Source: Pseudorhodoferax soli (lineage in GTDB: Bacteria > Pseudomonadota > Gammaproteobacteria > Burkholderiales > Burkholderiaceae_C). From it: a DNA stretch of 64,000 bases. The DNA lies in assembly GCF_003337555.1 (NCBI RefSeq), contig NZ_QPJK01000002.1:744001-808000 (forward strand). The letters are read 5' to 3'. This document shows, one piece after another, positions 1 through 64,000 of this stretch; position 1 is the stretch's first letter, and the number at the start of each line of letters is the position of its first letter. The notes under the pieces were generated by a model, which saw only the letters and a list, made by a program, of their open reading frames with translations, was not told the origin of the DNA and ran no database searches. The position numbers and the translations under genes are program-made.

Positions 1-1103
1 TCCGTGCCCAAACGCTTGGTCGCGGTGTAGCTGGACGGCGCCGCGCCAAACATGTCCGACGGGTAGCTCATGGTGTCCATGGTCTTCACGAAGCTGTCCG
101 TCGTGAGGTTGGGGCCCACCTTCTGCGCCGCCTGGATCAACTGGTCGAGGATGCTGTAGCCGTAGACCGACAGCACCGTCGGGTCTTCGTTGAAGCGCGT
201 CTTGTACTTGTTGGCCCAGAAGCGGATCGGCTGCGAGGCCTCGTCCAGGTAGGGGTGCTGCGCGCCCATCGCGGCGTACAGCCCGTCCATGTTCTTGCCG
301 CCCAGCTTGTGGATCAAGTCGGTGTAGGCGCCGCTGGAGGCGAAGAAGGTGGGCGAGAAGCCGGTCTTGCGCGCCTCGGCAATGGTGCCGATGGTCTCGC
401 GGATGATGGTGCCCAGCACCACGAAGTCGCAGTTGGCCGCCTTGAGCCGCGCCACCTGCGAGGAGAAATCGGTCGCGCCGCGCTTGAAGCTGGTCTTCTC
501 GCCGAGCTCCATGTTCATGGTCTTGAGCCCGGCCTCGGCACCGCGCAGCACCTCCAGGCCGAAGTCGTCGTCCTGGTAGATGGTGCAGACCTTCTTGGCG
601 CTCTTCTCTTTGGCCAGCCCCGGCAGCATCGAGCGGATCTGGTCGTAGTAGGTCGCCGCGAACGAGTACTTGAGCCGGTGCAGCGGCTCGTACATCTCGC
701 GCGCCGCCGTGATGGGCTGGAAGTTGACGATGTTCTTGTCGAACAGTACCGGCATCGCCGCCATGTTCTGCGCCGTGCCCAGGTGGCCCGCGATGATGAA
801 CACCTTGTCCTGGTTCACGAGCTTCTGCGCCGCCAGCACGGCGCGCTTGGGGTCGTAGCCGCTGTCCTCGACCAGCAGCTTGAGCTTGCGCCCGTGCAGC
901 CCGCCCTGTTCGTTGGCCTCGTCCACGCGCAGCAGCATGCCGTTGCGGGCCTGCTTGCCGTAGCCGGCCAGCGGGCCGGACAAATCCTGGATGGTGCCGA
1001 CCAGGATCTCGGTCTTGCTCACGCCCTGCTGCTGGCCCCAGGCGATTGGCGCTGCCGCCAGGGCGATGGCGGCCAGGGCCGCGGAACAGAGACGAAGCGA
1101 CAT
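1..1103 (-). CDS. ABC transporter periplasmic substrate-binding protein, LivK/HAAT type (3' end outside window)
   Basis: Binds a small organic solute in the periplasm and delivers it to the LivHMGF importer encoded just upstream. The start is ATG at 1103, followed by a Sec signal peptide (MSLRLCSAALAAIALAAAP) and the mature sequence GVSKTEILVGTIQDLSGP, the usual type I periplasmic-binding-protein opening. The reading frame is still open at base 1; comparison with the neighbouring paralogue (1223-2380) suggests only about 20 codons are missing. The two proteins are near copies through the whole length, e.g. DSGYDPKRAVLAAQKLVNQ and YSFAATYYDQIR in both, so this is a tandem duplication. It is the last gene seen of a long minus-strand operon. 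The ligand is unknown; the ligase gene in the operon suggests a carboxylic acid rather than leucine. Confidence 0.9.
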   Translation of the reverse strand, partial: MSLRLCSAALAAIALAAAPIAWGQQQGVSKTEILVGTIQDLSGPLAGYGKQARNGMLLRVDEANEQGGLHGRKLKLLVEDSGYDPKRAVLAAQKLVNQDKVFIIAGHLGTAQNMAAMPVLFDKNIVNFQPITAAREMYEPLHRLKYSFAATYYDQIRSMLPGLAKEKSAKKVCTIYQDDDFGLEVLRGAEAGLKTMNMELGEKTSFKRGATDFSSQVARLKAANCDFVVLGTIIRETIGTIAEARKTGFSPTFFASSGAYTDLIHKLGGKNMDGLYAAMGAQHPYLDEASQPIRFWANKYKTRFNEDPTVLSVYGYSILDQLIQAAQKVGPNLTTDSFVKTMDTMSYPSDMFGAAPSSYTATKRLGT

Positions 1104-1189
1104 GGGGAGTCTCCTGCCACCGCTGGGAATGCGATGGATGTTGCGATCGATGTTACAAATGTCTCACACTTTTCGGCCGCATAGAGGAC

Positions 1190-1216
1190 AAGTGCGGCGC
1201 CCGCCGCCCCGCACTT
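1190..1216 (-). terminator. intergenic hairpin between the two substrate-binding protein genes
   Basis: An 8-bp perfect inverted repeat, AAGTGCGG at 1190-1197 and CCGCACTT at 1209-1216, lies 6 bp downstream of the 1223-2380 gene. No T-run follows it on the minus strand, so it may be a weak terminator or an RNA-stabilising stem that sets the relative level of the two receptors. Confidence 0.4.
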
Positions 1217-1222
1217 TCCCTA

Positions 1223-2380
1223 TCACTTCACGTAGTCAGAGACCACCTTCCAGCGCCCGTCCTGCAGTTGCGACAGGCGCGACGCCGTGCTGCCCAGGTG
1301 CTTGGTCGGGCTGTAGTCGCTGCCGGCGCTGCCGAACATGTCAGGCTCGTAGCGCATGGTGTCCATGGTCTTCACGAAGCTGTCGGTCGTGAGGTTGGGG
1401 CCGGTCTTCTGCAAGGCCTGGACCAGCTGGTCGATGATGTTGTAGCCGTAGACCGAGAACACCGTCGGGTCTTCGTTGAAGCGCGTCTTGTACTTGTTGG
1501 CCCAGAAGCGCACCGGCTGCGAGGCCTCGTCCAGGTAGGGGTGCAGCACCGTCATCGTGGCGTACATGCCGTCCATGGGCTTGCCGCCCAGCTTGTGGAT
1601 CAGGTCGGTGTAGGCCGCGCTGGAGGCGAAGAAGGTCGGCGAGAAGCCGGTCTTGCGCGCCTCGGCGATGGTGCCGATGGTCTCGCGGATGATGGTGCCC
1701 AGCACCACGAAGTCGCAGCCGGCGGCCTTCAAACGCGCCACCTGCGAGGAGAAATCGGTCGCGCCCCGCTTGAAGCTGGTCTTCTCGCCCAGCTCCATGT
1801 TCATGGCCTTGAGCGCCGCCTCGGTGCCCCGCTGCACCTCCAGGCCGAAGTCGTCGTCCTGGTAGATGGTGCAGACCTTCTTGGCGCCCTTCTCCTTGGC
1901 CAGGCCCGGCAGCGCCATGCGGATCTGGTCGTAGTACGTTGCCGCGAACGAGTACTTGAGCCGGTGCAGCGGCTCGTACATCTCGCGCGCGGCCGTGATC
2001 GGCAGGAAGTTGACGATGTTCTTGTCGAACTGCACCGGCATGGCCGCCAGGTTCTGCGCCGTGCCGAGGTGGCCCGCCACGATGAACACCTTGTCCTGGT
2101 TCACGAGTTTCTGCGCCGCCAGCACGGCGCGCTTGGGGTCGTAGCCGCTGTCCTCGGCCAGCAGCTTGAGCTTGCGGCCGTGCACGCTGCCCTGCTCATT
2201 GAGTTCCTCCACGCGTAGCAGCATGCCGTTGCGTGCCTGCTTGCCGTAGCCGGCCAGCGGGCCCGATATGTCCTGGATGGTGCCGACCAGGATCTCGGTC
2301 TTGCTCACGCCCTGCTGCTGGGCCCAGGCAGCGGGCAGCGCCAGTGCGGCGGCGAGAACCAATGGGATGCGTGCGTGCAT
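1223..2380 (-). CDS. ABC transporter periplasmic substrate-binding protein, LivK/HAAT type
   Basis: Second, complete copy of the operon's periplasmic receptor, 385 residues. Signal peptide MHARIPLVLAAALALPAAWA, then the type I binding-protein fold starting at GVSKTEILVGTIQDISGPLAGYG. It is very similar to the partial gene at 1-1103 along its full length, with differences scattered and concentrated toward the C-terminus (DMFGSAGSDYSPTK here versus a diverged stretch there), which may tune ligand range. It lies 51 bp downstream of the acyl-CoA ligase gene and in the same direction as the permease and ATPase genes, so it should be co-transcribed. The family normally binds branched-chain amino acids, amides or aromatic and aliphatic acids; which one cannot be read from the sequence. 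Confidence 0.93.
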   Translation of the reverse strand: MHARIPLVLAAALALPAAWAQQQGVSKTEILVGTIQDISGPLAGYGKQARNGMLLRVEELNEQGSVHGRKLKLLAEDSGYDPKRAVLAAQKLVNQDKVFIVAGHLGTAQNLAAMPVQFDKNIVNFLPITAAREMYEPLHRLKYSFAATYYDQIRMALPGLAKEKGAKKVCTIYQDDDFGLEVQRGTEAALKAMNMELGEKTSFKRGATDFSSQVARLKAAGCDFVVLGTIIRETIGTIAEARKTGFSPTFFASSAAYTDLIHKLGGKPMDGMYATMTVLHPYLDEASQPVRFWANKYKTRFNEDPTVFSVYGYNIIDQLVQALQKTGPNLTTDSFVKTMDTMRYEPDMFGSAGSDYSPTKHLGSTASRLSQLQDGRWKVVSDYVK

Positions 2381-2431
2381 GGCGGTGTCTCCTTGCTGTT
2401 GTCGTGAACGAAATCAGTGGTGTCAGCGGCG

Positions 2432-4288
2432 TCAGCGGTAAAGGGCCTCGATGCGCTCGGCGTATTTCTTCTCGATCAGCTTGCGCTTGAGCTTCATGGT
2501 CGGCGTCAGTTCCTCGTCCTCGGCGCTGAGCTGCGTCTCGAGCAGGAAGAATTTCTTGATCTGCTCCACCCGCGCGAACTTGGCGTTGACGCGGTCGAAC
2601 TCCTGCTGGATCAGCGCCAGCACCTCGGGCGAGCGCGTCAGGCTGGCGTAGTTGCTGAACGGCACGTCGGCGTCCTGGGCGAACTTCTCCACGTTCTCCT
2701 GGTCGATCATGACGATGGCCGTGAGGTAGGCCCGGCGGTCGCCGATCACCACCGCGTCGGTGATGTAGGGCGAGAACTTGAGTTCGTTCTCCAGCTCGCT
2801 GGGCGTGATGTTCTTGCCGCCGGCCGTGATGATCACGTCCTTCATGCGGTCGGTGATGCGGTAGTAGCCCTCGGCATCCACCGTGCCCACGTCGCCCGTG
2901 TGCAGCCAGCCCTCGGCGTCGATGGCCTCGGCCGTCTTCTCGGGCTGGTTCAGGTAGCCCATGAACACGTTGGGGCCGCGCACCAGCAGTTCGCCCGTGG
3001 CCGGGTCGAGCCGCACCTCGTTGAAGTTCGCGGCCGGGCCGATGCTGCCGGGCTTCATGCGCGCGGCCGGCACGCCGGTGGCTGCGCCGCAGGTTTCGGT
3101 CATGCCCCAGACCTCCAGCATCGGCACGCCCAGCGCCAGGTACCAGCGCACCAGGTCGGGCGAGATCGGCGCCGCGCCGGTCACGAGATAGCGCGCGCGG
3201 TGGATGCCGATCAGCTTGCGCACGTTGTCCAGCGCCAGCCAGCGCGCGATGCGAAAGCGCGCCTTGTCGGCCGCCGCCACGGGGCGCCCGGCCAGCACGT
3301 CGTCGGCGATGCGCTGGCCCACAGCGATGCTCCAGCCATAGGCCGCCTGCTGCAGCCGGCTGGCGTCCTTGAGCGCGATCATCACGCCAGAATAGAACTT
3401 CTCCCAGACGCGCGGTACGGCCGTGAACACGGTGGGCGCGATCTCGCGCACGTTCTCGGGCACGGTCTCGGGGTTCTCGACGAAGTTGAGCTTGGCGCCC
3501 GTGTACAGCGCCGAATATTCGCCGCCCATGCGCTCGGCGATGTGGCACAGCGGCAGGAAGCACATGCGCTCGTCCGTCGCGTCCTGCGCCACCAGCGTGT
3601 TGTAGCCGCGCGCCGCGTAGACCAGCGCGCGGTGGCTGTGCATGGCGCCCTTGGGCTTGCCCGTGGTGCCCGAGGTGTAGACCAGGATGGCCAGGTCCTC
3701 GGGCCGGCAGGCGGCCGCGCGCTGCTCCAGCAGGCCGGGGTGCGCCGCGGCATGGGCGCGGCCGCGTTCGCGCAGTGCCGCCAGGCTCATCACGTCCGGG
3801 TCGTCCAGCCCGCGCAGGCCCTCCATGTCGAACACCACGATCTTGGTCAGCGCCGGCAGCTGCGCACGCACCTGCAAGGCCTTGTCGAGCTGCTCGTCGT
3901 CCTCCACGAACAGCAGCCGCGTGCGCGAGTCCTCGCACAGGTAGTGCACCTGGCTGGCCGCGTCGGTCGGGTAGATGCCGTTGGCCACGCCGCCGGCGCT
4001 CAGCACCGCCAGGTCGGCCAGCACCCAGTCGACCACGGTGTTGGACAGGATGGAGGCGGTGTCCCCGGGCGCGAAGCCCAGGTCCAGCAAGCCGTGCCCG
4101 ATCTCGCGCACGCCCTGCGCCACGGCGGCCCAGCTGTGGCTGCGCCAGATGCCGAGCTGCTTCTGGCGCAGCCAGGTGGTGTTGCCACGCTTGGCGACGG
4201 CCTCCCAGAACATGGCAGAAATGGTCTCGCCCGGCACCACGATCTCGGTGCGTGGCTGGATGTGCGACAGGTCCCAGAGTTGGCCCAT
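2432..4288 (-). CDS. AMP-dependent acyl-CoA synthetase (long-chain/FadD15-like)
   Basis: Activates a carboxylic acid to its CoA thioester through an acyl-adenylate in the cytoplasm. 618 residues from ATG 4288; an upstream in-frame ATG at 4318 would lie inside livF, whereas 4288 sits 2 bp after the livF stop. The ATP-binding P-loop YTSGTTGKPKGA is at about residues 204-215, and the family hinge region DGEGWLHTGDVG-like motif appears as AEGWLHTGDVGTVDAEGYY, followed by DRMKDVIITAGGKNITPSELE. The C-terminal subdomain is complete. Position between livF and the receptors suggests that the imported acid is immediately trapped as a CoA ester. Related proteins are often named long-chain fatty acid-CoA ligases; substrate chain length is not evident. 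Confidence 0.9.
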   Translation of the reverse strand: MGQLWDLSHIQPRTEIVVPGETISAMFWEAVAKRGNTTWLRQKQLGIWRSHSWAAVAQGVREIGHGLLDLGFAPGDTASILSNTVVDWVLADLAVLSAGGVANGIYPTDAASQVHYLCEDSRTRLLFVEDDEQLDKALQVRAQLPALTKIVVFDMEGLRGLDDPDVMSLAALRERGRAHAAAHPGLLEQRAAACRPEDLAILVYTSGTTGKPKGAMHSHRALVYAARGYNTLVAQDATDERMCFLPLCHIAERMGGEYSALYTGAKLNFVENPETVPENVREIAPTVFTAVPRVWEKFYSGVMIALKDASRLQQAAYGWSIAVGQRIADDVLAGRPVAAADKARFRIARWLALDNVRKLIGIHRARYLVTGAAPISPDLVRWYLALGVPMLEVWGMTETCGAATGVPAARMKPGSIGPAANFNEVRLDPATGELLVRGPNVFMGYLNQPEKTAEAIDAEGWLHTGDVGTVDAEGYYRITDRMKDVIITAGGKNITPSELENELKFSPYITDAVVIGDRRAYLTAIVMIDQENVEKFAQDADVPFSNYASLTRSPEVLALIQQEFDRVNAKFARVEQIKKFFLLETQLSAEDEELTPTMKLKRKLIEKKYAERIEALYR

Positions 4289-4290
4289 AT

Positions 4291-5088
4291 TCACCGCCAG
4301 TTCTTCTTTTTCTTCCAACGCCGCTCGCCACGCACGCCGGCTTCCTTCATGCCGAGGTAGAACTCCTTGATGTCGTCCTTCTCGCGCAGCCGGGCGCAGG
4401 TGTCTTCCAGCACGATGCGGCCGTTCTCCAGCACATAGCCGTAATCGGCCACGTTCAGCGCCATGTTGGCGTTCTGCTCGACCAGGAGGAAGGTGGTGCC
4501 GCGCTCGCGGTTGATGCGCACCACGATCTCGAAGATCTCCTTGGTCAGCTTGGGCGACAGGCCCAGGCTGGGCTCGTCCAGCAGGATCAGGTCGGGCGCG
4601 GCCATCAGCGCGCGCGAGATCGCCAGCATCTGCTGCTGGCCGCCCGACAGCAGGCCGGCGTCCTGGCCCGCGCGCTCGCGCAGGATGGGGAAGTAGCCGA
4701 ACACAGACTCCAGGTCGCGCGCCACGCCGTCGCGGTCGCTGCGCGTGTAGGCGCCCATGGCCAGGTTGTCGCGCACGCTCAGCAGCGGAAACACCTCGCG
4801 GCCCTCGGGCACATGCGACAGGCCCAGGCGCACGATCAACGCCGGGTCTTGCGCGGTGATGTCCTCGCCCTTGAACTCGATCGAGCCCTTGCGCGGATCG
4901 AGGATGCCCGAGATGGTTTTGAGGATGGTGGTCTTGCCCGCGCCGTTGCTGCCCAGCACGGTGGAGATCTCGCCGCGCCGCACCTGCAGGCTCACGCCGC
5001 GGATGGCCTTGATCGGGCCGTAGGCGCTCTCCACATTGAGCAGCTTCAGAACCGGCTGGTCGCTGACGGGCGGCGGTACGTCGCTCAT
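4291..5088 (-). CDS. livF: branched-chain amino acid-type ABC transporter ATPase LivF
   Basis: One of two cytoplasmic ATPases powering the importer. 265 residues. Walker A GSNGAGKT at residues 46-53, signature LLSGGQQQMLAISRAL, Walker B LILLDEPSLGLSP and the H-loop neighbourhood FLLVEQNANMAL are all intact. Its ATG overlaps the livG stop by 4 bp (ATGA, 5085-5088) and the ligase gene starts 2 bp after its stop, so translation of livG-livF-ligase is probably coupled. A short N-terminal extension of about 12 residues precedes the core, and the C-terminus is basic (RRWKKKKNWR). Confidence 0.93.
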   Translation of the reverse strand: MSDVPPPVSDQPVLKLLNVESAYGPIKAIRGVSLQVRRGEISTVLGSNGAGKTTILKTISGILDPRKGSIEFKGEDITAQDPALIVRLGLSHVPEGREVFPLLSVRDNLAMGAYTRSDRDGVARDLESVFGYFPILRERAGQDAGLLSGGQQQMLAISRALMAAPDLILLDEPSLGLSPKLTKEIFEIVVRINRERGTTFLLVEQNANMALNVADYGYVLENGRIVLEDTCARLREKDDIKEFYLGMKEAGVRGERRWKKKKNWR

Positions 5089-5882
5089 GCTGTGCGCCTC
5101 AGCGTCGCCACGTCGTCGACCGAGCCCAGGTAGGCCTCGATCACCGCCGGGTCGGCCTGCACCTCGGCCGGCGTGCCCAGCGCCAGCAGCTCGCCCTGGT
5201 TCATGGCCAGCACGCGGTCGGACACCTTGGACACCAGCGACATGTCGTGTTCCACCATGAGCACGGTCACGCCCAGTTCGTCGCGGATGTCCTGGATCCA
5301 GAAGGCCATGTCGTCGGTCTCCTCCACATTGAGGCCAGAGGAAGGCTCATCGAGCAGCAGCAGCTTGGGCTCGGTGCACAGCGCGCGCGCCAGCTCCACC
5401 ACCTTGCGCACGCCGTAGGGCAGGCCGGCCACCATGGCGTCGCGGTGGTGCTGCAGGTCCAGCAGCTCGATCACGCGTTCGGCGTGCTCGCGCGCGTCGA
5501 GTTCGGCGCGCCGCGCGCGCGGCGTGAACAGCAGGTCGCCCCACAGGCCGGTCTGGCGGTGCGTGTGGCGGCCGATCAGCAGGTTGTGCAGCACGGTGGC
5601 ATGCTCGAACAGCTCGATGTTCTGGAAGGTGCGCGCGATGCCCAGCGCCGCGATGCGGTGCGGCGCCTGTGCCGTCAGCGACTCGCCGCGGTAGCGGATC
5701 TCGCCCGAGGTCGGCGTGTAGATGCGGCTGATCAGGTTGAACACCGTGGTCTTGCCCGCGCCGTTGGGGCCGATCAGCGTGAAGACCTCGCCCTCCTGCA
5801 CGTCGAAGCCCACGCGGTTGACGGCCAGCACGCCGCCGAAGCGCATGCTGACGTCCTGCACCTGCAACAGCGGCGCGGTCAT
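5085..5882 (-). CDS. livG: branched-chain amino acid-type ABC transporter ATPase LivG
   Basis: Second ATPase of the Liv-type importer, 265 residues from ATG 5882 (MTAPLLQVQDVSMRFGG). The frame is open far upstream into the livM gene, but homology begins exactly here. Walker A GPNGAGKT at residues 38-45 and Walker B LLLLDEPSSGLN are intact; the usual LSGGQ signature is replaced by LPYGVRKVVELARAL, a change common in LivG of this group rather than a lesion. A 77-bp spacer containing an intergenic repeat separates it from livM. Confidence 0.92.
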   Translation of the reverse strand: MTAPLLQVQDVSMRFGGVLAVNRVGFDVQEGEVFTLIGPNGAGKTTVFNLISRIYTPTSGEIRYRGESLTAQAPHRIAALGIARTFQNIELFEHATVLHNLLIGRHTHRQTGLWGDLLFTPRARRAELDAREHAERVIELLDLQHHRDAMVAGLPYGVRKVVELARALCTEPKLLLLDEPSSGLNVEETDDMAFWIQDIRDELGVTVLMVEHDMSLVSKVSDRVLAMNQGELLALGTPAEVQADPAVIEAYLGSVDDVATLRRTA

Positions 5883-5883
5883 G

Positions 5884-5951
5884 GCCCCCACGCTTGTCAC
5901 TGCGTGTACTGCGCTGCCCCCCGGGGGGGCCTTCGCACCTTGGGGCGGCCC
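5884..5951. repeat. intergenic GC-rich hairpin repeat, livM-livG spacer (inverted copy)
   Basis: Read on the minus strand this spacer starts GGGCCGCCCCAAGG, passes through a C7/G6 hairpin core and ends AAGCGTGGGGGC. It is a diverged copy, in opposite orientation, of the two repeats between livM and livH (7052-7121 and 7139-7208). It fills almost the whole gap between livM and livG. It looks like a mobile REP-like element or mRNA-stability element, not a gene. Confidence 0.75.
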
Positions 5952-5959
5952 GGCGGTGC

Positions 5960-7036
5960 TCACTTGAGACGCTCCGACTTCTGAAACGACTTCTGCCGCT
6001 TGAACATGCCCTTGCGGTAGAACGGGAACATCGCGAAGTAGGTCCGCACCTTGAGCCAGCGCCCATACAGGCCCAACGGCTCGAACAGCACGAACACGAT
6101 CAGCACCAGCCCGTAGACGAAGCCCTGCAAACCCGGCGCCATGCCGATCACCTCGGGCAGGTAGCCCTTGCCCAGCGCGATCAGCTGCGGCATGGCGATC
6201 AGGAAGGCCGCACCCAGGAAGGCGCCGTGCACCGAGCCCAGGCCACCGATCACCACCATCAGCAGCAGGTCGATCGACTGCAGCACGCTGAACTGGTCGG
6301 GCGACAGGAAGCTGATCTTGTGCGCGTACAGCGCACCGGCCAGGCCGGCCAGCGCCGCCGACAGCGAGAACGACAGCGTCTTGTAGCGCGCCAGATGGAT
6401 GCCCATGCTCTGCGCCGAGACCTCTGAATCGCGGATCGCGACGAAGGCGCGGCCGGTCGGCGCACGCAGCAGGTTCAGGATGGCCAGCGTGGCGACCACC
6501 GCCAGCGCCAGGCACAGGAAGTAGAAGCCCTCGCCGCTGTCGAGCTTGAAGCTGCCGATGGCCGGCGCCTTCATGTGCAGGCCGGCGTTCCCGCCCGTCA
6601 CGCTCTCCCAGCGTGCCAGCACCTCCTCGACGATCACGCCGAAGGCCAGCGTGGCCATGCCCAGGTAGATGCCCTTCACGCGCAGCGCCGGCAGGCCCAC
6701 CACCACGCCCACGGCCGCCGCCAGCACCATCGCCATCACCATGGCCAAGGGGAACGGCCAGCCCAGGTTGGTCAGCACGCCCTGGGTGTAGGCGCCCACG
6801 CCCAGGAAGGCCGCGTGCCCCAGCGAGAACTGGCCCGTGAAGCCCGACAGCAGCATCAGCCCCAGGCCCGCGATGCCGTAGATCAGCACGAAGGTCAGCT
6901 GCGCCAGCCAGTACTCGGGCAGGGCCAGCGGCGCCAGCAGCAGCGCCACGAGCAAGAGGCCATACCAGAAGCGGTGGCCCTCGTGCTTGGCCAGGGCGAT
7001 GTCCTGCGCGTACCCGGTCTTGAACAGGAATCTCAT
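5960..7036 (-). CDS. livM: branched-chain amino acid-type ABC transporter permease LivM
   Basis: Inner-membrane permease of the Liv-type importer, 358 residues from ATG 7036 (MRFLFKTGYAQDIALAK). An upstream start at 7150 would read through the intergenic repeats and is rejected. About eight to nine hydrophobic helices are visible, and the family loop GIHLARYKTLSFSLSAALAGLAGALYAH is present in the C-terminal half. The basic C-terminal tail (FYRKGMFKRQKSFQKSERLK) is cytoplasmic. Pairs with LivH to form the translocation channel. Confidence 0.92.
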   Translation of the reverse strand: MRFLFKTGYAQDIALAKHEGHRFWYGLLLVALLLAPLALPEYWLAQLTFVLIYGIAGLGLMLLSGFTGQFSLGHAAFLGVGAYTQGVLTNLGWPFPLAMVMAMVLAAAVGVVVGLPALRVKGIYLGMATLAFGVIVEEVLARWESVTGGNAGLHMKAPAIGSFKLDSGEGFYFLCLALAVVATLAILNLLRAPTGRAFVAIRDSEVSAQSMGIHLARYKTLSFSLSAALAGLAGALYAHKISFLSPDQFSVLQSIDLLLMVVIGGLGSVHGAFLGAAFLIAMPQLIALGKGYLPEVIGMAPGLQGFVYGLVLIVFVLFEPLGLYGRWLKVRTYFAMFPFYRKGMFKRQKSFQKSERLK

Positions 7037-7051
7037 ATCAGTCCGCCCGCC

Positions 7052-7121
7052 GGGCCGCCCCAAGGGCGGACTGCGCCCCCATGGGGGGAAGCGATACGCG
7101 CAGCGATGAGCGTGGGGGCTT
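7052..7121. repeat. intergenic GC-rich hairpin repeat, livH-livM spacer, copy 1
   Basis: A 70-bp unit beginning GGGCCGCCCCAAGGGCGGAC, with the palindromic core CCCCCATGGGGGG and ending GAGCGTGGGGGCTT. Copy 2 follows 87 bp on with only two differences that I can see. Together with the inverted copy at 5884-5951 it forms a family confined to the liv operon spacers in this window. Confidence 0.85.
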
Positions 7122-7138
7122 GCGTACTTCCGCTCGCT

Positions 7139-7208
7139 GGGCCGCCCCAAGGGCGGACTGCGCCCCCTTGGGGGGAAGCGATACGCGTAGCGATGAGCGT
7201 GGGGGCTT
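7139..7208. repeat. intergenic GC-rich hairpin repeat, livH-livM spacer, copy 2
   Basis: Second tandem copy of the 70-bp unit at 7052-7121, starting 87 bp later. The core reads CCCCCTTGGGGGG instead of CCCCCATGGGGGG and GCGTAGC replaces GCGCAGC. The last base touches the livH stop codon, so the repeats occupy the whole livH-livM gap. Confidence 0.85.
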
Positions 7209-8095
7209 CATACCTTCTTTCGCAACCGTTCGCCGAACAGGCCGTTGGGCCGCACCATCAGCATGACCAGCACCACGATGTAGGCCGCCGTGTCCTTGAA
7301 GCCATCGGGCAGGTAGAAGCCGGCCAACGACTCCACCACGCCGATCAGCACGCCGCCCACGATGGCGCCGGGCAGGCTGCCGAAGCCGCCGACCACCGCC
7401 GCCGGGAAGGCCTTGAGCCCGATGAAGCCCATGTTGGCGTGCACGAAGGTGATGGGCGCCAGCAGCAGCCCGGCCAGCGCCGCCACGGCCGCCGCGAGGC
7501 CCCAAACCAGGCCGTTGAGCCGGCGCACCGGAATGCCCATGTAGTAGGCCGCGAGCTGGTTCTGCGAAGAGGCCTGCATGGCGATGCCGAGCTTGCTGTA
7601 GCGGAACAGCGCGAACAGCAGCGCGCACAGCACGCCCGTGGCGCCGATCACGACCAGTTGCTCGGCGTTGAGCACCAGTTCGCCCAGGCGGTAGATCTCG
7701 TCCTTGTAGGGCACGGGCAGCGTGTGCGTCTCGGTGCCGATGCCGGGCACCATGGTGACGAGGCCGCGCGCCACGTAGCCAATGCCGATGGTCAGCATGA
7801 CGATGGAGAAGGCCGGCTGCCCCAGGATCGGCCTGATCACCACGCGTTCGAGCAGCATGCCCAGCAGCGCCACGACGGCCACCGCACAGACCACGGCAAC
7901 CCAGAACGCCAGGCCCAGCCAGGTCATCGCGGCGAAGCCAGCGAAGGCCCCCAGCATCATGAGTTCGCCCTGGGCGAAGCTGACGGTTTCGGTGGCCTTG
8001 TAGATCAGCACGAAGCCGAGCGCGATCAGGCCATAGATGCAGCCCTGCGCGATGCCACTGATCACCAGCTGGAGAAACTGCACCCGGGCCCCCAT
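7208..8095 (-). CDS. livH: branched-chain amino acid-type ABC transporter permease LivH
   Basis: Inner-membrane permease, 295 residues from ATG 8095 (MGARVQFLQLVISGIAQGC). An upstream in-frame start at 8155 adds a non-conserved basic stretch and is not used here. The family motif GIAQGCIYGLIALGFVLIYKATETVSFAQGE is at the N-terminus and several further helices follow, ending at GLFGERLRKKV. It is the first gene of the liv operon; livM follows after 171 bp filled with tandem repeats. Confidence 0.92.
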   Translation of the reverse strand: MGARVQFLQLVISGIAQGCIYGLIALGFVLIYKATETVSFAQGELMMLGAFAGFAAMTWLGLAFWVAVVCAVAVVALLGMLLERVVIRPILGQPAFSIVMLTIGIGYVARGLVTMVPGIGTETHTLPVPYKDEIYRLGELVLNAEQLVVIGATGVLCALLFALFRYSKLGIAMQASSQNQLAAYYMGIPVRRLNGLVWGLAAAVAALAGLLLAPITFVHANMGFIGLKAFPAAVVGGFGSLPGAIVGGVLIGVVESLAGFYLPDGFKDTAAYIVVLVMLMVRPNGLFGERLRKKV

Positions 8096-8110
8096 GTGTT
8101 GTGCCCGGGG

Positions 8111-8116
8111 TTTATA
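8111..8116 (-). promoter_or_regulatory. possible -10 element of the liv operon promoter
   Basis: On the minus strand the hexamer TATAAA lies 15 bp upstream of the livH ATG, in an otherwise very GC-rich gap. No good -35 hexamer is seen at 16-18 bp, so an activator would be needed if this is the promoter. The implied leader is only about 10 nt. Confidence 0.3.
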
Positions 8117-8194
8117 GCCGTGCCCCGCGCAACGGCGCTCAGGGTTGTTCCTCATCCACCGGGCAACGCGGCCCAGTCTAGGGTTTTGCCGGGG

Positions 8195-8620
8195 TCAGCC
8201 CGGTGCTGGCGTCGCCGTTGGCTGCACCAAACGCGGCCGTCCATCGTCGCCGATGGCCACGTAGGTCAACCGCGCCTCGGTGACCTTCACGTAGCGCTGC
8301 TCGGCGTGCCGGCGCTCGGCGTAGACCTCCACCTGCACCGTGACCGAGGTCTTGCCCACGCGCGTGATGGCGGCGAAGAAGGACAGCAGGTCGCCCACGC
8401 GCACCGGCTGCTTGAAGATGAACTCGTTGACGGCCACGGTGGCGAACTTGCCGACGATGAGCCGCGCCGGCAGCACGCCGCCCGCCAGGTCGACCTGGGC
8501 CATGACCCAGCCGCCGAAGATGTCGCCATTGCCGTTGGTGTCGCCCGGCATGGGAATGACCTTGAGCACCAGTTCCATGTCGGAGGGCAATGCGACGGGG
8601 GCGCTTGAATCGGTGGACAT
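8195..8620 (-). CDS. acyl-CoA thioesterase, hot-dog fold (YciA-like)
   Basis: Hydrolyses acyl-CoA to free acid and CoA in the cytoplasm. 141 residues from ATG 8620 (MSTDSSAPVALPSDMEL). The family pattern GDTNGNGDIFGGWVMAQVDLAGG carries the helix and the conserved Asp of hexameric YciA-type thioesterases, followed by VNEFIFKQPVRVGDLLSFFAAI. It ends 99 bp before the liv operon start and is divergent from the ABC exporter at 8678. Possible role in recycling CoA from esters made by the liv-operon ligase is inference from proximity only. Confidence 0.88.
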   Translation of the reverse strand: MSTDSSAPVALPSDMELVLKVIPMPGDTNGNGDIFGGWVMAQVDLAGGVLPARLIVGKFATVAVNEFIFKQPVRVGDLLSFFAAITRVGKTSVTVQVEVYAERRHAEQRYVKVTEARLTYVAIGDDGRPRLVQPTATPAPG

Positions 8621-8677
8621 CCGGGACAATCTCCGAAGAACAAGAAGAAGACTTGCAACGCCACCGATTGTCTGCCA

Positions 8678-10519
8678 ATGCGCCACCTCGCCCCCTCCGC
8701 TCCCTCCCCCACGACCGCCCCCGGCGCACCGGCGGCGCCCGCCCCGGCGCGCTCGGACTGGGCCACGCTGCGCCGCCTGCTGCCCTACCTGTGGCAGTAC
8801 AAGTGGCGCGTGGGCTTCGCGCTGGCCTTCATGCTGGGAGCCAAGTTCGCCAACGTGGGCGTTCCGGTGCTGCTGAAGAACCTCATCGACGCGATGACGC
8901 TCAAGCCGGGCGACCCCGCCGCCGTGCTGGTCGTGCCCGTCGCGTTGCTGGTGGCCTACGGCCTGCTGCGCCTGTCGACCTCGCTGTTCGCCGAATTGCG
9001 CGACCTGGTGTTCTCCAAGGCCACCCAGGGCACGGCGCGCACCATCGCGCTGCAGACCTTCGAGCACCTGCATGCGCTCTCGCTGCGCTTCCACCTGGAA
9101 CGCCAGACCGGCGGCATGACGCGCGACATCGAGCGCGGCGTGCGCGGCATCGAGTCGCTGATCTCGTACTCGCTCTACAGCATCGTGCCCACGCTGGTCG
9201 AGGTGGCCCTGGTGCTGGGCATCCTGGCCGTCAAGTTCGACGCCTGGTTCGCCTGGATCACGCTGGCCGCGCTGGTGCTCTACATCGCCTTCACGGTGAC
9301 GGTGACCGAATGGCGCACGCAGTTTCGCAAGCAGGTCAACGAGTTCGATTCGACGGCCCACACGCGGGCCATCGATTCGCTGCTGAACTACGAGACCGTC
9401 AAGTACTTCGGCAACGAAGGCTACGAGGCCGGCCGCTACGACGAGAGCCTGGAGCGGCTGCGCCGCGCGCGGCTGAAGAGCCAGAGCACGCTGTCGCTGC
9501 TGAACACCGGCCAGCAGCTCATCATCGCCTGCGCTTTGGTGCTGATGCTGTGGCGCGCCACCCAGGGCGTGGTCGAAGGCCGCATGACGCTGGGCGACCT
9601 GGTGATGGTCAACGCCTTCATGATCCAGCTGTACATCCCGCTCAACTTCCTGGGCGTGCTGTACCGCGAGATCAAGCAGAACCTGACCGACCTGGACAAG
9701 ATGTTCACGCTGATGGAGCGCGAGCGCGAGATCGCCGATGCACCCGGCGCGCTGCCGCTGGACACCACGCGCGGCAGCGGCATCCGCTTCGAGAACGTCG
9801 ACTTCGCCTACGACCCGGCGCGGCCCATCCTGCACGGCGTGAGCTTCGAGATCCCGGACGGCAAGACGGTCGCCGTGGTCGGCCCCTCGGGTTCGGGCAA
9901 GAGCACCCTCGGGCGGCTGCTGTTTCGCTTCTACGACATCCAGCGCGGCGGCATCCGCATCGCCGGGCAGGACATCCGCGCCGTGACGCAGTCCAGCGTG
10001 CGGGCCGCCATCGGCATCGTGCCGCAGGACACCGTGCTGTTCAACGACACCATCGCCTACAACATCGGCTATGGCCGGCCGGGCGCCAGCCAGGCCGAGA
10101 TCGAGGCCGTGGCCCGCGCGGCGCACATCCACGACTTCATCGCCGCCATGCCGCTGGGCTACCAGAGCATGGTGGGCGAGCGCGGCCTGAAGCTGTCGGG
10201 CGGCGAGAAGCAGCGCGTGGCCATCGCGCGCACGCTGCTCAAGAACCCGCCCATCCTGATCTTCGACGAGGCCACCTCGGCGCTGGACTCGGCCAACGAG
10301 CGCGCCATCCAGGCCGAGCTGCAGTCGGTGGCACGCGGGCGCACCACGCTGGTCATCGCGCACCGGCTGTCCACCGTGGTCGATGCGCACGAGATCCTGG
10401 TGATGGAAGCCGGCCGCATCGCCGAGCGCGGCACCCATGCCGAGCTGCTGGCCGCCGGCGGGCGCTACGCGCGCATGTGGGCGCTGCAGCAGAACGAGCC
10501 GGCACCTGCGGCCGCTTAG
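8678..10519 (+). CDS. ABC exporter, Atm1/HMT1 type (fused permease-ATPase)
   Basis: Half-transporter of 613 residues: an N-terminal membrane domain of about six helices (residues roughly 40-330) and a C-terminal ATPase. Walker A GPSGSGKS, signature LSGGEKQRVAIARTLLKNP and Walker B PILIFDEATSALDS are intact, and the D-loop and H-loop (VIAHRLSTV) follow. The GEKQRVAIART signature and FDFAYDP-like entry into the nucleotide domain are typical of the Atm1/ABCB7 group, which in bacteria exports glutathione-linked compounds or metal-thiol conjugates. Homodimer expected in the inner membrane. It ends convergently with the LysR gene, sharing 4 bp. Confidence 0.88.
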   Translation: MRHLAPSAPSPTTAPGAPAAPAPARSDWATLRRLLPYLWQYKWRVGFALAFMLGAKFANVGVPVLLKNLIDAMTLKPGDPAAVLVVPVALLVAYGLLRLSTSLFAELRDLVFSKATQGTARTIALQTFEHLHALSLRFHLERQTGGMTRDIERGVRGIESLISYSLYSIVPTLVEVALVLGILAVKFDAWFAWITLAALVLYIAFTVTVTEWRTQFRKQVNEFDSTAHTRAIDSLLNYETVKYFGNEGYEAGRYDESLERLRRARLKSQSTLSLLNTGQQLIIACALVLMLWRATQGVVEGRMTLGDLVMVNAFMIQLYIPLNFLGVLYREIKQNLTDLDKMFTLMEREREIADAPGALPLDTTRGSGIRFENVDFAYDPARPILHGVSFEIPDGKTVAVVGPSGSGKSTLGRLLFRFYDIQRGGIRIAGQDIRAVTQSSVRAAIGIVPQDTVLFNDTIAYNIGYGRPGASQAEIEAVARAAHIHDFIAAMPLGYQSMVGERGLKLSGGEKQRVAIARTLLKNPPILIFDEATSALDSANERAIQAELQSVARGRTTLVIAHRLSTVVDAHEILVMEAGRIAERGTHAELLAAGGRYARMWALQQNEPAPAAA

Positions 10520-11448
10520 GTCTCGCGGTATTGCGTCGCCGCGCGCACGTCCTGGATGATCTTCTCCGCCAGGCGCGCAGCCGCCGGCGACAGCGTCTGA
10601 TTGGGCAAGGTGATCAAGGCCATCTTGCGCTGGAACGCCGGCTTGACGATCTCCAGGATGCGCGCGCTGGGCGCCGTCGCCCGGGTCAGCGAGGACGCGG
10701 GCAGGATGGCCGCACCGACGCCGGCCTCGGCCATCGCGATGATGGTCTGGGCCTGCACGAACTGGAAGCGCACGGTGGGCACCAAGCCGGCTTCGGCCAT
10801 CTTCGCGTCGATCAGCGCGCGCACGGCGGTGGCCGAGCTCGACAACAGCAGCGGCAGCCTGGCCAGGTCGGCCAAGCTGATGCGGCTGGTCAGCTTGGGG
10901 TAGTAGGTCCAGGGCACCAGGGCCTGCAGCGGCTCGATCAGGATGGTCTGGAAGCGGAAGCTGCTGTCCTCGGCCTGCGGCCCGATGGCGAAGTCCACCT
11001 TGCGGCTGCGCGCCGCCTCGAACAGTTCGGCCGACGTGAGCTCGTGCACGTCGACCGAAATCTGCGGGTAGGCCTTGGTGAACTCGGCCAGCACGCGCGG
11101 CAGGTAGACCGAGGCCAGGTTGGGCGAACTGGCCAGCGAGAGCTGCCCGCGCTTGAGGTCGCTGGTTTCCTTGATTTGCCGTAGGCCCAGGTCGAGCTCG
11201 TAAAGCGCACGCCAGGCGCTGTCGCGCAGCAGCCGGCCCTCGTCCGTCAGCGCGACCGAGCGCGTGGTGCGCTCGAACAGCCGCACGCCGAGCTGCTCCT
11301 CCAGCTGCTGGATCTGCGCACTGACCGCCGAATGCGAGCGGTGCACCGCACTGGCCGCCAACCGGAAGCTGCCGCGCTCGGCCACCGCCAGGAAGGTCTG
11401 CAGCAGTTTCATGTTGATGTTGCCGAGGTGGTCGAGTTCGTGCGCCAT
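10516..11448 (-). CDS. LysR-family transcriptional regulator of the acid-sugar module
   Basis: 310 residues from ATG 11448 (MAHELDHLGNINMKLLQTF); translation could also begin at the internal NINM methionine. The winged helix-turn-helix is FLAVAERGSFRLAASAVHRSHSAVSAQIQQLEEQLGVRLFERTTRSVALTDEG, and the effector domain starts near residue 90. It is divergent from the six-gene module beginning at 11656 with a 207-bp shared control region, the classic arrangement for a LysR protein that activates its neighbour in response to a pathway intermediate. Confidence 0.92.
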   Translation of the reverse strand: MAHELDHLGNINMKLLQTFLAVAERGSFRLAASAVHRSHSAVSAQIQQLEEQLGVRLFERTTRSVALTDEGRLLRDSAWRALYELDLGLRQIKETSDLKRGQLSLASSPNLASVYLPRVLAEFTKAYPQISVDVHELTSAELFEAARSRKVDFAIGPQAEDSSFRFQTILIEPLQALVPWTYYPKLTSRISLADLARLPLLLSSSATAVRALIDAKMAEAGLVPTVRFQFVQAQTIIAMAEAGVGAAILPASSLTRATAPSARILEIVKPAFQRKMALITLPNQTLSPAAARLAEKIIQDVRAATQYRET

Positions 11449-11486
11449 TGGTTTGCAAATCAGGACAGTCGTCAACTTTAACGCGC

Positions 11487-11515
11487 TTGTCGGTTCAATC
11501 GGCCAAACCTACACT
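11487..11515 (+). promoter_or_regulatory. candidate promoter of the acid-sugar module
   Basis: TTGTCG at 11487-11492 and TACACT at 11510-11515 with a 17-bp spacer, each matching four of six consensus positions. It lies in the most AT-rich part of the gap between the divergent LysR gene and the module. The predicted start near 11522 leaves a leader of about 135 nt. Confidence 0.4.
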
Positions 11516-11655
11516 TTTTGCGGCGGCACCGTTCCGGGTGCCCCGACGCCCCTCCCGCGGCAGCCGCGCGCCACGCGCGCACAGAACAACGAAAGCAGAG
11601 ACGACATGCAAGCAGCGCCACGCCGGCACTCTCCCTTCTCCCCGGATTCCCGACC

Positions 11656-13080
11656 ATGATCTACCACCATCTCTACAAGAAGTTCGCCACGAAGAACCTC
11701 GTGCGCGTCGGCGTGATCGGCGCCGGGGCCTACGGCACGGCCATCGTCACGCAGGACCCGCACACGCCGCTGCTGCGTGTCGTCGCCGTGGCCGACATCT
11801 CGCGCGACGCGGCCCAGGGCGCGTACGCCAAGGCCGGCATCGCCGCCGACACCGTGGCCTACGCCGCGACCGCGGCCGACGCCCAGGCGCTCATCGCCCA
11901 AGGCAAGCGCATCTACACCGACCGGCCCGAGATCGTGGCGCACATCGCCGATGTCGACGTGGTCTGCGAGAGCACCGGTTCAGCCGAGGCCAGCGTGACC
12001 AATGCGCTGGCCGCGATCGCCCACGGCAAGCACGTGGCCATGATCACCAAGGACTGCGACGCCTGCGTCGGCCCCATGCTCAAGAAGATCGCCACCGCGG
12101 CCGGCGTGGTCTACACCCCGGTCGATGGCGACCAGCACGGCCTGTTGATCCAGTTCTACGAATGGGCCAAGTCCGTCGGCCTCACCGTGCTGAGCGGCGG
12201 CAAGGCGACCGACGGCGAGTTCATCTACGACGAAGCGCGCGGCACCGTCACGATCAAGACCGACAAGCACATCTACCCGCCGGCGCAGGAAACCATCACC
12301 ATCGCGCCGCAGGACCGCAAGTACCTGGAGAAGATTCCGCCAGGCCAGGTGGAAGAGTACGTCGCGCGCCGCAGCGAGATCCTCGCCGGCCTGCCGCAGC
12401 CGGGCGCCTACGACCTGTGCGAGATGACCATCGCCGCCAACTACACCGGCCTGGCGCCGGCCGTGGACACGCTGGTGCACGCCCCGCTGCGCATCACCGA
12501 GATCCCGGAGGCCTACAGCACGCGCCAGTACGGCGGCCTGTTCGCGCAGGCCGGCGTGATCGACCTGGCCACTTGCATGCGCGCACCGAACGAGTCGGGC
12601 CTGGGCGGTGGCGTGTTCCTGGTGGTGCGTTGCGACAACGCCTACTCCAACCATGTGCTGACGACCAAGGGCCAGATCGCCAACCACGACGACAGCACGG
12701 CCGTGATCTACCGGCCCTACCACCTGTGCGGCGTGGAGACCTCCAGCTCCATCCTCGTGGCCGGCCTGCTGGGCCTGGACACGGGTTCCGACGACTACCG
12801 CCCGCGCTTCGACCTGGTCAAGGTGGCGGCGCACGACATCGCCGCCGGCGAGGTCTTCGGCAACGACCACAGCCAGCAGCTCAAGGCGCGCATCGTGCCG
12901 GCCCGCCCGATCGGTGCCCGAGGCGACGGCACTGCCGCCTGCGCCCATCTGCTGACCGGCAACCGCGCGGCCGTCGACATCCCGGCCGGCACGCTGGTCA
13001 CCTACGACATGGTGGTGGAGCCCGAAGGCTCGGCCCTGTGGGCCCTGCGCCGCCGGCAGGACGCGGAGTTCCTCCCGTGA
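11656..13080 (+). CDS. NAD(P)-dependent dehydrogenase with SAF domain (COG4091-like, homoserine-dehydrogenase-related)
   Basis: 474 residues from ATG 11656 (MIYHHLYKKFATKNLVRVG); no clear Shine-Dalgarno is seen, so the exact start is chosen by homology habit. The Rossmann motif GAGAYG is at residues 22-27 and a homoserine-dehydrogenase-like core follows, with the run GLLIQFYEWAKSVGL; a SAF domain occupies the C-terminus (VPARPIGARGDGTAACAHLL onward). Its biochemical substrate is not established by motif; in this operon it sits where other acid-sugar routes carry a 2-hydroxyacid dehydrogenase, so oxidation of a tetronate-like acid is a reasonable inference. The stop overlaps the next GTG start by 4 bp. 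Confidence 0.8.
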   Translation: MIYHHLYKKFATKNLVRVGVIGAGAYGTAIVTQDPHTPLLRVVAVADISRDAAQGAYAKAGIAADTVAYAATAADAQALIAQGKRIYTDRPEIVAHIADVDVVCESTGSAEASVTNALAAIAHGKHVAMITKDCDACVGPMLKKIATAAGVVYTPVDGDQHGLLIQFYEWAKSVGLTVLSGGKATDGEFIYDEARGTVTIKTDKHIYPPAQETITIAPQDRKYLEKIPPGQVEEYVARRSEILAGLPQPGAYDLCEMTIAANYTGLAPAVDTLVHAPLRITEIPEAYSTRQYGGLFAQAGVIDLATCMRAPNESGLGGGVFLVVRCDNAYSNHVLTTKGQIANHDDSTAVIYRPYHLCGVETSSSILVAGLLGLDTGSDDYRPRFDLVKVAAHDIAAGEVFGNDHSQQLKARIVPARPIGARGDGTAACAHLLTGNRAAVDIPAGTLVTYDMVVEPEGSALWALRRRQDAEFLP

Positions 13081-14072
13081 AGCCGCTGCACGCCGACCCG
13101 ACCCGCCGCCTGGCGCTGCAGGCCCTCGCCGCGCTCGTGGGGGGCAGCGCCCTGCCCGCCGCCTTCGCTGCGCCCGACTACCCGAGCCGGCCAATCCGCG
13201 TGGTCGTCCCCTTCGCCCCCGGCGGCACGGTGGACGTGGTCGCCCGCATGCTGACCCCGGCCTGGGGCGAGCTGCTGGGCCAGCCCATCGTCGTCGACAA
13301 CCGCTCCGGCGCGGGCGGCATGACGGGTGCCGACAACGTGGCCAAGTCGCCGCCGGACGGCTACACCCTGCTGGCCTTCCACGTCGGTCTGACCTACGGC
13401 AGCGCGCTGTTCAAGAAGCTGCCCTACGACGTCAAGCGCGACTTCCAGCCCGTGGGCCTGCTCGGTGCCACGCCCAGCATCCTGGTGGTGAACAACAAGT
13501 CCCCCGTCAGGTCCGTCGGCGAACTGCTGGCCCTGGCGAAGAAGGACCCCGGCGCGCTGAACTACGCCTCGGCCGGCATCGGCGCCTCCTCGCACCTCGC
13601 GGTGGAACTGCTGCAGGTGGTGACCGGCGCCAGGTTCACGCACGTGCCCTTCCGCGGCGGCGCGCCGGCCGTGACGGCCACCATGGGCGGCGACACGCAG
13701 ATGATGGTGGAGACCAGCGCCTCGGTGCTGCCGCACATCAAGGCCGGCAAGCTGCGCGCGCTGGCGGTCACGGGCGAGAGCCGGCTGGCCGACCTGCCGG
13801 AGGTGCCGACCATGAAGGAGGCCGGCGTGGCCGACTACGTCTACACCACCTGGTTCGGCCTGTGGGCACCGGCGGCCACGCCGGCCGCCATCGTCCAGAA
13901 GCTGCACCAGGCGACGCAGGCCGCGCTCGACAAGCCTGCCACCCGGCAAGGCCTGGCGCGCGCTGGCGTCGAGGTGCGCCACGCCAGCACGGCGGAGTTC
14001 GAGAAGCTGGTCCATGCCGACGTGGACAAGTGGTCGCAGATCATCAAGAGTGCCGGGATCGAACCCGAATGA
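13077..14072 (+). CDS. Bug/TctC-family tripartite tricarboxylate receptor
   Basis: Periplasmic solute receptor, 331 residues. The start is GTG 13077, overlapping the upstream stop as GTGA. A Sec signal (RRLALQALAALVGGSALPAAFA) precedes YPSRPIRVVVPFAPGGTVDVVAR, the Bug ligand loop opening, and GQPIVVDNRSGAGGMTGADNVAK forms the second conserved loop. Bug proteins bind small carboxylates via backbone and water contacts; no TctAB membrane partner is encoded nearby, as is usual for orphan Bug genes. Location inside the operon implies that its ligand is the acid or lactone degraded by the module. Confidence 0.9.
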   Translation: MKPLHADPTRRLALQALAALVGGSALPAAFAAPDYPSRPIRVVVPFAPGGTVDVVARMLTPAWGELLGQPIVVDNRSGAGGMTGADNVAKSPPDGYTLLAFHVGLTYGSALFKKLPYDVKRDFQPVGLLGATPSILVVNNKSPVRSVGELLALAKKDPGALNYASAGIGASSHLAVELLQVVTGARFTHVPFRGGAPAVTATMGGDTQMMVETSASVLPHIKAGKLRALAVTGESRLADLPEVPTMKEAGVADYVYTTWFGLWAPAATPAAIVQKLHQATQAALDKPATRQGLARAGVEVRHASTAEFEKLVHADVDKWSQIIKSAGIEPE

Positions 14073-14088
14073 GGCTCTGCAGGCACCG

Positions 14089-15180
14089 ATGACCCCAGGC
14101 AAGCACTTCGTCTACGTCTCCCACCACGAGAGCGGCGACATCGCGCCCTATGCGCTGGCGGCCGACGCGGCCGCCCTGGCGCCGCTGCCACGCGTGGCCG
14201 CCGGCCGGCTCGTGATGCCGCTGGCGGCCAGCCCCGACGGCCGCTTCCTGCACGCCGCCATCCGCACCGAGCCCTTTGCGCTGCGCAGCCACGCGATCGC
14301 GCCGGCCACGGGCGCACTGCAGCCGCTGGGCGCCACGCCCATGCCCGACAGCATGGTGGGCATTGCGGTCGACCGCAGCGGCCGCTGGCTGCTCGCGGCC
14401 GCCTACGGCGCGGACGCCCTGTACGTCTTCGCCATCGACGCACAGGGCCATGTGCTTCCCACGCCCGCGCAGCGGCTGTCCAGCGGCGGCATCAAGCCGC
14501 ATGCCATCTGCATCGATGCGGCCAACCGCTTCGTCTACGTGCCGCACCTGGGCACCGACGAGGTGCGCGTCTACGCCTTCGATGCCAAAGCCGGCCTGCT
14601 GACGCCCTGCGTGCCGGCGCGAGCCCGGCTGCCCGCCGGCACCGGGCCACGCCACCTGGTGCTGTCCCCGGACGGGCGCTTCCTCTACGTGCTGGGCCAG
14701 CTCGACGGGCGCATCACGGTGCTGCGCCGTGACGCCGCCAGCGGTGCGCTGGACACGGTGCAGGTGCTCGACGCTGTGCCGCCCGGCAACGGCCTGTTGC
14801 CCGGCAAGCCGCGCCCGCCCTCAGGCTCGGCCCAGGCCCTGCCGGCGGAGACCGACGTGTTCTGGTGCGCCGACATCCAGATCCGGCCGCAGGGCGACTT
14901 CCTCTACACCACGGAGCGGGCGAAGAGCACGGTTTCCGTGCTCGCCGTCGACCGGGCCAGCGGCCACCTGCGTCTGGTCGATTGCATCCCGACCGAGAAG
15001 CAGCCGCGCGCCATTGCCATCGATCCACAGGGCCGTTGCCTCGTGGTCAGCGGCGAGGCTTCTCCAACGCTGTCGCTCTATGCCATCGATGCCACCAGCG
15101 GCACGCTGGCGCTGCAGCAACAGCAACCCGCCGGCGCCGGCGCGAACTGGGTGCTGTTCGCCACGCCCCCCCTTTCTTGA
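14089..15180 (+). CDS. lactonase, 7-bladed beta-propeller (6-phosphogluconolactonase Pgl/YbhE family)
   Basis: 363 residues from ATG 14089 (MTPGKHFVYVSHHESGDI). Repeated blade motifs SPDGRFL(Y/H) occur (ASPDGRFLHAAI, LSPDGRFLYVLG, RPQGDFLYTTE, DPQGRCLVVSG) as expected for this propeller. Members hydrolyse sugar lactones to aldonic acids. There is no signal peptide, so it should act in the cytoplasm. Between the receptor and the kinase it would open the lactone form of a sugar acid before phosphorylation. The gene starts 16 bp after the Bug stop. Confidence 0.85.
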   Translation: MTPGKHFVYVSHHESGDIAPYALAADAAALAPLPRVAAGRLVMPLAASPDGRFLHAAIRTEPFALRSHAIAPATGALQPLGATPMPDSMVGIAVDRSGRWLLAAAYGADALYVFAIDAQGHVLPTPAQRLSSGGIKPHAICIDAANRFVYVPHLGTDEVRVYAFDAKAGLLTPCVPARARLPAGTGPRHLVLSPDGRFLYVLGQLDGRITVLRRDAASGALDTVQVLDAVPPGNGLLPGKPRPPSGSAQALPAETDVFWCADIQIRPQGDFLYTTERAKSTVSVLAVDRASGHLRLVDCIPTEKQPRAIAIDPQGRCLVVSGEASPTLSLYAIDATSGTLALQQQQPAGAGANWVLFATPPLS

Positions 15181-15191
15181 ACAGGATTTCC

Positions 15192-16454
15192 ATGCTGCTC
15201 GGATGCATTGCCGACGACTTCACCGGCGCGACCGACCTGGCCAACAACCTCGTGCGCGGCGGCATGCGCGTGGTGCAGAGCATCGGCCTGCCGGCCAGCG
15301 GCGCGCACATCGACGCCGACGCCGTCGTCATCGCGCTGAAGTCGCGCACCATCGCCCCGGCCGATGCGGTCGCCCAGTCGCTCGCCGCGCTGGACTGGCT
15401 GCGCCAGGCGGGCGCGCCGCAGATCTACTTCAAGGTCTGTTCCACCTTCGATTCCACCGACCGCGGCAACATCGGCCCGGTGGCCGAGGCCTTGCAGCGG
15501 GAACTCGGCGCCGGCTGCGTGCCGGTCTGCCCGGCCTTCCCCGAGACCGGGCGCACCTTGTTTAAGGGCCATCTGTTCGTCGGCGACCAGTTGCTCAGCG
15601 ACAGCAGCATGCGCCACCACCCGCTCACGCCGATGACGGACGCCAACCTCGTGCAGGTGCTGCAGCGCCAGTGCGCCGGCCGCGTCGGCCTCATCGAGCA
15701 GGCCGTGGTCGCGCGCGGCGCCGAGGCCGTGCGCGCGCGCCTGGACGCGCTGCACGCCGCGGGCACGCGCCTGGCCATCGTCGACGCGGTCTCCAACGAC
15801 GACCTGCTGGTCATGGGCCGCGGCTTCGCCGGCCTGCCGCTCATCGTGGCGGGCTCGGGCGTGGCCATCGGCCTGCCACAGAACCATGGCCTGGCGCCCA
15901 GCGCCGCGGCGGCGCAACTGCCCGCGGCCACGGGCGCACGCGCCATCGTCTCGGGCAGCTGCTCGGCGGCGACGAATGCCCAGGTTGCGCACTTCCTGGC
16001 ACACGGCGGCACGGCGCTGGCGCTGGAGCCACTGCAGCTCGCGCGCGGCGGCGACATGGTCAGCGCGGCACTGGACTGGGCCACGCCGCAGCTGGGCGAG
16101 CGGCCCGTGCTGGTCTACGCCACGGCCGAGGCGGCGCAGGTGCAGGCCGTGCAGGCCGAACTTGGCGTCGAACGCGCGGGCGCGCTCGTGGAGGAGGCGC
16201 TGTCGCGCATCGCGCGCGGCCTGGTCGAACGCGGCGTGCGCCAGCTCATCGTGGCGGGCGGCGAGACCTCTGGCGCCTGCACGCAGGCGCTGTCGATCGC
16301 CCAGCTGCGCATCGGGCCGCAGATCGATCCCGGCGTGCCCTGGTGCCATGCCGCCACCCTCGCGGCCGGCGCGCAGGGGCTGCACATCGCGCTGAAGTCC
16401 GGCAACTTCGGCACGGCCGACTTTTTCCACAAGGCCTTCGAGGATCTGGCATGA
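15192..16454 (+). CDS. otnK: four-carbon acid sugar kinase, OtnK type (DUF1537)
   Basis: ATP-dependent kinase for 3-oxo-tetronate (or a related acid sugar), 420 residues. The N-terminal substrate domain opens with IADDFTGATDLANNLV (residues 6-21), the family hallmark, and the C-terminal nucleotide domain carries VAGGETSGACTQAL. The TFDSTDRGNIGPV segment is also typical. Characterised OtnK enzymes feed OtnC, which releases CO2 and dihydroxyacetone phosphate; the next gene here is an OtnC homologue starting within the kinase stop (ATGA). The usual isomerase partner OtnI is absent. Family assignment is secure; the exact acid sugar is not. Confidence 0.9.
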   Translation: MLLGCIADDFTGATDLANNLVRGGMRVVQSIGLPASGAHIDADAVVIALKSRTIAPADAVAQSLAALDWLRQAGAPQIYFKVCSTFDSTDRGNIGPVAEALQRELGAGCVPVCPAFPETGRTLFKGHLFVGDQLLSDSSMRHHPLTPMTDANLVQVLQRQCAGRVGLIEQAVVARGAEAVRARLDALHAAGTRLAIVDAVSNDDLLVMGRGFAGLPLIVAGSGVAIGLPQNHGLAPSAAAAQLPAATGARAIVSGSCSAATNAQVAHFLAHGGTALALEPLQLARGGDMVSAALDWATPQLGERPVLVYATAEAAQVQAVQAELGVERAGALVEEALSRIARGLVERGVRQLIVAGGETSGACTQALSIAQLRIGPQIDPGVPWCHAATLAAGAQGLHIALKSGNFGTADFFHKAFEDLA

Positions 16455-17110
16455 CAGAGGAGGCACGGCTGCGCGAGCAGATCTGCGCGACGGGCCTGAG
16501 CCTGTTCACACGCGGCTACGTGCACGCCACGGCCGGCAACATCAGTGCGCGCCTGGGCGACGGCTTCCTGATCACGCCCACCGACGCCTGCCTGGGCCGG
16601 CTCGACCCGGCCGCGCTGGCCCTGGTCGATGCGCAAGGCCGGCACGTGGCAGGCGAACGCCCGAGCAAGACGCTGGCCCTGCACCAGCACATCTACGCCG
16701 CCGACCCGCAGGCCCGCTGCGTGCTGCACACCCATTCCACGCACCTGGTCGCGCTGACGCTGGCCGGTGTCTGGCGTCCGCAGGACATCCTGCCGCCCAT
16801 CACGCCCTACTTCGTCATGAAGGTCGGCCATGTGCCGCTCGTGCCCTACCACCGCCCGGGCGACCCGGCCGTGGGCGAACACGTGGCCGCCGCCATCGCC
16901 CGGTTTCAGGCGCGCGGCCTGCGGCTGCGCGCCGTCATGCTGGACCGGCTCGGCCCCCAGGTCTGGGGCCCTGACCCCGCCCAGACCATGGCCACGCTGG
17001 AGGAGCTGGAAGAGACCGCCAGGCTCTGGCTCGCCTGCGACCGGCGCTGCACCTGGCTGGACGACGGCCGCATCGACGAACTGCGCCACACTTTCGGAGC
17101 TGCATGGTGA
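16451..17110 (+). CDS. OtnC-like class II aldolase with altered catalytic residues
   Basis: 219 residues, homologous end to end to 3-oxo-tetronate 4-phosphate decarboxylase: TAGNISARLGDGFLITPTD, RPSK, HTHSTH, PYFVMKVGHVPLVPYHRPGD and LEELEETARLW. Class II aldolases bind zinc through three His and use a Glu in the P-S-x-E motif. Here His93 and His95 remain, but the Glu position is Thr74 (RPSKTLAL) and the third-His position, normally N-H-G-P, reads D-R-L-G-P (Leu167). The DNA at these points is unambiguous. The protein may therefore be inactive, use other ligands, or do a different reaction. Coupled to the kinase by a 4-bp overlap and to the next gene by a 7-bp overlap. Confidence 0.85.
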   Translation: MTEEARLREQICATGLSLFTRGYVHATAGNISARLGDGFLITPTDACLGRLDPAALALVDAQGRHVAGERPSKTLALHQHIYAADPQARCVLHTHSTHLVALTLAGVWRPQDILPPITPYFVMKVGHVPLVPYHRPGDPAVGEHVAAAIARFQARGLRLRAVMLDRLGPQVWGPDPAQTMATLEELEETARLWLACDRRCTWLDDGRIDELRHTFGAAW

Positions 17111-17802
17111 CCTCCCAGGACCCGCCCCGCATCGGCCTCGTGCACGCCGTGCACCCCGCCATGGCCCCCATCGCAGCGGCGTTCCGCCGCCGCTGGCCGC
17201 AGGCCCTGACCTTCAACCTGCTCGACGACGGCCTGCCGGCCGACCTGGAACGCGATGGCCGGCTCACCACCGCCATGCACGCACGCATCGCCCGCCTGGC
17301 CGACCATGCTGTGGCGGCCGGTGCCCAGGGCGTGCTGTTCACCTGCTCGGCCTTCGGCCCGGCCATCGTGGCGGCGGCACGCCGGCTCGCCCAGCCCGTG
17401 TTGCGGCCCGACGAGGCCATGTTCGAGGCCGCTCTGCACGCCGGCCAGCGCATCGGCCTGCTGGCCACCTTCGCGCCGGCCATCGCCTCGACCCGGGAGA
17501 ACTTCATGGCCCAGGCCGCCGAGCGCGGCCTGGCACCGCAGCTGGAAGTGGTCTGCGTGCCCGAGGCCATTGCCGCCGCGCGTGCCGGCGACACCGCCAC
17601 CCACGACCGGCTGGTCGCGGCCGCCGCGCCGCAGCTGGCGCATTGCGCCGCCGTGATGCTGGCCCATTTCTCGACCTCCACGGCGCTGGAGCCGGTGCAG
17701 GCCGTTCTGCCCTGCCCCGTGTTCAGCGCGCCCGACGCGGCCGTGGACGCGCTGCGCCGGCGCCTGCAGCCGGACTACCAGGCCGTGGGGTCCACGCCGT
17801 AG
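17104..17802 (+). CDS. aspartate/glutamate racemase-family protein (one catalytic Cys missing)
   Basis: 232 residues. The first half carries VLFTCSAFGPAI with the conserved Cys; the second-half position where racemases place their other Cys reads VMLAHFSTST, without Cys. Family members with a single or shifted Cys act as maleate isomerases, arylmalonate decarboxylases or unknown enzymes. In this operon it could replace the missing 2-oxo-tetronate isomerase (OtnI), which is inference only. It is the last gene of the module and its 3' end overlaps the convergent mtfA gene by 28 bp. Confidence 0.8.
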   Translation: MVTSQDPPRIGLVHAVHPAMAPIAAAFRRRWPQALTFNLLDDGLPADLERDGRLTTAMHARIARLADHAVAAGAQGVLFTCSAFGPAIVAAARRLAQPVLRPDEAMFEAALHAGQRIGLLATFAPAIASTRENFMAQAAERGLAPQLEVVCVPEAIAAARAGDTATHDRLVAAAAPQLAHCAAVMLAHFSTSTALEPVQAVLPCPVFSAPDAAVDALRRRLQPDYQAVGSTP

Positions 17803-18611
17803 AAGGCCTGCAGTTCGGCGTACAGCGCTGGCCGTTCGCTGGCCAGCTGCAACCCCTGCTCGAAGAACACCTCGGACGCCACGGCGAAGAACTCCGCCGG
17901 ATGGGTGGCCGCGTACGCGCCCAGCAGGTTGGGCTCGCCGGCCGCCAACTGCCGCTGCAACATGTCGAACTCGGCCTGCAGCACGCGCGCCCAGCGCCGG
18001 CCGTCCATGCCGGGCGGCAGCGGCGGCGCACCGTTGGACTGGCCGTCGGCCTGGTCCAGCTGGTGCGCGAACTCGTGCACCACCACGTTGCGGCCGTCCA
18101 CGGGGTCGGCCGCGCCGGCCAGCACGTCGTCCCAGGACAGCACGACCTGGCCCTGTGACCACGATTCGCCGGCGAGCGCCTGGCGCTCGTCGCGCAGCAC
18201 GCCGCCGGCCTCGGTGCGCACGCGGTCGACCAAAAAGGCACCGGGGTACAGCAGCACCTGGCGCAGGTTGTCGAAGTGGCCCGCGGGCCGGCCCAGCAGC
18301 AGGAGGCATGCCTGGGCCGCCACCACCACGCGCATGGCCTCGGTCACGACCAGGCCGTTGCAGCCGATGAAGGGCTTCTCGGCGATGAAGACCTGCATGC
18401 GCTGCTTGAGCTTCAGCTGCAGGTCCACCGGCAGGCTGCGCACCTGGGGCACATGCCTGGCCAGCACGCGCCGCCAGGCGGCCGGGAAGGGCTGGCGCGC
18501 CAGGCCGCGGCGGCGCCACGCCCGCCAGGCCGGCGCCAGCGCGATGCCCAGCGCGGCCAGCAACGCGCCGAGCAGGACGGCGCCGAACAGGAACTGGGAC
18601 AGCGTGGGCAT
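17775..18611 (-). CDS. mtfA: MtfA-type zinc peptidase (DgsA anti-repressor family)
   Basis: 278 residues from ATG 18611 (MPTLSQFLFGAVLLGALLA). The HExxH zinc motif is HEFAHQLD at residues 179-186, with the downstream family motif EFFAVASEVFFEQ supplying the third ligand. In Escherichia coli MtfA is a peptidase that binds the glucose repressor Mlc. Unlike the E. coli protein this one starts with a clear hydrophobic helix (residues about 5-30), so it may be membrane-anchored. It is convergent with the racemase-family gene. Confidence 0.88.
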   Translation of the reverse strand: MPTLSQFLFGAVLLGALLAALGIALAPAWRAWRRRGLARQPFPAAWRRVLARHVPQVRSLPVDLQLKLKQRMQVFIAEKPFIGCNGLVVTEAMRVVVAAQACLLLLGRPAGHFDNLRQVLLYPGAFLVDRVRTEAGGVLRDERQALAGESWSQGQVVLSWDDVLAGAADPVDGRNVVVHEFAHQLDQADGQSNGAPPLPPGMDGRRWARVLQAEFDMLQRQLAAGEPNLLGAYAATHPAEFFAVASEVFFEQGLQLASERPALYAELQAFYGVDPTAW

Positions 18612-18733
18612 GGGATGGCAGATGGGTTGGATCTGGGCAACTGGAGGCGCGGCCGGCCTTTTCAAGCGATGGCCCGCATCGCCAGGCACGAGGGATGGCG
18701 CACGGCGTTCTGCGCTACGCTCGCCGCCCCACC

Positions 18734-19648
18734 ATGGACATTCCCGCTCTGCCCGCCTGGGCCTGGATTCCGATCACGCTGGCCGCCGCCCTGGCGCAGA
18801 CCGTCCGCAACGCTGCCCAGCGCAGCCTGGTGGGCCAGGCCGGCACGCTGGCCGCCACGCTCGCACGCTTCCTGTACGGGCTGCCGTTCGCGCTGGCGTT
18901 CGTGGCGGTGGCGCAGCAGCTGTCGGGCCGGCCGGTGCCCAGCTTCCACACCGGCTACTTCGGCTGGGTGGCGATGGGCGCCGTGGCCCAGCTGCTGGCC
19001 ACGGCCTGCCTGCTCAAGGCCATGCAGCAGCGCAACTTCATCGTCGGCGTGGCGTTCTCCAAGACCGAGGTGCTGCAGGTCGCGCTGTTCTCCACGCTGT
19101 TCCTGCACGAGGTGCCGACCTGGCTGGCCGCGCTGGCCATGCTGCTGGCCACGCTGGGCGTGGTGCTGCTGTCGCTGCCGGCACGCGCGGCGGCCTCGGG
19201 CGCCGGCGGCAGCCAGGCGGTGCTCTACGGCGTGGCCTCGGGCGCCTGTTTCGCGCTGTCGGCGGTGGGTTTTCGCGGTGCGGCACTGTCGATGACCGAC
19301 GTGGCGCCGTGGCTGCTGGGCGGCTGGGGCGTGCTGTGGGCCCAGCTGCTGCAAAGCCTGCTGCTGGGCAGTTGGCTCGCCGCGCGCGACCCGGCGGCCC
19401 TGGCCACCACGGCACGCGTCTGGCGCGTGTCCATCCTGGCCGGCGCCATGGGTGCGCTGGCCTCCACCGGCTGGTTCACGGCCATGGCGATCCAGCCCGC
19501 TGCCGACGTGCGCACGCTGGGCCTGGTCGAGGTGTTCTTCAGCCTGCTGGTGTCGCGCCGCATCTTCCGCGAGAAGCTGCGCGCCGGCGAGCGCTGGGGG
19601 CTGGCGCTGGTGCTGCTGGGGCTGGTGGGGATCTGCCTGCAGCTGTAG
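18734..19648 (+). CDS. DMT-superfamily transporter with two EamA domains
   Basis: 304 residues from ATG 18734 (MDIPALPAWAWIPITLAAALAQ), ten predicted membrane helices in two EamA halves. The C-terminal half contains GLVEVFFSLLVSRRIFREKLRAGERWGLALVLLGLVGICLQL, typical of the family end. Substrate class (amino acids, nucleotides or other metabolites exported by proton antiport) cannot be read. It ends 4 bp from the convergent dehalogenase-like gene, and no terminator fits between them. Confidence 0.88.
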   Translation: MDIPALPAWAWIPITLAAALAQTVRNAAQRSLVGQAGTLAATLARFLYGLPFALAFVAVAQQLSGRPVPSFHTGYFGWVAMGAVAQLLATACLLKAMQQRNFIVGVAFSKTEVLQVALFSTLFLHEVPTWLAALAMLLATLGVVLLSLPARAAASGAGGSQAVLYGVASGACFALSAVGFRGAALSMTDVAPWLLGGWGVLWAQLLQSLLLGSWLAARDPAALATTARVWRVSILAGAMGALASTGWFTAMAIQPAADVRTLGLVEVFFSLLVSRRIFREKLRAGERWGLALVLLGLVGICLQL

Positions 19649-19652
19649 CCGT

Positions 19653-20549
19653 TCAGGCTTGCAGGAACGGCAGCACCGCGTCCAGCAGCGCCTGCGGCGC
19701 CTCTTCGGCGATGTAGTGGCCGCAAGGCAGCGGGCGGCCGCGCACGTCGCCGGCCGCGCGCTGCCATTCGGCCAGCGGCTCGAAGCAACGGTGCACCACG
19801 CCTTCTTCGCCCCACAGCACGAGCAGCGGCATGCCGAGCTTGCGGCCGGCAGCGCGGTCGGCACGGTCGTGCTCCAGGTCGATGCCGGCCGAGGCGCGGT
19901 AGTCCTCGCACAGGCCATGGGCGGCACCGCCCTGCCGCAGGCCGGCCTCGTAGGCGGCCAGCGCGCGCGGGTCGAACGGCGCCAGGCCGGCGCTGCGCCG
20001 GCCCATCACATCGCGCAAATAGGCGCCCGGGTCGGCCTCGATCAGGCGCTCGGGCAAAGGCGCAGGCTGGATCAGGAAGAACCAGTGCCAGTAGGCACGC
20101 GCGAAGGCCTCCGTCGTCTGCTCGTACATGGCCAGCGTGGGCGCGATGTCCAGCAGCACGAGGCGGCGCACCGCATCGGCATGGTCCAGCGCAAGCCGGT
20201 GCGCCACGCGGGCGCCGCGGTCATGTGCCAGCACGTCGAAGCGCGCATGGCCCAGCGACTGCATGAGGCGCAGCATGTCGCGCGCCATCGTGCGCTTGCT
20301 GTAGTTCGCATGGTCGGCATCGCCGGCCGGCTTGGACGAGCCGCCGTAGCCGCGCAGGTCGGCCAGCACCAGCGTGAAGCGTTCGGCCAGCGCCGGCGCC
20401 ACCTTGTGCCAGATGGCGTGCGTCTGCGGATGGCCGTGCAGCAGCAGCAAGGGCGGGCCTTCGCCGCCCACTTCGGCGTGGATGCGGATGCCCTCGCCGA
20501 CATCGGCCAAGTGGGGGCGAAAGCCCGGGAACAGGGGGGTGTCGTTCAT
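19653..20549 (-). CDS. haloacid (fluoroacetate-type) dehalogenase, alpha/beta hydrolase
   Basis: 298 residues. The nucleophile elbow has Asp, not Ser: VLAHDRGARVAHRLALDH, Asp110, with Arg111 and Arg114; Asp134 (LLDIAP), His155-Trp156 (YWHWFFLIQPAPLPERLI), Tyr217 (CEDYRA) and His278 (GHYIAEEAP) follow. This is the residue set that fluoroacetate dehalogenases use for nucleophile, carboxylate clamp, fluoride pocket and base, at nearly identical spacing. The reaction would be hydrolysis of a 2-halo acid to the hydroxy acid. The gene starts within the leuD stop (ATGA, 20546-20549), so it is translated with leuCD, an unusual partnership. Natural substrate may be non-halogenated. Confidence 0.85.
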   Translation of the reverse strand: MNDTPLFPGFRPHLADVGEGIRIHAEVGGEGPPLLLLHGHPQTHAIWHKVAPALAERFTLVLADLRGYGGSSKPAGDADHANYSKRTMARDMLRLMQSLGHARFDVLAHDRGARVAHRLALDHADAVRRLVLLDIAPTLAMYEQTTEAFARAYWHWFFLIQPAPLPERLIEADPGAYLRDVMGRRSAGLAPFDPRALAAYEAGLRQGGAAHGLCEDYRASAGIDLEHDRADRAAGRKLGMPLLVLWGEEGVVHRCFEPLAEWQRAAGDVRGRPLPCGHYIAEEAPQALLDAVLPFLQA

Positions 20550-21229
20550 GGTGCTGTGGTGCCTTGGGAGTCGGCCATCGTAGCCACCGCGCCGTCCAGC
20601 CGCCGGCGCGTGCGCGCCGCGACATCACGCAGCCAGGGCTGCGCGGCCCAGTGCCGCTGCGCGAAGGCTTCGGTCTGGGCGCGGTAGGTCAGCGACAGGC
20701 CGATGCTGTCCAGGCCTTGGAGGAACATGCGCCGGTGCCGCGGCAGCAATGCGAAGCGCGCCTGCACGCGGCGGCTGGCCAGGGTCTGGGCGGCCACGTC
20801 GATGTCCACTGCATTGGCGGCGGGGTCGTCCGCATCGTCCATGAGTTGCGCGACCTGCGCCTGCGGCAGCGCCACCAGCAGCAGCCGGTTGTTCATGGCG
20901 TTGGCATGGAAGATCTCGGCGAAGCTGGGCGCCACGATGGCCTGGATGCCGAACTGCTGCAGCCCCCAGACGGCGTGCTCGCGGCTGGAGCCGCAGCCGA
21001 AATTGGAGCCGCCGACGAGCACCGACACGCCCGCGTAGTCGGCCCGGTTCAGCACGCAGTCCGGCCGGGGCCGGCCCTGGGCGTCGAAGCGCAGGTCGTA
21101 CAGCAGCCCGTCGCGCAGGCCGGACTTGTCGATGCCGCGCAGGAACTGCTTGGGCATGATCTGGTCGGTGTCCAGGTTCTCCAGACGCAGCGCGGCAGCG
21201 CGGCCCTGGATGCGAAGGTCGTCGGTCAT
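20546..21229 (-). CDS. leuD: 3-isopropylmalate dehydratase small subunit-like (LeuD)
   Basis: 227 residues from ATG 21229 (MTDDLRIQGRAAALRLENLDTDQIMPKQFL). The small-subunit swivel domain with NLDTDQIMPKQFLRGIDKSGL and GGSNFGCGSSREHAVWGLQQFGIQAIVAPSFAEIFHANAMNN is intact, and length is standard for bacterial LeuD. It overlaps leuC by 4 bp upstream and the dehalogenase by 4 bp downstream. No leuB or leuA is nearby, and a second, shorter LeuD-like gene occurs at 61955, so this may be an accessory isomerase rather than the leucine biosynthetic one. Confidence 0.9.
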   Translation of the reverse strand: MTDDLRIQGRAAALRLENLDTDQIMPKQFLRGIDKSGLRDGLLYDLRFDAQGRPRPDCVLNRADYAGVSVLVGGSNFGCGSSREHAVWGLQQFGIQAIVAPSFAEIFHANAMNNRLLLVALPQAQVAQLMDDADDPAANAVDIDVAAQTLASRRVQARFALLPRHRRMFLQGLDSIGLSLTYRAQTEAFAQRHWAAQPWLRDVAARTRRRLDGAVATMADSQGTTAP

Positions 21230-22638
21230 GGCAAGCGCTCCAGTCGGCGGACATCGGTGATGCACCCGGTCACGGCCGCCGCCGCGGCCATGGCCGGCCC
21301 CATGAGGTGGGTGATGGCGCCGCGGCCCTGGCGCCCTTCGAAATTGCGGTTGGTCGTGGACGCGCAGCGCACGCCCTCGGCCAGCACGTCGTCGTTCATG
21401 GCCAGGCACATGGAACAGCCCGGATTGCGCCACTCGAAGCCGGCCGCCAGGAACACGCGGTCCAGGCCCTCGGCCTCGGCCGCCGCCTTCACGGCGCCCG
21501 AGCCCGGCACGACCATGGCCCGCACGCCGGCGGCCACCCGGCGGCCGCGCGCCACGCCGGCCGCCGCGCGCAGGTCCTCGATGCGGCCGTTGGTGCACGA
21601 GCCGATGAACACGTGCTGGATCGGCGTGCCGGCGATGGCCGCGCCGGCCGCAAGCCGGGCGTAGGCCATGGCGCGCTCGGCGCTGCTGCGCGCGAGGCCT
21701 GCCGGCAGGTCCGCCAGCTGCGGCACATGGCCGTCGACGGCCGCCACCTGGTCGGGGCTGGTGCCCCAGCTCACCTGCGGCGCGATGCCGCTGGCGTCGA
21801 AGCGGTGTTCCACGTCGAAGGCGGCGCCCGCGTCGGTGCGCAGGTCCTGCCAGGCCGCGCGCGCCGCCGCGCGGTGCTCGGCCAGGTCCGGCGCGCGCGC
21901 CAGCACGTAGTCGACGGCCTTCTGGTCCGGCGCGACCAGCGCGCCACGCGCGCCGGCCTCCACGGTCATGTTGCACAGCGTGAAGCGGGCTTCGATCGAC
22001 AGCGCGGCCACGGCGCTGCCGCTGTACTCGACCACGCAGCCGCGCGCGCCCTGCGCGCCGATGCGGCCGATCACCGCCAGCACCAGGTCCTTGGCCGTGC
22101 TGCCCGCGGGCAGTTCGCCGTCGATGCGGATGTGCATGCTGCGCGCCACGCGGTAGGCCAGGGTCTGCGTGGCCAGCACATGCTCGACCTCGGTCGTGCC
22201 GATGCCGAAGCCCAAGGCGCCGAGCGCGCCATACGTCGTGGTGTGGCTGTCGCCGCAGATGATGACCATGCCGGGGCGCACCATGCCGTGTTCTGGCGCA
22301 ACCACATGCTCGATGCCCTGCAGCGCGTCGTTGGTGTCGAACAGCGGGATGCCGAAGCGCGTGCAGTTGCGGTGCAGGTTGCTGGCCTGCAGCGCCGAGG
22401 CCGCATCGGCGATCACGCGGACCTTGCCCGGGTGCGTGGGAATGATGTGGCTCACCACGGCCACGTTCTGGCCCGGCATGGGCACGCCGCGGCCCTGCTC
22501 TGCCAGGCCCGTGAAGGCCTGCGGGCTGGTGTACTCGTTCATGAGGTGCAGGTCGCAGAACAGCAGGATGTTCTCGTCGTCGAGCGCGGCCACGGTGTGG
22601 CTGTCGACGAGCTTGCGGTAGAGGGTGCGGGGGGTCAT
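21226..22638 (-). CDS. leuC: 3-isopropylmalate dehydratase large subunit-like (LeuC)
   Basis: 470 residues, the normal length of bacterial LeuC. The 4Fe-4S ligands are in GSCTNGRIEDL and GCSMCLAMNDD, and the substrate-site motifs GDSHTTTYGALGALGFGIGTTEVEHVLATQ and NRNFEGRQGRGAITHLMGP are intact. The reaction is stereospecific dehydration and rehydration of a 2- or 3-substituted malate. It is divergent from a LysR gene across a 96-bp gap, which suggests inducible expression. Whether it serves leucine synthesis or a catabolic acid is open. Confidence 0.9.
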   Translation of the reverse strand: MTPRTLYRKLVDSHTVAALDDENILLFCDLHLMNEYTSPQAFTGLAEQGRGVPMPGQNVAVVSHIIPTHPGKVRVIADAASALQASNLHRNCTRFGIPLFDTNDALQGIEHVVAPEHGMVRPGMVIICGDSHTTTYGALGALGFGIGTTEVEHVLATQTLAYRVARSMHIRIDGELPAGSTAKDLVLAVIGRIGAQGARGCVVEYSGSAVAALSIEARFTLCNMTVEAGARGALVAPDQKAVDYVLARAPDLAEHRAAARAAWQDLRTDAGAAFDVEHRFDASGIAPQVSWGTSPDQVAAVDGHVPQLADLPAGLARSSAERAMAYARLAAGAAIAGTPIQHVFIGSCTNGRIEDLRAAAGVARGRRVAAGVRAMVVPGSGAVKAAAEAEGLDRVFLAAGFEWRNPGCSMCLAMNDDVLAEGVRCASTTNRNFEGRQGRGAITHLMGPAMAAAAAVTGCITDVRRLERLP

Positions 22639-22681
22639 GGGATGGTCGTTGGAAGCGGCGTTGGCATCGTAATGCTGAGCA

Positions 22682-22708
22682 TCCGGACAACAATGCGCTT
22701 ATCCGGAA
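22682..22708. promoter_or_regulatory. direct repeats in the leuC-lysR divergent control region
   Basis: ATCCGGA occurs at 22682-22688 and again at 22702-22708, 20 bp apart or about two helical turns, each followed by ACAA or ACAAG. It sits in the middle of the 96-bp divergent gap and is a plausible binding site for the LysR protein encoded at 22735. Confidence 0.45.
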
Positions 22709-22734
22709 CAAGATTCATGACTTGAAACTCATCA

Positions 22735-23649
22735 ATGACCGCGATCACCGACCTCACCTTCTTCGCGCAACTCGTCAAGGCCGGCAACTTCTCACGCGCC
22801 GCCCAGGAGCTCGGCAACACGCCGGCCGCCGTCAGCAAGCGGCTGGCGGCGATCGAGCGCCGCCTCGGCGCCCGCCTGCTGCAGCGCACCACGCGGCGCA
22901 TCGGTCTCACGCCCGAGGGCGAGATGTACCTCGTCGAGGGCGCGCGCGTGCTGGCCGATCTGGAGGCGCTGGAGCGGGCCGTCTCGGGCAGCAGCGAGAA
23001 GCCGGCCGGCCTGCTGCGCGTGGCGGCCACGCTGGGCTTCGGCCGCAAGCACATCGCGCCGGCGCTCTCGGCCTTCGCGCGCCAGTTCCCGGCCGTCGAG
23101 CTGCAGCTGCAGCTGAGCGACCGGCCGGTGGACCTGGTCGGCCAGTGCCTGGACCTGCAGATCCGGCTCGGCGACATGCCCGACTCCAACCTCACCGCGC
23201 GCTTGCTCGCGCACAACCGGCGCGTGCTGTGCGCCGCGGCGGCCTACCTGGACGCGGCCGGCACACCCGCGCACCCGCGCGAGCTGGCGCGCCATGCCTG
23301 CCTGTTCATCCGCGAGCACGACGAGGCCTTCGGCACCTGGCAGCTGCAGTGCGGCGGGCGATCGGAGAAGGTCAAGGTGCGCGGCCCGCTGGCGGCCAAC
23401 GACGGCGAAAGCGTGGTCGGCTGGGCGCTGGACGGCCACGGCATCCTGATGCGTTCACTGTGGGAGGTGGCGCCGCTGCTGCGCTCGGGCCGGCTGCGGC
23501 CGGTGCTGGCGCAGTGGCAGCTGCCGGCGGCCGACATCCATGCGGTGTTCCCCACGCGCAGCCACCTGCCGGCCAAGACGCGCGCGCTGGCGGACTTCCT
23601 GCTGGCCGCGTTCGCGGCCCACCGGCTTGACGCCGACGGTGGCTGGTGA
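22735..23649 (+). CDS. LysR-family transcriptional regulator
   Basis: 304 residues from ATG 22735. Helix-turn-helix FFAQLVKAGNFSRAAQELGNTPAAVSKRLAAIERRLGARLLQRTTRRIGLTPEG at the N-terminus; effector domain from about residue 90, with the LQLQLSDRPVDLVGQCLDLQIRLGDMPDS region typical of the CrgA-like subgroup. Divergent from leuC-leuD-dehalogenase, so likely its regulator. The 3' end runs next to a remnant of an SDR gene on the other strand. Confidence 0.92.
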   Translation: MTAITDLTFFAQLVKAGNFSRAAQELGNTPAAVSKRLAAIERRLGARLLQRTTRRIGLTPEGEMYLVEGARVLADLEALERAVSGSSEKPAGLLRVAATLGFGRKHIAPALSAFARQFPAVELQLQLSDRPVDLVGQCLDLQIRLGDMPDSNLTARLLAHNRRVLCAAAAYLDAAGTPAHPRELARHACLFIREHDEAFGTWQLQCGGRSEKVKVRGPLAANDGESVVGWALDGHGILMRSLWEVAPLLRSGRLRPVLAQWQLPAADIHAVFPTRSHLPAKTRALADFLLAAFAAHRLDADGGW

Positions 23650-23661
23650 TGCCGCGACCGG

Positions 23662-23787
23662 CAGGGCTCGCAACGTGAAGCCGCCGTCGATGGTCAGGCT
23701 CGCCCCTGTCGTGTAAGCCGGCTCCTCGCCAGCGAGGTCGGAGACCTGGATCCCGATTCCCTGCGGCGTGCCGACGTGCTTGCGGCT
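23662..23787 (-). pseudogene. remnant of a short-chain dehydrogenase/reductase C-terminus
   Basis: Read on the minus strand, one frame gives HVGTPQGIGIQVSDLAGEEP followed by AYTTGASLTIDGGFTL. This matches the conserved end of classical SDR enzymes (VGTPEEIA..VAFLASDEASYVTGA..VDGG). No nucleotide-binding half is seen upstream, where the frame loses similarity, and no proper stop follows. It looks like the stump left by a deletion between the LysR gene and the dipZ gene. Confidence 0.6.
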
Positions 23788-23884
23788 GGTGTGGTGGCAC
23801 TTTCCTTGGCCGGGCGCTGTGGTCCGTACGCACCGAACACCTGCACGCGCGCCGGCAAAAACCTCTGGGCGCGCATGCGCTGTC

Positions 23885-25606
23885 TCAGCCGAACGTGAAG
23901 GCGTAGCCGCGCGCGCCAGGGTCGAGAAAGCGGATCTCCACGGTGCGCGCCTTCACCGCGCCACTCTGGCGCACCAGCTGGTACAGGCGGGTGGCGTCCA
24001 CCACGCCGTTGCCATCGGCATCCACGTCCGTGCCGTGGTCCGCGCCGGGCGGCTGGCCGTCCAGCGTCACGCGAAAGCGCACCCGGCCGCTGGCGCCCGC
24101 ACCGAGCACCAGGTTGGCGTCGCGGGCCTGGAAGCGCACGGCCAGGCCGCCACCGGCCTCGGCCCCTTCCACGAACTCGGGCTTGAGCGTCCAGGTGCCG
24201 GCCAGCGACCAGGTGTTGGGGCCCAGCCCGGCGGGCGTGTAGTGCACCGGCCTGTCGGCCACGACCCTGCCGGCGATGCGCGGGCTGCTCCCCTTCTCGT
24301 AGCCCAGGTAGGTCTCGGGGCTGCGCAGGGTGCCGGCGTCGGCGACCAGGCCCGGGCCGCGGGTGTCCGGCACCACGTCCGGCGGGGCCGCGCCGACGCC
24401 GGGCGCACCGGCCTCGCGCAGCAGTTCCTCGATCACGCGTTCGGACGCCGCATAGCCGCCCTCGCCGAACTGGTGGTGCCGCACGCGGCCCTGCGCATCG
24501 ACGAAGTACAGGGCCGGCCAGTACTGGTTGTCGAAGCCGCGCCAGATGCGGAAGTCGTTGTCCTGCACCACCGGGTAGCCGATCTTGAGATCCTGCAAGG
24601 CCCGCCGGACGTTGCCGGCGTCCTTCTCGAACGCGAACTCGGGCGTGTGCACGCCCACCACCACGAGGCCGCGGTCGGCGTACTTCTGCGCCCAGGCCTT
24701 CACATAGGGCAGCGTGCGCAGGCAGTTGACGCAGGAGTAGGTCCAGAAATTGACCAGCACGACCTTGCCGCGCAGTGCGGGGATGGACTGCGGCGCAGCG
24801 TTGAGCCACTGCGTGCCGCCTTCCAGGCTGGCCCGCGTGGATTCGACCGGCAGCCGGCTGGGCTGCGGTGCGTCCGCGTGGGCAGCGGGCAGCACGCGCT
24901 GCAGCAGGCCGGCTTCGAGCCCCTGACCCCCGGTACCGCCCAGGCCGCCGAACCGGGCCAGCAGGCCCGTGTCGATGCCGGTGCCCACCGCCACCACGCC
25001 GGCCAGCATGACGGCGCCGGCGATGCGGCGGCCGGCCACCCCGGGCAACAGCCTGGCCTTCAAGACGGCCAACGGCCTGGCGCCGACCCGCAGCGCCACC
25101 CACAGCGCCAGGGCCGCACCGGCGCCGTACGACAGCAGCAGCAGCGAGGTGTAGATGCCGGGACCGGCCAGCGCGGCCGTGGAGAGCACCACGCCCAGCA
25201 CCGGGCCGGCGCACGGTGTCCAGACCAGCCCCGTGGCCGCGCCCAGCAGCGCGGCGCTGCGCCAGCTGCTGCGGTCCTGCCCGTGTGCCAGGCGCTCACC
25301 GGCGCGCACCAGCGGCGCGCTCCACCACGCGGCCAGGCGCGGCGACAGCAGCGAGGCCGCGAACAGAGCCAGCGCCGCCAGCGCGGCCCAGCGGCCGACC
25401 TGGTTCAGCTGCACGGCCCAGGCACCCGCCACGGCCCCGAGCGAGGCCACGGCCGCGAAGCTGGCAACCATGCCGGCGAGCAGCGGCAGGTTGCCCCGCG
25501 TGAAGGGCCGGTCGTGGCGCGCGAAGACGAAGGGCAGCACCGGCAGGATGCAGGGGCTCAGCACGGTCAGCATGCCGGCAAAGAAGGCGGCAATGGCGAG
25601 GGTCAT
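23885..25606 (-). CDS. DipZ-type thiol-disulfide protein: CcdA membrane domain, thioredoxin domain and C-terminal beta domain
   Basis: 573 residues. The CcdA-like membrane part has LSPCILPVLPFVFARH near residue 17 and WTPCAGPVLGVVLSTAALAG near residue 130, each with the proline-flanked reactive Cys. A periplasmic thioredoxin domain follows with VNFWTYSCVNCLRTLPYV (CVNC redox pair), then a C-terminal domain of about 150 residues ending GARGYAFTFG, as in DipZ proteins. Electrons pass from cytoplasmic thioredoxin across the membrane to periplasmic disulfides. It lies 25 bp after the Tat hydrolase gene and is likely co-transcribed with it. Confidence 0.9.
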   Translation of the reverse strand: MTLAIAAFFAGMLTVLSPCILPVLPFVFARHDRPFTRGNLPLLAGMVASFAAVASLGAVAGAWAVQLNQVGRWAALAALALFAASLLSPRLAAWWSAPLVRAGERLAHGQDRSSWRSAALLGAATGLVWTPCAGPVLGVVLSTAALAGPGIYTSLLLLSYGAGAALALWVALRVGARPLAVLKARLLPGVAGRRIAGAVMLAGVVAVGTGIDTGLLARFGGLGGTGGQGLEAGLLQRVLPAAHADAPQPSRLPVESTRASLEGGTQWLNAAPQSIPALRGKVVLVNFWTYSCVNCLRTLPYVKAWAQKYADRGLVVVGVHTPEFAFEKDAGNVRRALQDLKIGYPVVQDNDFRIWRGFDNQYWPALYFVDAQGRVRHHQFGEGGYAASERVIEELLREAGAPGVGAAPPDVVPDTRGPGLVADAGTLRSPETYLGYEKGSSPRIAGRVVADRPVHYTPAGLGPNTWSLAGTWTLKPEFVEGAEAGGGLAVRFQARDANLVLGAGASGRVRFRVTLDGQPPGADHGTDVDADGNGVVDATRLYQLVRQSGAVKARTVEIRFLDPGARGYAFTFG

Positions 25607-25631
25607 GGCAACTCCGAAGGGGTGAGGCGGC

Positions 25632-26657
25632 TCAGAGCCGCGTGACGTCGATCACCGCCTGCGCGAACGCGGCCGGTGCTTCCTGCGGCAGGTTGTGGCC
25701 GATGCCGCCGTCCAGCTGGCGGTGCTGGTAGCGGCCGCTGAACTTCTTCGCGTAGACGGCCGGATCGGGGTGCGGCGCGCCGTTGGCATCGCCTTCCATC
25801 GTGATCGTGGGCACGGCGATGACCGGGGCGGTGGCCAGCCGTTGCTCCAGCGCGTCGAAGCGCGACTCGCCCGCCACCAGGCCGATGCGCCAGCGGTAGT
25901 TGTGGACCACGATGGCCACGTGGTCGGGGTTGTCGAAGGCCTGCGCGCTGCGCTGGTAGGTGGCCTCGTCGAAGCGCCACTGTGGCGAGGCCTGCTGCCA
26001 GATGAAGCGGTTGAAGGCGGCCCGGTTGGCGGCATAGCCGTCGCGACCGCGGTCGGTCGCGAAGTACGACTGGTACCACCACGCGAACTCGGCCGCCGGC
26101 GGCAGCGGTTTGGCGTTGGCCTGCGGGTTGCCGATCAGGTAGCCGCTGACCGACACCAGGCCGGTCACGCGCTCGGGCCAGATGGCGGCCAGGATGCAGG
26201 CCGTGCGGGCACCCCAGTCGAAGGCGCCCAGCACGGCCTGGCGGATGCCCAGCGCGTCCATCAGCGCAAGGATGTCCTGGGCCACGGCGCCCTGCTGGCC
26301 GTTGCGCGGCGTGGCGTCGGTCAGGAAGCGGGTGCCGCCGTAGCCGCGCAGGGACGGCACGATCACGCGGTAGCCCGCTGCCGCCAGGCGCGGCGCCACG
26401 TCGACGAAGGCATGGATGTCGTAGGGCCAGCCGTGCAGCAGGATGGCCACCGGGCCGTCGGCCGGGCCGGCCTCGGCATAGGCCACGCGCAGGTCGCCGG
26501 CATCGACGGTCTTCAGCAGCGCGAAGCCGGTGGCACCGTCCGCGGCGGCGGCCCGGGCCGGCGTGGCCAGCAGGCCAGCGAAGGGCACGGCGGCAAGCGC
26601 GAGGGCGGCGCCGCCGAGGAACTGGCGGCGGCGGGAGAGGGTGTCTGCGGTGTGCAT
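25632..26657 (-). CDS. Tat-exported alpha/beta hydrolase with Asp nucleophile (epoxide-hydrolase/dehalogenase type)
   Basis: 341 residues from ATG 26657. A twin-arginine signal (LSRRRQFLGGAALALAAVPF) ends at about residue 35 (ATPARA). The hydrolase fold shows HGWPYDIHAF (oxyanion region) and the nucleophile elbow GAFDWGARTACILA with Asp rather than Ser, and the His near the end in GIGHNLPQEAP. An exported epoxide hydrolase or dehalogenase is the best guess. Shine-Dalgarno GAAAGG precedes the start. The 366 bp upstream hold two operator-like sites and a tiny reading frame. Confidence 0.85.
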   Translation of the reverse strand: MHTADTLSRRRQFLGGAALALAAVPFAGLLATPARAAAADGATGFALLKTVDAGDLRVAYAEAGPADGPVAILLHGWPYDIHAFVDVAPRLAAAGYRVIVPSLRGYGGTRFLTDATPRNGQQGAVAQDILALMDALGIRQAVLGAFDWGARTACILAAIWPERVTGLVSVSGYLIGNPQANAKPLPPAAEFAWWYQSYFATDRGRDGYAANRAAFNRFIWQQASPQWRFDEATYQRSAQAFDNPDHVAIVVHNYRWRIGLVAGESRFDALEQRLATAPVIAVPTITMEGDANGAPHPDPAVYAKKFSGRYQHRQLDGGIGHNLPQEAPAAFAQAVIDVTRL

Positions 26658-26718
26658 GGCAAGGCCTTTCGGTAAGGGTTGAACGCTGCCGGCGCGGTGT
26701 GCGCCGGCTGGCCTCCAG

Positions 26719-26735
26719 TACACCGCCGCGGTGTA
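26719..26735. promoter_or_regulatory. 17-bp perfect inverted repeat upstream of the Tat hydrolase
   Basis: TACACCG, three bases, CGGTGTA. It lies about 62 bp upstream of the hydrolase ATG, where a repressor or activator dimer could act on the hydrolase-dipZ promoter. Confidence 0.45.
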
Positions 26736-26794
26736 TGTGGCATGTGTCATGGACACCCTGGAAATGCATGGCCATGTCGCCGAAAGCGGGCCGG

Positions 26795-26812
26795 ATACAC
26801 AGCCATACAAAG
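26795..26812 (-). promoter_or_regulatory. tandem TGTA-type operator, copy A (hydrolase-dipZ upstream region)
   Basis: On the minus strand, reading toward the hydrolase gene, the sequence GCTTTGTATGGCTGTGTA contains two direct TGTA half-sites 10 bp apart. It agrees at 14 of 18 positions with the site upstream of the ohr-kinase-regulator operon at 29633-29650. Ten-base direct repeats are the usual target layout of OmpR/PhoB-type regulators, and one is encoded between the two sites. Confidence 0.5.
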
Positions 26813-26887
26813 CGCGACGCTCGGCGGCGATCCCCGAAACGAGACCGCCACCCGGAGGTGGCGGCACGCGAAGAAGAGAGGCTGCGC

Positions 26888-27019
26888 TCAGCCGCCACGC
26901 CGCCGCGGCGGCGGCGCAGCGTTGGCCGACGGCACGGCGCAGGGGCGGCCCGCGGACGGGCTCATTTCCGAGGCCAGCCCGCCGAACAGGAAGAACAAGG
27001 AGAACAGCAGCCTGCGCAT
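26888..27019 (-). CDS. small hypothetical protein, possible secreted or membrane peptide
   Basis: 43 codons beginning MRRLLFSLFFLFGGLASEMS, 4 bp after the response-regulator stop, so translation could be coupled. The first 16 residues look like a signal peptide or a single membrane helix; the rest is Pro- and Arg-rich and low in information. No family recognised, and codon content in such GC-rich DNA does not discriminate. The remainder of the 26658-27023 gap has no other gene, only the two operator-like sites. Confidence 0.3.
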   Translation of the reverse strand: MRRLLFSLFFLFGGLASEMSPSAGRPCAVPSANAAPPPRRRGG

Positions 27020-27023
27020 GGCT

Positions 27024-27773
27024 TCAAACGTCCTGCGCCTGGACCTGCACGGCGAAGACGTAGCCTTCGCTGCGCACGGTCTTGATGTAGCGCGGCTCGC
27101 GCGCGTCGTCGCCCAGGCACTTGCGCAAACGGCTGACCATGAGGTCGATGGAGCGCTCGAACAGCTCGGCCTCCCGGCCCTGGGTGATCGAGAGGATCTG
27201 GTCGCGCGTGAGCACCTTCTGCGCATGGTCCACCAGCACGCGCAGCAGCCGGTACTCCGCGCCGCTCAAGGACACCACCGTGCCCTCGCGGTCCAGCAGC
27301 ACGCGCTCCACCGTGTCCAGCCGCCAGTCGCCGAAGGCCAGGATGCGCGCCTCGTCGGTGCTGCGCAGGTTGGGCGGCAGCATGCGCGTGCGCCGCAGCA
27401 CCGATTTCACGCGGGCCAGCAGCTCGCGCGCGGCAAAGGGCTTGGCCAGGTAGTCGTCGGCGCCCATCTCCAGGCCCAGCACGCGGTCGGCCTCGTCGCC
27501 GCGCGCGGTGAGCATGATGATGGGCAGCGCCTTGTGCTTGCCGGCGCGCAGGTCGCGGCACAGCGTCAGCCCGTCCTCGCCGGGCAGCATCAGGTCCAGG
27601 ATGACGAGGTCGAAGGGCCCGGCCGTCTCCAGCGCCTGGCGCATGTGCCGGCCCGTGGGCACGGTGGTCACGCGCAGGCCGTTCTTGTGCAGGTAGGCGC
27701 TGACCAGGTCGCGGATCTCGCGGTCGTCGTCGACCAGCAGCAGATGGTCGGCGGCAGGTGTGGTGGGGTTCAT
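27024..27773 (-). CDS. OmpR/PhoB-family response regulator
   Basis: 249 residues from ATG 27773 (MNPTTPAADHLLLVDDDREI). Receiver domain with acidic pocket VDDD, phosphoacceptor Asp60 (VILDLMLPGEDG) and Lys in AKPFAARELLARVK; C-terminal winged helix with LSGAEYRLLRVLVDHAQKVLTRDQIL and GYVFAV end. It partners the histidine kinase encoded upstream, whose stop overlaps its start by 4 bp. The third gene of an Ohr-kinase-regulator operon. Confidence 0.93.
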   Translation of the reverse strand: MNPTTPAADHLLLVDDDREIRDLVSAYLHKNGLRVTTVPTGRHMRQALETAGPFDLVILDLMLPGEDGLTLCRDLRAGKHKALPIIMLTARGDEADRVLGLEMGADDYLAKPFAARELLARVKSVLRRTRMLPPNLRSTDEARILAFGDWRLDTVERVLLDREGTVVSLSGAEYRLLRVLVDHAQKVLTRDQILSITQGREAELFERSIDLMVSRLRKCLGDDAREPRYIKTVRSEGYVFAVQVQAQDV

Positions 27774-29095
27774 CGCGTGTTCTCGGTCGTGGAAGTCGGC
27801 AGGCGCAGGCTGGCGCACAGGCCGCCTTCGGGGCGGTTGTGCAGGGCCAGTGCGCCGCCCAGCGACAGCGCCAGCTGGTGCGCGATGGCCAGGCCCAGGC
27901 CGGTGCCGCCGGTCTCGCGGTTGCGCGAGCCCTCCAGGCGGTAGAAGGGTTGCAGCACGGCGGCCAGCTGGTCTTCGGGGATGCCGGGCCCGGCGTCGCA
28001 GACTTCGACCAGCACGGCGCCGGCCTGCAGCCGCACGCCCACCTCGGCGCGCTCGCCGTACTTGAGCGCGTTGTCGACGAGGTTGGTCAGGATGCGACGC
28101 AGTGCCTGCGGCCGCGTGGCGATGGCGATGCCGGCTTCGCCCGCGAGCGTCACGGGGCGGCCGGTGTCGGCATAGTCGTTGACGAGGCTGCGCAGCAGCG
28201 CGTCCAGGTCGAGGCGGCGCAGCGGCTCGTCGGAGCCCTGCAGCGTCTTGGCGTAGCTCACGCCCTCGTGCACCAGCGTGCGCATGGCCTCCAGGTCGTC
28301 GCGGAACCGGTCGGCATCGGGCAGGTCGTCCGCGAGGTCCACGCGCAGGCGCATGCGCGTGATGGGCGTCTGCAGGTCGTGCGAGATGGCGGCCAGGATC
28401 TGCATGCGCTCCTGCACCGTGCCGGCGATGCGCCGCTGCATCGCATTGAAGGCGCGCGCGGCCTGCGCCACTTCGGCCGGCCCGCCTTCCGCCACGGGGG
28501 ACGGCCGCAGGTCGGGGCCGAGCCGGTCGGCCGCCTGCGCGAGCCGCGCCAGCGGCCGCGTGACCAACCGCATGCCGGCCCAGGCGCAGGCCGCGAGCAC
28601 CAGCAGCTGTGCCAACAGCAGCCAGGTCACCCAGTCCGCCACCGGCATCGGCACGCGGCGCGCCAGCACGTAGAGCGCGGAGCCGTCGCCCAGCCGCACC
28701 TGCATGCGCACGGCTTCGCTCTGGCCGATCTGGCCCACCGCGAGCACCGGGAACGGCTGCAAGGCCTTGGCCACCACCTCGGCGAAGCGGGCCAGCGCGG
28801 GCGCCGTGGGCGGCGGTGTGTCGACAGCACCTTCCAGCGCAAAGCTGTAGTTGGGCCGCTCCAGCCGCTGGAACCAGGCGGGCCGCTCTTGCGCGGGCAG
28901 CCGGTCCAGGATGGCCACGGAACTCGCGATGTCGCGCTCCACGCCGCTGAGCATCAGGTTCATCAGCGTCTGCCCGCGCTCATGCCGGATCGCGGCATAG
29001 GTCAGCAGCTGGGCCAGTGCCATGCCCAGCACCACCAGCAGCATGGCGCGCGCCAGCAGCGTGGTGGGCCAGAGCCGTCGCAGGAGGGCGCGCAT
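27770..29095 (-). CDS. sensor histidine kinase, EnvZ-like architecture
   Basis: 441 residues. Two membrane helices (about 12-35 and 157-178) flank a periplasmic domain of about 120 residues with no recognised fold; a HAMP segment follows, then the dimerisation helix with the phosphorylated His239 (LAAISHDLQTPITRMRLR), N-box NLVDNALKYGE, and G-boxes DAGPGIPE and GTGLGLAIAHQLA. It starts 9 bp after the ohr stop, so signal sensing and peroxide detoxification are in one transcript. The signal is unknown; lipid or organic hydroperoxides or envelope thiol state are suggested by neighbours. Confidence 0.93.
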   Translation of the reverse strand: MRALLRRLWPTTLLARAMLLVVLGMALAQLLTYAAIRHERGQTLMNLMLSGVERDIASSVAILDRLPAQERPAWFQRLERPNYSFALEGAVDTPPPTAPALARFAEVVAKALQPFPVLAVGQIGQSEAVRMQVRLGDGSALYVLARRVPMPVADWVTWLLLAQLLVLAACAWAGMRLVTRPLARLAQAADRLGPDLRPSPVAEGGPAEVAQAARAFNAMQRRIAGTVQERMQILAAISHDLQTPITRMRLRVDLADDLPDADRFRDDLEAMRTLVHEGVSYAKTLQGSDEPLRRLDLDALLRSLVNDYADTGRPVTLAGEAGIAIATRPQALRRILTNLVDNALKYGERAEVGVRLQAGAVLVEVCDAGPGIPEDQLAAVLQPFYRLEGSRNRETGGTGLGLAIAHQLALSLGGALALHNRPEGGLCASLRLPTSTTENTR

Positions 29096-29104
29096 GGGAG
29101 AGCG

Positions 29105-29524
29105 TCAGGCGACCGACAGCGCGACCTGGATGTTGCCGCGCGTGGCCTTGGAGTACGGGCACAGCTGGTGTGCGGCCTCGACGATGGCCAGCGCGGTGTC
29201 GTGCGGCACGCCGGGCACGTGGACCCGGAGCCGTGCCGCCAGCTTGAAGCCGTCGCTGCCCTCCACCAGGTCGACCTCGGCATCGACGGCCAGATCAGCC
29301 GGCAGCCGCACGCCCTGCACCTGGGCCGCGCGGGCCATGGCGCCCATGAAGCAGGCCGACCAGCCGGCCGCGAACAGCTGCTCGGGGTTGGTGCCCGGAC
29401 CCACGGTGCCGAAGCGCGTGAGCGTGACGTCCAGCCGGCCGTCGTCGCTGCGCGCGGCGCCGCCGCGCCCGCCCGTGGTGTGGGTTCGGCCGGTGTAGAG
29501 AAGCTTGTCTTGGGTGGTGGTCAT
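29105..29524 (-). CDS. ohr: organic hydroperoxide resistance protein Ohr (OsmC family)
   Basis: Thiol peroxidase that reduces organic and fatty-acid hydroperoxides, normally recycled by lipoylated proteins. 139 residues, the standard Ohr length. Peroxidatic Cys58 is in AAGWSACFMGAM and resolving Cys122 in HQLCPYSKATRGN; Arg and Glu of the active site are also in conserved neighbourhoods (GGRGG, NPEQLFAAG). No OhrR (MarR-type) gene is next to it. Instead it heads an operon with a two-component system, and an 18-bp repeat-type operator lies about 110 bp upstream. Confidence 0.93.
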   Translation of the reverse strand: MTTTQDKLLYTGRTHTTGGRGGAARSDDGRLDVTLTRFGTVGPGTNPEQLFAAGWSACFMGAMARAAQVQGVRLPADLAVDAEVDLVEGSDGFKLAARLRVHVPGVPHDTALAIVEAAHQLCPYSKATRGNIQVALSVA

Positions 29525-29632
29525 GGTGCCTGTCCTTCAGAGGGTGTGTCGAAAATGACGGCGCGATTGTTCTGCTGCGCTGCGTTCTCTCCGAGGGGTT
29601 CTCTGACCGCATGTAGGCGCCGCAGCGGCGGG

Positions 29633-29650
29633 TACAAAACTATACAAAAC
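29633..29650 (-). promoter_or_regulatory. tandem TGTA-type operator, copy B (ohr operon upstream region)
   Basis: On the plus strand TACAAAAC occurs twice exactly 10 bp apart (29633-29640 and 29643-29650); toward ohr it reads GTTTTGTATAGTTTTGTA. It matches copy A at 26795-26812 at 14 of 18 positions and in the same orientation relative to the gene. The gap 29525-29825 holds nothing else that I can recognise. Confidence 0.55.
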
Positions 29651-29825
29651 GGGCCACAAAGGGACTGGAAAGGGCCGCGCCGCCGCGGCCATGGCGGGCG
29701 GCGCGCAGCAGCGCACCGCCCCACGTAAGCGAAGAACCACGCCCACACGGCGTTGCGGCCCGGCGCCATGCGGATGCTTTGCGCAGATGCTGGACAGGGT
29801 CTTGCCCTCCAACGAAAGCACCCCC

Positions 29826-30032
29826 ATGCGCAACCCCTGGACGAAGAAGAACCCCATGATGAGCATGTGGCTCAGCGCCGCGAACAAGGCGATGGGCAGT
29901 GCACGTGGCCAGGCGACTGCGGCGGCCAAGCGGCAGGCGGCTGCCACGCAGGCCGACGCAACCCGCAGCGTGCTCGATTTCTGGACGGGCGGCACGGCCA
30001 AGCCAGCGGCCAAACGCAAAGCACGCCGCTGA
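29826..30032 (+). CDS. small basic protein of unknown function, ends in an AKPAAKRKARR tail
   Basis: 68 residues (MRNPWTKKNPMMSMWLSAAN opening). The N-terminal MRNPWxKKNPxMSMWLS segment is amphipathic, the middle is Ala-rich and helical (QATAAAKRQAAATQADATRSVLDFW), and the tail is Lys/Arg-rich. I have the impression of similar short proteins in Comamonadaceae, with phasin-like or nucleoid-like composition, but cannot confirm that. No Shine-Dalgarno of good quality is seen. Confidence 0.55.
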   Translation: MRNPWTKKNPMMSMWLSAANKAMGSARGQATAAAKRQAAATQADATRSVLDFWTGGTAKPAAKRKARR

Positions 30033-30182
30033 AGGCAGCCGCAGGCGGGCAGCAGCGCGCTGGCCATGGCGGTGCCGGTCAACGCGGCACCGGCCTGCGG
30101 ACACACAAGGGCCTTGGCGTTCCGGGCGCTGCGTGCAGCCCGCCACCAGGGCACACTTGCGCCTTTCGCTTGCCGATTTCCC

Positions 30183-31106
30183 GTGGACTTCCTGCTCCAG
30201 ACCCTTTCCCAGTACGGCATCGCCTTCGTGTTCGCCATGGTGCTCATCGAGCAGCTGGGCGCGCCGATTCCTGCCTTTCCCGTGCTGATGCTGGGCGGCA
30301 CGCTGGCCGCACGCGGCGAACTCGCGCTGGCGCCGCTGTTCGCCGCCGCCATGGCGGCCACGCTGATCGCCGACAACCTTTGGTACTGGGCCGGCGAGCG
30401 CCTGGGCCGGCGCGTGCTGCGCTTCATGTGCAAGGTCTCGCTGACGCCGGACAGCTGCGTGCGCCAGACCGAATCGATCTTCCTGCGTTTCGGCCCGGCC
30501 TCGCTGATGGTCGCCAAGTTCGTGCCGGGCTTCGCCTCGGTGTCCACGGCGCTGTCGGGCGCACTGCACATCCGGCGCGCCACCTTCGTCTTCTTCGACG
30601 CCATCGGCAGCGCGCTGTGGATCGGCCTGGGCCTGGCGCTGGGCTGGCTGTTTGCGTCGGCCATCGAGGACGCGCTGGCCACGCTGAGCGAACTGGGCCG
30701 CTGGGGCCTGGCGCTGCTGCTGGCCGCCGTGCTGGCCTTCGTCGCCTCCAAATGGTGGCAGCGGCGCCAGTTCCAGCGCCAGCTGGCCAGCGAACGCATC
30801 AGCGTGGAGACCCTGGCCGCGCGCATGGACAGCGGCGAGCCCGCCGTGCTGCTCGACGTGCGGGTGCCCGGCAGCCTGCCGCATGGCCGCATCCCCGGTG
30901 CATTGCAGATGCAGGGCAAGAAGCTGCCGGGCGAGCTCGACGCACTGGCGCGCGACACCCTGCTGGTGGTCTATTGCGCCTGCCCGAACGAGGTCTCGGC
31001 CGTGCAGGTGGCCCAGCGGCTGCAGCGCCAGGGCTTCACGCGCGTGCTGCCGCTGCTGGGCGGCGTGGACGCCTGGCTGGCCGCCGGGCGGCCGCTCGCC
31101 GTCTGA
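30183..31106 (+). CDS. DedA-family membrane protein fused to a rhodanese domain
   Basis: 307 residues from GTG 30183 (VDFLLQTLSQYGIAFVFAMV). The first 200 residues form the DedA/VTT domain with the family motif QLGAPIPAFPVLMLGG and the FVPGFASVSTALSGALHI segment, implicated in phospholipid flipping and membrane homeostasis. After a membrane helix and a short basic linker, a rhodanese domain of about 100 residues begins (ISVETLAARMDSGEPAVLLDVR) with its active-site Cys in VVYCACPNEVSA. The rhodanese part should face the cytoplasm. The fusion couples a membrane transporter with sulfur transfer. Confidence 0.88.
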   Translation: MDFLLQTLSQYGIAFVFAMVLIEQLGAPIPAFPVLMLGGTLAARGELALAPLFAAAMAATLIADNLWYWAGERLGRRVLRFMCKVSLTPDSCVRQTESIFLRFGPASLMVAKFVPGFASVSTALSGALHIRRATFVFFDAIGSALWIGLGLALGWLFASAIEDALATLSELGRWGLALLLAAVLAFVASKWWQRRQFQRQLASERISVETLAARMDSGEPAVLLDVRVPGSLPHGRIPGALQMQGKKLPGELDALARDTLLVVYCACPNEVSAVQVAQRLQRQGFTRVLPLLGGVDAWLAAGRPLAV

Positions 31107-31112
31107 GCCCTG

Positions 31113-31952
31113 CTACCAGGCCAGCCGCCAGCCTCCGGGACCGACCGGCACCGGCGGTGCCTCCATGGGCAGCGCACCGGGCTCCAGGAAGTCCGAGAGC
31201 ACGTCGTCGCGCAGCGCGATGAAGCGCGGATCGCTGCGGTGGCGCGGGTGCGGCAGGTCCACATCCACGATGCGCCGGATGCGCCCCGGGTGCGGCTGCA
31301 TCACCACCACCTGGTCGGCCAGGAACACCGCCTCCTCCACATCGTGCGTGACCAGCAGCATGGTGATGCGCTCGGCCTGCCAGATGCGCTGCAACTCGTT
31401 CTGCAGCCGCGCGCGCGTCAGCGCATCGAGTGCGCCGAAGGGTTCGTCGAGCAACAGCACGCGCGGCCGGTTCACGAGGCCGCGCGCGATGGCCACCCGC
31501 TGGGCCATGCCGCCGGAGATCTGATGCGGCCACGAGTGCTCGAAGCCCTGCAACCCCACCAGCGCCACATGCTCGGCCACGCGTTCGCGCTTCTCGGCCG
31601 GCGTCAGCGCCGCGTTGCGCAGGCCCACCGCGATGTTCTGCTCCACGTTGAGCCAGGGGAACAGCCGGTGGTCCTGGAACACGATGCCGCGCTCCGGGCC
31701 GGTGCCAGCGATGGCCTGGCCGTCAAGTTCGATGCGGCCCTCGTACTGGTCGTCCAGGCCCAGCACCAGGCGCAGCAGCGTGGACTTGCCGCAGCCGCTG
31801 GCGCCCACGATGCTGACGAAGCGGCCGGCCGGCACGTGCAGGTCGATGTCCTGCAGCACCTGCAGTTCGCCGCCCTCGGCCTGCGTGCTGGCGTAGCGCT
31901 TGCCCAGGCCGCGGATGTGCAGTTCGTTCGTGGAAATGACGGTCTCGCTCAA
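31113..31952 (-). CDS. aliphatic sulfonate/nitrate/taurine-type ABC transporter ATPase
   Basis: 279 residues from TTG 31952, which overlaps the permease stop as TTGA and is preceded by a good GGGAGA ribosome site; no ATG is available before the conserved core. Walker A GASGCGKS, signature ISGGMAQRVAIARGL and Walker B VLLLDEPFGALD are intact, with the SsuB/TauB-type Q-loop FQDHRLFPWLNVEQNI. Last gene of the amidohydrolase-importer operon. Confidence 0.9.
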   Translation of the reverse strand: MSETVISTNELHIRGLGKRYASTQAEGGELQVLQDIDLHVPAGRFVSIVGASGCGKSTLLRLVLGLDDQYEGRIELDGQAIAGTGPERGIVFQDHRLFPWLNVEQNIAVGLRNAALTPAEKRERVAEHVALVGLQGFEHSWPHQISGGMAQRVAIARGLVNRPRVLLLDEPFGALDALTRARLQNELQRIWQAERITMLLVTHDVEEAVFLADQVVVMQPHPGRIRRIVDVDLPHPRHRSDPRFIALRDDVLSDFLEPGALPMEAPPVPVGPGGWRLAW

Positions 31953-32761
31953 TGTGTTCTCCCCAACCAGCGGCCGAGCCGCCGTTCCAGTGCCCGCGCA
32001 CTGGCGTTCATGCACCAGCCCACCGCACCGATGACCACCATGCCGAACAGCACCAGGTCCATGCGGAAATGCTCGCTGCCCTCGACCAGCGTGTTGCCGA
32101 TGCCACGGCCGGCCACCAGCAGGTATTCGGCGCCGATGGTGGCCAGCCAGGAATAGATCAGCGCCAGGTACACGCCCGTGAAGATGGCCGGCAGGGCGGC
32201 CGGCAACACCACTTGGGTTACGGTCTGCCAGCGCGTGAAGCCGTAGACGCGCGCCACCTCCAACAACGGCTGCGGCGTGGTGCGGATGCCGTCACAGGTG
32301 TTGACCACCACCGGCACCAGCGCGGCCAGCGACAGGAACACCACCTTGGCCACGTCGCCCAGCCCGAACCAGACCGAGATCAGCGGGATCCAGGCGAACA
32401 GCGAGATCTGCTTGAAGGTGTTGAAGCTCGGTCCGACGACACGGTTGAACAGCGGTGACAGGCCCAGCAGCGCGCCCAGCACCAGGCCGCCCGCAGTGCC
32501 GATCAGAAAGCCTGTGGCCTCGCGCGCCAGGCTGGCCGACAGCGCGCGCCACAGCCGCCCGGTCTCGATCTGCTCCCAGGCCGTGGCCAGCACCTTGCCC
32601 GGCGAGACCAGCAGCGCGGAGTTCACGAGCTCGAAGCGCGCGGCCAGCCACCACAGCGCGATCGCCGCCACCGGCAGCACCAGCCCGCGCCAGCGGCCTG
32701 CCGCCTGCGGTTTGAGCGGCGCCAGCGTGGCCAGTTCGGCGCGTTCGGCGGTGCCGCTCAC
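31949..32761 (-). CDS. ABC transporter permease, SsuC/TauC type (second permease)
   Basis: 270 residues from GTG 32761, overlapping the first permease stop by 4 bp (GTGA). About six membrane helices and the binding-protein-dependent transport motif EVARVYGFTRWQTVTQVVLPAALPAIFTGVYLAL, which docks the ATPase. Having two different permease genes suggests a heterodimeric channel; most Ssu/Tau systems use one. Confidence 0.88.
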   Translation of the reverse strand: MSGTAERAELATLAPLKPQAAGRWRGLVLPVAAIALWWLAARFELVNSALLVSPGKVLATAWEQIETGRLWRALSASLAREATGFLIGTAGGLVLGALLGLSPLFNRVVGPSFNTFKQISLFAWIPLISVWFGLGDVAKVVFLSLAALVPVVVNTCDGIRTTPQPLLEVARVYGFTRWQTVTQVVLPAALPAIFTGVYLALIYSWLATIGAEYLLVAGRGIGNTLVEGSEHFRMDLVLFGMVVIGAVGWCMNASARALERRLGRWLGRTH

Positions 32762-33645
32762 CGCGTCGCTCCCGGCCGGCCGCTGGCGACACGGCGCTCG
32801 GCCCAGTCCAGCCCCCGGTCGATGGCGTAGCCGATGGCGCCGACGACGATCACCGCGGCCATCACCTGGTCCAGCTGGAACAGCTGGCGGCCGTAGACGA
32901 TCAGGTAGCCCAGGCCTTCGCTGGAAGCCACCAGCTCGACCACCACCAGCGACAGCCAGGCCTTGGTGAAGCCCAGGCGCAGGCCGGTGAACAGCGTGGG
33001 CACGGCATGCGGCAGCACGATCTCCAGCACCTGCTGGCGCCGGCTGTAGCCGTAGACCTGGCCGACCTCGCGCAGGTTCTGCGGCGTCTGGCGGAAGCCC
33101 TGCAAGGTGTTCAGCGCCACCGGCACCAGCGCGGCCTTGGCGATCAGGATGTACTTCAGCGGCTCGCCGATGCCGACCAGCAGCAGCACGAAGGGCAGCC
33201 AGCCCAGCACCGGAATCTGCACCAGCGCGTTGAAGCTTGGCAGCAGGTAGGCCTCGGCCGTGCGCGACAGGCCCATGGCCGAGCCCAGCGCCAACCCCAG
33301 CAGCGCGCCCACCGCGAAGCCGACCAGCACGCGCTGCAGGCTGGCCGAGACATGCAGCCACAACTCGCCGCTGGTGGCCAGGTCGCGCAGCGTCTCCCAC
33401 ACGAACTGCGGCGGCGGCAGCACCTGCGGCGAGATCCAGCCCTGGGCGGCGCCCAGGAACCACAGGCCCAGCAGCGCGGCCGGCAGCAGCCAGGGCAGCA
33501 GGGCGTCGCCGCGGGGCCCGGTCGGCGCCTGGCGCAGTGCAGCAGCCGGCGGCGCGGCCGGAGCGGACGGCGCGGGTGCGGGCAGCGACGATGCGCCCAG
33601 TGCGCCGCCCGTCAGCAGCGGCACGAAGGTCTGCTCGAAGCCCAT
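32758..33645 (-). CDS. ABC transporter permease, SsuC/TauC type (first permease)
   Basis: 295 residues from ATG 33645. A Pro/Ala-rich cytoplasmic N-terminus of about 45 residues precedes six helices; the EAA-type loop is EVGQVYGYSRRQQVLEIVLPHAVPTLFTGLRLGFTKAW. Starts 1 bp after the receptor gene stop. Related to, but clearly diverged from, the second permease at 31949-32761. Confidence 0.88.
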   Translation of the reverse strand: MGFEQTFVPLLTGGALGASSLPAPAPSAPAAPPAAALRQAPTGPRGDALLPWLLPAALLGLWFLGAAQGWISPQVLPPPQFVWETLRDLATSGELWLHVSASLQRVLVGFAVGALLGLALGSAMGLSRTAEAYLLPSFNALVQIPVLGWLPFVLLLVGIGEPLKYILIAKAALVPVALNTLQGFRQTPQNLREVGQVYGYSRRQQVLEIVLPHAVPTLFTGLRLGFTKAWLSLVVVELVASSEGLGYLIVYGRQLFQLDQVMAAVIVVGAIGYAIDRGLDWAERRVASGRPGATR

Positions 33646-33646
33646 C

Positions 33647-34741
33647 TCAGCGCGCCGCGACGGAGGCGCCGCCCGCCGCCACGGGCTTGCCCTTGGCGTC
33701 GTAGGCGGTCCAATGGTTCTCCAGCCCCTGCTTCCTGAGCGCGGCGCGCAGGTACTTCGGCTCGAACCAGTCGTCCACCGTCACGCTGCGGCGGATCAGC
33801 TTGAGCTTGAGCGCGTCGTCGACCACGGCCTTGTAGCGCGCCAGCAGGAAGGCGTCGAGCAGCGGCGTGTTGCGCTCTGCCAGCGACTGGTTCTCGAACT
33901 CGGCCTTGTACGAAGCGGCCGGCGTGCCGCTCTTCGCCCACGTGGCGAACAGGGCGTCGCGGTTCTTCTCGTCCGAGGCCCACTTCGCAGCGCGCACGAA
34001 CACGTCGACCACGCGCTGCACCTCGGCCGGGTGGGCCTTCTCGAAGTCGCCGTGCACGAGCAGCGCGGCCTGGCGCGTGAAGGCCGGGTCCTGGCCCTGC
34101 GTGGAGTAGACGATCCGGGCCAGCCCCTGGTCGCGCACCTTGAACCACTCGCTGCCGCCGAAGGCTGCGTCCACACCGCTGGAGACCAGGGCCGCCTGCG
34201 CGCTGCCGGTGTCCAGGTTCACGCCCTTGATATCGCGCTCCGTGAGGCCGTGGGCGGCCAGCACGTTGATGGCGACCAGGTGGCCGTTGGTGCCGCGGAA
34301 GATGGAAACCTTGCGGTCTTTCAGGTCCTTGATCGACTGGATGTCCGACTTCGGCGGCACCACCACGTAGAGGTTGTTGCGCGTGCCGCTGGCCAAGAGC
34401 AGCCTGGTGTTCAGGCCGTTGGAGCGGCCCACGAGCGAAGGCAGGTCGCCCTGGTAGGCGAAGTCGATCTGCTTGTTCGACAGCGCCTCGTTGACGGCCG
34501 GGCCAGCGCCCTTGAAGAACAGCCACTCGATGCGGGTGCCCGAGCCCTTGAACTCTTCCTCCAGCCACTGCTGGTTGCGCGCCACGCCACCGGGCGAGCC
34601 GCCCCAGGTGACGGGGTCGCCGCCGCCGGCCGTGGCCACGCCGATGCGGATGACCTCGGGCGCGGCCTGCGCCGCGGCGAATGCGCCGAACAGGGCCAGT
34701 GCGGCGGCCCATCCCTTGAAGACTTGCGTGGTCGAGAACAT
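33647..34741 (-). CDS. ABC transporter periplasmic substrate-binding protein, SsuA/NrtA type
   Basis: 364 residues from ATG 34741. Signal peptide MFSTTQVFKGWAAALALFGA through about AAQA, then PEVIRIGVATAGGGDPVTWG. The type II binding-protein core carries DFAYQGDLPSLVGR and FRGTNGHLVAINVLAAHGL, typical of aliphatic sulfonate and taurine receptors, but an unusually long C-terminal part (VTVDDWFEPKYLRAALRKQGLENHW) as in NrtA/ThiY-like members is present. The adjacent amidohydrolase implies that the ligand is a carboxylic or aromatic compound rather than sulfonate. Confidence 0.88.
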   Translation of the reverse strand: MFSTTQVFKGWAAALALFGAFAAAQAAPEVIRIGVATAGGGDPVTWGGSPGGVARNQQWLEEEFKGSGTRIEWLFFKGAGPAVNEALSNKQIDFAYQGDLPSLVGRSNGLNTRLLLASGTRNNLYVVVPPKSDIQSIKDLKDRKVSIFRGTNGHLVAINVLAAHGLTERDIKGVNLDTGSAQAALVSSGVDAAFGGSEWFKVRDQGLARIVYSTQGQDPAFTRQAALLVHGDFEKAHPAEVQRVVDVFVRAAKWASDEKNRDALFATWAKSGTPAASYKAEFENQSLAERNTPLLDAFLLARYKAVVDDALKLKLIRRSVTVDDWFEPKYLRAALRKQGLENHWTAYDAKGKPVAAGGASVAAR

Positions 34742-34761
34742 GCGGAATCCTTGGAGAGCGG

Positions 34762-36279
34762 TCAGGCGGCGGGCGCCAGCCTGAGCTGGTGGCCGACGGC
34801 CGTGCCGTCGAAGAAGCGGGGGTTGGCCTCGGTGTAGAAGCGCAGCGGGTTGCCGAAGGTGAACGCGCGGAAGTCCTGCGCCGAAATCACGCCCTGCTCG
34901 ACCAGGTCCCAGGTCTCGGCCAGCGGCTCGGTGAACTCGGGCACGTCCCAGTGGCCCACGTCGGACGACCAGATCGCGTTGATCTTCACGCCGCCCGGGT
35001 GCACGCGGTGGTTGAAGGCGGCGGCCACGGTGCGGTCGTCGGCCTCGGAGCCGAAGAAGAACGGATCGACCCAGCGCGCGCGGATGTCGTCCACGCTCTC
35101 GATGCCGGCCAGCGCGAAGTCGTCGATCTCCTCTGCGCGCGGCTCCCGGCTGTGCGGCAGCGCCGAGATGCCCAGGCTGTCGCGCACCAGCGTGGCCTTG
35201 TCCACCGCGCGGCCCTGCAGCAGGTCGGCACCGTGCCGGTCGAACAGCGCGGCCAGCAGGTCGACGTCCACCTCGGCCGGGTCGTAGTTGCGCACGGCAT
35301 GGCGGTTGCGCTTCTCCCAGCGGTCCACCAGGTGCGTGAACACATGCGAGCCCCAGTCGGCACCGCCCTCCAGCAGCGCCACGCGCAGGCCCGGAAAGCG
35401 CCGCGTGACACCGCCGAAGAACAGCGCCTTGGCAAACGCCTGCGAGCCATCGGCGAAGTGGCCGATGTGGTTGAACATGTAGTTGCTGGTGGACTGCCGG
35501 CCGGTCCAGCCCTGGCTGCCGTAGTGCGTGGTCACCGGCACGCCGAGCTCGACCACCTTGGCCCAGAACGGGTCGTAGTCGTGCGGGCTGTCGATGCCGT
35601 AGAAGTCCGTGTAGGTCGCGTGCTTCGCGATCTCGGGATGGTCCTTGGCGGGGTACTTCTCGGCGATGGCCGGGATCGGCCGGCGCACGCCGCCGGGGAT
35701 GTTGATGACCTTGAGCTTCAGGGTGTTGACCGCGAACTCCAGTTCCTCGATCGCTTCCTTGGGGTTGTGCATCGGGATGCCGGCCACGGGCGTGAGCCGG
35801 TCGGCATAGGCGCGGTACTGGTCGGCGTGGAAGTGGTTCAGCGCGCGGTGCAGCGGCTGGCGGTAATCGCTGCCGGCCGCGGCCGGCGACAGCACGTCGT
35901 TGGGGAACAGCACCGAGTAGTCCGAGCCCTGCTCGGCCAGGCGCTCGTACAGCAGCGCGGGGATGGTGTAGGTGGCCAGGTCGTGGGTGTTGCGCGTGAC
36001 GCGGGCCCACCAGGGCGCACGCAAGGTGCGGTGGTGCGCGCGTTCCTCGGGGGTCTGCTGGTACCAATCCCGGCCCGAGCCGTCGCGCGTGACGAAGCGC
36101 CCGCCCAGCGCCTTGCGCAGCGCGTCCACGAGCTGGGGGCCGCCGTACTGGGCGATGTAGTCCTCCAGCACCGGCGCGTAGTCGTTCACGTGCACGTCGG
36201 TGTCGATGACGGGATGGTCCAGCCGCGCCTTGACGGCGGCCGAACGCGAAGCCTTGGCAGGGTTCAGGCGGGTGTTCAC
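34762..36279 (-). CDS. amidohydrolase-family metal enzyme (PF04909 type), first gene of an import operon
   Basis: 505 residues from ATG 36279. The TIM-barrel amidohydrolase opens with DHPVIDTDVHVNDYAPVLEDY (the DxH metal motif), continues with THYGSQGWTGRQSTSNYMFNHIGHF and a C-terminal FFFGSEADDR, where the Asp of the metal site is expected, and WSSDVGHWDVPEF. Members decarboxylate or hydrolyse aromatic and related acids (the ACMSD-related superfamily). It is followed 20 bp later by a receptor and a full ABC importer, so the enzyme probably processes the imported compound. Exact reaction unknown. Confidence 0.85.
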   Translation of the reverse strand: MNTRLNPAKASRSAAVKARLDHPVIDTDVHVNDYAPVLEDYIAQYGGPQLVDALRKALGGRFVTRDGSGRDWYQQTPEERAHHRTLRAPWWARVTRNTHDLATYTIPALLYERLAEQGSDYSVLFPNDVLSPAAAGSDYRQPLHRALNHFHADQYRAYADRLTPVAGIPMHNPKEAIEELEFAVNTLKLKVINIPGGVRRPIPAIAEKYPAKDHPEIAKHATYTDFYGIDSPHDYDPFWAKVVELGVPVTTHYGSQGWTGRQSTSNYMFNHIGHFADGSQAFAKALFFGGVTRRFPGLRVALLEGGADWGSHVFTHLVDRWEKRNRHAVRNYDPAEVDVDLLAALFDRHGADLLQGRAVDKATLVRDSLGISALPHSREPRAEEIDDFALAGIESVDDIRARWVDPFFFGSEADDRTVAAAFNHRVHPGGVKINAIWSSDVGHWDVPEFTEPLAETWDLVEQGVISAQDFRAFTFGNPLRFYTEANPRFFDGTAVGHQLRLAPAA

Positions 36280-36398
36280 GCGGGGGCTCCTTGGAGTGGA
36301 TCGGTCCGCGCATCTTCGAAGCCGGGCCGCCCCACGCCAACGAAGGCTTTCGCATGTGCAAGCGTGCAGAACGGATAAGAAGTAAGCTTTTCCGCACC

Positions 36399-36899
36399 AT
36401 GGCCCCCACTCCCCTGCACACCAGCCGCCCGCTGGCGGCCGCCCTGCTGGCCGCCCTGTTGACCGCTTGCGGCACGGTCGAAAACCTCACGCCCGGCATG
36501 CCACGCGCCGAGGTGCTGTCGCGCTGGGGCCAGCCCACGCGCGTCGTGCCCGTGCCTGGCGGCGAGCGGCTGCAATACAGCTTCCAGCCCACCGGCCAGG
36601 AGGCGGTGATGGTGGACATCGACGCCGCAGGCCGCGTGGTGCAGGCGCGCCAGGTGCTCAACGAAAACGACTTCGCGCGCATCGCGCTGGACGGCAGCTG
36701 GACACAGGCGGACATCGGCCGCGAGTTCGGCCCGCCGGCCTATGTCGGTGCGGTCGGACGCTGGGACGGACCGGTCTGGACCTACCGCTGGCGCGGCGGC
36801 ATGGTGGACCAGATGTTCTATGTCTACTTCGATCCCGCCGGCCGGGTGCGGCGCACCGAGATGGGCATGGACCCGCGGCAGTTCCGCAACATGCGCTAG
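36399..36899 (+). CDS. outer-membrane lipoprotein, SmpA/BamE-like fold
   Basis: 166 residues from ATG 36399. Signal peptide with lipobox LLTACG, Cys24 being the acylated residue. The body reads NLTPGMPRAEVLSRWGQPTRVVPV and a second similar unit, SWTQADIGREFGPPAYVGAVG, giving two copies of the SmpA/OmlA helix-strand motif. Likely an envelope protein. It stands alone between the amidohydrolase operon and the RND efflux operon. Confidence 0.8.
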   Translation: MAPTPLHTSRPLAAALLAALLTACGTVENLTPGMPRAEVLSRWGQPTRVVPVPGGERLQYSFQPTGQEAVMVDIDAAGRVVQARQVLNENDFARIALDGSWTQADIGREFGPPAYVGAVGRWDGPVWTYRWRGGMVDQMFYVYFDPAGRVRRTEMGMDPRQFRNMR

Positions 36900-36986
36900 A
36901 CAGGGGGGCCGGGCTGCACCGACCGCATGGCGCGGCCCGTGTCGTGCGTGGAAAAAATGCTTGGCTGGCCTGAAGAGTTGGCTAGC

Positions 36987-37019
36987 AAAAACGACCTTGG
37001 AGACCGAAGTCTCGGGTCG
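36987..37019 (-). terminator. intrinsic terminator downstream of the RND efflux operon
   Basis: On the minus strand: CGACC, then GAGAC-TTCG-GTCTC (a C-UUCG-G tetraloop stem), then GGTCG and TTTTT (36987-36991). A canonical stem-loop with U-tract, 142 bp past the oprM-type gene stop. Confidence 0.75.
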
Positions 37020-37037
37020 CCCCACGATGAAACCGGT

Positions 37038-37068
37038 GGAAGTGCCTGCAGTGCCGCACTGCACTTCC
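37038..37068. other. extended hairpin in the oprM 3' untranslated region
   Basis: GGAAGT (37038-37043) pairs with ACTTCC (37063-37068) and GCAGTGC (37048-37054) with GCACTGC (37056-37062), a near-continuous stem with a four-base bulge and a one-base gap at the tip. A tight loop of one base means that the tip would open a little in RNA. Confidence 0.6.
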
Positions 37069-37076
37069 GATGGCGC

Positions 37077-37102
37077 GACTATATCTCAATTGAGAAATAG
37101 TC
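37077..37102. other. 26-bp near-perfect palindrome (operator or hairpin)
   Basis: The two 13-base arms (GACTATATCTCAA and TTGAGAAATAGTC) match at 12 of 13 positions; the central TCTCAATTGAGA is perfect. It is AT-rich against a GC-rich background and could be a MarR/TetR-type operator, a promoter (TATAGT on the minus strand) or a stem. Confidence 0.55.
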
Positions 37103-37117
37103 TTATTTGAGTCCCTG

Positions 37118-37153
37118 CCGCCGGTGCGGCCTTTGCGCCGCCCGCACCGGCGG
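37118..37153 (-). terminator. 12-bp perfect hairpin immediately after the oprM-type gene
   Basis: CCGCCGGTGCGG at 37118-37129 and its exact complement at 37142-37153, loop 12 nt, starting 8 bp after the stop at 37161. No U-tract, so it is more likely a pause or exonuclease-blocking stem, with the true terminator at 36987-37019. Confidence 0.55.
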
Positions 37154-37160
37154 GCCGGGC

Positions 37161-38573
37161 TCAGGCGCCGCGGTCCCAGCCGCCGCCCAGCGCGCGCACC
37201 AGCCCGACCGTGGCCTGGTATTGCGCCGACTTCACCTGCAGCGCCTGGCGCCGGTTGCGCAGCTCGCTGCGGCGCGCGTCCAGCAGTTCGATCTGGCTCA
37301 CGAGGCCGTTGCGGTAGCGCGTCTCCGACAGCGCCGAGGCGCGCGTGGCGGCGGTCACGGCGCGGCCCTGGGCTTGCGCCTGCTCGTCGAGCAGGCGCAG
37401 CGCGGCCAGCTGGTCTTCGACATCGCGGAAGGCGCCCAGCACCTGGGCGCGGTAGCCGGCGGCCGCCACGTCCAGCTGCGCGGCGGCGTTCGCCAGGTTG
37501 GCCTCGCGCCGGCCACCGTCGAAGATGGGCAGCGACAGCAGCGCGCCGATGCCCCACGACCGGGCCGACCACTTGAACAGGTCGCCGAGGTCGGTGGAGG
37601 CGAAGCCGCCGGAACCCGTCAGCGCGATGTCGGGGAACCAGGCGGTGCGCGCCACGCCCACGCGGGCCTGGGCGGCCTGCAGGCTCAGCTGCGCGGCCGA
37701 CACGTCGGGCCGGCGGGCCAGCACCGTGGCCGGCACACCGGCCGGGATGCGCGGCAGCGCGCTGCGCCAGTCCTGCGGTGCCAGCGTGAAGCTCGATGCG
37801 GCCTCGCCGACCAGCACGGCCAGCGCATGCTCCAGCTCCGTGCGGCGTCGGTCCAGCGCCAGCGCCTCGGCCTCGTTGGCCGCCACCTCGCCCTGCACGC
37901 GCACGAGGTCGAGCTCGGCCACGTCGCCGGCATCAAAGCGGCGCTGCGTCAGGCGCAGCGTGTCGTCGTAGGCGGCGACGGTCTGGCGCACCAGCGCGCG
38001 CTCGTCGTCCAGCGCACGCAGCGTGAGATAGGTCTGCGCGGTCTCCGCCTGCACCATGAGGCGCGTGCTCTGCAGCAGCGCGGCACGTGCATCGGCGTCC
38101 AGCCCGGCGGCATCGCGCGCCTGCGCCAGCCGGCCGAACAGGTCCAGCTCGTAGGAGAAATTGGCCTTGGCGGTCAGCACGCTGGCCGGTTGGCGGCCCT
38201 GGGCCGTGTCGGCCCCAGCGCCGCGCTGGGCGCCGGCGCCGATGCCGATCTGCGGTGCGCGGTCGGCTTCGGCATTGCGCAGCAGCGCGCGCGCCTGGGC
38301 CAGCCGCGCTGCGGCTTCCTGCACGCTGGTGTTGCGCGCCGCAGCGCGCTCGACCAGGTCGCCGAGCACCGGGTCGTCGAAGCCCAGCCACCAGGCGCCG
38401 CGCTCGGCCTGTTCGGCCGGGGCCACGGTGGTGAAGCGTGCATTGCCTTCCTTGAAAGCGACGGGCACGGTGGGCAGCGCATGCTCGGCCGGGGCCGCGG
38501 GCAGCGGCCCGCTGGCACAGCCAGCCAGGATCAGCGCGGCCAGCAGGGGGGTGACGATGAAGTTCAGTCGCAT
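37161..38573 (-). CDS. RND efflux outer-membrane channel lipoprotein (OprM/NodT family)
   Basis: 470 residues from ATG 38573 (MRLNFIVTPLLAALILAGCA), lipobox LILAGC with Cys19. TolC-fold repeats: the first starts WWLGFDDPVLGDLVERAAARNTSVQEAAARLAQARALL and the second DVSAAQLSLQAAQARVGVARTAWFPDIALTGSGGF. Trimeric channel that completes the tripartite pump with the adjacent genes. Third gene of the operon, 22 bp after the pump gene. Confidence 0.93.
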   Translation of the reverse strand: MRLNFIVTPLLAALILAGCASGPLPAAPAEHALPTVPVAFKEGNARFTTVAPAEQAERGAWWLGFDDPVLGDLVERAAARNTSVQEAAARLAQARALLRNAEADRAPQIGIGAGAQRGAGADTAQGRQPASVLTAKANFSYELDLFGRLAQARDAAGLDADARAALLQSTRLMVQAETAQTYLTLRALDDERALVRQTVAAYDDTLRLTQRRFDAGDVAELDLVRVQGEVAANEAEALALDRRRTELEHALAVLVGEAASSFTLAPQDWRSALPRIPAGVPATVLARRPDVSAAQLSLQAAQARVGVARTAWFPDIALTGSGGFASTDLGDLFKWSARSWGIGALLSLPIFDGGRREANLANAAAQLDVAAAGYRAQVLGAFRDVEDQLAALRLLDEQAQAQGRAVTAATRASALSETRYRNGLVSQIELLDARRSELRNRRQALQVKSAQYQATVGLVRALGGGWDRGA

Positions 38574-38595
38574 GGTGATGTCCTCACTCGCTCGT

Positions 38596-41500
38596 TCATT
38601 CGATGGGGTGGCGGGGCGCCGCCGGCAGCGGCTGGATGGAGCCACCGCCCGCACCGTGGGCCGGGGCCGATGCGACCACCGGCACATGCACCTCGCCGTG
38701 CTGCACCAGCGGCCGGTTGCCGGCCAGGCGGCGCATCAGCACGTAGAACACCGGGGTCAGGAACAGGCCGAAGGCCGTCACGCCGATCATCCCGGCGAAC
38801 ACCGCCACGCCCATGGCCGAGCGCATCTCGGCGCCGGCGCCGGTGGACAGCACCAGGGGCAGCACGCCCATGATGAAGGCCAGCGAGGTCATCAGGATCG
38901 GGCGCAGCCGCAGCCGGCTGGCCTCGATGGCCGCCTGCACCGGGGTGCGCCCGCCGAACTCCAGCTCGCGCGCGAACTCCACGATCAGGATCGCGTTCTT
39001 CGCCGAGAGCCCGACCAGCACGATGAGACCGATCTGGGTGAACACGTTGTTGTCCCCGCCGTCGATCCAGACGCCGGTCATCGCCGCCAGGATGCCCATG
39101 GGCACGATCAGGATGATGGCCAGTGGCAGCGTCAGGCTTTCGTACTGCGCGGCCAGCACCAGGAACACCAGCAGGATCGCCAGCGGGAACACCAGGAAGG
39201 CGGAGTTGCCGGCCAGGATCTCCTGGTAGGTCAGTTCGGTCCATTCGTAGCTCACGCCCTTGGGCAGCGTCTCGGCCGCGATGCGCTCGATCGCGTCCTG
39301 GGCCTGGCCCGAGGAGAAGCCGGGCGCCGCGCCGCCGTTGATGTCGGCGGCCAGGTAGCCGTTGTAGCGCATGGCGCGTTCCGGGCCGAAGCTGGAGTTC
39401 ACCTTCATCAGGGCAGACAGCGGCACCATCTCGCCGGTGCTGGAACGCACCTTGAGCAGGCCCACGTCTTCGGCGCGGGCACGGTAGGGCGCATCGGCCT
39501 GCACGCGCACGCTGTAGGTCCGGCCGAACTTGTTGAAGTCGTTGGCGTACAGGCTACCCAGGTAGATCTGCATGGTGTCGAAAATGTCGGTCACCGGCAC
39601 GCCGAGCTGGCGCGCCTTGGTGCGGTCGATGTCGGCGTACAGCTGCGGCACGTTGACCTGCCAGCTGGTGAACATGCCGGCCAGCTCGGGCGTCTGGTAG
39701 GCCTTCGCCATGAAGGCTTTCACGGCCTTGTCCATCTCGTCGTAGCCCAGGCCGCCGCGGTCTTCCAGCTGCAGCTTGAAGCCACCGGTGGTTCCGAGGC
39801 CGGCCACCGGCGGCGGCGGGAACATCACGATGAAGGCGTCCTGGATCGCACCGAAGGCCTGGTTCAGCTGGCCGGCCACGGCACCGCCGCTCTGGTCGGC
39901 ATGCTTGCGCTGGGCGAACGGCTTGAGCGTGGCGAACACGATGCCCGAGTTCGAGCTGTTGGTGAAGCCGTTGATCGACAGGCCGGGGAAGGCGATGGCG
40001 TCTTCCACGTTCGGGTTCTGCTTGACGATCTCGCCCATGCGCTTGATCACGTCCTCGGTGCGGTCCAGCGTGGCGCCGTCGGGCAGCTGCGCGAAACCGA
40101 TCAGGTACTGCTTGTCCTGCGCCGGCACGAAGCCGCCGGGGATGGCCTTGAACAGGCCGAAGGTCACGCCGATCAGCGCGAGGTAGATCACCATCATCAG
40201 CGCCTTGCGGCCGATGACGCGCTTCACGCCGCCGCTGTAGGCCTCCGAGCCGCGGTGGAAGAAGCGGTTGAAGCCGCGGAACAGCCAGCCCAGGGTCTTG
40301 TCCATGAAGCGGGTCAGCGCGTCCTTGGGCGCATCGTGGCTGCGCAACAGCAGGGCCGCGAGCGCCGGCGACAAGGTCAGCGAGTTGATCGCCGAGATCA
40401 CCGTGGAGATCGCAATCGTCACCGCGAACTGCTTGTAGAACTGGCCCGTGAGCCCGCTGATGAAGGCCAGCGGCACGAACACGGCCACCAGCACCAGCGC
40501 GATGGCGATGATGGGGCCCGCCACCTCGCGCATGGCGCGGTAGGTGGCTTCGCGCGGCGAGAGCCCGGCCTCGATGTTGCGTTCCACGTTCTCCACCACC
40601 ACGATGGCGTCGTCCACCACGATGCCGATGGCCAGCACCAGGCCGAACAGCGACAGCGCGTTGATCGAGAAGCCGAGGATGTGCAGCACCGCGAAGGTGC
40701 CCACCACCGACACCGGCACGGCCAGCAGCGGGATGATGGAGGCGCGCCAGGTCTGCAGGAACAGGATCACCACCAGCACCACCAGGGCGATGGCTTCCAG
40801 CAGCGTGTGGATCACCGATTCGATGGACGCCCGCACGAACTGCGTCGGGTCGTAGGCGATGCGGAACTCCACGCCCTCGGGCATGCTCTTGGCCAGTTCG
40901 GCCATGGTGGCCCGCACGTCGCGCGAGATGTCCAGCGAGTTCGAGCCGGGCGACTGGAACACGCCCATGCCGACCGCCGCGTCGTTGTTCAGCAGCGAAC
41001 GCAGCGAGTAGTCGGCCGCGCCCATTTCCAGGCGGCCGATGTCGCGCAGCCGGGTCACGGCGCCGTCGGTCCCGCTCTTGACGATGATGTCGCCGAACTC
41101 CTCTTCGCTCTGCAGGCGGCCCTGCGCGTTGATGGACAGTTGCATGTCCACGCCGGCGAGGCCGGGCGATGCGCCCACCACGCCGGCCGCGGCCTGGATG
41201 TTCTGGCCGCGGATCGCTGCCACCACGTCGCTGGCCGACAGGCCGCGCTGCGCCACCTTCTGCGGGTCGAGCCAGACGCGCATCGCGTAGTCGCCGCCGC
41301 CGAAGATCTGCACCTGGCCCACGCCCTGGATGCGCGCGAGGCGGTCCTTCACGTTGAGCACCGCGTAGTTGCGCAGGTAGTTCATGTCGTAGCGGTCGTT
41401 CGGCGAGACCAGGTGCACCACCATGGTCAGGTCGGGCGCGCTCTTGACGGTGGTGATGCCCAGGCGGCGCACCTCCTCGGGCAGGCGCGGCTCGGCCTGC

Positions 41501-41841
41501 GCGACGCGGTTCTGCACCAGCTGCTGGGCCTTGTCGGGGTCGGTGCCGAGCTTGAAGGTCACGGTCAGCGTCATCACGCCGTCGGTGGTGGCCTGGCTGC
41601 CCATGTAGAGCATGCCTTCGACACCGTTGATCTGCTCTTCCAGCGGCGTGGCCACGGTCTCGGCGATCACCTTGGGGTTGGCGCCGGGGTAGTTGGCGCG
41701 CACCACCACCTGCGGCGGCGCGACCTCGGGGTACTCGGAGATCGGCAGCGCGCGCATGGCGATCAACCCGGCGAGGAAGATCAGCACCGACAGCACGCCG
41801 GCAAAGATCGGCCGGTCGATGAAGAATTTGGAGAGGTTCAT
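38596..41841 (-). CDS. RND multidrug efflux pump, HAE1 family (MexF/OqxB-like)
   Basis: 1081 residues from ATG 41841 (MNLSKFFIDRPIFAGVLSVL). Inner-membrane proton-drug antiporter with twelve helices and two large periplasmic loops. The relay Asp pair is in GIVVDDAIVVVENVERN and the relay Lys in GLSAKNAILIVEFA. The C-terminus carries an extra tail of about 40 residues (HVPVVASAPAHGAGGGSIQP). Preferred drugs cannot be deduced; similarity in motif detail is to MexF-type pumps. Confidence 0.93.
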   Translation of the reverse strand: MNLSKFFIDRPIFAGVLSVLIFLAGLIAMRALPISEYPEVAPPQVVVRANYPGANPKVIAETVATPLEEQINGVEGMLYMGSQATTDGVMTLTVTFKLGTDPDKAQQLVQNRVAQAEPRLPEEVRRLGITTVKSAPDLTMVVHLVSPNDRYDMNYLRNYAVLNVKDRLARIQGVGQVQIFGGGDYAMRVWLDPQKVAQRGLSASDVVAAIRGQNIQAAAGVVGASPGLAGVDMQLSINAQGRLQSEEEFGDIIVKSGTDGAVTRLRDIGRLEMGAADYSLRSLLNNDAAVGMGVFQSPGSNSLDISRDVRATMAELAKSMPEGVEFRIAYDPTQFVRASIESVIHTLLEAIALVVLVVILFLQTWRASIIPLLAVPVSVVGTFAVLHILGFSINALSLFGLVLAIGIVVDDAIVVVENVERNIEAGLSPREATYRAMREVAGPIIAIALVLVAVFVPLAFISGLTGQFYKQFAVTIAISTVISAINSLTLSPALAALLLRSHDAPKDALTRFMDKTLGWLFRGFNRFFHRGSEAYSGGVKRVIGRKALMMVIYLALIGVTFGLFKAIPGGFVPAQDKQYLIGFAQLPDGATLDRTEDVIKRMGEIVKQNPNVEDAIAFPGLSINGFTNSSNSGIVFATLKPFAQRKHADQSGGAVAGQLNQAFGAIQDAFIVMFPPPPVAGLGTTGGFKLQLEDRGGLGYDEMDKAVKAFMAKAYQTPELAGMFTSWQVNVPQLYADIDRTKARQLGVPVTDIFDTMQIYLGSLYANDFNKFGRTYSVRVQADAPYRARAEDVGLLKVRSSTGEMVPLSALMKVNSSFGPERAMRYNGYLAADINGGAAPGFSSGQAQDAIERIAAETLPKGVSYEWTELTYQEILAGNSAFLVFPLAILLVFLVLAAQYESLTLPLAIILIVPMGILAAMTGVWIDGGDNNVFTQIGLIVLVGLSAKNAILIVEFARELEFGGRTPVQAAIEASRLRLRPILMTSLAFIMGVLPLVLSTGAGAEMRSAMGVAVFAGMIGVTAFGLFLTPVFYVLMRRLAGNRPLVQHGEVHVPVVASAPAHGAGGGSIQPLPAAPRHPIE

Positions 41842-41925
41842 GGCAAAGGTCCCCCCTGCCACCGGCGCGCTGGGCGCCGGCAGGCATGGTGTTGCTGGAA
41901 TCGGAAGGGCGTTAGATCGGGGAGA

Positions 41926-43188
41926 TCAGGACTTGGACGCGGCGGCGCTGTCGGCCTTGGCCTGCTTGTCTGGACGTGCGTCCATGGCCACCGGTTGCGG
42001 GTCCAGCACCGAGCCGGGGCGCACGCGCTGCAGGCCGTTGACGACCACCCGCTCGCCCGGCTGCAGGCCCTGCGTCACGATGCGCAGGCCGTTGGCGCTG
42101 GCGCCCAGCGTGACCTGGCGCCACTGCGCCTTGTTGTCGGCATCCACCACGAACACGAACTTCTTGTCCTGGTCGGTGCCCACCGCGCGTTCATTGACCA
42201 GCAGCGCGGGTGCGGTCTTGACCTGGCCCATGCGCAGCCGCGCGAACTGGCCGGGCATCAGCGTGCCGTCCTTGTTGTCGAACTGGGCGCGCACGCGCAC
42301 CGTGCCGCTCCGGGCGTCGACCTGGTTGTCGACCCACTGCAGGCGGCCGACCAGCGGCGTGGCATCGTCTGCCGCCGTGCCCATCTGCACCGGGATGCGG
42401 TCGACCTGCGTGCGCGCGCCGCCGCCAGGCAGGTCGCGCAGCGCCCGGGTGACGACCTGCTCGTCGGCGTCGAAGCTGGCGTAGATCGGGCTGACCGAGA
42501 CCAGCGTGGTCAACACCGGCGCGCTAGCACCGGCCGACACCAGGTTGCCCACCGTGACCTCGACCTTGCCGGCGCGGCCGGCGACCGGGGCGCGCACCTG
42601 CGTCCACGACAGGTTGAGCCGGGCCGACTGCAGCGCGGCCTGTGCGGCGCGCAGGTTGGCCTGGGCCTCACGGTGCGCGTTGGCGCGCTCGTCGTGTTCG
42701 CGCTGGGCGATGGCGCGTTCGTCCAGCAGGCGCTGGGCGCGGTCGAGTTCGCTGCGCGTGAAGGATTGGCGCGCCTCGGCAGCCACCACCTGGGCTTCGG
42801 CACGCTCGACGTCGGCCGCGTACGAGGCCGGGTCGATGGTGACGAGCAGGTCGCCCTTCTTCACGAGCGCGCCTTCGCGGAAGTGCACCGACAGCACCGT
42901 GCCGGCCACGCGCGAGCGCAGGTCGACACGCTCCACGGCTTCCAGCCGGCCGGAGAACTCATCCCACGTGGCGACATCGGACTGCGCCACCGTGGCCACC
43001 GAGACCGGCGTGGCCTGCGGCGCGGCGGGCAAGGCATCGGCATGCACCTGGGGCGACTGCAGCATGAAGCCCAGGCCGGCAGCGGCCATGGCCAGCACCA
43101 GCGCGGTGCCCACGGCCAGCAGCCGGTTGCGCCGCGGGCGGCGCGTGGAATACGGATCGGCGAACGGATCGTTGGTCGGATCGGACAT
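41926..43188 (-). CDS. RND efflux periplasmic adaptor (membrane fusion protein, MexE/AcrA family)
   Basis: 420 residues from ATG 43188 (MSDPTNDPFADPYSTRRPRR), with GAGGGAG as ribosome site. An N-terminal membrane anchor (residues about 28-50) follows a short cytoplasmic segment, so this adaptor is anchored rather than lipidated. Barrel-sandwich hybrid and hairpin: VDLRSRVAGTVLSVHFREGALVKKGDLLVTIDP, a coiled-coil hairpin rich in Ala/Arg/Glu, then LSWTQVRAPVAGRAGKVEVTVGNLV. First gene of the adaptor-pump-channel operon. Confidence 0.92.
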   Translation of the reverse strand: MSDPTNDPFADPYSTRRPRRNRLLAVGTALVLAMAAAGLGFMLQSPQVHADALPAAPQATPVSVATVAQSDVATWDEFSGRLEAVERVDLRSRVAGTVLSVHFREGALVKKGDLLVTIDPASYAADVERAEAQVVAAEARQSFTRSELDRAQRLLDERAIAQREHDERANAHREAQANLRAAQAALQSARLNLSWTQVRAPVAGRAGKVEVTVGNLVSAGASAPVLTTLVSVSPIYASFDADEQVVTRALRDLPGGGARTQVDRIPVQMGTAADDATPLVGRLQWVDNQVDARSGTVRVRAQFDNKDGTLMPGQFARLRMGQVKTAPALLVNERAVGTDQDKKFVFVVDADNKAQWRQVTLGASANGLRIVTQGLQPGERVVVNGLQRVRPGSVLDPQPVAMDARPDKQAKADSAAASKS

Positions 43189-43273
43189 GGCTACTCCCTC
43201 GAACAATAAAACGAGAACAACAAAACCTCTCCGGCCGTTCTGGGGCGACCGGTTCAGGCGGATCGGAAAGAAG

Positions 43274-43297
43274 GCCCCTCCCCGTGGGAGGAGGGGC
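43274..43297 (-). terminator. terminator-like hairpin after the inactive-hydrolase gene
   Basis: GCCCCTCC (43274-43281) pairs with GGAGGGGC (43290-43297); on the minus strand it starts 6 bp after the gene stop and is followed by TTCTTTCC. It separates the hydrolase-like gene from the efflux operon, which then needs its own promoter in 43189-43273. Confidence 0.6.
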
Positions 43298-43303
43298 GGA
43301 CGG

Positions 43304-44176
43304 TTACTCGGCGCTCTTCTTCGCCGGCAGGTGCGCGGCGAAGAAGCCCTCCAGGCGCGGACGCACCATGGCGGCGCACGCGCACTCCATGGGCTCGCTG
43401 GCCAGCAAGGTATTGGGCCAACCCGTGGCCGGGGTCAGCATCTCGAAATCGACGGCGACACCGGCAGCGCGCAGCTTCTCGGCATAGGCACGGGCCTCGT
43501 CGCGCATGGGGTCGTCGCTGGAGGTCAGCACCAGCGTGGGCGCGATGCCCGCCAGCCGCAGCGAACCACCAGGCACGGCGTAGGGATGGGTGGCGTCCTG
43601 CGGGCAGCGCAGGTAGTTGCGCCAGCCTTCGGCCCATTTGCCCTGGGTCTCGGTGCAGTTGAATTCGCGCACCGAGGCCATGCCCGTGCAGGGGTCCAGC
43701 ATGGGCGAGACCAGCACCTGGCCGGCCAGCGGCGGGTGGGCGCGGTCGCGTGCGATCAAGGCGGTGGCCGCGGCCAGGTTGCCGCCGGCTTCCTCGCCGG
43801 CCAGGAACACCGGGGCGCCGGTGCCGGCCAGCTTGGCGCGCTGCTTCCAGGCCCACTCGAGCACGCCGTAGCCCACGTCCAGCGCCTGCGGGAACGGGTG
43901 CGCAGGTGCCAGCGGATAGGCGATGGAGACGACGATGGCGCCGGCTTCGGCCAGCATGCTGGCGAGCTTGACGCCGCAGTCCAGCCCGCCGGCCGTGAAC
44001 GCGCCGCCGTGGTAATGCACCACGAGCGGAGACACCTGGCCGCGCTTTCTTTCACCGTAGATGCGGGTCGGCACGGGCTCCAGGCCCTTCAGCTCGACCA
44101 CGGTCTCGCGCCAGCTCGCAAAGCCGTTGCCCTGCGGGGCAGCGGTGGTCGACGGGGTGGCGGTGGCGGCGGACAT
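43304..44176 (-). CDS. HSL-family alpha/beta hydrolase homologue lacking catalytic Ser and His (candidate pseudoenzyme)
   Basis: 290 residues from ATG 44176. The hormone-sensitive-lipase fold is clear: oxyanion motif YHGGAF at residues 55-60 and the strand-helix AYPLAPAHPFP. The nucleophile elbow, normally G-D-S-A-G, reads G-E-E-A-G (residues 127-131, VFLAGEEAGGNLAAA), so Ser is replaced by Glu129. The Asp is present (SSDDPMRDEA), but the region of the catalytic His reads MLTPATGWPNTL, without His. Reading frame is intact, so it is probably retained for a non-hydrolytic role such as ligand binding. Located between the efflux operon and a divergent LysR gene. Confidence 0.85.
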   Translation of the reverse strand: MSAATATPSTTAAPQGNGFASWRETVVELKGLEPVPTRIYGERKRGQVSPLVVHYHGGAFTAGGLDCGVKLASMLAEAGAIVVSIAYPLAPAHPFPQALDVGYGVLEWAWKQRAKLAGTGAPVFLAGEEAGGNLAAATALIARDRAHPPLAGQVLVSPMLDPCTGMASVREFNCTETQGKWAEGWRNYLRCPQDATHPYAVPGGSLRLAGIAPTLVLTSSDDPMRDEARAYAEKLRAAGVAVDFEMLTPATGWPNTLLASEPMECACAAMVRPRLEGFFAAHLPAKKSAE

Positions 44177-44401
44177 GGCGAACTCCTGGAACAGCGTGAG
44201 AGATGAAGAACGAAGACGGGGACTGACGTTGACGATGCTGGTAAATGTAGAGCCGGCGCTGTGTCGGATAAATGCGCAACACACCGCTTCACTGTTTCCG
44301 AGCCGCCAACAATGCCCCGAGAATCATCAGGGAGAAGGCGGCCGAACCTTTCAGGCCTACGGGTATCTACTGAGCGGCCGAACAAAGCAAGAAGGAAGCC
44401 C

Positions 44402-45316
44402 ATGGACCAGATCCAGTCGATGCGGGCATTCACGCGCGTCGTGGAAGCAGGCAGTTTCACCAAAGCAGCCGAGTCGCTGGATGTGCCCAAGGGCACCGTC
44501 ACCAAACAGATCCAGGCGCTGGAGACCCGGCTGCGCGTGCGGCTGCTGAACCGCACCACGCGCCGCGTGACGGTGACCGCCGACGGCGCAGCCTATTACG
44601 AGCGCACGCTGCGTCTGCTCTCCGACCTGGACGACATCGAGGCGAGCATGGGCAATGCCCAGGCCCGGCCCAGCGGCCGGTTGCGCGTGGACATCGGCGC
44701 CTCGGTGGCGCGGCTGCTGGTGATCCCGGCGCTGCAGGGCTTCTTCGAGCGCTATCCCGACATCCAGCTCGACCTGGGCGTGAGCGACCGCCCGGTGGAC
44801 CTGATCGCCGACAACGTGGACTGCGTGATCCGCGGCGGCGAGCTGACCGAGCAGTCGCTGGTGGCGCGGCGCATCGGCAACATCGACTTCGTGACCGTGG
44901 CCTCGCCGGCCTACCTGGCGCGCCATGGCACGCCCGCGCACCCGACCGAGCTGGAGCACAGCCACACCATGGTGAGCTTCTTCTCCTCGCGCACGGGCCG
45001 GCAGTACAACCATTACTTCGAGTGCGCCGACGAGCGCCACGAAATCACCGGCCGCTACCAGCTGGCCGTGAACGAGAGCAACGCGCTGTCCGAGGCCGGT
45101 CTGGCCGGCCTGGGCATCGTGGCGCTGACCCGCTTCGACGTGAAGCCGCACATCGAGAGCGGCGCGCTGGTGCAGATCCTGCCGGACTGGAAGCGCCGCA
45201 CCCTGCCCTTCTACGTGGTCTATCCGCCCAACCGCCACCTCTCGGCCAAGGTGCGCGCATTCGTCGACTGGGCGGCCGAACTGTTCGCCAAAAACCCCTA
45301 CATGCAGGCCCGCTGA
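44402..45316 (+). CDS. LysR-family transcriptional regulator, tandem paralogue 1
   Basis: 304 residues from ATG 44402 with ribosome site GAAGGAAG. HTH: FTRVVEAGSFTKAAESLDVPKGTVTKQIQALETRLRVRLLNRTTRRVTVT. Effector domain of the CrgA/AphB-like type (LDLGVSDRPVDLIADNVDCVIRGGELTEQSLVARRIG). It is divergent from the hydrolase-like gene across 225 bp, which hold no other gene. Nearly collinear with the gene at 45681, from which it differs mostly in the effector domain. Confidence 0.93.
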   Translation: MDQIQSMRAFTRVVEAGSFTKAAESLDVPKGTVTKQIQALETRLRVRLLNRTTRRVTVTADGAAYYERTLRLLSDLDDIEASMGNAQARPSGRLRVDIGASVARLLVIPALQGFFERYPDIQLDLGVSDRPVDLIADNVDCVIRGGELTEQSLVARRIGNIDFVTVASPAYLARHGTPAHPTELEHSHTMVSFFSSRTGRQYNHYFECADERHEITGRYQLAVNESNALSEAGLAGLGIVALTRFDVKPHIESGALVQILPDWKRRTLPFYVVYPPNRHLSAKVRAFVDWAAELFAKNPYMQAR

Positions 45317-45387
45317 CAGGATTGCGCGTTCCCGCTACAGTCGCGCCCCCACCGCACCCGCGGGCACCCATCACCACAGGAAGACGA

Positions 45388-45522
45388 ATGGACAAGACGC
45401 CGTCCATGTGCATGGCCATGCGCGTCGCCAAGGCCGGCGGCTTCGCCACGAAGACCCGGCCTGCCAGCGGCGGCGCGCCCAGCGCCTCTCTCGCCAAGAG
45501 GGTCATCGGCCTGCCGACTTGA
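45388..45522 (+). pseudogene. decayed N-terminal fragment of a third LysR copy
   Basis: 44 codons: MDKTPSMCMAMRVAKAGGFA aligns with MDQIQSMRMFTRVVEAGSFT of the flanking LysR genes (same M-D-x-x-x-S-M-x-M, R-V, A-G-x-F spacing), after which similarity fades and the frame ends. It lies exactly between the two complete copies. This is a remnant of a duplicated gene and a footprint of tandem amplification. The rest of 45317-45680 has no other gene seen. Confidence 0.6.
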
Positions 45523-45680
45523 CCTTCCCAGGATGTGAGCTTGGAGACTGCGGCCCGTATCGCAATCCACCCATGGAGAACCACATGATTGCCTCGGAGG
45601 TCCACCCTCTGCACTGCGGCCGCCACGCGCGCCGCGCCGCCATGCCGCACCCGCGGTCCCACGGCCCGGAGAGCATCTAG

Positions 45681-46595
45681 ATGGACCAGATCCAGTCCAT
45701 GCGCATGTTCACGCGCGTCGTGGAAGCCGGCAGCTTCACCAAGGCCGCCGAGTCGCTCGACATCCCCAAGGGCACCGTCACCAAGCAGATCCAGTACCTG
45801 GAGGCGCGGCTGCGCGTCAAGCTGCTCAACCGCACCACGCGCCGGGTGACCGTCACGCCCGATGGCGCGGCCTACTACGAACGCACCGTGCGCTTGCTGT
45901 CGGACTTCGACGACATCGAGGCCAGCATGAGCAACGCCCAGTCGCGCCCCAGCGGCCGGTTGCGCGTGGACGTCGGCGCCTCGATCGCACGGCTGCTCGT
46001 GATCCCGCAGCTGCACACCTTCTTCGAGCGCTTTCCCGACATCCAGCTCGACCTGGGCGTGAGCGACCGCCCGGTGGACCTGATCGCCGACAACGTGGAC
46101 TGCGTCATCCGCGGCGGCGAGCTGACCGAGCAGTCGCTGGTGGCGCGGCGCATCGGCGGCGTGGAGCTCATCACCGTGGCCACGCCGGGCTACCTGGCCC
46201 AGCACGGCACGCCGGCCCACCCGACCGAGCTGGAAAAGGGCCACCGCCTCATCAACTACTTCTCTTCGCGCACGGGCCGTCAGTTCCCCCACCTGTTCGA
46301 GCGCGGCGAGGAGCACCTCGAGATCCTCGGGGCCTACCAGCTCGCGGTCAACGAAAGCAACGCGCTGACCACGGCCGTGCTGGCCGGCCTGGGCGTCACG
46401 CAGGTGGCGCGCTTCGGCCTGCAGCAGCACCTGGACAACGGCACGCTGGTGCGCGTGCTGCCCGACTGGGGCCACCCGCCCATCCCGCTGCACGTGGTCT
46501 ACCCGCCCAACCGCCACCTGTCCGCCAAGGTGCGCGCCTTCGTGGACTGGGCGACCGAGCTGCTCGGGCGCGCCCCCTACCTGCAGGCGCGCTGA
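45681..46595 (+). CDS. LysR-family transcriptional regulator, tandem paralogue 2
   Basis: 304 residues, same length as paralogue 1 at 44402 and identical over long runs (LDLGVSDRPVDLIADNVDC, PPNRHLSAKVRAFVDWA). The DNA-binding helices differ at only a few positions, so both proteins may read the same operator. The effector pocket region (GGVELITVATPGYLAQHG versus GNIDFVTVASPAYLARHG) has diverged more. Its stop is 41 bp before the YheO-type regulator gene. Confidence 0.93.
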   Translation: MDQIQSMRMFTRVVEAGSFTKAAESLDIPKGTVTKQIQYLEARLRVKLLNRTTRRVTVTPDGAAYYERTVRLLSDFDDIEASMSNAQSRPSGRLRVDVGASIARLLVIPQLHTFFERFPDIQLDLGVSDRPVDLIADNVDCVIRGGELTEQSLVARRIGGVELITVATPGYLAQHGTPAHPTELEKGHRLINYFSSRTGRQFPHLFERGEEHLEILGAYQLAVNESNALTTAVLAGLGVTQVARFGLQQHLDNGTLVRVLPDWGHPPIPLHVVYPPNRHLSAKVRAFVDWATELLGRAPYLQAR

Positions 46596-46599
46596 AGTC

Positions 46600-46636
46600 T
46601 CTGGACAAAACGTCTACATCTGGACAAAATATCCAG
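46600..46636 (+). promoter_or_regulatory. tandem TCTGGACAAAA repeats just before the YheO-type regulator start
   Basis: TCTGGACAAAA at 46600-46610 and 46619-46629, 19 bp apart; the second copy also forms an inverted repeat CTGGA-N7-TCCAG (46620-46636) that abuts the ATG. TGGACA and CAAAAT could be a -35/-10 pair 17 bp apart, placing the start of transcription at or near the ATG. Suggests autoregulation. Confidence 0.5.
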
Positions 46637-47278
46637 ATGCCGACCGCCAAACCGTCCAGAACCGCTGCCCAGCGCGCCCTGCTGGGCCAGCTCGAACACA
46701 TCGCCCAGGGGTTGGGCGAGACCTTCGCGCCGTTCTGCGAGGTCGTGGTGCACGACCTGCTGGACCCGGGCCACGCGATCGCCGCGATCCACAACAACCT
46801 GTCCGGCCGCGCCGTCGGCGACCCGGCCACCGAGCTGGGCCTGGCCCGCATCGCCGACCCGGCCTACGCGCCGGTGCTGGCCAACTACGCCAACCGCTTC
46901 GCCGACGGGCGCCAGGCCAAGAGCACGTCGATCGGCGTCAAGGACGCCGAGGGCCGCTACGTGGCTGCCCTGTGCTTGAACGTGGACCTGACGCTGTTCA
47001 AGAGCCTGCAGAGCGCCATGGGCCAGTTCGTGCAGGTCGACACCCAGGCCGCGCCGGCCGAGACGCTGGACCCGGCCGGCGCCGACGCGATCCGCGCGCG
47101 CATCGACCGCTACGCCGCCGCGCGCGCGAGCACCCCGCGCGCACTCAAGGCCGACGAACGCCGTGCGCTGCTGGCCGAACTCAAGGCCGAGGGCCTGCTG
47201 CAGCTGCGCCACGCCATGCAGACCGTCGCCGCCCACCTGGGTGTGTCGCGCGCCACGGTGTACAGCGATGCGCGCTGA
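46637..47278 (+). CDS. YheO/DauR-type regulator: PAS-like domain plus HTH
   Basis: 213 residues. The N-terminal YheO-like domain runs to about residue 125 (FAPFCEVVVHDLLDPGHAIAAIHNNLSGRAVGDP is the hallmark) and the C-terminal HTH reads VAAHLGVSRATVYSDAR. In Pseudomonas DauR controls D-arginine catabolism and in other bacteria relatives control amino-acid-derived pathways. It overlaps the next gene by 11 bp and has tandem repeats directly upstream, so it heads the hydroxyaspartate-type operon and is probably autoregulated. Confidence 0.88.
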   Translation: MPTAKPSRTAAQRALLGQLEHIAQGLGETFAPFCEVVVHDLLDPGHAIAAIHNNLSGRAVGDPATELGLARIADPAYAPVLANYANRFADGRQAKSTSIGVKDAEGRYVAALCLNVDLTLFKSLQSAMGQFVQVDTQAAPAETLDPAGADAIRARIDRYAAARASTPRALKADERRALLAELKAEGLLQLRHAMQTVAAHLGVSRATVYSDAR

Positions 47279-48233
47279 AGCCCCTGCAGCCCGTTTGCGC
47301 CTGCTCGACGGCCCGACCGTGGCCGCGCTGCTGGAGCCCGCCGCCGTGCGCGCGGCCGTGGCCGAGGCCTTCGCGCTGCACAGCCGCGGCGAGGGCCGCA
47401 CGTTTCCAGTGGTGCGTGAGCAGCTGGCCGAGGGCGTGTTCGGCATCAAGTCGGGCGCGGTGCCGGCGCAGGCGCTGCTGGGCTACAAGTCGGCGGGCTT
47501 CTGGCCAGCCAACCGCGGCCGGGGCGGCGAACCGCACCAGGCCACCATCGTGCTGCACGACCCGGCCACGGGCCGGCCGCTGTGCGTGCTGGACGGCAAT
47601 GCGATCACCAGCGCGCGCACGGCGGCTGCCGGCGCCATCGGCCTGCAGCGCCTGGCCCGGCCCGGGAGCCGCGCGCTGTGCCTGTTCGGCACCGGCGTGC
47701 AGGCCCGCGCCCACCTGGCCGAGGCGCTGCGCGTGCTGCCTGCGCTGGAGCAGGTGCGCTACTGCACGCACCGCGGCCAGCCGGACGCGGCCTTCGAATC
47801 CGCCTTCGCGGGCCGCTGCGCGCTGCAGTTCGCCCCCGATGCCGACACCGCCGTGGCCGCCAGCGACGTGGTGATCACCGCCACGCCCGGCGCCGGCGTG
47901 CTCTTCGGCCTGGGTGCCGTGCGCCCCGGCACACACATCAACGCCGTCGGCGCGGACACGCGCGGCAAGCGCGAACTGCCCGAAGGCCTGCTCGCGCGTG
48001 CCCGGCTCGTGGTCGACGACCGCAGCCAGGCGCGCCAGCTCGGTGAGGCGCAATGGGCGCCGGAGCTGCCCTGCACCGAAATCGGCGCGCTGGACGACGC
48101 CGCGCGCGCCCCCGAGACGATCACCGTGTTCGACCTGACCGGCCTCGCGCTACAGGACCTTGCCGTCGCGCGGATGGTGCTGGCCAGCGCCGAGGCCCAG
48201 GGCCTGGGCCTGGACATCGCCTGGCCCTGGTAG
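47268..48233 (+). CDS. ornithine cyclodeaminase/mu-crystallin-family enzyme (imine reductase candidate)
   Basis: 321 residues from ATG 47268, overlapping the regulator. NAD-binding motif LFGTGVQARAHLAEAL in the centre, catalytic region IKSGAVPAQALLGYKSAGFW with conserved Lys. Family reactions include ornithine cyclisation, ketimine or iminosuccinate reduction (BhcD of the beta-hydroxyaspartate cycle), and EutC of ectoine breakdown. Adjacent hydroxyaspartate-type dehydratases would release iminosuccinate, so reduction to aspartate is a coherent guess. Motifs alone do not decide. Confidence 0.8.
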   Translation: MRAEAPAARLRLLDGPTVAALLEPAAVRAAVAEAFALHSRGEGRTFPVVREQLAEGVFGIKSGAVPAQALLGYKSAGFWPANRGRGGEPHQATIVLHDPATGRPLCVLDGNAITSARTAAAGAIGLQRLARPGSRALCLFGTGVQARAHLAEALRVLPALEQVRYCTHRGQPDAAFESAFAGRCALQFAPDADTAVAASDVVITATPGAGVLFGLGAVRPGTHINAVGADTRGKRELPEGLLARARLVVDDRSQARQLGEAQWAPELPCTEIGALDDAARAPETITVFDLTGLALQDLAVARMVLASAEAQGLGLDIAWPW

Positions 48234-48275
48234 CCCCTTTCGTCACCCCCTTCTCCACCCGTCCCTTCCAACGCC

Positions 48276-49253
48276 ATGAACGACCTGACCCTGCCGACCT
48301 ACGAAGACGTGGCCGCCGCCGCACGCCGCATCGAAGGCCATGCCCACCGCACGCCCGTGATGACCTCGCGCACGCTCGACGCGGCCATCGGCGCCCAGGT
48401 GTTCTTCAAGTGCGAGAACCTGCAGCGCATGGGCGCCTTCAAGTTCCGCGGCGGCTTCAACGCGCTGTCGAAGTTCGACGCGGCCCAGCGCCGCGCCGGC
48501 GTCGTGGCGTTCTCGTCGGGCAACCACGCCCAGGCCATCGCGCTGTCGGCACGCATCCTGGGCATCCCGGCCACCATCGTGATGCCCAATGACGCGCCGG
48601 CCATGAAGGTCGCGGCCACCAAGGGCTACGGCGCCACCGTCGTCAGCTACGACCGCTACACCGAAGACCGCGAGCAGATCGGCCGCGACCTGGCGCGCAA
48701 GCACGGCTTCACGCTGATCCCGCCCTACGACCACCCCGACGTGATCGCCGGCCAGGGAACTGCTGCCAAGGAACTCATCGAGGAGGTCAGCCCGCTCGAC
48801 GCCTTCTACGCGCCGCTGGGCGGCGGCGGCCTGCTGTCGGGCTCGGCGCTGGCGCTGCGCGCGCTGTCGCCCAAGACCCGCATCGTCGGCGTGGAACCCG
48901 AGGCCGGCAACGACGGCCAGCAGTCCTTCCGCAGCGGCGCCATCGTGCACATCGACGTGCCCAAGACCATTGCCGACGGCGCGCAGACCCAGCACCTGGG
49001 CCACTACACCTTCGGCGTGATCCAGAGCGCCGTGGACGACATCCAGACCGCCAGCGACGCCGAGCTCGTGGACGCCATGGCCTTCGCCGCCGCGCGCATG
49101 AAGATCGTCGTGGAACCGACCGGCTGCCTGGGCCTGGCCGCGGTGCGGCGCGAGGCCACCGCGCTGCGCGGCCAGCGCATCGGCGTGCTGCTGAGCGGCG
49201 GCAACGTCGACCTGGCGCGCATGTGCGAACTGCTCGGGGCGCGGCCGGCATGA
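48276..49253 (+). CDS. threonine-dehydratase-fold PLP enzyme, L-3-hydroxyaspartate ammonia-lyase type
   Basis: 325 residues. PLP Lys56 is in MGAFKFRGGFNALS, the phosphate loop is PLGGGGLLSGSAL and the second loop SSGNHAQAIALSARILGIPATIVMPNDAP. Length and absence of an ACT domain match catabolic dehydratases and the L-threo-3-hydroxyaspartate ammonia-lyase / BhcB group, which makes iminosuccinate that hydrolyses to oxaloacetate and ammonia. EutB of hydroxyectoine degradation is an alternative. The stop overlaps the next gene by 4 bp. Confidence 0.82.
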   Translation: MNDLTLPTYEDVAAAARRIEGHAHRTPVMTSRTLDAAIGAQVFFKCENLQRMGAFKFRGGFNALSKFDAAQRRAGVVAFSSGNHAQAIALSARILGIPATIVMPNDAPAMKVAATKGYGATVVSYDRYTEDREQIGRDLARKHGFTLIPPYDHPDVIAGQGTAAKELIEEVSPLDAFYAPLGGGGLLSGSALALRALSPKTRIVGVEPEAGNDGQQSFRSGAIVHIDVPKTIADGAQTQHLGHYTFGVIQSAVDDIQTASDAELVDAMAFAAARMKIVVEPTGCLGLAAVRREATALRGQRIGVLLSGGNVDLARMCELLGARPA

Positions 49254-50392
49254 CAGCGCCCGACCTGGCCGCGCTGGAGACGCCGCTGCTGCTGCTCGAC
49301 GAAGCCCGCATGCAGCGCAACATCGCGCGCATGCAGCAGCGCATGGATGCGCTGGGCGTGCGCTTTCGCCCGCACGCCAAGACCAGCAAGTGCGCCGAGG
49401 TGGTGCGCCGCCAGCTCGCTGCCGGCGCACGGGGCATCACGGTCTCCACGCTGAAGGAGGCCGAGCAGTTCTTCGCCGCCGGTGTGGACGACATCCTGTA
49501 CGCCGTGGCCATCGTGCCGTCCAAGTTCGACCACGCGCTGCGCCTGGTGCGCGCGGGCTGCCGGCTCACGCTGCTGGTCGAGTCCGTCGCGGCCGCCGAA
49601 CAGCTGGCCGCGCATGGCCGCGCCAACGGCCACAGCCACCGCGTGCTGATCGAGGTGGACACCGATGGCCACCGCAGCGGCATCCCGCCCGAGGACGCGC
49701 GGCTGCTGGCCGTGGCCGCCGCCCTGGTGGACGACGGTGCCGAACTGGCCGGCGTGCTGACCCACGCCGGCAGCTCCTACGGCCTGAACACGCCCGCTGC
49801 GCTGGAGGCCATGGCCGAGCAGGAGCGCGCCGGCTGCGTGCGTGCGGCCGAGCGCCTGCGCGCCGCCGGCCATGCCTGCCCCGTGGTCAGCGTGGGCTCC
49901 ACGCCCACCGCGCTGCACGCGCGCCGGCTGGACGGCGTGACCGAGGTGCGGGCCGGCGTCTACGTGTTCTTCGACCTGGTGATGGCCGGCGTCGGCGTCT
50001 GCGGCGTGGACGAGATCGCGTTGTCGGTGCTGGCCACCGTGATCGGCCACCGGCCCGAGGCCGGCTGGATCATCACGGATGCAGGCTGGATGGCCATGAG
50101 CCGCGACCGCGGCACATCCAAGCAAGCACAAGACCACGGCTACGGCCTGGTGGCCGACATCCAGGGCCAGCCCATCGCCGAACTGGGCTTCGGCGAGGCC
50201 AACCAGGAGCATGGCGTGCTGCAGTGGAAGGGCACGCCCGGCGCAGACCTGGAGCGGCTCTTTCCGCTCGGCAGCCAGCTGCGCATCCACCCCAACCATG
50301 CCTGCGCGACCGGGGCGCAGCATGGGGCGTACCAGGTGCTGCCGGCCGACGGCGGCGCGCTACAGACCTGGCCGCGCTTCAGCGGCTGGTGA
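49250..50392 (+). CDS. fold-type III PLP enzyme, D-threo-3-hydroxyaspartate dehydratase / D-serine dehydratase type
   Basis: 380 residues from ATG 49250. PLP Lys44 is in RFRPHAKTSK and the C-terminal metal site reads HPNHACATGAQHG, His350 and Cys352. From memory, D-threo-3-hydroxyaspartate dehydratase of Delftia (also about 380 residues) and eukaryotic D-serine dehydratase use an H-x-C metal pair, whereas D-threonine aldolases use H-x-D. This favours a dehydratase over an aldolase. A beta-hydroxyaspartate aldolase (BhcC) is the main alternative, as it belongs to the same fold. With the preceding gene it would dispose of both stereo-series of hydroxyaspartate. Confidence 0.78.
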   Translation: MTAPDLAALETPLLLLDEARMQRNIARMQQRMDALGVRFRPHAKTSKCAEVVRRQLAAGARGITVSTLKEAEQFFAAGVDDILYAVAIVPSKFDHALRLVRAGCRLTLLVESVAAAEQLAAHGRANGHSHRVLIEVDTDGHRSGIPPEDARLLAVAAALVDDGAELAGVLTHAGSSYGLNTPAALEAMAEQERAGCVRAAERLRAAGHACPVVSVGSTPTALHARRLDGVTEVRAGVYVFFDLVMAGVGVCGVDEIALSVLATVIGHRPEAGWIITDAGWMAMSRDRGTSKQAQDHGYGLVADIQGQPIAELGFGEANQEHGVLQWKGTPGADLERLFPLGSQLRIHPNHACATGAQHGAYQVLPADGGALQTWPRFSGW

Positions 50393-50395
50393 GCA

Positions 50396-51328
50396 TCAGA
50401 ACACCGACAGCCCCGTCCGCGCCACGAACATCTCCAGCGCCTGGCGCCCCAGCGCCGAGTTGCCGGTGGCGTCCAGTGCGGGCGCCCAGACCGCCAGCGT
50501 GAGCCGGTCGGGCACCACGGCCACGATGCCGCCGCCCACGCCGCTCTTGCAGGGCAGGCCGATGCGGTAGGCGAACTCGCCGGCCGCGTCGTAGGTGCCG
50601 CAGGTCAGCATCAGCGCATTGATGCGGCGCGTCTGGCGCTCGGTGCAGACGGCGCGCCCGGCCCACAGCGGGTGGTGGCCGTCGCGGCTCAGGTAGGCGG
50701 CCGCCCGCGCCAGCTGCAGGCAGCTCATGCGCAGCGCGCACTGGTGGAAGTACAGGTCCAGCACCTGCTCGACGGGGTTGTCGAGCTTGCCGAAGCTCTT
50801 CATGAAGTTCGCCAGCGCGAGGTTGCGAAAACCCGTGGCCGCCTCGGACGCCGCCACCTCCTCGTCGAAGGCGACGGGCTCGCCCGCCAGCGCCGTCATG
50901 AGCGCCAGCAGCTCGGCCTTGGCCCCGCCGCCGAACAGCGAGACCAGCCGGTCGGCCACGGCGATGGCACCGGCATTGATAAAGGGGTTGCGCGGGCGGC
51001 CCTGTTCGAACTCCAGCTGCACCAGCGAATTGAAGGCGCTGCCCGAAGGCTCGCGGCCGATGCGCTCCCACAGCGCTTCGCCCAGGTGCTGCATGGCCAG
51101 CGTCAGCGTGAAGACCTTGGAGATGCTCTGGATGGAGAACGGCATGGCGCCGTCGCCGGCCTGGGCCTCCTGGCCATCGGCCGTGACCAGGGCCATGCCG
51201 AAGTGCCGCGCATCGATGCGGGCCAGCGCGGGGATGTAGCTGGCGACCTGGCCTTCGGTGCCGCGCAACTCGGACAGCGCCGCAACGATCCCGTCCAGCA
51301 CGGGCTGGAACTCGGGGGCAGCGCTCAC
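50396..51328 (-). CDS. glsA: glutaminase
   Basis: Hydrolyses glutamine to glutamate and ammonia. 310 residues from GTG 51328, overlapping the upstream stop by 4 bp. Serine-type active site: Ser68-x-x-Lys71 in PFSIQSISKVF, with downstream NPFINAGAIAV and YRIGLPCKSGVGGGIVAVVP as in GlsA. It is convergent with the hydroxyaspartate-type operon (3 bp apart). Confidence 0.9.
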   Translation of the reverse strand: MSAAPEFQPVLDGIVAALSELRGTEGQVASYIPALARIDARHFGMALVTADGQEAQAGDGAMPFSIQSISKVFTLTLAMQHLGEALWERIGREPSGSAFNSLVQLEFEQGRPRNPFINAGAIAVADRLVSLFGGGAKAELLALMTALAGEPVAFDEEVAASEAATGFRNLALANFMKSFGKLDNPVEQVLDLYFHQCALRMSCLQLARAAAYLSRDGHHPLWAGRAVCTERQTRRINALMLTCGTYDAAGEFAYRIGLPCKSGVGGGIVAVVPDRLTLAVWAPALDATGNSALGRQALEMFVARTGLSVF

Positions 51329-51621
51329 TTGTCGTCGTCGTCGCGCAGCTCGTAGAGGCCGGGGCGGTCGGTCTGCACGAACACGGGCTGCTCTTCCTCG
51401 TTGACGCGGGGGCCGATGGCCATGTTGTCGTCGGCCAGCGCGCTGAGCACGGCCGTGCCGTTCGCCCACGCATCGCCGTAGGTGGCGCAGCTCTCTTCGG
51501 CCGCCAAAAGGACTTCGAAGGGCTCGTCGTCTGCGAAACGCTCCAGGACGACCCAGCGGTACTCGCCGCTGCGGTACTCCTGCACCGACAGGGCCAGGGA
51601 TCTGAGTGCGGGCAAAGACAT
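51325..51621 (-). CDS. small acidic protein of unknown function
   Basis: 98 residues from ATG 51621 (MSLPALRSLALSVQEYRSGEYRWVVLER). It looks like a compact beta-rich domain (EYRWVVLERFADDEPFEVLLAAEE, then PVFVQTDRPGLYELRDDDDK) and has no signal peptide. The stop overlaps the glutaminase GTG, so the two are likely co-translated. The terminal DDDDK is a coincidental sequence. No family recognised. Confidence 0.6.
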   Translation of the reverse strand: MSLPALRSLALSVQEYRSGEYRWVVLERFADDEPFEVLLAAEESCATYGDAWANGTAVLSALADDNMAIGPRVNEEEQPVFVQTDRPGLYELRDDDDK

Positions 51622-51742
51622 GGAACGGGCTCCGTCGCTTGTGCGGTGGGTGGACGCGGCTGATGTGGGTTGCTCGGATGCTAGCAAGCACGCGGGCCGG
51701 CTCAGGCGGGGACCGTTAAAAAAAATCTGCGGCGGCAGGGTC

Positions 51743-51949
51743 TCAGCGCAGGGGCTTGAGCAGGTGGCCCAGGCCGTTGTGGTCGATCTCCAGCATCAGC
51801 GCCAACAGCCGGCCGATCTCGCCCTTGGGAAAGCCCTCGCGCGCGAACCAGGCCAGGTAGTTGCCGGGCAGGTCGGCGATCACGGTGCCCTTGTAGCGGC
51901 CGTAGGGCATGGCCAGCGTGGTCAGGCGCTGCAGGTCTTCGGGGTTCAT
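51743..51949 (-). CDS. DUF3820-like small protein
   Basis: 68 residues from ATG 51949 (MNPEDLQRLTTLAMPYGRYK). The pattern MPYGRYKGTVIADLPGNYLAWFAREGFPKGEIG matches DUF3820 proteins of this length; they are thought to have a role in nucleic-acid or exonuclease-linked contexts, but function is not known. The 132 bp to the divergent mprF gene contain only a weak promoter-like TATAGT. Confidence 0.75.
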   Translation of the reverse strand: MNPEDLQRLTTLAMPYGRYKGTVIADLPGNYLAWFAREGFPKGEIGRLLALMLEIDHNGLGHLLKPLR

Positions 51950-52062
51950 GCGGTGTTCTCGGGGGCATTGCGTCGCGCGCAGGGCGCACCTTACCCGCAG
52001 GCGGCACAAAGGCACACAGAAGGTGAGGCCTTCGGCACGGCCTGGACGGATGCCGGCGTGGC

Positions 52063-52068
52063 TATAGT
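52063..52068 (+). promoter_or_regulatory. possible -10 element for mprF
   Basis: TATAGT 14 bp before the mprF ATG, in a short AT-richer patch; the best -35 candidate, TGGACG, is only 14 bp away. A start of transcription about 8 bp before the ATG would give an almost leaderless mRNA. Confidence 0.3.
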
Positions 52069-52082
52069 GTTTTCGAACTTCC

Positions 52083-54725
52083 ATGTCGAACACCGCGAAC
52101 ACCGCGCCAGCGCCGGACCCCGCCCAGCAAGCGGGCCTCAAACCACCGGCACCCTGGCTGCGCGATGCCCTGCAGCGCTGGCAGCCGTGGGTGATCGGAG
52201 CCACGGCGGCGGTGCTGATCCTGCTCGTCGGCATCGCCCTGCACAGCCTGCTGCGCGAAGTGCGCTACGCCGAGATCATGCATGCCGTGCACGGCACGCC
52301 TGCGCTGCAGGTGCTGGCCGGGCTGGCCTTCACGGCCGCGAGCTACCTGGCCCTGTCGGGCTACGACGCCTCGGCCCTGGCCTATGCCCAGGCCAGGGTG
52401 TCGCGCGGCATGCTGCTGCTGACCTCGTTCGTGGCCTATGCGCTGGGCAACACCATCGGCCTGGGCACGCTGACCGGCGGCGCCGTGCGCATGCGCCTGT
52501 TCGCGGCCGCCGGGGTCGAGCCGGCGAGGATCGCCCAGGTCGTGGCCTTCAACGCCAGCGCCTTCCTGCTCGGCATGTCCGCGTTCGGTGCGCTCGCACT
52601 GTTGTGGGGCGCTCCCGATGTGGCCCGGCTGCTGCACCTGCCGGCCTGGCTTCTGCGCCTGGCTGCGCTGGCGCTGCTGGCGGGCCTGGCGGTGCTGCTG
52701 TGGCTGTGCGGGCACCAGCGCGTGGTGCAGATCGCCGGCCGCTGGACGCTGCGGCTGCCGCCCTTGCCGCTGGCGCTGCGCCAGCTGGCGATCTCCGCGG
52801 TGGAGCTCGGCGCCTCGGCGCTGGCGCTGTGGGTGCTGCTGCCCGCATCCGAGCTGCCGCTGCCGACCTTCCTGGCCTTCTATGCGATCGCCATCAGCGC
52901 CAGCCTGCTCAGCCATGTGCCGGGCGGCATCGGCGTGTTCGAGGCGGTGATGCTGCTGGCCAGCGGGCCCTACCTGCCGACCGAGACCATGCTGGGCGCG
53001 CTGCTGCTGTACCGCGCGCTGTATTACGTGTTGCCGCTGGTGCTGGCCACGGCCCTGCTGGCCGGCTTCGAGCTGCGCGCCGGCCTGGGCGCGCAGGTCG
53101 GCCGGGCGGCCGCGCCGGCCGTGCGCGCCGCGGCCAGGCTGGGCCCCCGCCTGCTGGCCGCGCTGACGCTGGTGGCCGGGCTGTGGCTGCTGATCTCTGG
53201 CGTGACGCCGTTCACCGAAGACAGCCAGCTGCTGCTGGAATCGCTCAACGTGCCGCTGCCGCTGGTGGAGACGGCGCACTTCCTGGGCAGCGTGGCCGGC
53301 CTGGGCCTGCTGCTGGTCGCGCGCGGCCTGCTGCACCGGCTCGACGCGGCCTGGTGGGCGGCGCTGGCGCTGTCCATCGTCGCGGGGCTGCTGGCGCTGC
53401 CCAAGGGCATCGCCTGGGGCGAGGCGGCCCTGCTCTCGGTGCTGGCCGTGCTGCTGGTGCTCTCGCGCCGGCAGTTCGACCGGCCGTCCTCGCTGTTCGC
53501 CCAGCGCCTGGAGCCGGGCTGGCTGCTGGCTGTGGGCGGCGTGCTGGCGGCCTGCGTCTGGATCCTGTTCTTCGCCTACCAGGAGGTCGCCTACAGCAAC
53601 CGGCTGTGGTGGCAGTTCGAGCTCGATGCGCAGGCGCCGCGCTCGCTGCGGGCGCTGCTGGGCGTGGCCCTGGGCGCGCTCGCCATCGGCCTGTGGCAAC
53701 TGATGCGCCCGCCGGCGGGCGCGGTGACCCCGCCCAGCGACGAGGAGATCGAGCGCGCCGCCGCCATCGTGCGCGCCAGTCCCAGCGCGGCTGGCTGCTT
53801 CGCGCTGGTGGGCGACAAGAACCTGATGTTCTCGCCCTCGGGCAAGAGCTTCATCATGTACGGCAAGCAGGGCCGCTCCTGGGTCGCGCTGTTCGGCCCC
53901 ATCGGCGAGCGCAAGGAGTGGGCCGACCTGGTCTGGCGCTTCATCGAGCACGCCAACGCGCATGGCGGACGGCCCGCCTTCTACCAGGTGCGCCCCTCCA
54001 TGCTGCCGCTGTTCCTGGACTGCGGGCTGCAGGCCTTCAAGCTCGGCGAGTACGCCCATGTGCCGCTGCCCGAGTTCAACCTCAAGGGCGCCAAGCGCGC
54101 CAACCTGCGCTCAGGGGTGAACCGCGGCGAGCGCGAAGGCCTGGTGTTCGAGGTGGTGCCGGCCGCGGACGTGGCGCCGCTGCTGCCCGCGCTGCGCGCC
54201 GTCTCCGACGCCTGGATGCGCAAGCAGAGCGCGCGCGAGAAGAACTTCTCGGTCGGCCGCTTCGACGATGCCTACCTCGCCCGCCTGCCCGTGGCCTTGG
54301 TGCGGCGCGAGGGCCAGGTCATCGCCTTCGCCAACCTGCTCGTCACCGGGCAGAAGGAAGAGGCCAGCATCGACCTCATGCGCTACCTGCCCGACGCCCC
54401 GCCCGGCACCATGGACTACCTGTTCGCCAAGACCATGCTGCACCTGCAGGCCGAGGGCTACCAGCGCTTCGGCCTGGGCATGGCGCCCATGGCCGGCATG
54501 GCAGAGCGCAGGCAGGCGCCACGCTGGCAGCGCATCGGCCGGCTGCTGTTCGAGCACGGCGAGCGCTTCTACAACTTCCGCGGCCTGCACAGCTTCAAGG
54601 ACAAGTTCGAGCCCGTCTGGGATGCCCGCTACCTGGCCGCGCCGGGCGGGCTGGAGCCCGTGCTGGTGCTGGCCGACATCGCCACGCTGATCGGCGGTGG
54701 CGTGAAAGGCGTGGTGTCCAAATGA
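52083..54725 (+). CDS. mprF: bifunctional lysylphosphatidylglycerol flippase/synthetase MprF
   Basis: 880 residues. A long N-terminal membrane part (about 12-14 helices, to around residue 530) carries the flippase, including RVSRGMLLLTSFVAYALGNTIGLGTLTGGAVRMR and LLSHVPGGIGVFEAVML. The cytoplasmic C-terminal synthase domain (DUF2156/GNAT-like) includes GDKNLMFSPSGKSFIMYGKQ and KKx-free FNFRGLHSFKDKF-type end (FYNFRGLHSFKDKFEPVWDARYL). It transfers lysine (or another aminoacyl group) from tRNA to phosphatidylglycerol and flips the product, lowering surface charge. The stop overlaps acvB by 4 bp. Confidence 0.92.
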   Translation: MSNTANTAPAPDPAQQAGLKPPAPWLRDALQRWQPWVIGATAAVLILLVGIALHSLLREVRYAEIMHAVHGTPALQVLAGLAFTAASYLALSGYDASALAYAQARVSRGMLLLTSFVAYALGNTIGLGTLTGGAVRMRLFAAAGVEPARIAQVVAFNASAFLLGMSAFGALALLWGAPDVARLLHLPAWLLRLAALALLAGLAVLLWLCGHQRVVQIAGRWTLRLPPLPLALRQLAISAVELGASALALWVLLPASELPLPTFLAFYAIAISASLLSHVPGGIGVFEAVMLLASGPYLPTETMLGALLLYRALYYVLPLVLATALLAGFELRAGLGAQVGRAAAPAVRAAARLGPRLLAALTLVAGLWLLISGVTPFTEDSQLLLESLNVPLPLVETAHFLGSVAGLGLLLVARGLLHRLDAAWWAALALSIVAGLLALPKGIAWGEAALLSVLAVLLVLSRRQFDRPSSLFAQRLEPGWLLAVGGVLAACVWILFFAYQEVAYSNRLWWQFELDAQAPRSLRALLGVALGALAIGLWQLMRPPAGAVTPPSDEEIERAAAIVRASPSAAGCFALVGDKNLMFSPSGKSFIMYGKQGRSWVALFGPIGERKEWADLVWRFIEHANAHGGRPAFYQVRPSMLPLFLDCGLQAFKLGEYAHVPLPEFNLKGAKRANLRSGVNRGEREGLVFEVVPAADVAPLLPALRAVSDAWMRKQSAREKNFSVGRFDDAYLARLPVALVRREGQVIAFANLLVTGQKEEASIDLMRYLPDAPPGTMDYLFAKTMLHLQAEGYQRFGLGMAPMAGMAERRQAPRWQRIGRLLFEHGERFYNFRGLHSFKDKFEPVWDARYLAAPGGLEPVLVLADIATLIGGGVKGVVSK

Positions 54726-56068
54726 AGCGGTCCGCGCTCTCCCTGGGCTGGCTGCTGGCCACCGGCACGGCACTGGCGCAGGCCACGCCCCCCGTGCAGA
54801 GCATCACCCATGGCCAGTTCGAGCGCGTGCAGGTGCACGCGCCCGCCGGCCCGGTGCGCCAGTTCGCGCTGCTGCTGGTCGAGGGTGGCGCGCCTTCGCC
54901 ACAGGAACTGGCGATGCGCAGCCGCCTGCTCGCAGGCGGCGCCATGGTGGCCGAGGTCTCGATGGCCGCCTACCAGGCCAAGGTGCGCGCGCAGAAGGAG
55001 AAATGTGGCTACGCGGGCGGCGACTTCGAGAACCTGGCGCGCCACATCCAGGCCATGCTGAAGCTGCCGGCCTACTTCGAGAGCACCGTGGTCGGTGCCG
55101 GCGACTACGCGGCCTACGCCTACGGCCTGGTCGCGCAGGCGCCGGCCGGCTCCTTCGGCGCGCTGCTGACCGCCGGCTTCTGCCCGCGCCTGGCGGTGCA
55201 GCCACCGCTGTGCGCGGTCAACAAGCTGAGCTGGCGCATGGCCGGCCAGGGCCAGTCCGTGGACATGGCGCCGGTGGCCCTCGGCATCCCGTGGATGGCG
55301 GCGCCCGCGTCACAGCCCCAGACCGCAGCCGCCTGCGAGGCCGGTGCCGCCCAGGCCTTCGTCGCCCAGGTGCCGCAGGCGCGCACGCTGCCCAGCTTCG
55401 AGGCGGCCGCGGCCGCCATCGCCGCACAGCGCCCGGTACTGGAAGCCGCCCCCGCCCAGCTGTCCGACCTGCCCGTGGTCGAGGTGCCCACGCAGGTGGC
55501 CGGCACGCGCTTTGCCGTGCTGCTGTCGGGGGACGGCGGCTGGGCCGGCATCGACAAGGACATCGCGGCCGCGCTCGCGCGCCAGGGCGTGCCCGTGGCG
55601 GGCTTCGATTCGCTGCGCTACTTCTGGACCAAGCGCACGCCGGAGGGCCTGGCGGCCGACCTGGACCGGCTGGTGCGCCACTACGCGGCGCGCTGGCAGC
55701 GCAGCGAGGTGATCCTGATCGGCTTCTCCCAGGGCGCCGACGTGCTGCCCTTCGCGCTGAACCGCCTGCCCGAGCGCACGCGCGCCGCCGTGCGCCTGTC
55801 GGTGCTGCTGGCCCCGGCCGAGAAGGCCTCGTTCGAATTCCACGTCAGCAACTGGCTGGGACCCAGCGGCGACAAGCCCGTGCTGCCCGAGGCGCAGAAG
55901 CTGGAGGCCGCGCGCACGCTGTGCGTGCACGGCAGCGAGGAGAAGCGCTCGCTGTGCCCGCAGCTCTCCCCCGCACAGGCCCAGGTCGTCATGCTCAAGG
56001 GCGCGCACCACTTCGATGGCGACTACGTGGGGCTGGCGAACCGCATCCTGCGCGCGGCCGGCCCCTGA
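54722..56068 (+). CDS. acvB: AcvB/VirJ-family periplasmic protein, probable lysyl-PG hydrolase
   Basis: 448 residues from ATG 54722. Signal peptide MKRSALSLGWLLATGTALA, then a first domain and a C-terminal alpha/beta-hydrolase (from about residue 260) with LLSGDGGWAGIDKDIAAAL and the nucleophile Ser336 in IGFSQGADVLPFALN; the His near the end is in GAHHFDGDY. In Agrobacterium and Rhizobium the gene after lpiA/mprF encodes a protein that hydrolyses lysyl-phosphatidylglycerol. The same order here, with overlapping start and stop, supports synthesis plus turnover control. Confidence 0.9.
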   Translation: MKRSALSLGWLLATGTALAQATPPVQSITHGQFERVQVHAPAGPVRQFALLLVEGGAPSPQELAMRSRLLAGGAMVAEVSMAAYQAKVRAQKEKCGYAGGDFENLARHIQAMLKLPAYFESTVVGAGDYAAYAYGLVAQAPAGSFGALLTAGFCPRLAVQPPLCAVNKLSWRMAGQGQSVDMAPVALGIPWMAAPASQPQTAAACEAGAAQAFVAQVPQARTLPSFEAAAAAIAAQRPVLEAAPAQLSDLPVVEVPTQVAGTRFAVLLSGDGGWAGIDKDIAAALARQGVPVAGFDSLRYFWTKRTPEGLAADLDRLVRHYAARWQRSEVILIGFSQGADVLPFALNRLPERTRAAVRLSVLLAPAEKASFEFHVSNWLGPSGDKPVLPEAQKLEAARTLCVHGSEEKRSLCPQLSPAQAQVVMLKGAHHFDGDYVGLANRILRAAGP

Positions 56069-56072
56069 ACGG

Positions 56073-56930
56073 TCAGCGCAGCAGCGTGCGCCCCAGGAAG
56101 GCGAGCAGCCGCGCCGTCACCTCGTCGCGGTTGGTCTCGTTGAGCAACTCGTGCCGGGCCTGCGGATACAGCACCACCTCCACCTCCTGCACACCCGCAT
56201 CGCGGTAGCGCTGGGCCACCAGCTGCACCGCTGCGCCACCGGGCCCGGCGATCGGGTCGGCATCGCCCGACAGCAGCAGGATGGGCAGGTCCTTGCGCAC
56301 CCGCGCCAGCGCGGCCGGGTCGGCCGCACGCGCCAGCGTGGCCAGGCCCTGGAAGGGCTCGGGCACGAAACCGCAGGCCGGGTCGGCGCAGTACGCGTCG
56401 ACCTCGGCCGCATCGCGGCTCAGCCATTCGTAGCCGGTGCGGTGCGCGAAGCCCTTGTTGAGCGAACTGAGGTCCACCGGGCCTTCGGCGCCCAGCATGG
56501 CGGCGATGCCGGCCGGCTCGCTGGTGCCCAGCAGCACCGCGGCCTGCAAGTCGGCGGAGTGGTCGAGCAGGAACTGCTGGGTGGCGAACGAACCCATGCT
56601 GTGCCCGATGAGGCCCAGCGCCAGGCCCGGGTGCTCGGCGCGGATGCGCTGGTTGAGCTGCCCCACGTCGTCGACCCAGCCGGGCCAGCCATCGCGCCCC
56701 CAGCGCCCGTAGGCACCGGCCGCGCTGCGTCCGGAGCCGCGCCCGTCCGGTGCGTAGACCACATAGCCTGCGGCCGCCAGCGCCTCGCCGAAGCGCCGGT
56801 AGCGCCCCGCATGCTCGCCCAGGCCGTGCTGCAACTGCACGGCGGCGCGCGGCGTGCCCGCGGGCGCCCAGCGCCAGGTCTGCAGCGCGATGCCGTCGCG
56901 CGTGGTCACGGTGATGGTGCTTTCCTGCAT
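56073..56930 (-). CDS. alpha/beta hydrolase, monoacylglycerol lipase/lysophospholipase type
   Basis: 285 residues. HGLGEHAGRYRRFGEALAAAGYVVYAPDGRGSGRS near the N-terminus and the serine elbow GLIGHSMGSFATQQFLL are the hallmark of monoglyceride-lipase-like Hydrolase_4 proteins; Asp is in LSGDADPIAGPGG and His in ARHELLNETNRDEV. No signal peptide, so cytoplasmic. The gene is convergent with acvB (4 bp apart) and about 28 bp downstream of the Bug gene on the minus strand. Confidence 0.88.
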   Translation of the reverse strand: MQESTITVTTRDGIALQTWRWAPAGTPRAAVQLQHGLGEHAGRYRRFGEALAAAGYVVYAPDGRGSGRSAAGAYGRWGRDGWPGWVDDVGQLNQRIRAEHPGLALGLIGHSMGSFATQQFLLDHSADLQAAVLLGTSEPAGIAAMLGAEGPVDLSSLNKGFAHRTGYEWLSRDAAEVDAYCADPACGFVPEPFQGLATLARAADPAALARVRKDLPILLLSGDADPIAGPGGAAVQLVAQRYRDAGVQEVEVVLYPQARHELLNETNRDEVTARLLAFLGRTLLR

Positions 56931-56957
56931 GTCGTCTCCTTGTGTTCTCTTGCCACC

Positions 56958-57950
56958 TCAGTCGCTGGGCTTCAGGCCGGCGCGCTCGATCACGGGCCGC
57001 CACAGCCGCAGCTCCTTCAGCATGAAGTCGGCCAGTTCCTGTGGCGTGCTGCCCACCGGGTCGAAGTAGGCGGTCTGCAGCCGGCGCTGGGTCTCGGGGT
57101 CCTTGAGCGCCTCAGCGATGGCCTGGTGCATGCGCTGCACCACGGCCTGCGGCGTGCCCTTGGGCGCCATGTAGGCGAACCACGGCAGGGCCTGGATGTC
57201 GGGCAGGCCGGCCTCGCGCAGCGTGGGCAGCGCAGGCAGCAGCGCCGAGCGCTCGGCCGAGGTGACGGCCAGCGCCACCAGCTTGCCGGCCTGCACCTGC
57301 GGCATCACCGACACGGGCGGCAGGCAGGCGAAGTGCACGTCGCCCTGCAGCATCGCCGTGGCGGCCTGGGCCGAGGACACATACGGGATGTGCACCGCGA
57401 ACGACTGCGTGCGCAGCTTGACCAGCTCCACGCCCAGGTGCGCGATCGAGCCGTTGCCGGTGGACGCGAAGTTGTACTGCCCCGGGTTGCGCCGCAGCGC
57501 GGTGAGCCAGTCCTTGACCGAGGCCACGCCCATGCCCGGCGCGGCCACGCAGACATTGGGCGTGGTGGCCGCCAGCGACACCGGCACCAGGTCGGTGAAC
57601 GGGTCGTAGGGCAGGCGCTTGAACAGCACGGTGTTGTAGACCAGCGGCGCGTTGACAGAGAGCAGGAAGGTCTGGCCATCGGGCGCGGCCTTGGCCACCA
57701 GGTCGGTGCCGGAGTTGCCGCCAGCGCCGGGCTTGTTGTCCACGACCAGCGGCTGGCCCAGCAGCGGGCCGAGCTTGTCGTTGAGGATGCGCGCCAGGAT
57801 GTCGGGCGAGGAGCCGGCCGCGAACGGCACCACGATGCGCACCGGGCGCTGCGGCCAGTCCTGCGCCGCGGCGGCCGTGGCCAGCACGGCGCCGACGGCC
57901 AGCACGGCGGCGCGGCGCGTCCAGGAGAAAAGCGTTGTCTGCATGTTCAT
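56958..57950 (-). CDS. Bug/TctC-family tripartite tricarboxylate receptor
   Basis: 330 residues from ATG 57950, overlapping the HtrA-type gene stop as ATGA. Signal peptide with WTRRAAVLAVGAVLATAAAAQ, then DWPQRPVRIVVPFAAGSSPDILARILND and GQPLVVDNKPGAGGNSGTDLVAK, the two Bug ligand loops. Coupled to a periplasmic protease and followed by a lipase-like hydrolase, so no enzyme here hints at its ligand. Confidence 0.9.
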   Translation of the reverse strand: MNMQTTLFSWTRRAAVLAVGAVLATAAAAQDWPQRPVRIVVPFAAGSSPDILARILNDKLGPLLGQPLVVDNKPGAGGNSGTDLVAKAAPDGQTFLLSVNAPLVYNTVLFKRLPYDPFTDLVPVSLAATTPNVCVAAPGMGVASVKDWLTALRRNPGQYNFASTGNGSIAHLGVELVKLRTQSFAVHIPYVSSAQAATAMLQGDVHFACLPPVSVMPQVQAGKLVALAVTSAERSALLPALPTLREAGLPDIQALPWFAYMAPKGTPQAVVQRMHQAIAEALKDPETQRRLQTAYFDPVGSTPQELADFMLKELRLWRPVIERAGLKPSD

Positions 57951-59026
57951 TCCTCGGAAGCCACCAGCGTGACGCGCTCCTTGCGCGTGCTGCCGCCGCG
58001 CCACAGCGTGAGCTCCACGCGCTCGCCGGCCTGGTGCTGCTCCAGCAGGTTCAGCACGTCGTCGGGGCTGGCCACGGCCTCGCCGTCGATGGCGGTGATC
58101 ACGTCGCCGGCGTTGATGGCGCGCTCGCCGCGCGTGAAGGCGCGCAGACCCGCCTGTGCCGCCGGGCTGCCCGGCTGCACGCGCAGGATGGCCACACCGC
58201 GCGGCAGGCCCAGCGCGCGGTTGAAGGGCTGGGTGGCGTAGGCCACGCCCAGCGCGGGCCGCACGAAGCGGCCATCGCGGATGAGCCGCGGCACGATGCG
58301 GTTGACCTCGTCCACCGGGATCGAGAAGCCGATGCCGGCGCTCGCGCCCGAGGGGCTGTAGATGGCGGTGTTGACGCCGATCAGCCGGCCCGCCGAATCG
58401 AGCAGCGGCCCGCCCGAATTGCCGGGATTGATGGCCGCGTCGGTCTGGATCGCGCCGCGGATGGTGCGCCGCGTGACCGATTCGATCTCGCGGTTCAGCG
58501 CGCTCACGATGCCCGTGGTCAGCGTCTGGTCCAGGCCGAAGGGGTTGCCGATGGCGTAGACCGCCTGGCCGACCTGCAGGTCGGCGCTGGCGCCGATCGG
58601 CAGCGGGCGCAGCTGGCTGGCCGGCGCCTCGATCCTGAGCACGGCGAGGTCGCGGTCGGGGAACACGCCGACCAGCTTGGCCGGGTAGTGGCTCTGGTCG
58701 GCCAGCGTCACGCGGGCGCCGCTGGCGCCCTGGATCACGTGGAAGTTGGTGACGATGTGGCCCTGCGCATCCCAGACGAAGCCCGTGCCCGTGCCCTGCG
58801 GCACCTGCTGCACGTTGCGCGAGAACAGTTCGCGCTCCAGCCCCAGCGAGGTGATGTTGACCACCGAGGGCGAGGCCGCCTTGAACACGGCGATGTTGTT
58901 CTGCTCGTCGGCCCCGAGCGGGCCGCGCGGCGTGACGGGACGCGGCGCCGCCTCGGTGCGGGCGAGCACGGGTGCGGCCAGCGCCGCGCACAGGAGCAGA
59001 CAGAGAAAACGGCGGAACCGCGCCAT
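57947..59026 (-). CDS. HtrA/DegP-type periplasmic serine protease with one PDZ domain
   Basis: 359 residues. Signal peptide MARFRRFLCLLLCAALAAPVLA; trypsin-like domain with His96 (TNFHVIQ), Asp126 (PDRDLAVL) and Ser204 (INPGNSGGPLL); single C-terminal PDZ with LGLPRGVAILRVQPGSPAAQAGL and GDVITAIDGEAV. The single PDZ and lack of an N-terminal membrane anchor place it among DegQ/DegS-like proteases of soluble type. Its stop overlaps the Bug receptor start, a surprising partnership. Confidence 0.92.
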   Translation of the reverse strand: MARFRRFLCLLLCAALAAPVLARTEAAPRPVTPRGPLGADEQNNIAVFKAASPSVVNITSLGLERELFSRNVQQVPQGTGTGFVWDAQGHIVTNFHVIQGASGARVTLADQSHYPAKLVGVFPDRDLAVLRIEAPASQLRPLPIGASADLQVGQAVYAIGNPFGLDQTLTTGIVSALNREIESVTRRTIRGAIQTDAAINPGNSGGPLLDSAGRLIGVNTAIYSPSGASAGIGFSIPVDEVNRIVPRLIRDGRFVRPALGVAYATQPFNRALGLPRGVAILRVQPGSPAAQAGLRAFTRGERAINAGDVITAIDGEAVASPDDVLNLLEQHQAGERVELTLWRGGSTRKERVTLVASEE

Positions 59027-59142
59027 GGACAGCCTCGAGCGAACGACAGCCGCGCATGGTAATGGGCGCCGATGGCCCTGCCCCGCATGCGCGAAACGGC
59101 ACCCGCCACGGAGGCCGCCGGCGCATGCGCGATCATCGCCCC

Positions 59143-59610
59143 ATGAACCCCACGATCTATGCCTTCCTCCTCTTTGTGCACCTGGCCGGCGCTGCCTTCT
59201 GGGTCGGCGGCATGGCCACCATGCACCTGGCCGTGCGGCCGGCCGCAGCGGCCATGCTGGAACCGCCGCTGCGGCTGCCCTTCATGGCGGCGGCGCTGGG
59301 CCGTTTCCTGCGCGGCGTGGACATCGCGCTGGCCGCGCTGTGGATCAGCGGCATGGCCATGTTCATGGCCATCGGCGGCTTCCGCGGCGCGCACTGGCGC
59401 ATCCACGCCATGTTCACGCTGGCGCTGGTGATGACGGTGGTCTACGGCTTCATCCGCGGCCGCGTGTTCCCGCGCATGCGCCGGGCCGTGGCCGACAAGC
59501 AGTGGCCGCAGGCCGGCGCGCAGCTGGGCACGGTGCGTCAGCTGGTCGCGCTGAACCTGGTGCTGGGCACGCTGGTGTTCGCGGTGGCGCTGGTCTGCCG
59601 GGCGGCCTGA
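59143..59610 (+). CDS. small integral membrane protein, CopD/DUF2269-like
   Basis: 155 residues from ATG 59143 (MNPTIYAFLLFVHLAGAAFWVGGM). Four hydrophobic segments and the LLFVHLAGAAFWVGGMA motif with its His, seen in CopD-type and related four-helix membrane proteins. Substrate or cofactor unknown (heme or copper binding is possible because of membrane His residues). It is divergent from the HtrA-type gene by 116 bp. Confidence 0.75.
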   Translation: MNPTIYAFLLFVHLAGAAFWVGGMATMHLAVRPAAAAMLEPPLRLPFMAAALGRFLRGVDIALAALWISGMAMFMAIGGFRGAHWRIHAMFTLALVMTVVYGFIRGRVFPRMRRAVADKQWPQAGAQLGTVRQLVALNLVLGTLVFAVALVCRAA

Positions 59611-59712
59611 GCCACGCGCGCACTGGTCCGCACGACAGGACCAGCAGGTTCCATTGAGTCCCGGGGCCCGCATGCCTAGCATGCGGGCATTGCCCACACA
59701 CCCGGAGACAAG

Positions 59713-60684
59713 ATGCATTTCCCGATCACGCGCCGCGCCACCCTGGCCGCGCTGCTGCTGGCGGCCACCGCCGCAGCCCCGACCCTCGCCACCGCCCAGG
59801 GCAAGCCCATCACCATCGTCGTCGGCAGCCCGGCCGGCGGCACCACCGACACCCTCGCCCGCGTCATCGGCCGCATGCTGGGCGACAGCCTGGGACAGCC
59901 CGTGGTCGTCGAGAACCGGGCCGGTGCGGGCGGCAACATCGCCGCGGCCTTCGTGGCCAAGGCGCCGCCGGACGGCAGCACCCTGCTGATGAGCTTCACC
60001 GGGCACACCATCAACGCCACGCTGTACAAGAACCTGCCGTTCGATCCGCTCAAGGACTTCACGCCCATCACCATGGTCGCCAAGGTGCCGAGCGTGCTGG
60101 TGGCGCGCAAGGATGTGCCCTTCCAGGACACCGCCGGCCTGATCGACTACGCCAGGAAGAACCCGGGCAAGCTGAACTTCGCGATCGGCGCGCAGGGCTC
60201 GTCGCTGCACCTGGCCAGCGAGCAGTTCAAGATGGTGACCGGCACCGACATCGTCAACGTGCCCTACAAGGGCACCGGCCCGGCGCTCACCGATGTGCTG
60301 GCCGGCACGGTGGACCTGATGTTCGCCAGCACCGTCAACGTGCTGCCGCACCGCACCAGCGGCGGCATCAAGTTCCTGGGTGTCAGCAGCCGCGAGGCAT
60401 TGCCGCAGTTCCCGGGCGTGCCGCCCCTGGCGCAGACGGTCAAGGGCTTCGAGTCGCAGGCCTGGTTCGGCCTGTTCGGCCCCGCCAAGATGCCCAAGGA
60501 TGTGACCGACAAGCTCTATGCCGCGGTGAAGAAGGCCGTGGAGTCGCCCGCCTACCAGGAGCGCATGCAGACCGAGGCCGCGACCTCGGTCGACATGACG
60601 TCCGCGGCGTTCGCGCAGTTCGTGGCGCAGGACATCCAGGCCTGGGCCAAGATCATCAAGGCCTCGGGCGCGACGGTGGAGTGA
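59713..60684 (+). CDS. Bug/TctC-family receptor, first gene of the hydro-lyase/lyase operon
   Basis: 323 residues, ribosome site GGAGACAAG. Signal peptide ending about ATAQ, then KPITIVVGSPAGGTTDTLARVIGRML and GQPVVVENRAGAGGNIAAAFVAK. The ligand loop PAGGTTD instead of the usual P-A/G-G-x-x-D variations suggests normal carboxylate binding. Downstream genes encode an aconitase-family hydro-lyase and an isocitrate-lyase-family enzyme, so a di- or tricarboxylate ligand is likely. Stop overlaps an in-frame GTG of the next gene. Confidence 0.9.
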   Translation: MHFPITRRATLAALLLAATAAAPTLATAQGKPITIVVGSPAGGTTDTLARVIGRMLGDSLGQPVVVENRAGAGGNIAAAFVAKAPPDGSTLLMSFTGHTINATLYKNLPFDPLKDFTPITMVAKVPSVLVARKDVPFQDTAGLIDYARKNPGKLNFAIGAQGSSLHLASEQFKMVTGTDIVNVPYKGTGPALTDVLAGTVDLMFASTVNVLPHRTSGGIKFLGVSSREALPQFPGVPPLAQTVKGFESQAWFGLFGPAKMPKDVTDKLYAAVKKAVESPAYQERMQTEAATSVDMTSAAFAQFVAQDIQAWAKIIKASGATVE

Positions 60685-60686
60685 AC

Positions 60687-61958
60687 ATGGCTGCACCGCA
60701 GACGCTGGCGCAGAAGCTGGTGGCACGCGCCGCCGGCAGCGCCCATGTGACACCGGGCGACATCGTCACCTGCCGGGTCGACCTGGCCATGATGCACGAC
60801 TCGGGCGGCCCGCGCCGCGTCAAGCCGATGCTGGAGAAGCTGGGCGCCAAGGTCTGGGACCCGGACAAGGTGGTGGTCGTGACCGACCACTACGTGCCGG
60901 CCTACGACGACGACAGCCGCGCCATCGTGCAGATCGCGCGCGACTGGGTGCGCGAGGCCGGCGTGGCCCGCTTCCATGACATGGAGGGCATCTGCCACGT
61001 CGTCGTGCCGCAGAAGGGCTACCTGCGCCCCGGCATGTTCGCCGTGGGCGGCGACAGCCATTCGCCCACCGGTGGGGCCTTCGGCGCCTACATGTTCGGC
61101 GTGGGCGCCACCGACATGCTGGGCGTGCTGGTGACCGGCGAGATCTGGCTGCAGGTGCCGCACACCATCCGCATGGTCTGGGACGGGCACCTGGCGCCCG
61201 GCGTCTCGGCCAAGGACATGATGCTCTACCTGTGCCGGCGCTTCGGCATGGAGGGCGGCCAGTACCAGGCAGTCGAGTACGCGGGCAGCGCCGTCACGGC
61301 CCTGCCCATGCAGGAGCGCATGACGTTGGCCAACATGACGGCCGAACTCGGCGGCCAGGCCGGCCTGGTGGCGCCCGACGCGACCACGCAAGCCTGGCTC
61401 GCGCAGGCCGGCGCCGGCGCGGTGGACATCGCGCCCTGGCACAGCGACGCCGGCGCGCCGGTGCTGGCCGAGCACCGCTTCGACGCTGCGACGCTGGCCC
61501 CCCAGGTGGCCGAGCCGCACAGCCCGGCGCGCGGCCACGACGTGGACGCGCTGGCCGGCACGGCCATCAACCTCGCCTACGTGGGCGCCTGCACCGGCGC
61601 CAAGCTGGAAGACCTGCGCATGGCCGCGCAGGTGCTGCGCGGGCGCCAGGTCGCGCGCGGCGTGCGCCTGCTCGTGGCGCCGGCCAGCCTGCAGGACCAG
61701 CAGCAGGCCGCGCACGAGGGCGTGCTGGGCGCGCTGACGGATGCCGGCGCCGAATTGCTGCCCACCGGCTGCGGCGCCTGCGCCGGCTACGGCGCCCACA
61801 CCTTCGGCGACGACACCGTGGCCATCAGCACCACGGCGCGCAACTTCAAGGGCCGCATGGGCTCGGCCCAGGCGCAGATCTACCTCGGTTCGCCCTGGAC
61901 CGTGGCCGCCTCGGCCGTCGCCGGCCGCGTGGCCGATCCGCGGGAGATGCTGGCATGA
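60687..61958 (+). CDS. aconitase-superfamily hydro-lyase large subunit (LeuC/HacA/DmdA-like)
   Basis: 423 residues from ATG 60687 (an in-frame GTG at 60681 overlapping the Bug stop is an alternative). Length is that of the short, archaeal-type LeuC/HacA/DmdA group, not the 470-residue form at 21226. Fe-S ligands are in VGACTGAKLEDLR and TGCGACAGYGAHTF; GGDSHSPTGGAFGAYMFGVGATDM is the substrate motif. The reaction is hydration or isomerisation of a substituted malate or maleate. Coupled to the small subunit by ATGA. Confidence 0.88.
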   Translation: MAAPQTLAQKLVARAAGSAHVTPGDIVTCRVDLAMMHDSGGPRRVKPMLEKLGAKVWDPDKVVVVTDHYVPAYDDDSRAIVQIARDWVREAGVARFHDMEGICHVVVPQKGYLRPGMFAVGGDSHSPTGGAFGAYMFGVGATDMLGVLVTGEIWLQVPHTIRMVWDGHLAPGVSAKDMMLYLCRRFGMEGGQYQAVEYAGSAVTALPMQERMTLANMTAELGGQAGLVAPDATTQAWLAQAGAGAVDIAPWHSDAGAPVLAEHRFDAATLAPQVAEPHSPARGHDVDALAGTAINLAYVGACTGAKLEDLRMAAQVLRGRQVARGVRLLVAPASLQDQQQAAHEGVLGALTDAGAELLPTGCGACAGYGAHTFGDDTVAISTTARNFKGRMGSAQAQIYLGSPWTVAASAVAGRVADPREMLA

Positions 61959-62479
61959 ACACCCGCTTTCCCGCCGCCACCGGCCGCGCCTGGGTCTTCG
62001 GCGACGACCTGAACACCGACCTGCTGGCACCGGGCCGCTACATGAAGTTGCCGCTGGCCGAGATCGCGCAGCACTGCCTGGAGTCCGTCGAGCCCGGCTT
62101 TGCCACCGGCGCACGGCCTGGCGACATCGTGCTGGCCGGCCGCAACTTCGGCGCGGGTTCGTCGCGCGAGCAGGCGGCCGAGGTGCTGCGCCACATCGGC
62201 ATCGCCTGCGTGGTCGCGCAGTCGTTCTCGGGCATCTTCTACCGCAACGCCTTCAACCTCGGCCTGCCCCTGCTGGTGTGCGACCAAGCACCGACGGTGG
62301 CGGACGGATCTCCCGTCGCCTGCGACCTCGACGGCGCCATGGTGGTCGACCACCGCAGCGGCCGCGCGCTGGCCTGCGTGCCGCCGCCCAGCCACCTGAT
62401 CGCCATGGTGCGCGCCGGCGGCCTGGTGCCCCATCTCGCCCAACGCCTGGCCGCCCAGCGCGCCACCCTTCAGCCATGA
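61955..62479 (+). CDS. aconitase-superfamily hydro-lyase small subunit (LeuD/HacB/DmdB-like)
   Basis: 174 residues, the short form of the swivel subunit. DDLNTDLLAPGRYMKLPLAEIAQHC is the substrate-recognition loop region and LAGRNFGAGSSREQAAEVLRHIGIACVVAQSFSGIFYRNAFNLGLPLL the swivel core. The loop after RY (MKLP) differs from the 3-isopropylmalate type at 20546 (IMPKQFLRGI), so the two enzymes should prefer different substrates. Overlaps both neighbours by 4 bp. Confidence 0.88.
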   Translation: MNTRFPAATGRAWVFGDDLNTDLLAPGRYMKLPLAEIAQHCLESVEPGFATGARPGDIVLAGRNFGAGSSREQAAEVLRHIGIACVVAQSFSGIFYRNAFNLGLPLLVCDQAPTVADGSPVACDLDGAMVVDHRSGRALACVPPPSHLIAMVRAGGLVPHLAQRLAAQRATLQP

Positions 62480-63333
62480 CCACCTTGAAAACCCGGCTTC
62501 AATCGCCGGACATCGTCACCGCCCCCGGCGTCTACGACGCCTTCTCCGCGCTGCTGGTGGCGCAGGCCGGCTTTGACGCCGCCTACCTGTCCGGTGCGTC
62601 CATCGCCTACACGCGCTTCGGCCGGCCCGACATCGGCCTGCTGTCGCTCGACGATGTGGCGCACGTGACGGGCAGCATCCGCGAGCGCGTGGGCCTGCAC
62701 CTCATCGTCGACGCCGACACCGGCTTCGGCAACGCGCTGAACGTGCAGCGCACGGTGCGCCTGCTCGAACGCGCTGGCGCCAGCGCCATCCAGCTCGAAG
62801 ACCAGACCAGCCCCAAGCGCTGCGGCCACCTGGACGGCAAGACGCTGGTGCCCGCGGCCGAGATGGCCGGCAAGATCCGCGCGGCCGTGGATGCGCGCCG
62901 CAGCGCCGACACGCTGGTCGTGGCCCGCACCGACGCGGTCGCCGTTGAGGGCCTGGACGCCGCGCTCGACCGCATGGACCGCTACGCCGATGCCGGTGCC
63001 GACGTGCTGTTCGTCGAGGCGCTGCGCACGCCCGCCGACATGGCCACCGCCCTGAAACGCCTGGCGCCGCGCGCCCCCATGCTGGCCAACATGGTCGAAG
63101 GCGGCAAGACGCCCATCCTGCCCGCCGCCGAGCTGCAGGCCCTGGGCTACCGCATCGCGATCTTCCCGGGCGGCACGGTGCGTGCGCTGAGCTTCGCGCT
63201 GCAGGGCTACCTGGCCAGCCTGCGCCAGCACGGCACGACCGAACCCTGGTGGCCGCAGATGCTGCAGTTCGACCAGCTGAACCAGCTCATCGGCACGCCG
63301 GAGATGCTGGCCCAGGGCAAGAAGTACGACTGA
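62476..63333 (+). CDS. isocitrate lyase/PEP mutase-family lyase (2,3-dimethylmalate lyase- or methylisocitrate lyase-like)
   Basis: 285 residues. Mg site DADTGFGN at 79-86, catalytic loop SPKRCGHLDGK with Cys116, LEDQ at 107-110 and ARTDA in the centre are all intact, so the enzyme should cleave a carbon-carbon bond of a 2-hydroxy or 2-alkyl malate-type acid. 2,3-Dimethylmalate lyase, 2-methylisocitrate lyase, or oxaloacetate decarboxylase are the family options. The gene overlaps the LeuD-like gene by 4 bp, which ties hydration and cleavage together as in the dimethylmaleate end of nicotinate fermentation. Confidence 0.88.
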   Translation: MTTLKTRLQSPDIVTAPGVYDAFSALLVAQAGFDAAYLSGASIAYTRFGRPDIGLLSLDDVAHVTGSIRERVGLHLIVDADTGFGNALNVQRTVRLLERAGASAIQLEDQTSPKRCGHLDGKTLVPAAEMAGKIRAAVDARRSADTLVVARTDAVAVEGLDAALDRMDRYADAGADVLFVEALRTPADMATALKRLAPRAPMLANMVEGGKTPILPAAELQALGYRIAIFPGGTVRALSFALQGYLASLRQHGTTEPWWPQMLQFDQLNQLIGTPEMLAQGKKYD

Positions 63334-63358
63334 CCGCGTGGCGGCTTACAGTGGCCGC

Positions 63359-64000
63359 ATGACCGCTTCCGACGCCCCGCTGCCGCGCTTCCACCAGGTG
63401 CGCCTGGTGCTGCGCGAGCGGCTCAAGACGGGCGTCTACGAGCGCGGCCTGCCGCTGCCCGGCGAACGCCAGTTGGCCGAGGAATTCGGCGTGGCGCGCG
63501 TCACCATCCGCTCCGCGCTGGCGCGGCTCGAAGAGGAAGGCCTGGTGGTGCGCCTGCGGGGCAAGGGCACGCTGCCCGCCACGCAGGCCGAACCGCCCAA
63601 GCACCTGCGGCTGCGTGGCGGCCTGCTCGACAACATCGTCAACATGGGCCTGCGCACGCGCGTGACGGTGCTGGAGCGGCGCCTGCTGCCCGCCCCCTCG
63701 CATGCGGCCGAGGCGCTGCGCGTGGCGCCCGGCAGCCGCGTGCTGAAGGTGGTGCGCGTGCGCAAGTTCAAGGGCCAGCCCATCGCCTACACCGAGGTGT
63801 TCCTGCCGGCCGACCTGGCCGAGGCCGTGGACAAGCCCACCTTGCAGGACGTCCCCATGCTGGTGGCGCTGGAGCAGCACGGCGTGCAGGTGGAATCGGC
63901 CGAGCAGACCCTGGGCGCGGCACTGGCCGACCTGCCGGTGGCCGAGGCCTTGCGTGTGCCGCCCGGCACGCCGCTGCTGCGCGTGGCGCGCGTGGCCTTC
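63359..64000 (+). CDS. GntR-family regulator with UTRA effector domain (3' end outside window)
   Basis: 214 codons visible from ATG 63359. HTH PLPGERQLAEEFGVARVTIRSALARLEEEGLVVRLRGKGT is GntR/HutC type, and the UTRA domain (VLKVVRVRKFKGQPIAYTEVFLPADLAEAV) continues to the window edge. Its location 25 bp after the lyase suggests that it represses the upstream operon until an intermediate binds. The C-terminus is cut off here. Confidence 0.9.
   Translation, partial: MTASDAPLPRFHQVRLVLRERLKTGVYERGLPLPGERQLAEEFGVARVTIRSALARLEEEGLVVRLRGKGTLPATQAEPPKHLRLRGGLLDNIVNMGLRTRVTVLERRLLPAPSHAAEALRVAPGSRVLKVVRVRKFKGQPIAYTEVFLPADLAEAVDKPTLQDVPMLVALEQHGVQVESAEQTLGAALADLPVAEALRVPPGTPLLRVARVAF

What the first reader, a model, noticed from the sequence alone, without database searches (positions are those of the whole stretch)
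46637..50392. Hydroxyaspartate-type operon with two opposite-handed dehydratases and an imine-reductase candidate
The operon combines a YheO/DauR-type regulator, an ornithine-cyclodeaminase-family enzyme, a threonine-dehydratase-fold enzyme and a fold-III PLP enzyme with an H-x-C metal pair (His350/Cys352). Read together: L- and D-series 3-hydroxyaspartate are dehydrated to iminosuccinate, which the first enzyme could reduce to aspartate, keeping the nitrogen. It resembles the beta-hydroxyaspartate cycle (BhcB, BhcC, BhcD families) but lacks a BhcA aminotransferase and an IclR-type BhcR, and uses a different regulator. It could be an undescribed variant or a stand-alone hydroxyaspartate route. 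EutB/EutC-like ectoine use is a weaker alternative.
Basis: partly seen in the sequence, partly recalled or inferred. Interest (0 to 1): 0.75.

Follow-up and report, generated by a model that had tools for sequence, protein, structure and literature searches.

The report
Operon recycling hydroxyaspartate into aspartate
A four-gene bacterial operon encodes a regulator, two enzymes that likely remove water from different stereoisomers of the unusual amino acid hydroxyaspartate, and a reductase that is predicted to turn the product into ordinary aspartate, so that the nitrogen would be kept instead of lost as ammonia.

Summary
The operon is real: four overlapping or closely spaced genes (46637-50392) in a Pseudorhodoferax-like genome. 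The two PLP enzymes are well placed. One is over the curated cut-off for threo-3-hydroxy-L-aspartate ammonia-lyase. The other is 65% identical to the crystallised Delftia D-threo-3-hydroxyaspartate dehydratase and has its H-x-C metal site; BhcC-type aldolases have H-x-D. The third enzyme is an ornithine-cyclodeaminase (OCD) family reductase whose best family model is iminosuccinate reductase BhcD, far below that model's cut-off. It lies outside EutC/alanine dehydrogenase. So: not the beta-hydroxyaspartate cycle and not EutB/EutC, but a likely hydroxyaspartate salvage module acting on other isomers than that cycle. The reductase's substrate is inferred. I rate this a new variant of a known kind.

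The parts
46602..46630 (+). promoter-like site: TGGACA - 17 nt - CAAAAT; with a start point about 7 nt further on, the mRNA would begin at or near the regulator's ATG (near-leaderless; inferred)
   Evidence: only promoter-like hit in 46400-50700, shuffles mean 0.2
46621..46635 (.). predicted operator, palindrome TGGACA-AAA-TATCCA (within CATCTGGACAAAATATCCAGATG), with a further half-site TGGACA at 46602; overlaps the promoter-like site
   Evidence: half-site pair (either order, spacer 1-9) in 25 of 76 regions upstream of regulator homologues; shuffles mean 0.04, GC-matched windows mean 0.14; the window's site found in the genome
46637..47278 (+). YheO/DauR-type regulator (PAS_6 + HTH_22), 213 aa
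   Evidence: Pfam PF08348 116.6 bits, PF13309 62.5 bits
47268..48233 (+). OCD/mu-crystallin family imine reductase candidate, 321 aa; predicted iminosuccinate reductase
48276..49253 (+). fold-II PLP enzyme, predicted L-threo-3-hydroxyaspartate dehydratase, 325 aa; PLP-lysine K56 (codon 48441-48443)
   Evidence: NF005454 571.5 bits over cut-off 452; 65.7% identical to S. pombe 1v71; K56 and S81 align with its K57 and S82 (their catalytic role is recalled)
49250..50392 (+). fold-III PLP metalloenzyme, predicted D-threo-/L-erythro-3-hydroxyaspartate dehydratase, 380 aa; PLP-lysine motif RPHAK, K44 (codon 49379-49381)
   Evidence: 3wqc Delftia D-THA dehydratase, E 1.2e-149, 64.7% identity over 377 aligned positions; tree
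50297..50305 (+). codons of the H-x-C metal ligands His350 and Cys352
   Evidence: P-N/Y-H-A-C in 30 of 30 rows of at least 45% identity and over 330 aa, a few of them near-copies

Best explanation
This four-gene operon encodes a YheO/DauR-type regulator, an OCD-family reductase and two unrelated PLP enzymes, and it is predicted to dehydrate 3-hydroxyaspartate isomers to iminosuccinate and likely to reduce that imine to aspartate. The fold-II enzyme would take L-threo-3-hydroxyaspartate. The fold-III metalloenzyme would take the D-threo and L-erythro isomers. Each would release 2-aminomaleate/iminosuccinate, which otherwise hydrolyses to oxaloacetate and ammonia (recalled chemistry). The reductase, made from the same transcript, would trap the imine with NAD(P)H as aspartate and so keep the nitrogen. 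The regulator would bind the palindrome that overlaps its own promoter and switch the operon by sensing the substrate or a product. Shown here: the genes, their families, metal and PLP motifs, linkage, clades and the conserved palindrome. Inferred: substrates, the reduction step and the regulation.
For: Dehydratases: curated L-enzyme family met; 65% identity to the solved D-enzyme with ligands intact; the D-enzyme tree puts 3wqc inside the operon-linked rows and BhcC with D-threonine aldolase on the other side. Linkage: of 80 reductase loci, regulator in 72, L-enzyme in 39 (37 within 350 bp on the same strand), D-enzyme in 25 (19 within 1.5 kb), both in 16. Reductase: best NCBIfam model BhcD; outside the clade of EutC, alanine dehydrogenase and AlaDH-like rows at 98/97 support. 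Accessory genes within 5 kb of the reductase, the query's own locus included: Rid family 4 of 80, dicarboxylate symporter 3 of 80, type II asparaginase 4 of 80 (one at 33% identity), a second asparaginase 1 of 80; 0 of 55 for each around L-enzyme genes without the reductase.
Against: The reductase is 202 bits against a BhcD cut-off of 500 and only 35% identical to BhcD, about as near to archaeal alanine dehydrogenase in identity (34%) and fold. A joint clade with BhcD is neither supported (45% of bootstrap trees) nor rejected (p-AU 0.42). Positions shared only with BhcD (6) are no more numerous than those shared only with an AlaDH-like group (7) or the other-order group (6). The L-enzyme is common without the reductase: 55 of 60 fetched loci. 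Tripartite-transporter receptor genes, 15 of 80, also occur in the control (4 of 55) and say little. Fold-II relatives can also act on serine (recalled). No transporter lies in the window's operon.
Confidence: 0.65

Rival explanations
1. The dehydratases are right but the pathway ends at oxaloacetate and ammonia; the OCD protein acts on another imine or amino acid.
For: The L-enzyme lacks the reductase in 55 of 60 fetched loci; the reductase is far below the BhcD cut-off.
Against: 74 of 80 reductase loci carry an L-, D- or threonine-synthase-like PLP lyase in the held stretch; a diverged reductase is kept between both dehydratases in two genomes of another order.
Confidence: 0.17
2. A serine/D-serine route: the PLP enzymes make 2-iminopropionate from L- and D-serine, and the OCD protein reduces it to alanine.
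Against: D-enzyme 65% identical to D-THA dehydratase, 35% to D-serine dehydratase 3anu; L-enzyme over the hydroxyaspartate cut-off; asparaginase and dicarboxylate symporter in a few relatives; the reductase lies outside the alanine-dehydrogenase clade.
Confidence: 0.1
3. A variant beta-hydroxyaspartate cycle for glyoxylate assimilation.
For: Same enzyme classes as BhcB, BhcC, BhcD; a BhcA-like class V aminotransferase (438 bits) exists at G000:C7:391705-392871.
Against: No Bhc cut-off met; no aldolase in the operon, since the H-x-C motif is the dehydratase form; the aminotransferase is on another contig, next to a pyrroline-carboxylate-reductase-type OCD; regulator is not IclR.
Confidence: 0.04
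4. EutB/EutC-like hydroxyectoine use.
For: Same two folds side by side.
Against: 225/413 and 94/472 bits; trees with 9 EutC rows and the 9 dehydratase genes beside them keep both apart; no EutC match at E <= 1e-100 in this genome.
Confidence: 0.02

Closest known systems
D-threo-3-hydroxyaspartate dehydratase, Delftia sp. HT23 (PDB 3wqc)
   Same: 65% identity, H-x-C metal site, PLP lysine motif; nested among operon-linked relatives
   Different: characterised as a single enzyme; its gene context was not seen here. A Delftia locus (L048) has the D-enzyme, regulator, reductase and L-enzyme in a row
threo-3-hydroxy-L-aspartate ammonia-lyase (NF005454; S. pombe 1v71 relative)
   Same: over the curated cut-off
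   Different: here in an operon with a reductase; 55 of 60 relatives fetched have no reductase beside them
beta-hydroxyaspartate cycle bhcABCD, Paracoccus
   Same: dehydratase plus OCD-family reductase making iminosuccinate then aspartate (cycle chemistry recalled)
   Different: no aldolase, no aminotransferase in the operon, no IclR BhcR, other dehydratase clade; D-erythro-hydroxyaspartate, the cycle's isomer (recalled), is an inhibitor of the Delftia D-enzyme
dauBAR of Pseudomonas aeruginosa (recalled)
   Same: YheO-type regulator with an OCD-family enzyme
   Different: D-arginine pathway, no PLP dehydratases; not compared by sequence

Membership tests
beta-hydroxyaspartate cycle | BhcB over curated cut-off | tested here: not met
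   352 of 550 bits; BhcB rows form a separate clade
beta-hydroxyaspartate cycle | BhcC aldolase | tested here: not met
   107.9 of 690 bits; H-x-C not H-x-D, 9 of 9 BhcC rows have HCD
beta-hydroxyaspartate cycle | BhcD over curated cut-off | tested here: not met
   202 of 500 bits; separate clade
beta-hydroxyaspartate cycle | BhcA aminotransferase | tested here: not met
   none in the operon; best genome hit 438 of 650 bits on contig C7
beta-hydroxyaspartate cycle | IclR-type BhcR | tested here: not met
   regulator is PAS_6/HTH_22
D-threo-3-hydroxyaspartate dehydratase | sequence kinship and metal/PLP residues | tested here: met
D-threo-3-hydroxyaspartate dehydratase | activity on D-threo-3-hydroxyaspartate | not testable with these tools
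   needs assay
threo-3-hydroxy-L-aspartate ammonia-lyase NF005454 | curated score cut-off | tested here: met
   571.5 of 452 bits
threo-3-hydroxy-L-aspartate ammonia-lyase NF005454 | activity | not testable with these tools
   needs assay
iminosuccinate reductase (function) | reduces iminosuccinate to aspartate | not testable with these tools
   fold and family fit; joint clade with BhcD undecided
EutB/EutC | curated cut-offs | tested here: not met
   225/413 and 94/472 bits; trees
YheO/DauR-type regulator | PAS_6 + HTH_22 | tested here: met

The most novel reading that the evidence does not exclude
A swappable imine-trapping cassette: one regulator, one operator and one iminosuccinate reductase stay fixed while the dehydratase is exchanged among an L-threo enzyme, a D-threo/L-erythro metalloenzyme and a third, unrecognised threonine-synthase-like hydroxyaspartate dehydratase. 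It salvages stereoisomers of beta-hydroxyaspartate or beta-hydroxyasparagine, for example from siderophores, as L-aspartate without losing nitrogen.
Probability: 0.3. Interest if true: 0.75.

Novelty: new variant of a known kind. Interest (0 to 1): 0.52.

Why it matters
If right, it gives a physiological setting to enzymes known mainly as tools for making pure hydroxyaspartate isomers (recalled). It also shows a second, cycle-free use of iminosuccinate reduction and points to an uncharacterised threonine-synthase-like enzyme family as a further dehydratase. The isomers handled would differ from that of the beta-hydroxyaspartate cycle. Beta-hydroxyaspartate occurs in siderophores of Cupriavidus (abstract of PMC10484230 as shown in the search listing), a genus in which related loci were found.

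Tried and rejected
Bhc cycle and EutB/EutC: rejected by cut-offs and trees.

Counting positions shared only with BhcD as evidence for the reductase's substrate: rejected, because the control counts are equal (6, against 7, 6 and 1). The group called EUTC is not EutC: the three members tested (of eight) score best against alanine dehydrogenase, below its cut-off. Real EutC rows were added.

Structure of the reductase: alanine dehydrogenase and BhcD tie, so the fold does not decide the substrate.

A joint clade of the three hydroxyaspartate-linked reductase lineages: weak (80 SH-aLRT, quick tree), undecided in the careful tree.

Further sites of the operator in the own genome: 13 places of the loose pattern, one of them the operon's own; the other 12 were not followed.

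Tally: gene clustering and tblastn give slightly different counts of loci; the figures used are those.
Full report
Anatomy. The four genes are read from one strand with an 11-nt overlap, a 42-nt gap and an ATGA overlap. The regulator carries PAS_6 and HTH_22; the second protein is OCD/mu-crystallin; the third PALP; the fourth alanine-racemase N-terminal plus D-serine-dehydratase domains. Two LysR genes lie upstream and a glutaminase gene lies downstream on the other strand. The window lies in an 8.16-Mb, 30-contig genome; the closest named reductase homologues are Pseudorhodoferax and neighbours.

The fold-II enzyme. It scores 571.5 bits against NF005454, threo-3-hydroxy-L-aspartate ammonia-lyase (cut-off 452), and 352 against BhcB (cut-off 550). 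It is 65.7% identical to S. pombe 1v71. In the tree it lies with operon-linked and stand-alone relatives; nine BhcB rows form a separate clade, and so do nine dehydratase genes that sit beside EutC in a second tree. Stand-alone and operon copies are intermixed (10-11 label changes on the best tree, at least 4 forced by starred branches), so this gene has moved in or out of the operon repeatedly. It is common without the operon: 94 of 250 genomes of the family, the own one included, have it at E <= 1e-100. Of the 98 places listed outside the own genome I fetched 60, mostly from the top of the list; 5 of those 60 have the reductase beside it and one more (L162) the regulator alone.

The fold-III enzyme. 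Best solved relative: Delftia D-threo-3-hydroxyaspartate dehydratase, 64.7% identity over 377 aligned positions. His350 and Cys352 align with the H and C that read Ala in entries 4pb3 and 3wqg. P-N/Y-H-A-C is present in 30 of 30 rows of at least 45% identity and over 330 residues, a few of them near-copies, while nine of nine BhcC proteins from bhc clusters have H-C-D. The tree places 3wqc inside the operon-linked rows and BhcC with D-threonine aldolase 4v15. The Delftia enzyme acts on D-threo- and L-erythro-hydroxyaspartate, with the D-erythro isomer as inhibitor (PMC8071972, passages and section 14). That paper prints (2S,3S) for L-erythro; by the usual rules (recalled) it should be (2S,3R). 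The D-erythro isomer is the intermediate of the beta-hydroxyaspartate cycle (recalled), so this operon should not serve that cycle.

Linkage. A scan of species genomes with an alignment of 25 reductases gave 249 pattern hits, 232 confirmed, 80 kept. Of these 80, within the held stretch (up to 8 kb each side): regulator 72 (65 within 1.5 kb), L-enzyme 39 (39), D-enzyme 25 (19), both 16, either 48, threonine-synthase-like PLP enzyme 26 (19); none has the last together with either of the first two; 6 have none of the three, two of which are cut by a contig end soon after the reductase. The 80 include groups of close relatives. In a drawn set of 300 genomes of the order only 3, the own one included, have the reductase at E <= 1e-60, so the module is patchy. 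On the reductase tree the swap between hydroxyaspartate-type and threonine-synthase-like type needs 5 changes on the best tree, although starred branches force only 1. The threonine-synthase-like protein is below the threonine synthase cut-offs (best 232 of 301).

Independent versions. Identities to the window are 71% for the L-enzyme, 50-51% for the D-enzyme and 69-74% for the regulator (over 88-95 aligned residues), but 36-37% for the reductase. The gene set is thus kept with a reductase of another lineage; the one tested again matches BhcD best (222.5 bits). Ten loci taken as BhcD controls had BhcB, BhcC and BhcD homologues side by side in 9 of 10; the tenth was cut by the contig end.

Accessory genes. 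Within 5 kb of the reductase, each count including the locus from which the query came: Rid family 4 of 80, sodium:dicarboxylate symporter 3 of 80, type II asparaginase 4 of 80 (one at only 33% identity), another asparaginase 1 of 80, M81 peptidase 4 of 80, M20 peptidase 2 of 80; each 0 of 55 around L-enzyme genes without the reductase. Tripartite-transporter receptors, 15 of 80 against 4 of 55, do not discriminate (families). L016 has regulator, reductase, L-enzyme, asparaginase, Rid, symporter on one strand; L017 has Rid, symporter, threonine-synthase-like enzyme, reductase, asparaginase on one strand. This fits import of an aspartate- or asparagine-like substrate and an imine intermediate. 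The numbers are small.

Operator. A half-site pair, TGGAYA and TRTCCA in either order with 1-9 nt between, typically TGGAYA-N3-TRTCCA or TRTCCA-N4-TGGAYA, occurs in 25 of 76 regions upstream of regulator homologues; dinucleotide shuffles give 0.04 (maximum 1 in 100 rounds), GC-matched windows from 73 of the loci 0.14 (maximum 1 in 200 rounds). The pattern was chosen after looking at these regions; the 76 include close relatives and leave out five duplicates of loci already held. In the window it sits at 46621-46635 and overlaps the only promoter-like site of the region. The binding protein is inferred to be the regulator.

Literature. Searches of the held open library for hydroxyaspartate dehydratase terms (157 papers, 40 listed), iminosuccinate reductase terms (11), Delftia and threo-3-hydroxyaspartate (63, 10 listed), hydroxyaspartate with ornithine cyclodeaminase (3), hydroxyaspartate with siderophore terms (28, 15 listed), hydroxyaspartate with dehydratase, gene cluster and Burkholderi (3) and hydroxyaspartate ammonia-lyase terms (4) listed no paper whose title or shown start of abstract describes such an operon. 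I read passages of PMC11876095 and PMC11323563 (BhcR as IclR-type activator), and passages and one section of PMC8071972; nothing else. Subscription papers are not covered, so absence from print is not shown.

Verdict. A real, partly conserved hydroxyaspartate dehydration operon with a likely imine-reducing step, distinct from the beta-hydroxyaspartate cycle. The dehydratase assignments are strong; the reductase assignment is moderate; the wider cassette idea is open.

Noticed in passing
L050:11654-12844 and 26 of 80 reductase loci: A threonine-synthase-like PLP enzyme replaces the hydroxyaspartate dehydratases beside the same regulator and reductase, never together with them in the held stretches.
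   Followed up: partly
   Followed up: partly
G000:C7:389726-392943 (L090:7727-10944): A pyrroline/piperideine-2-carboxylate-reductase-type OCD (405 bits, cut-off 322) next to a BhcA-like class V aminotransferase (438 bits), with a divergent gene that looks GntR-like by eye.
   Followed up: partly
44402-45316 and 45681-46595: Two tandem LysR regulators of the same type just upstream, both also upstream of the operon in L010-L012.
   Followed up: no
L056, L064, L071 (Cupriavidus): Regulator, reductase, tripartite tricarboxylate receptor, M81 (MlrC-like) peptidase, D-enzyme and RpiR regulator in a row; a peptide-derived substrate is possible.
   Followed up: partly
50396-51691: Glutaminase gene convergent with the operon; whether it could act on hydroxyasparagine is unknown.
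   Followed up: no
L052:14540-16515: An AlaDH-like OCD next to a threonine-dehydratase-like PLP enzyme, neither over the cut-off of any family listed: another unassigned dehydratase-reductase pair.
   Followed up: no
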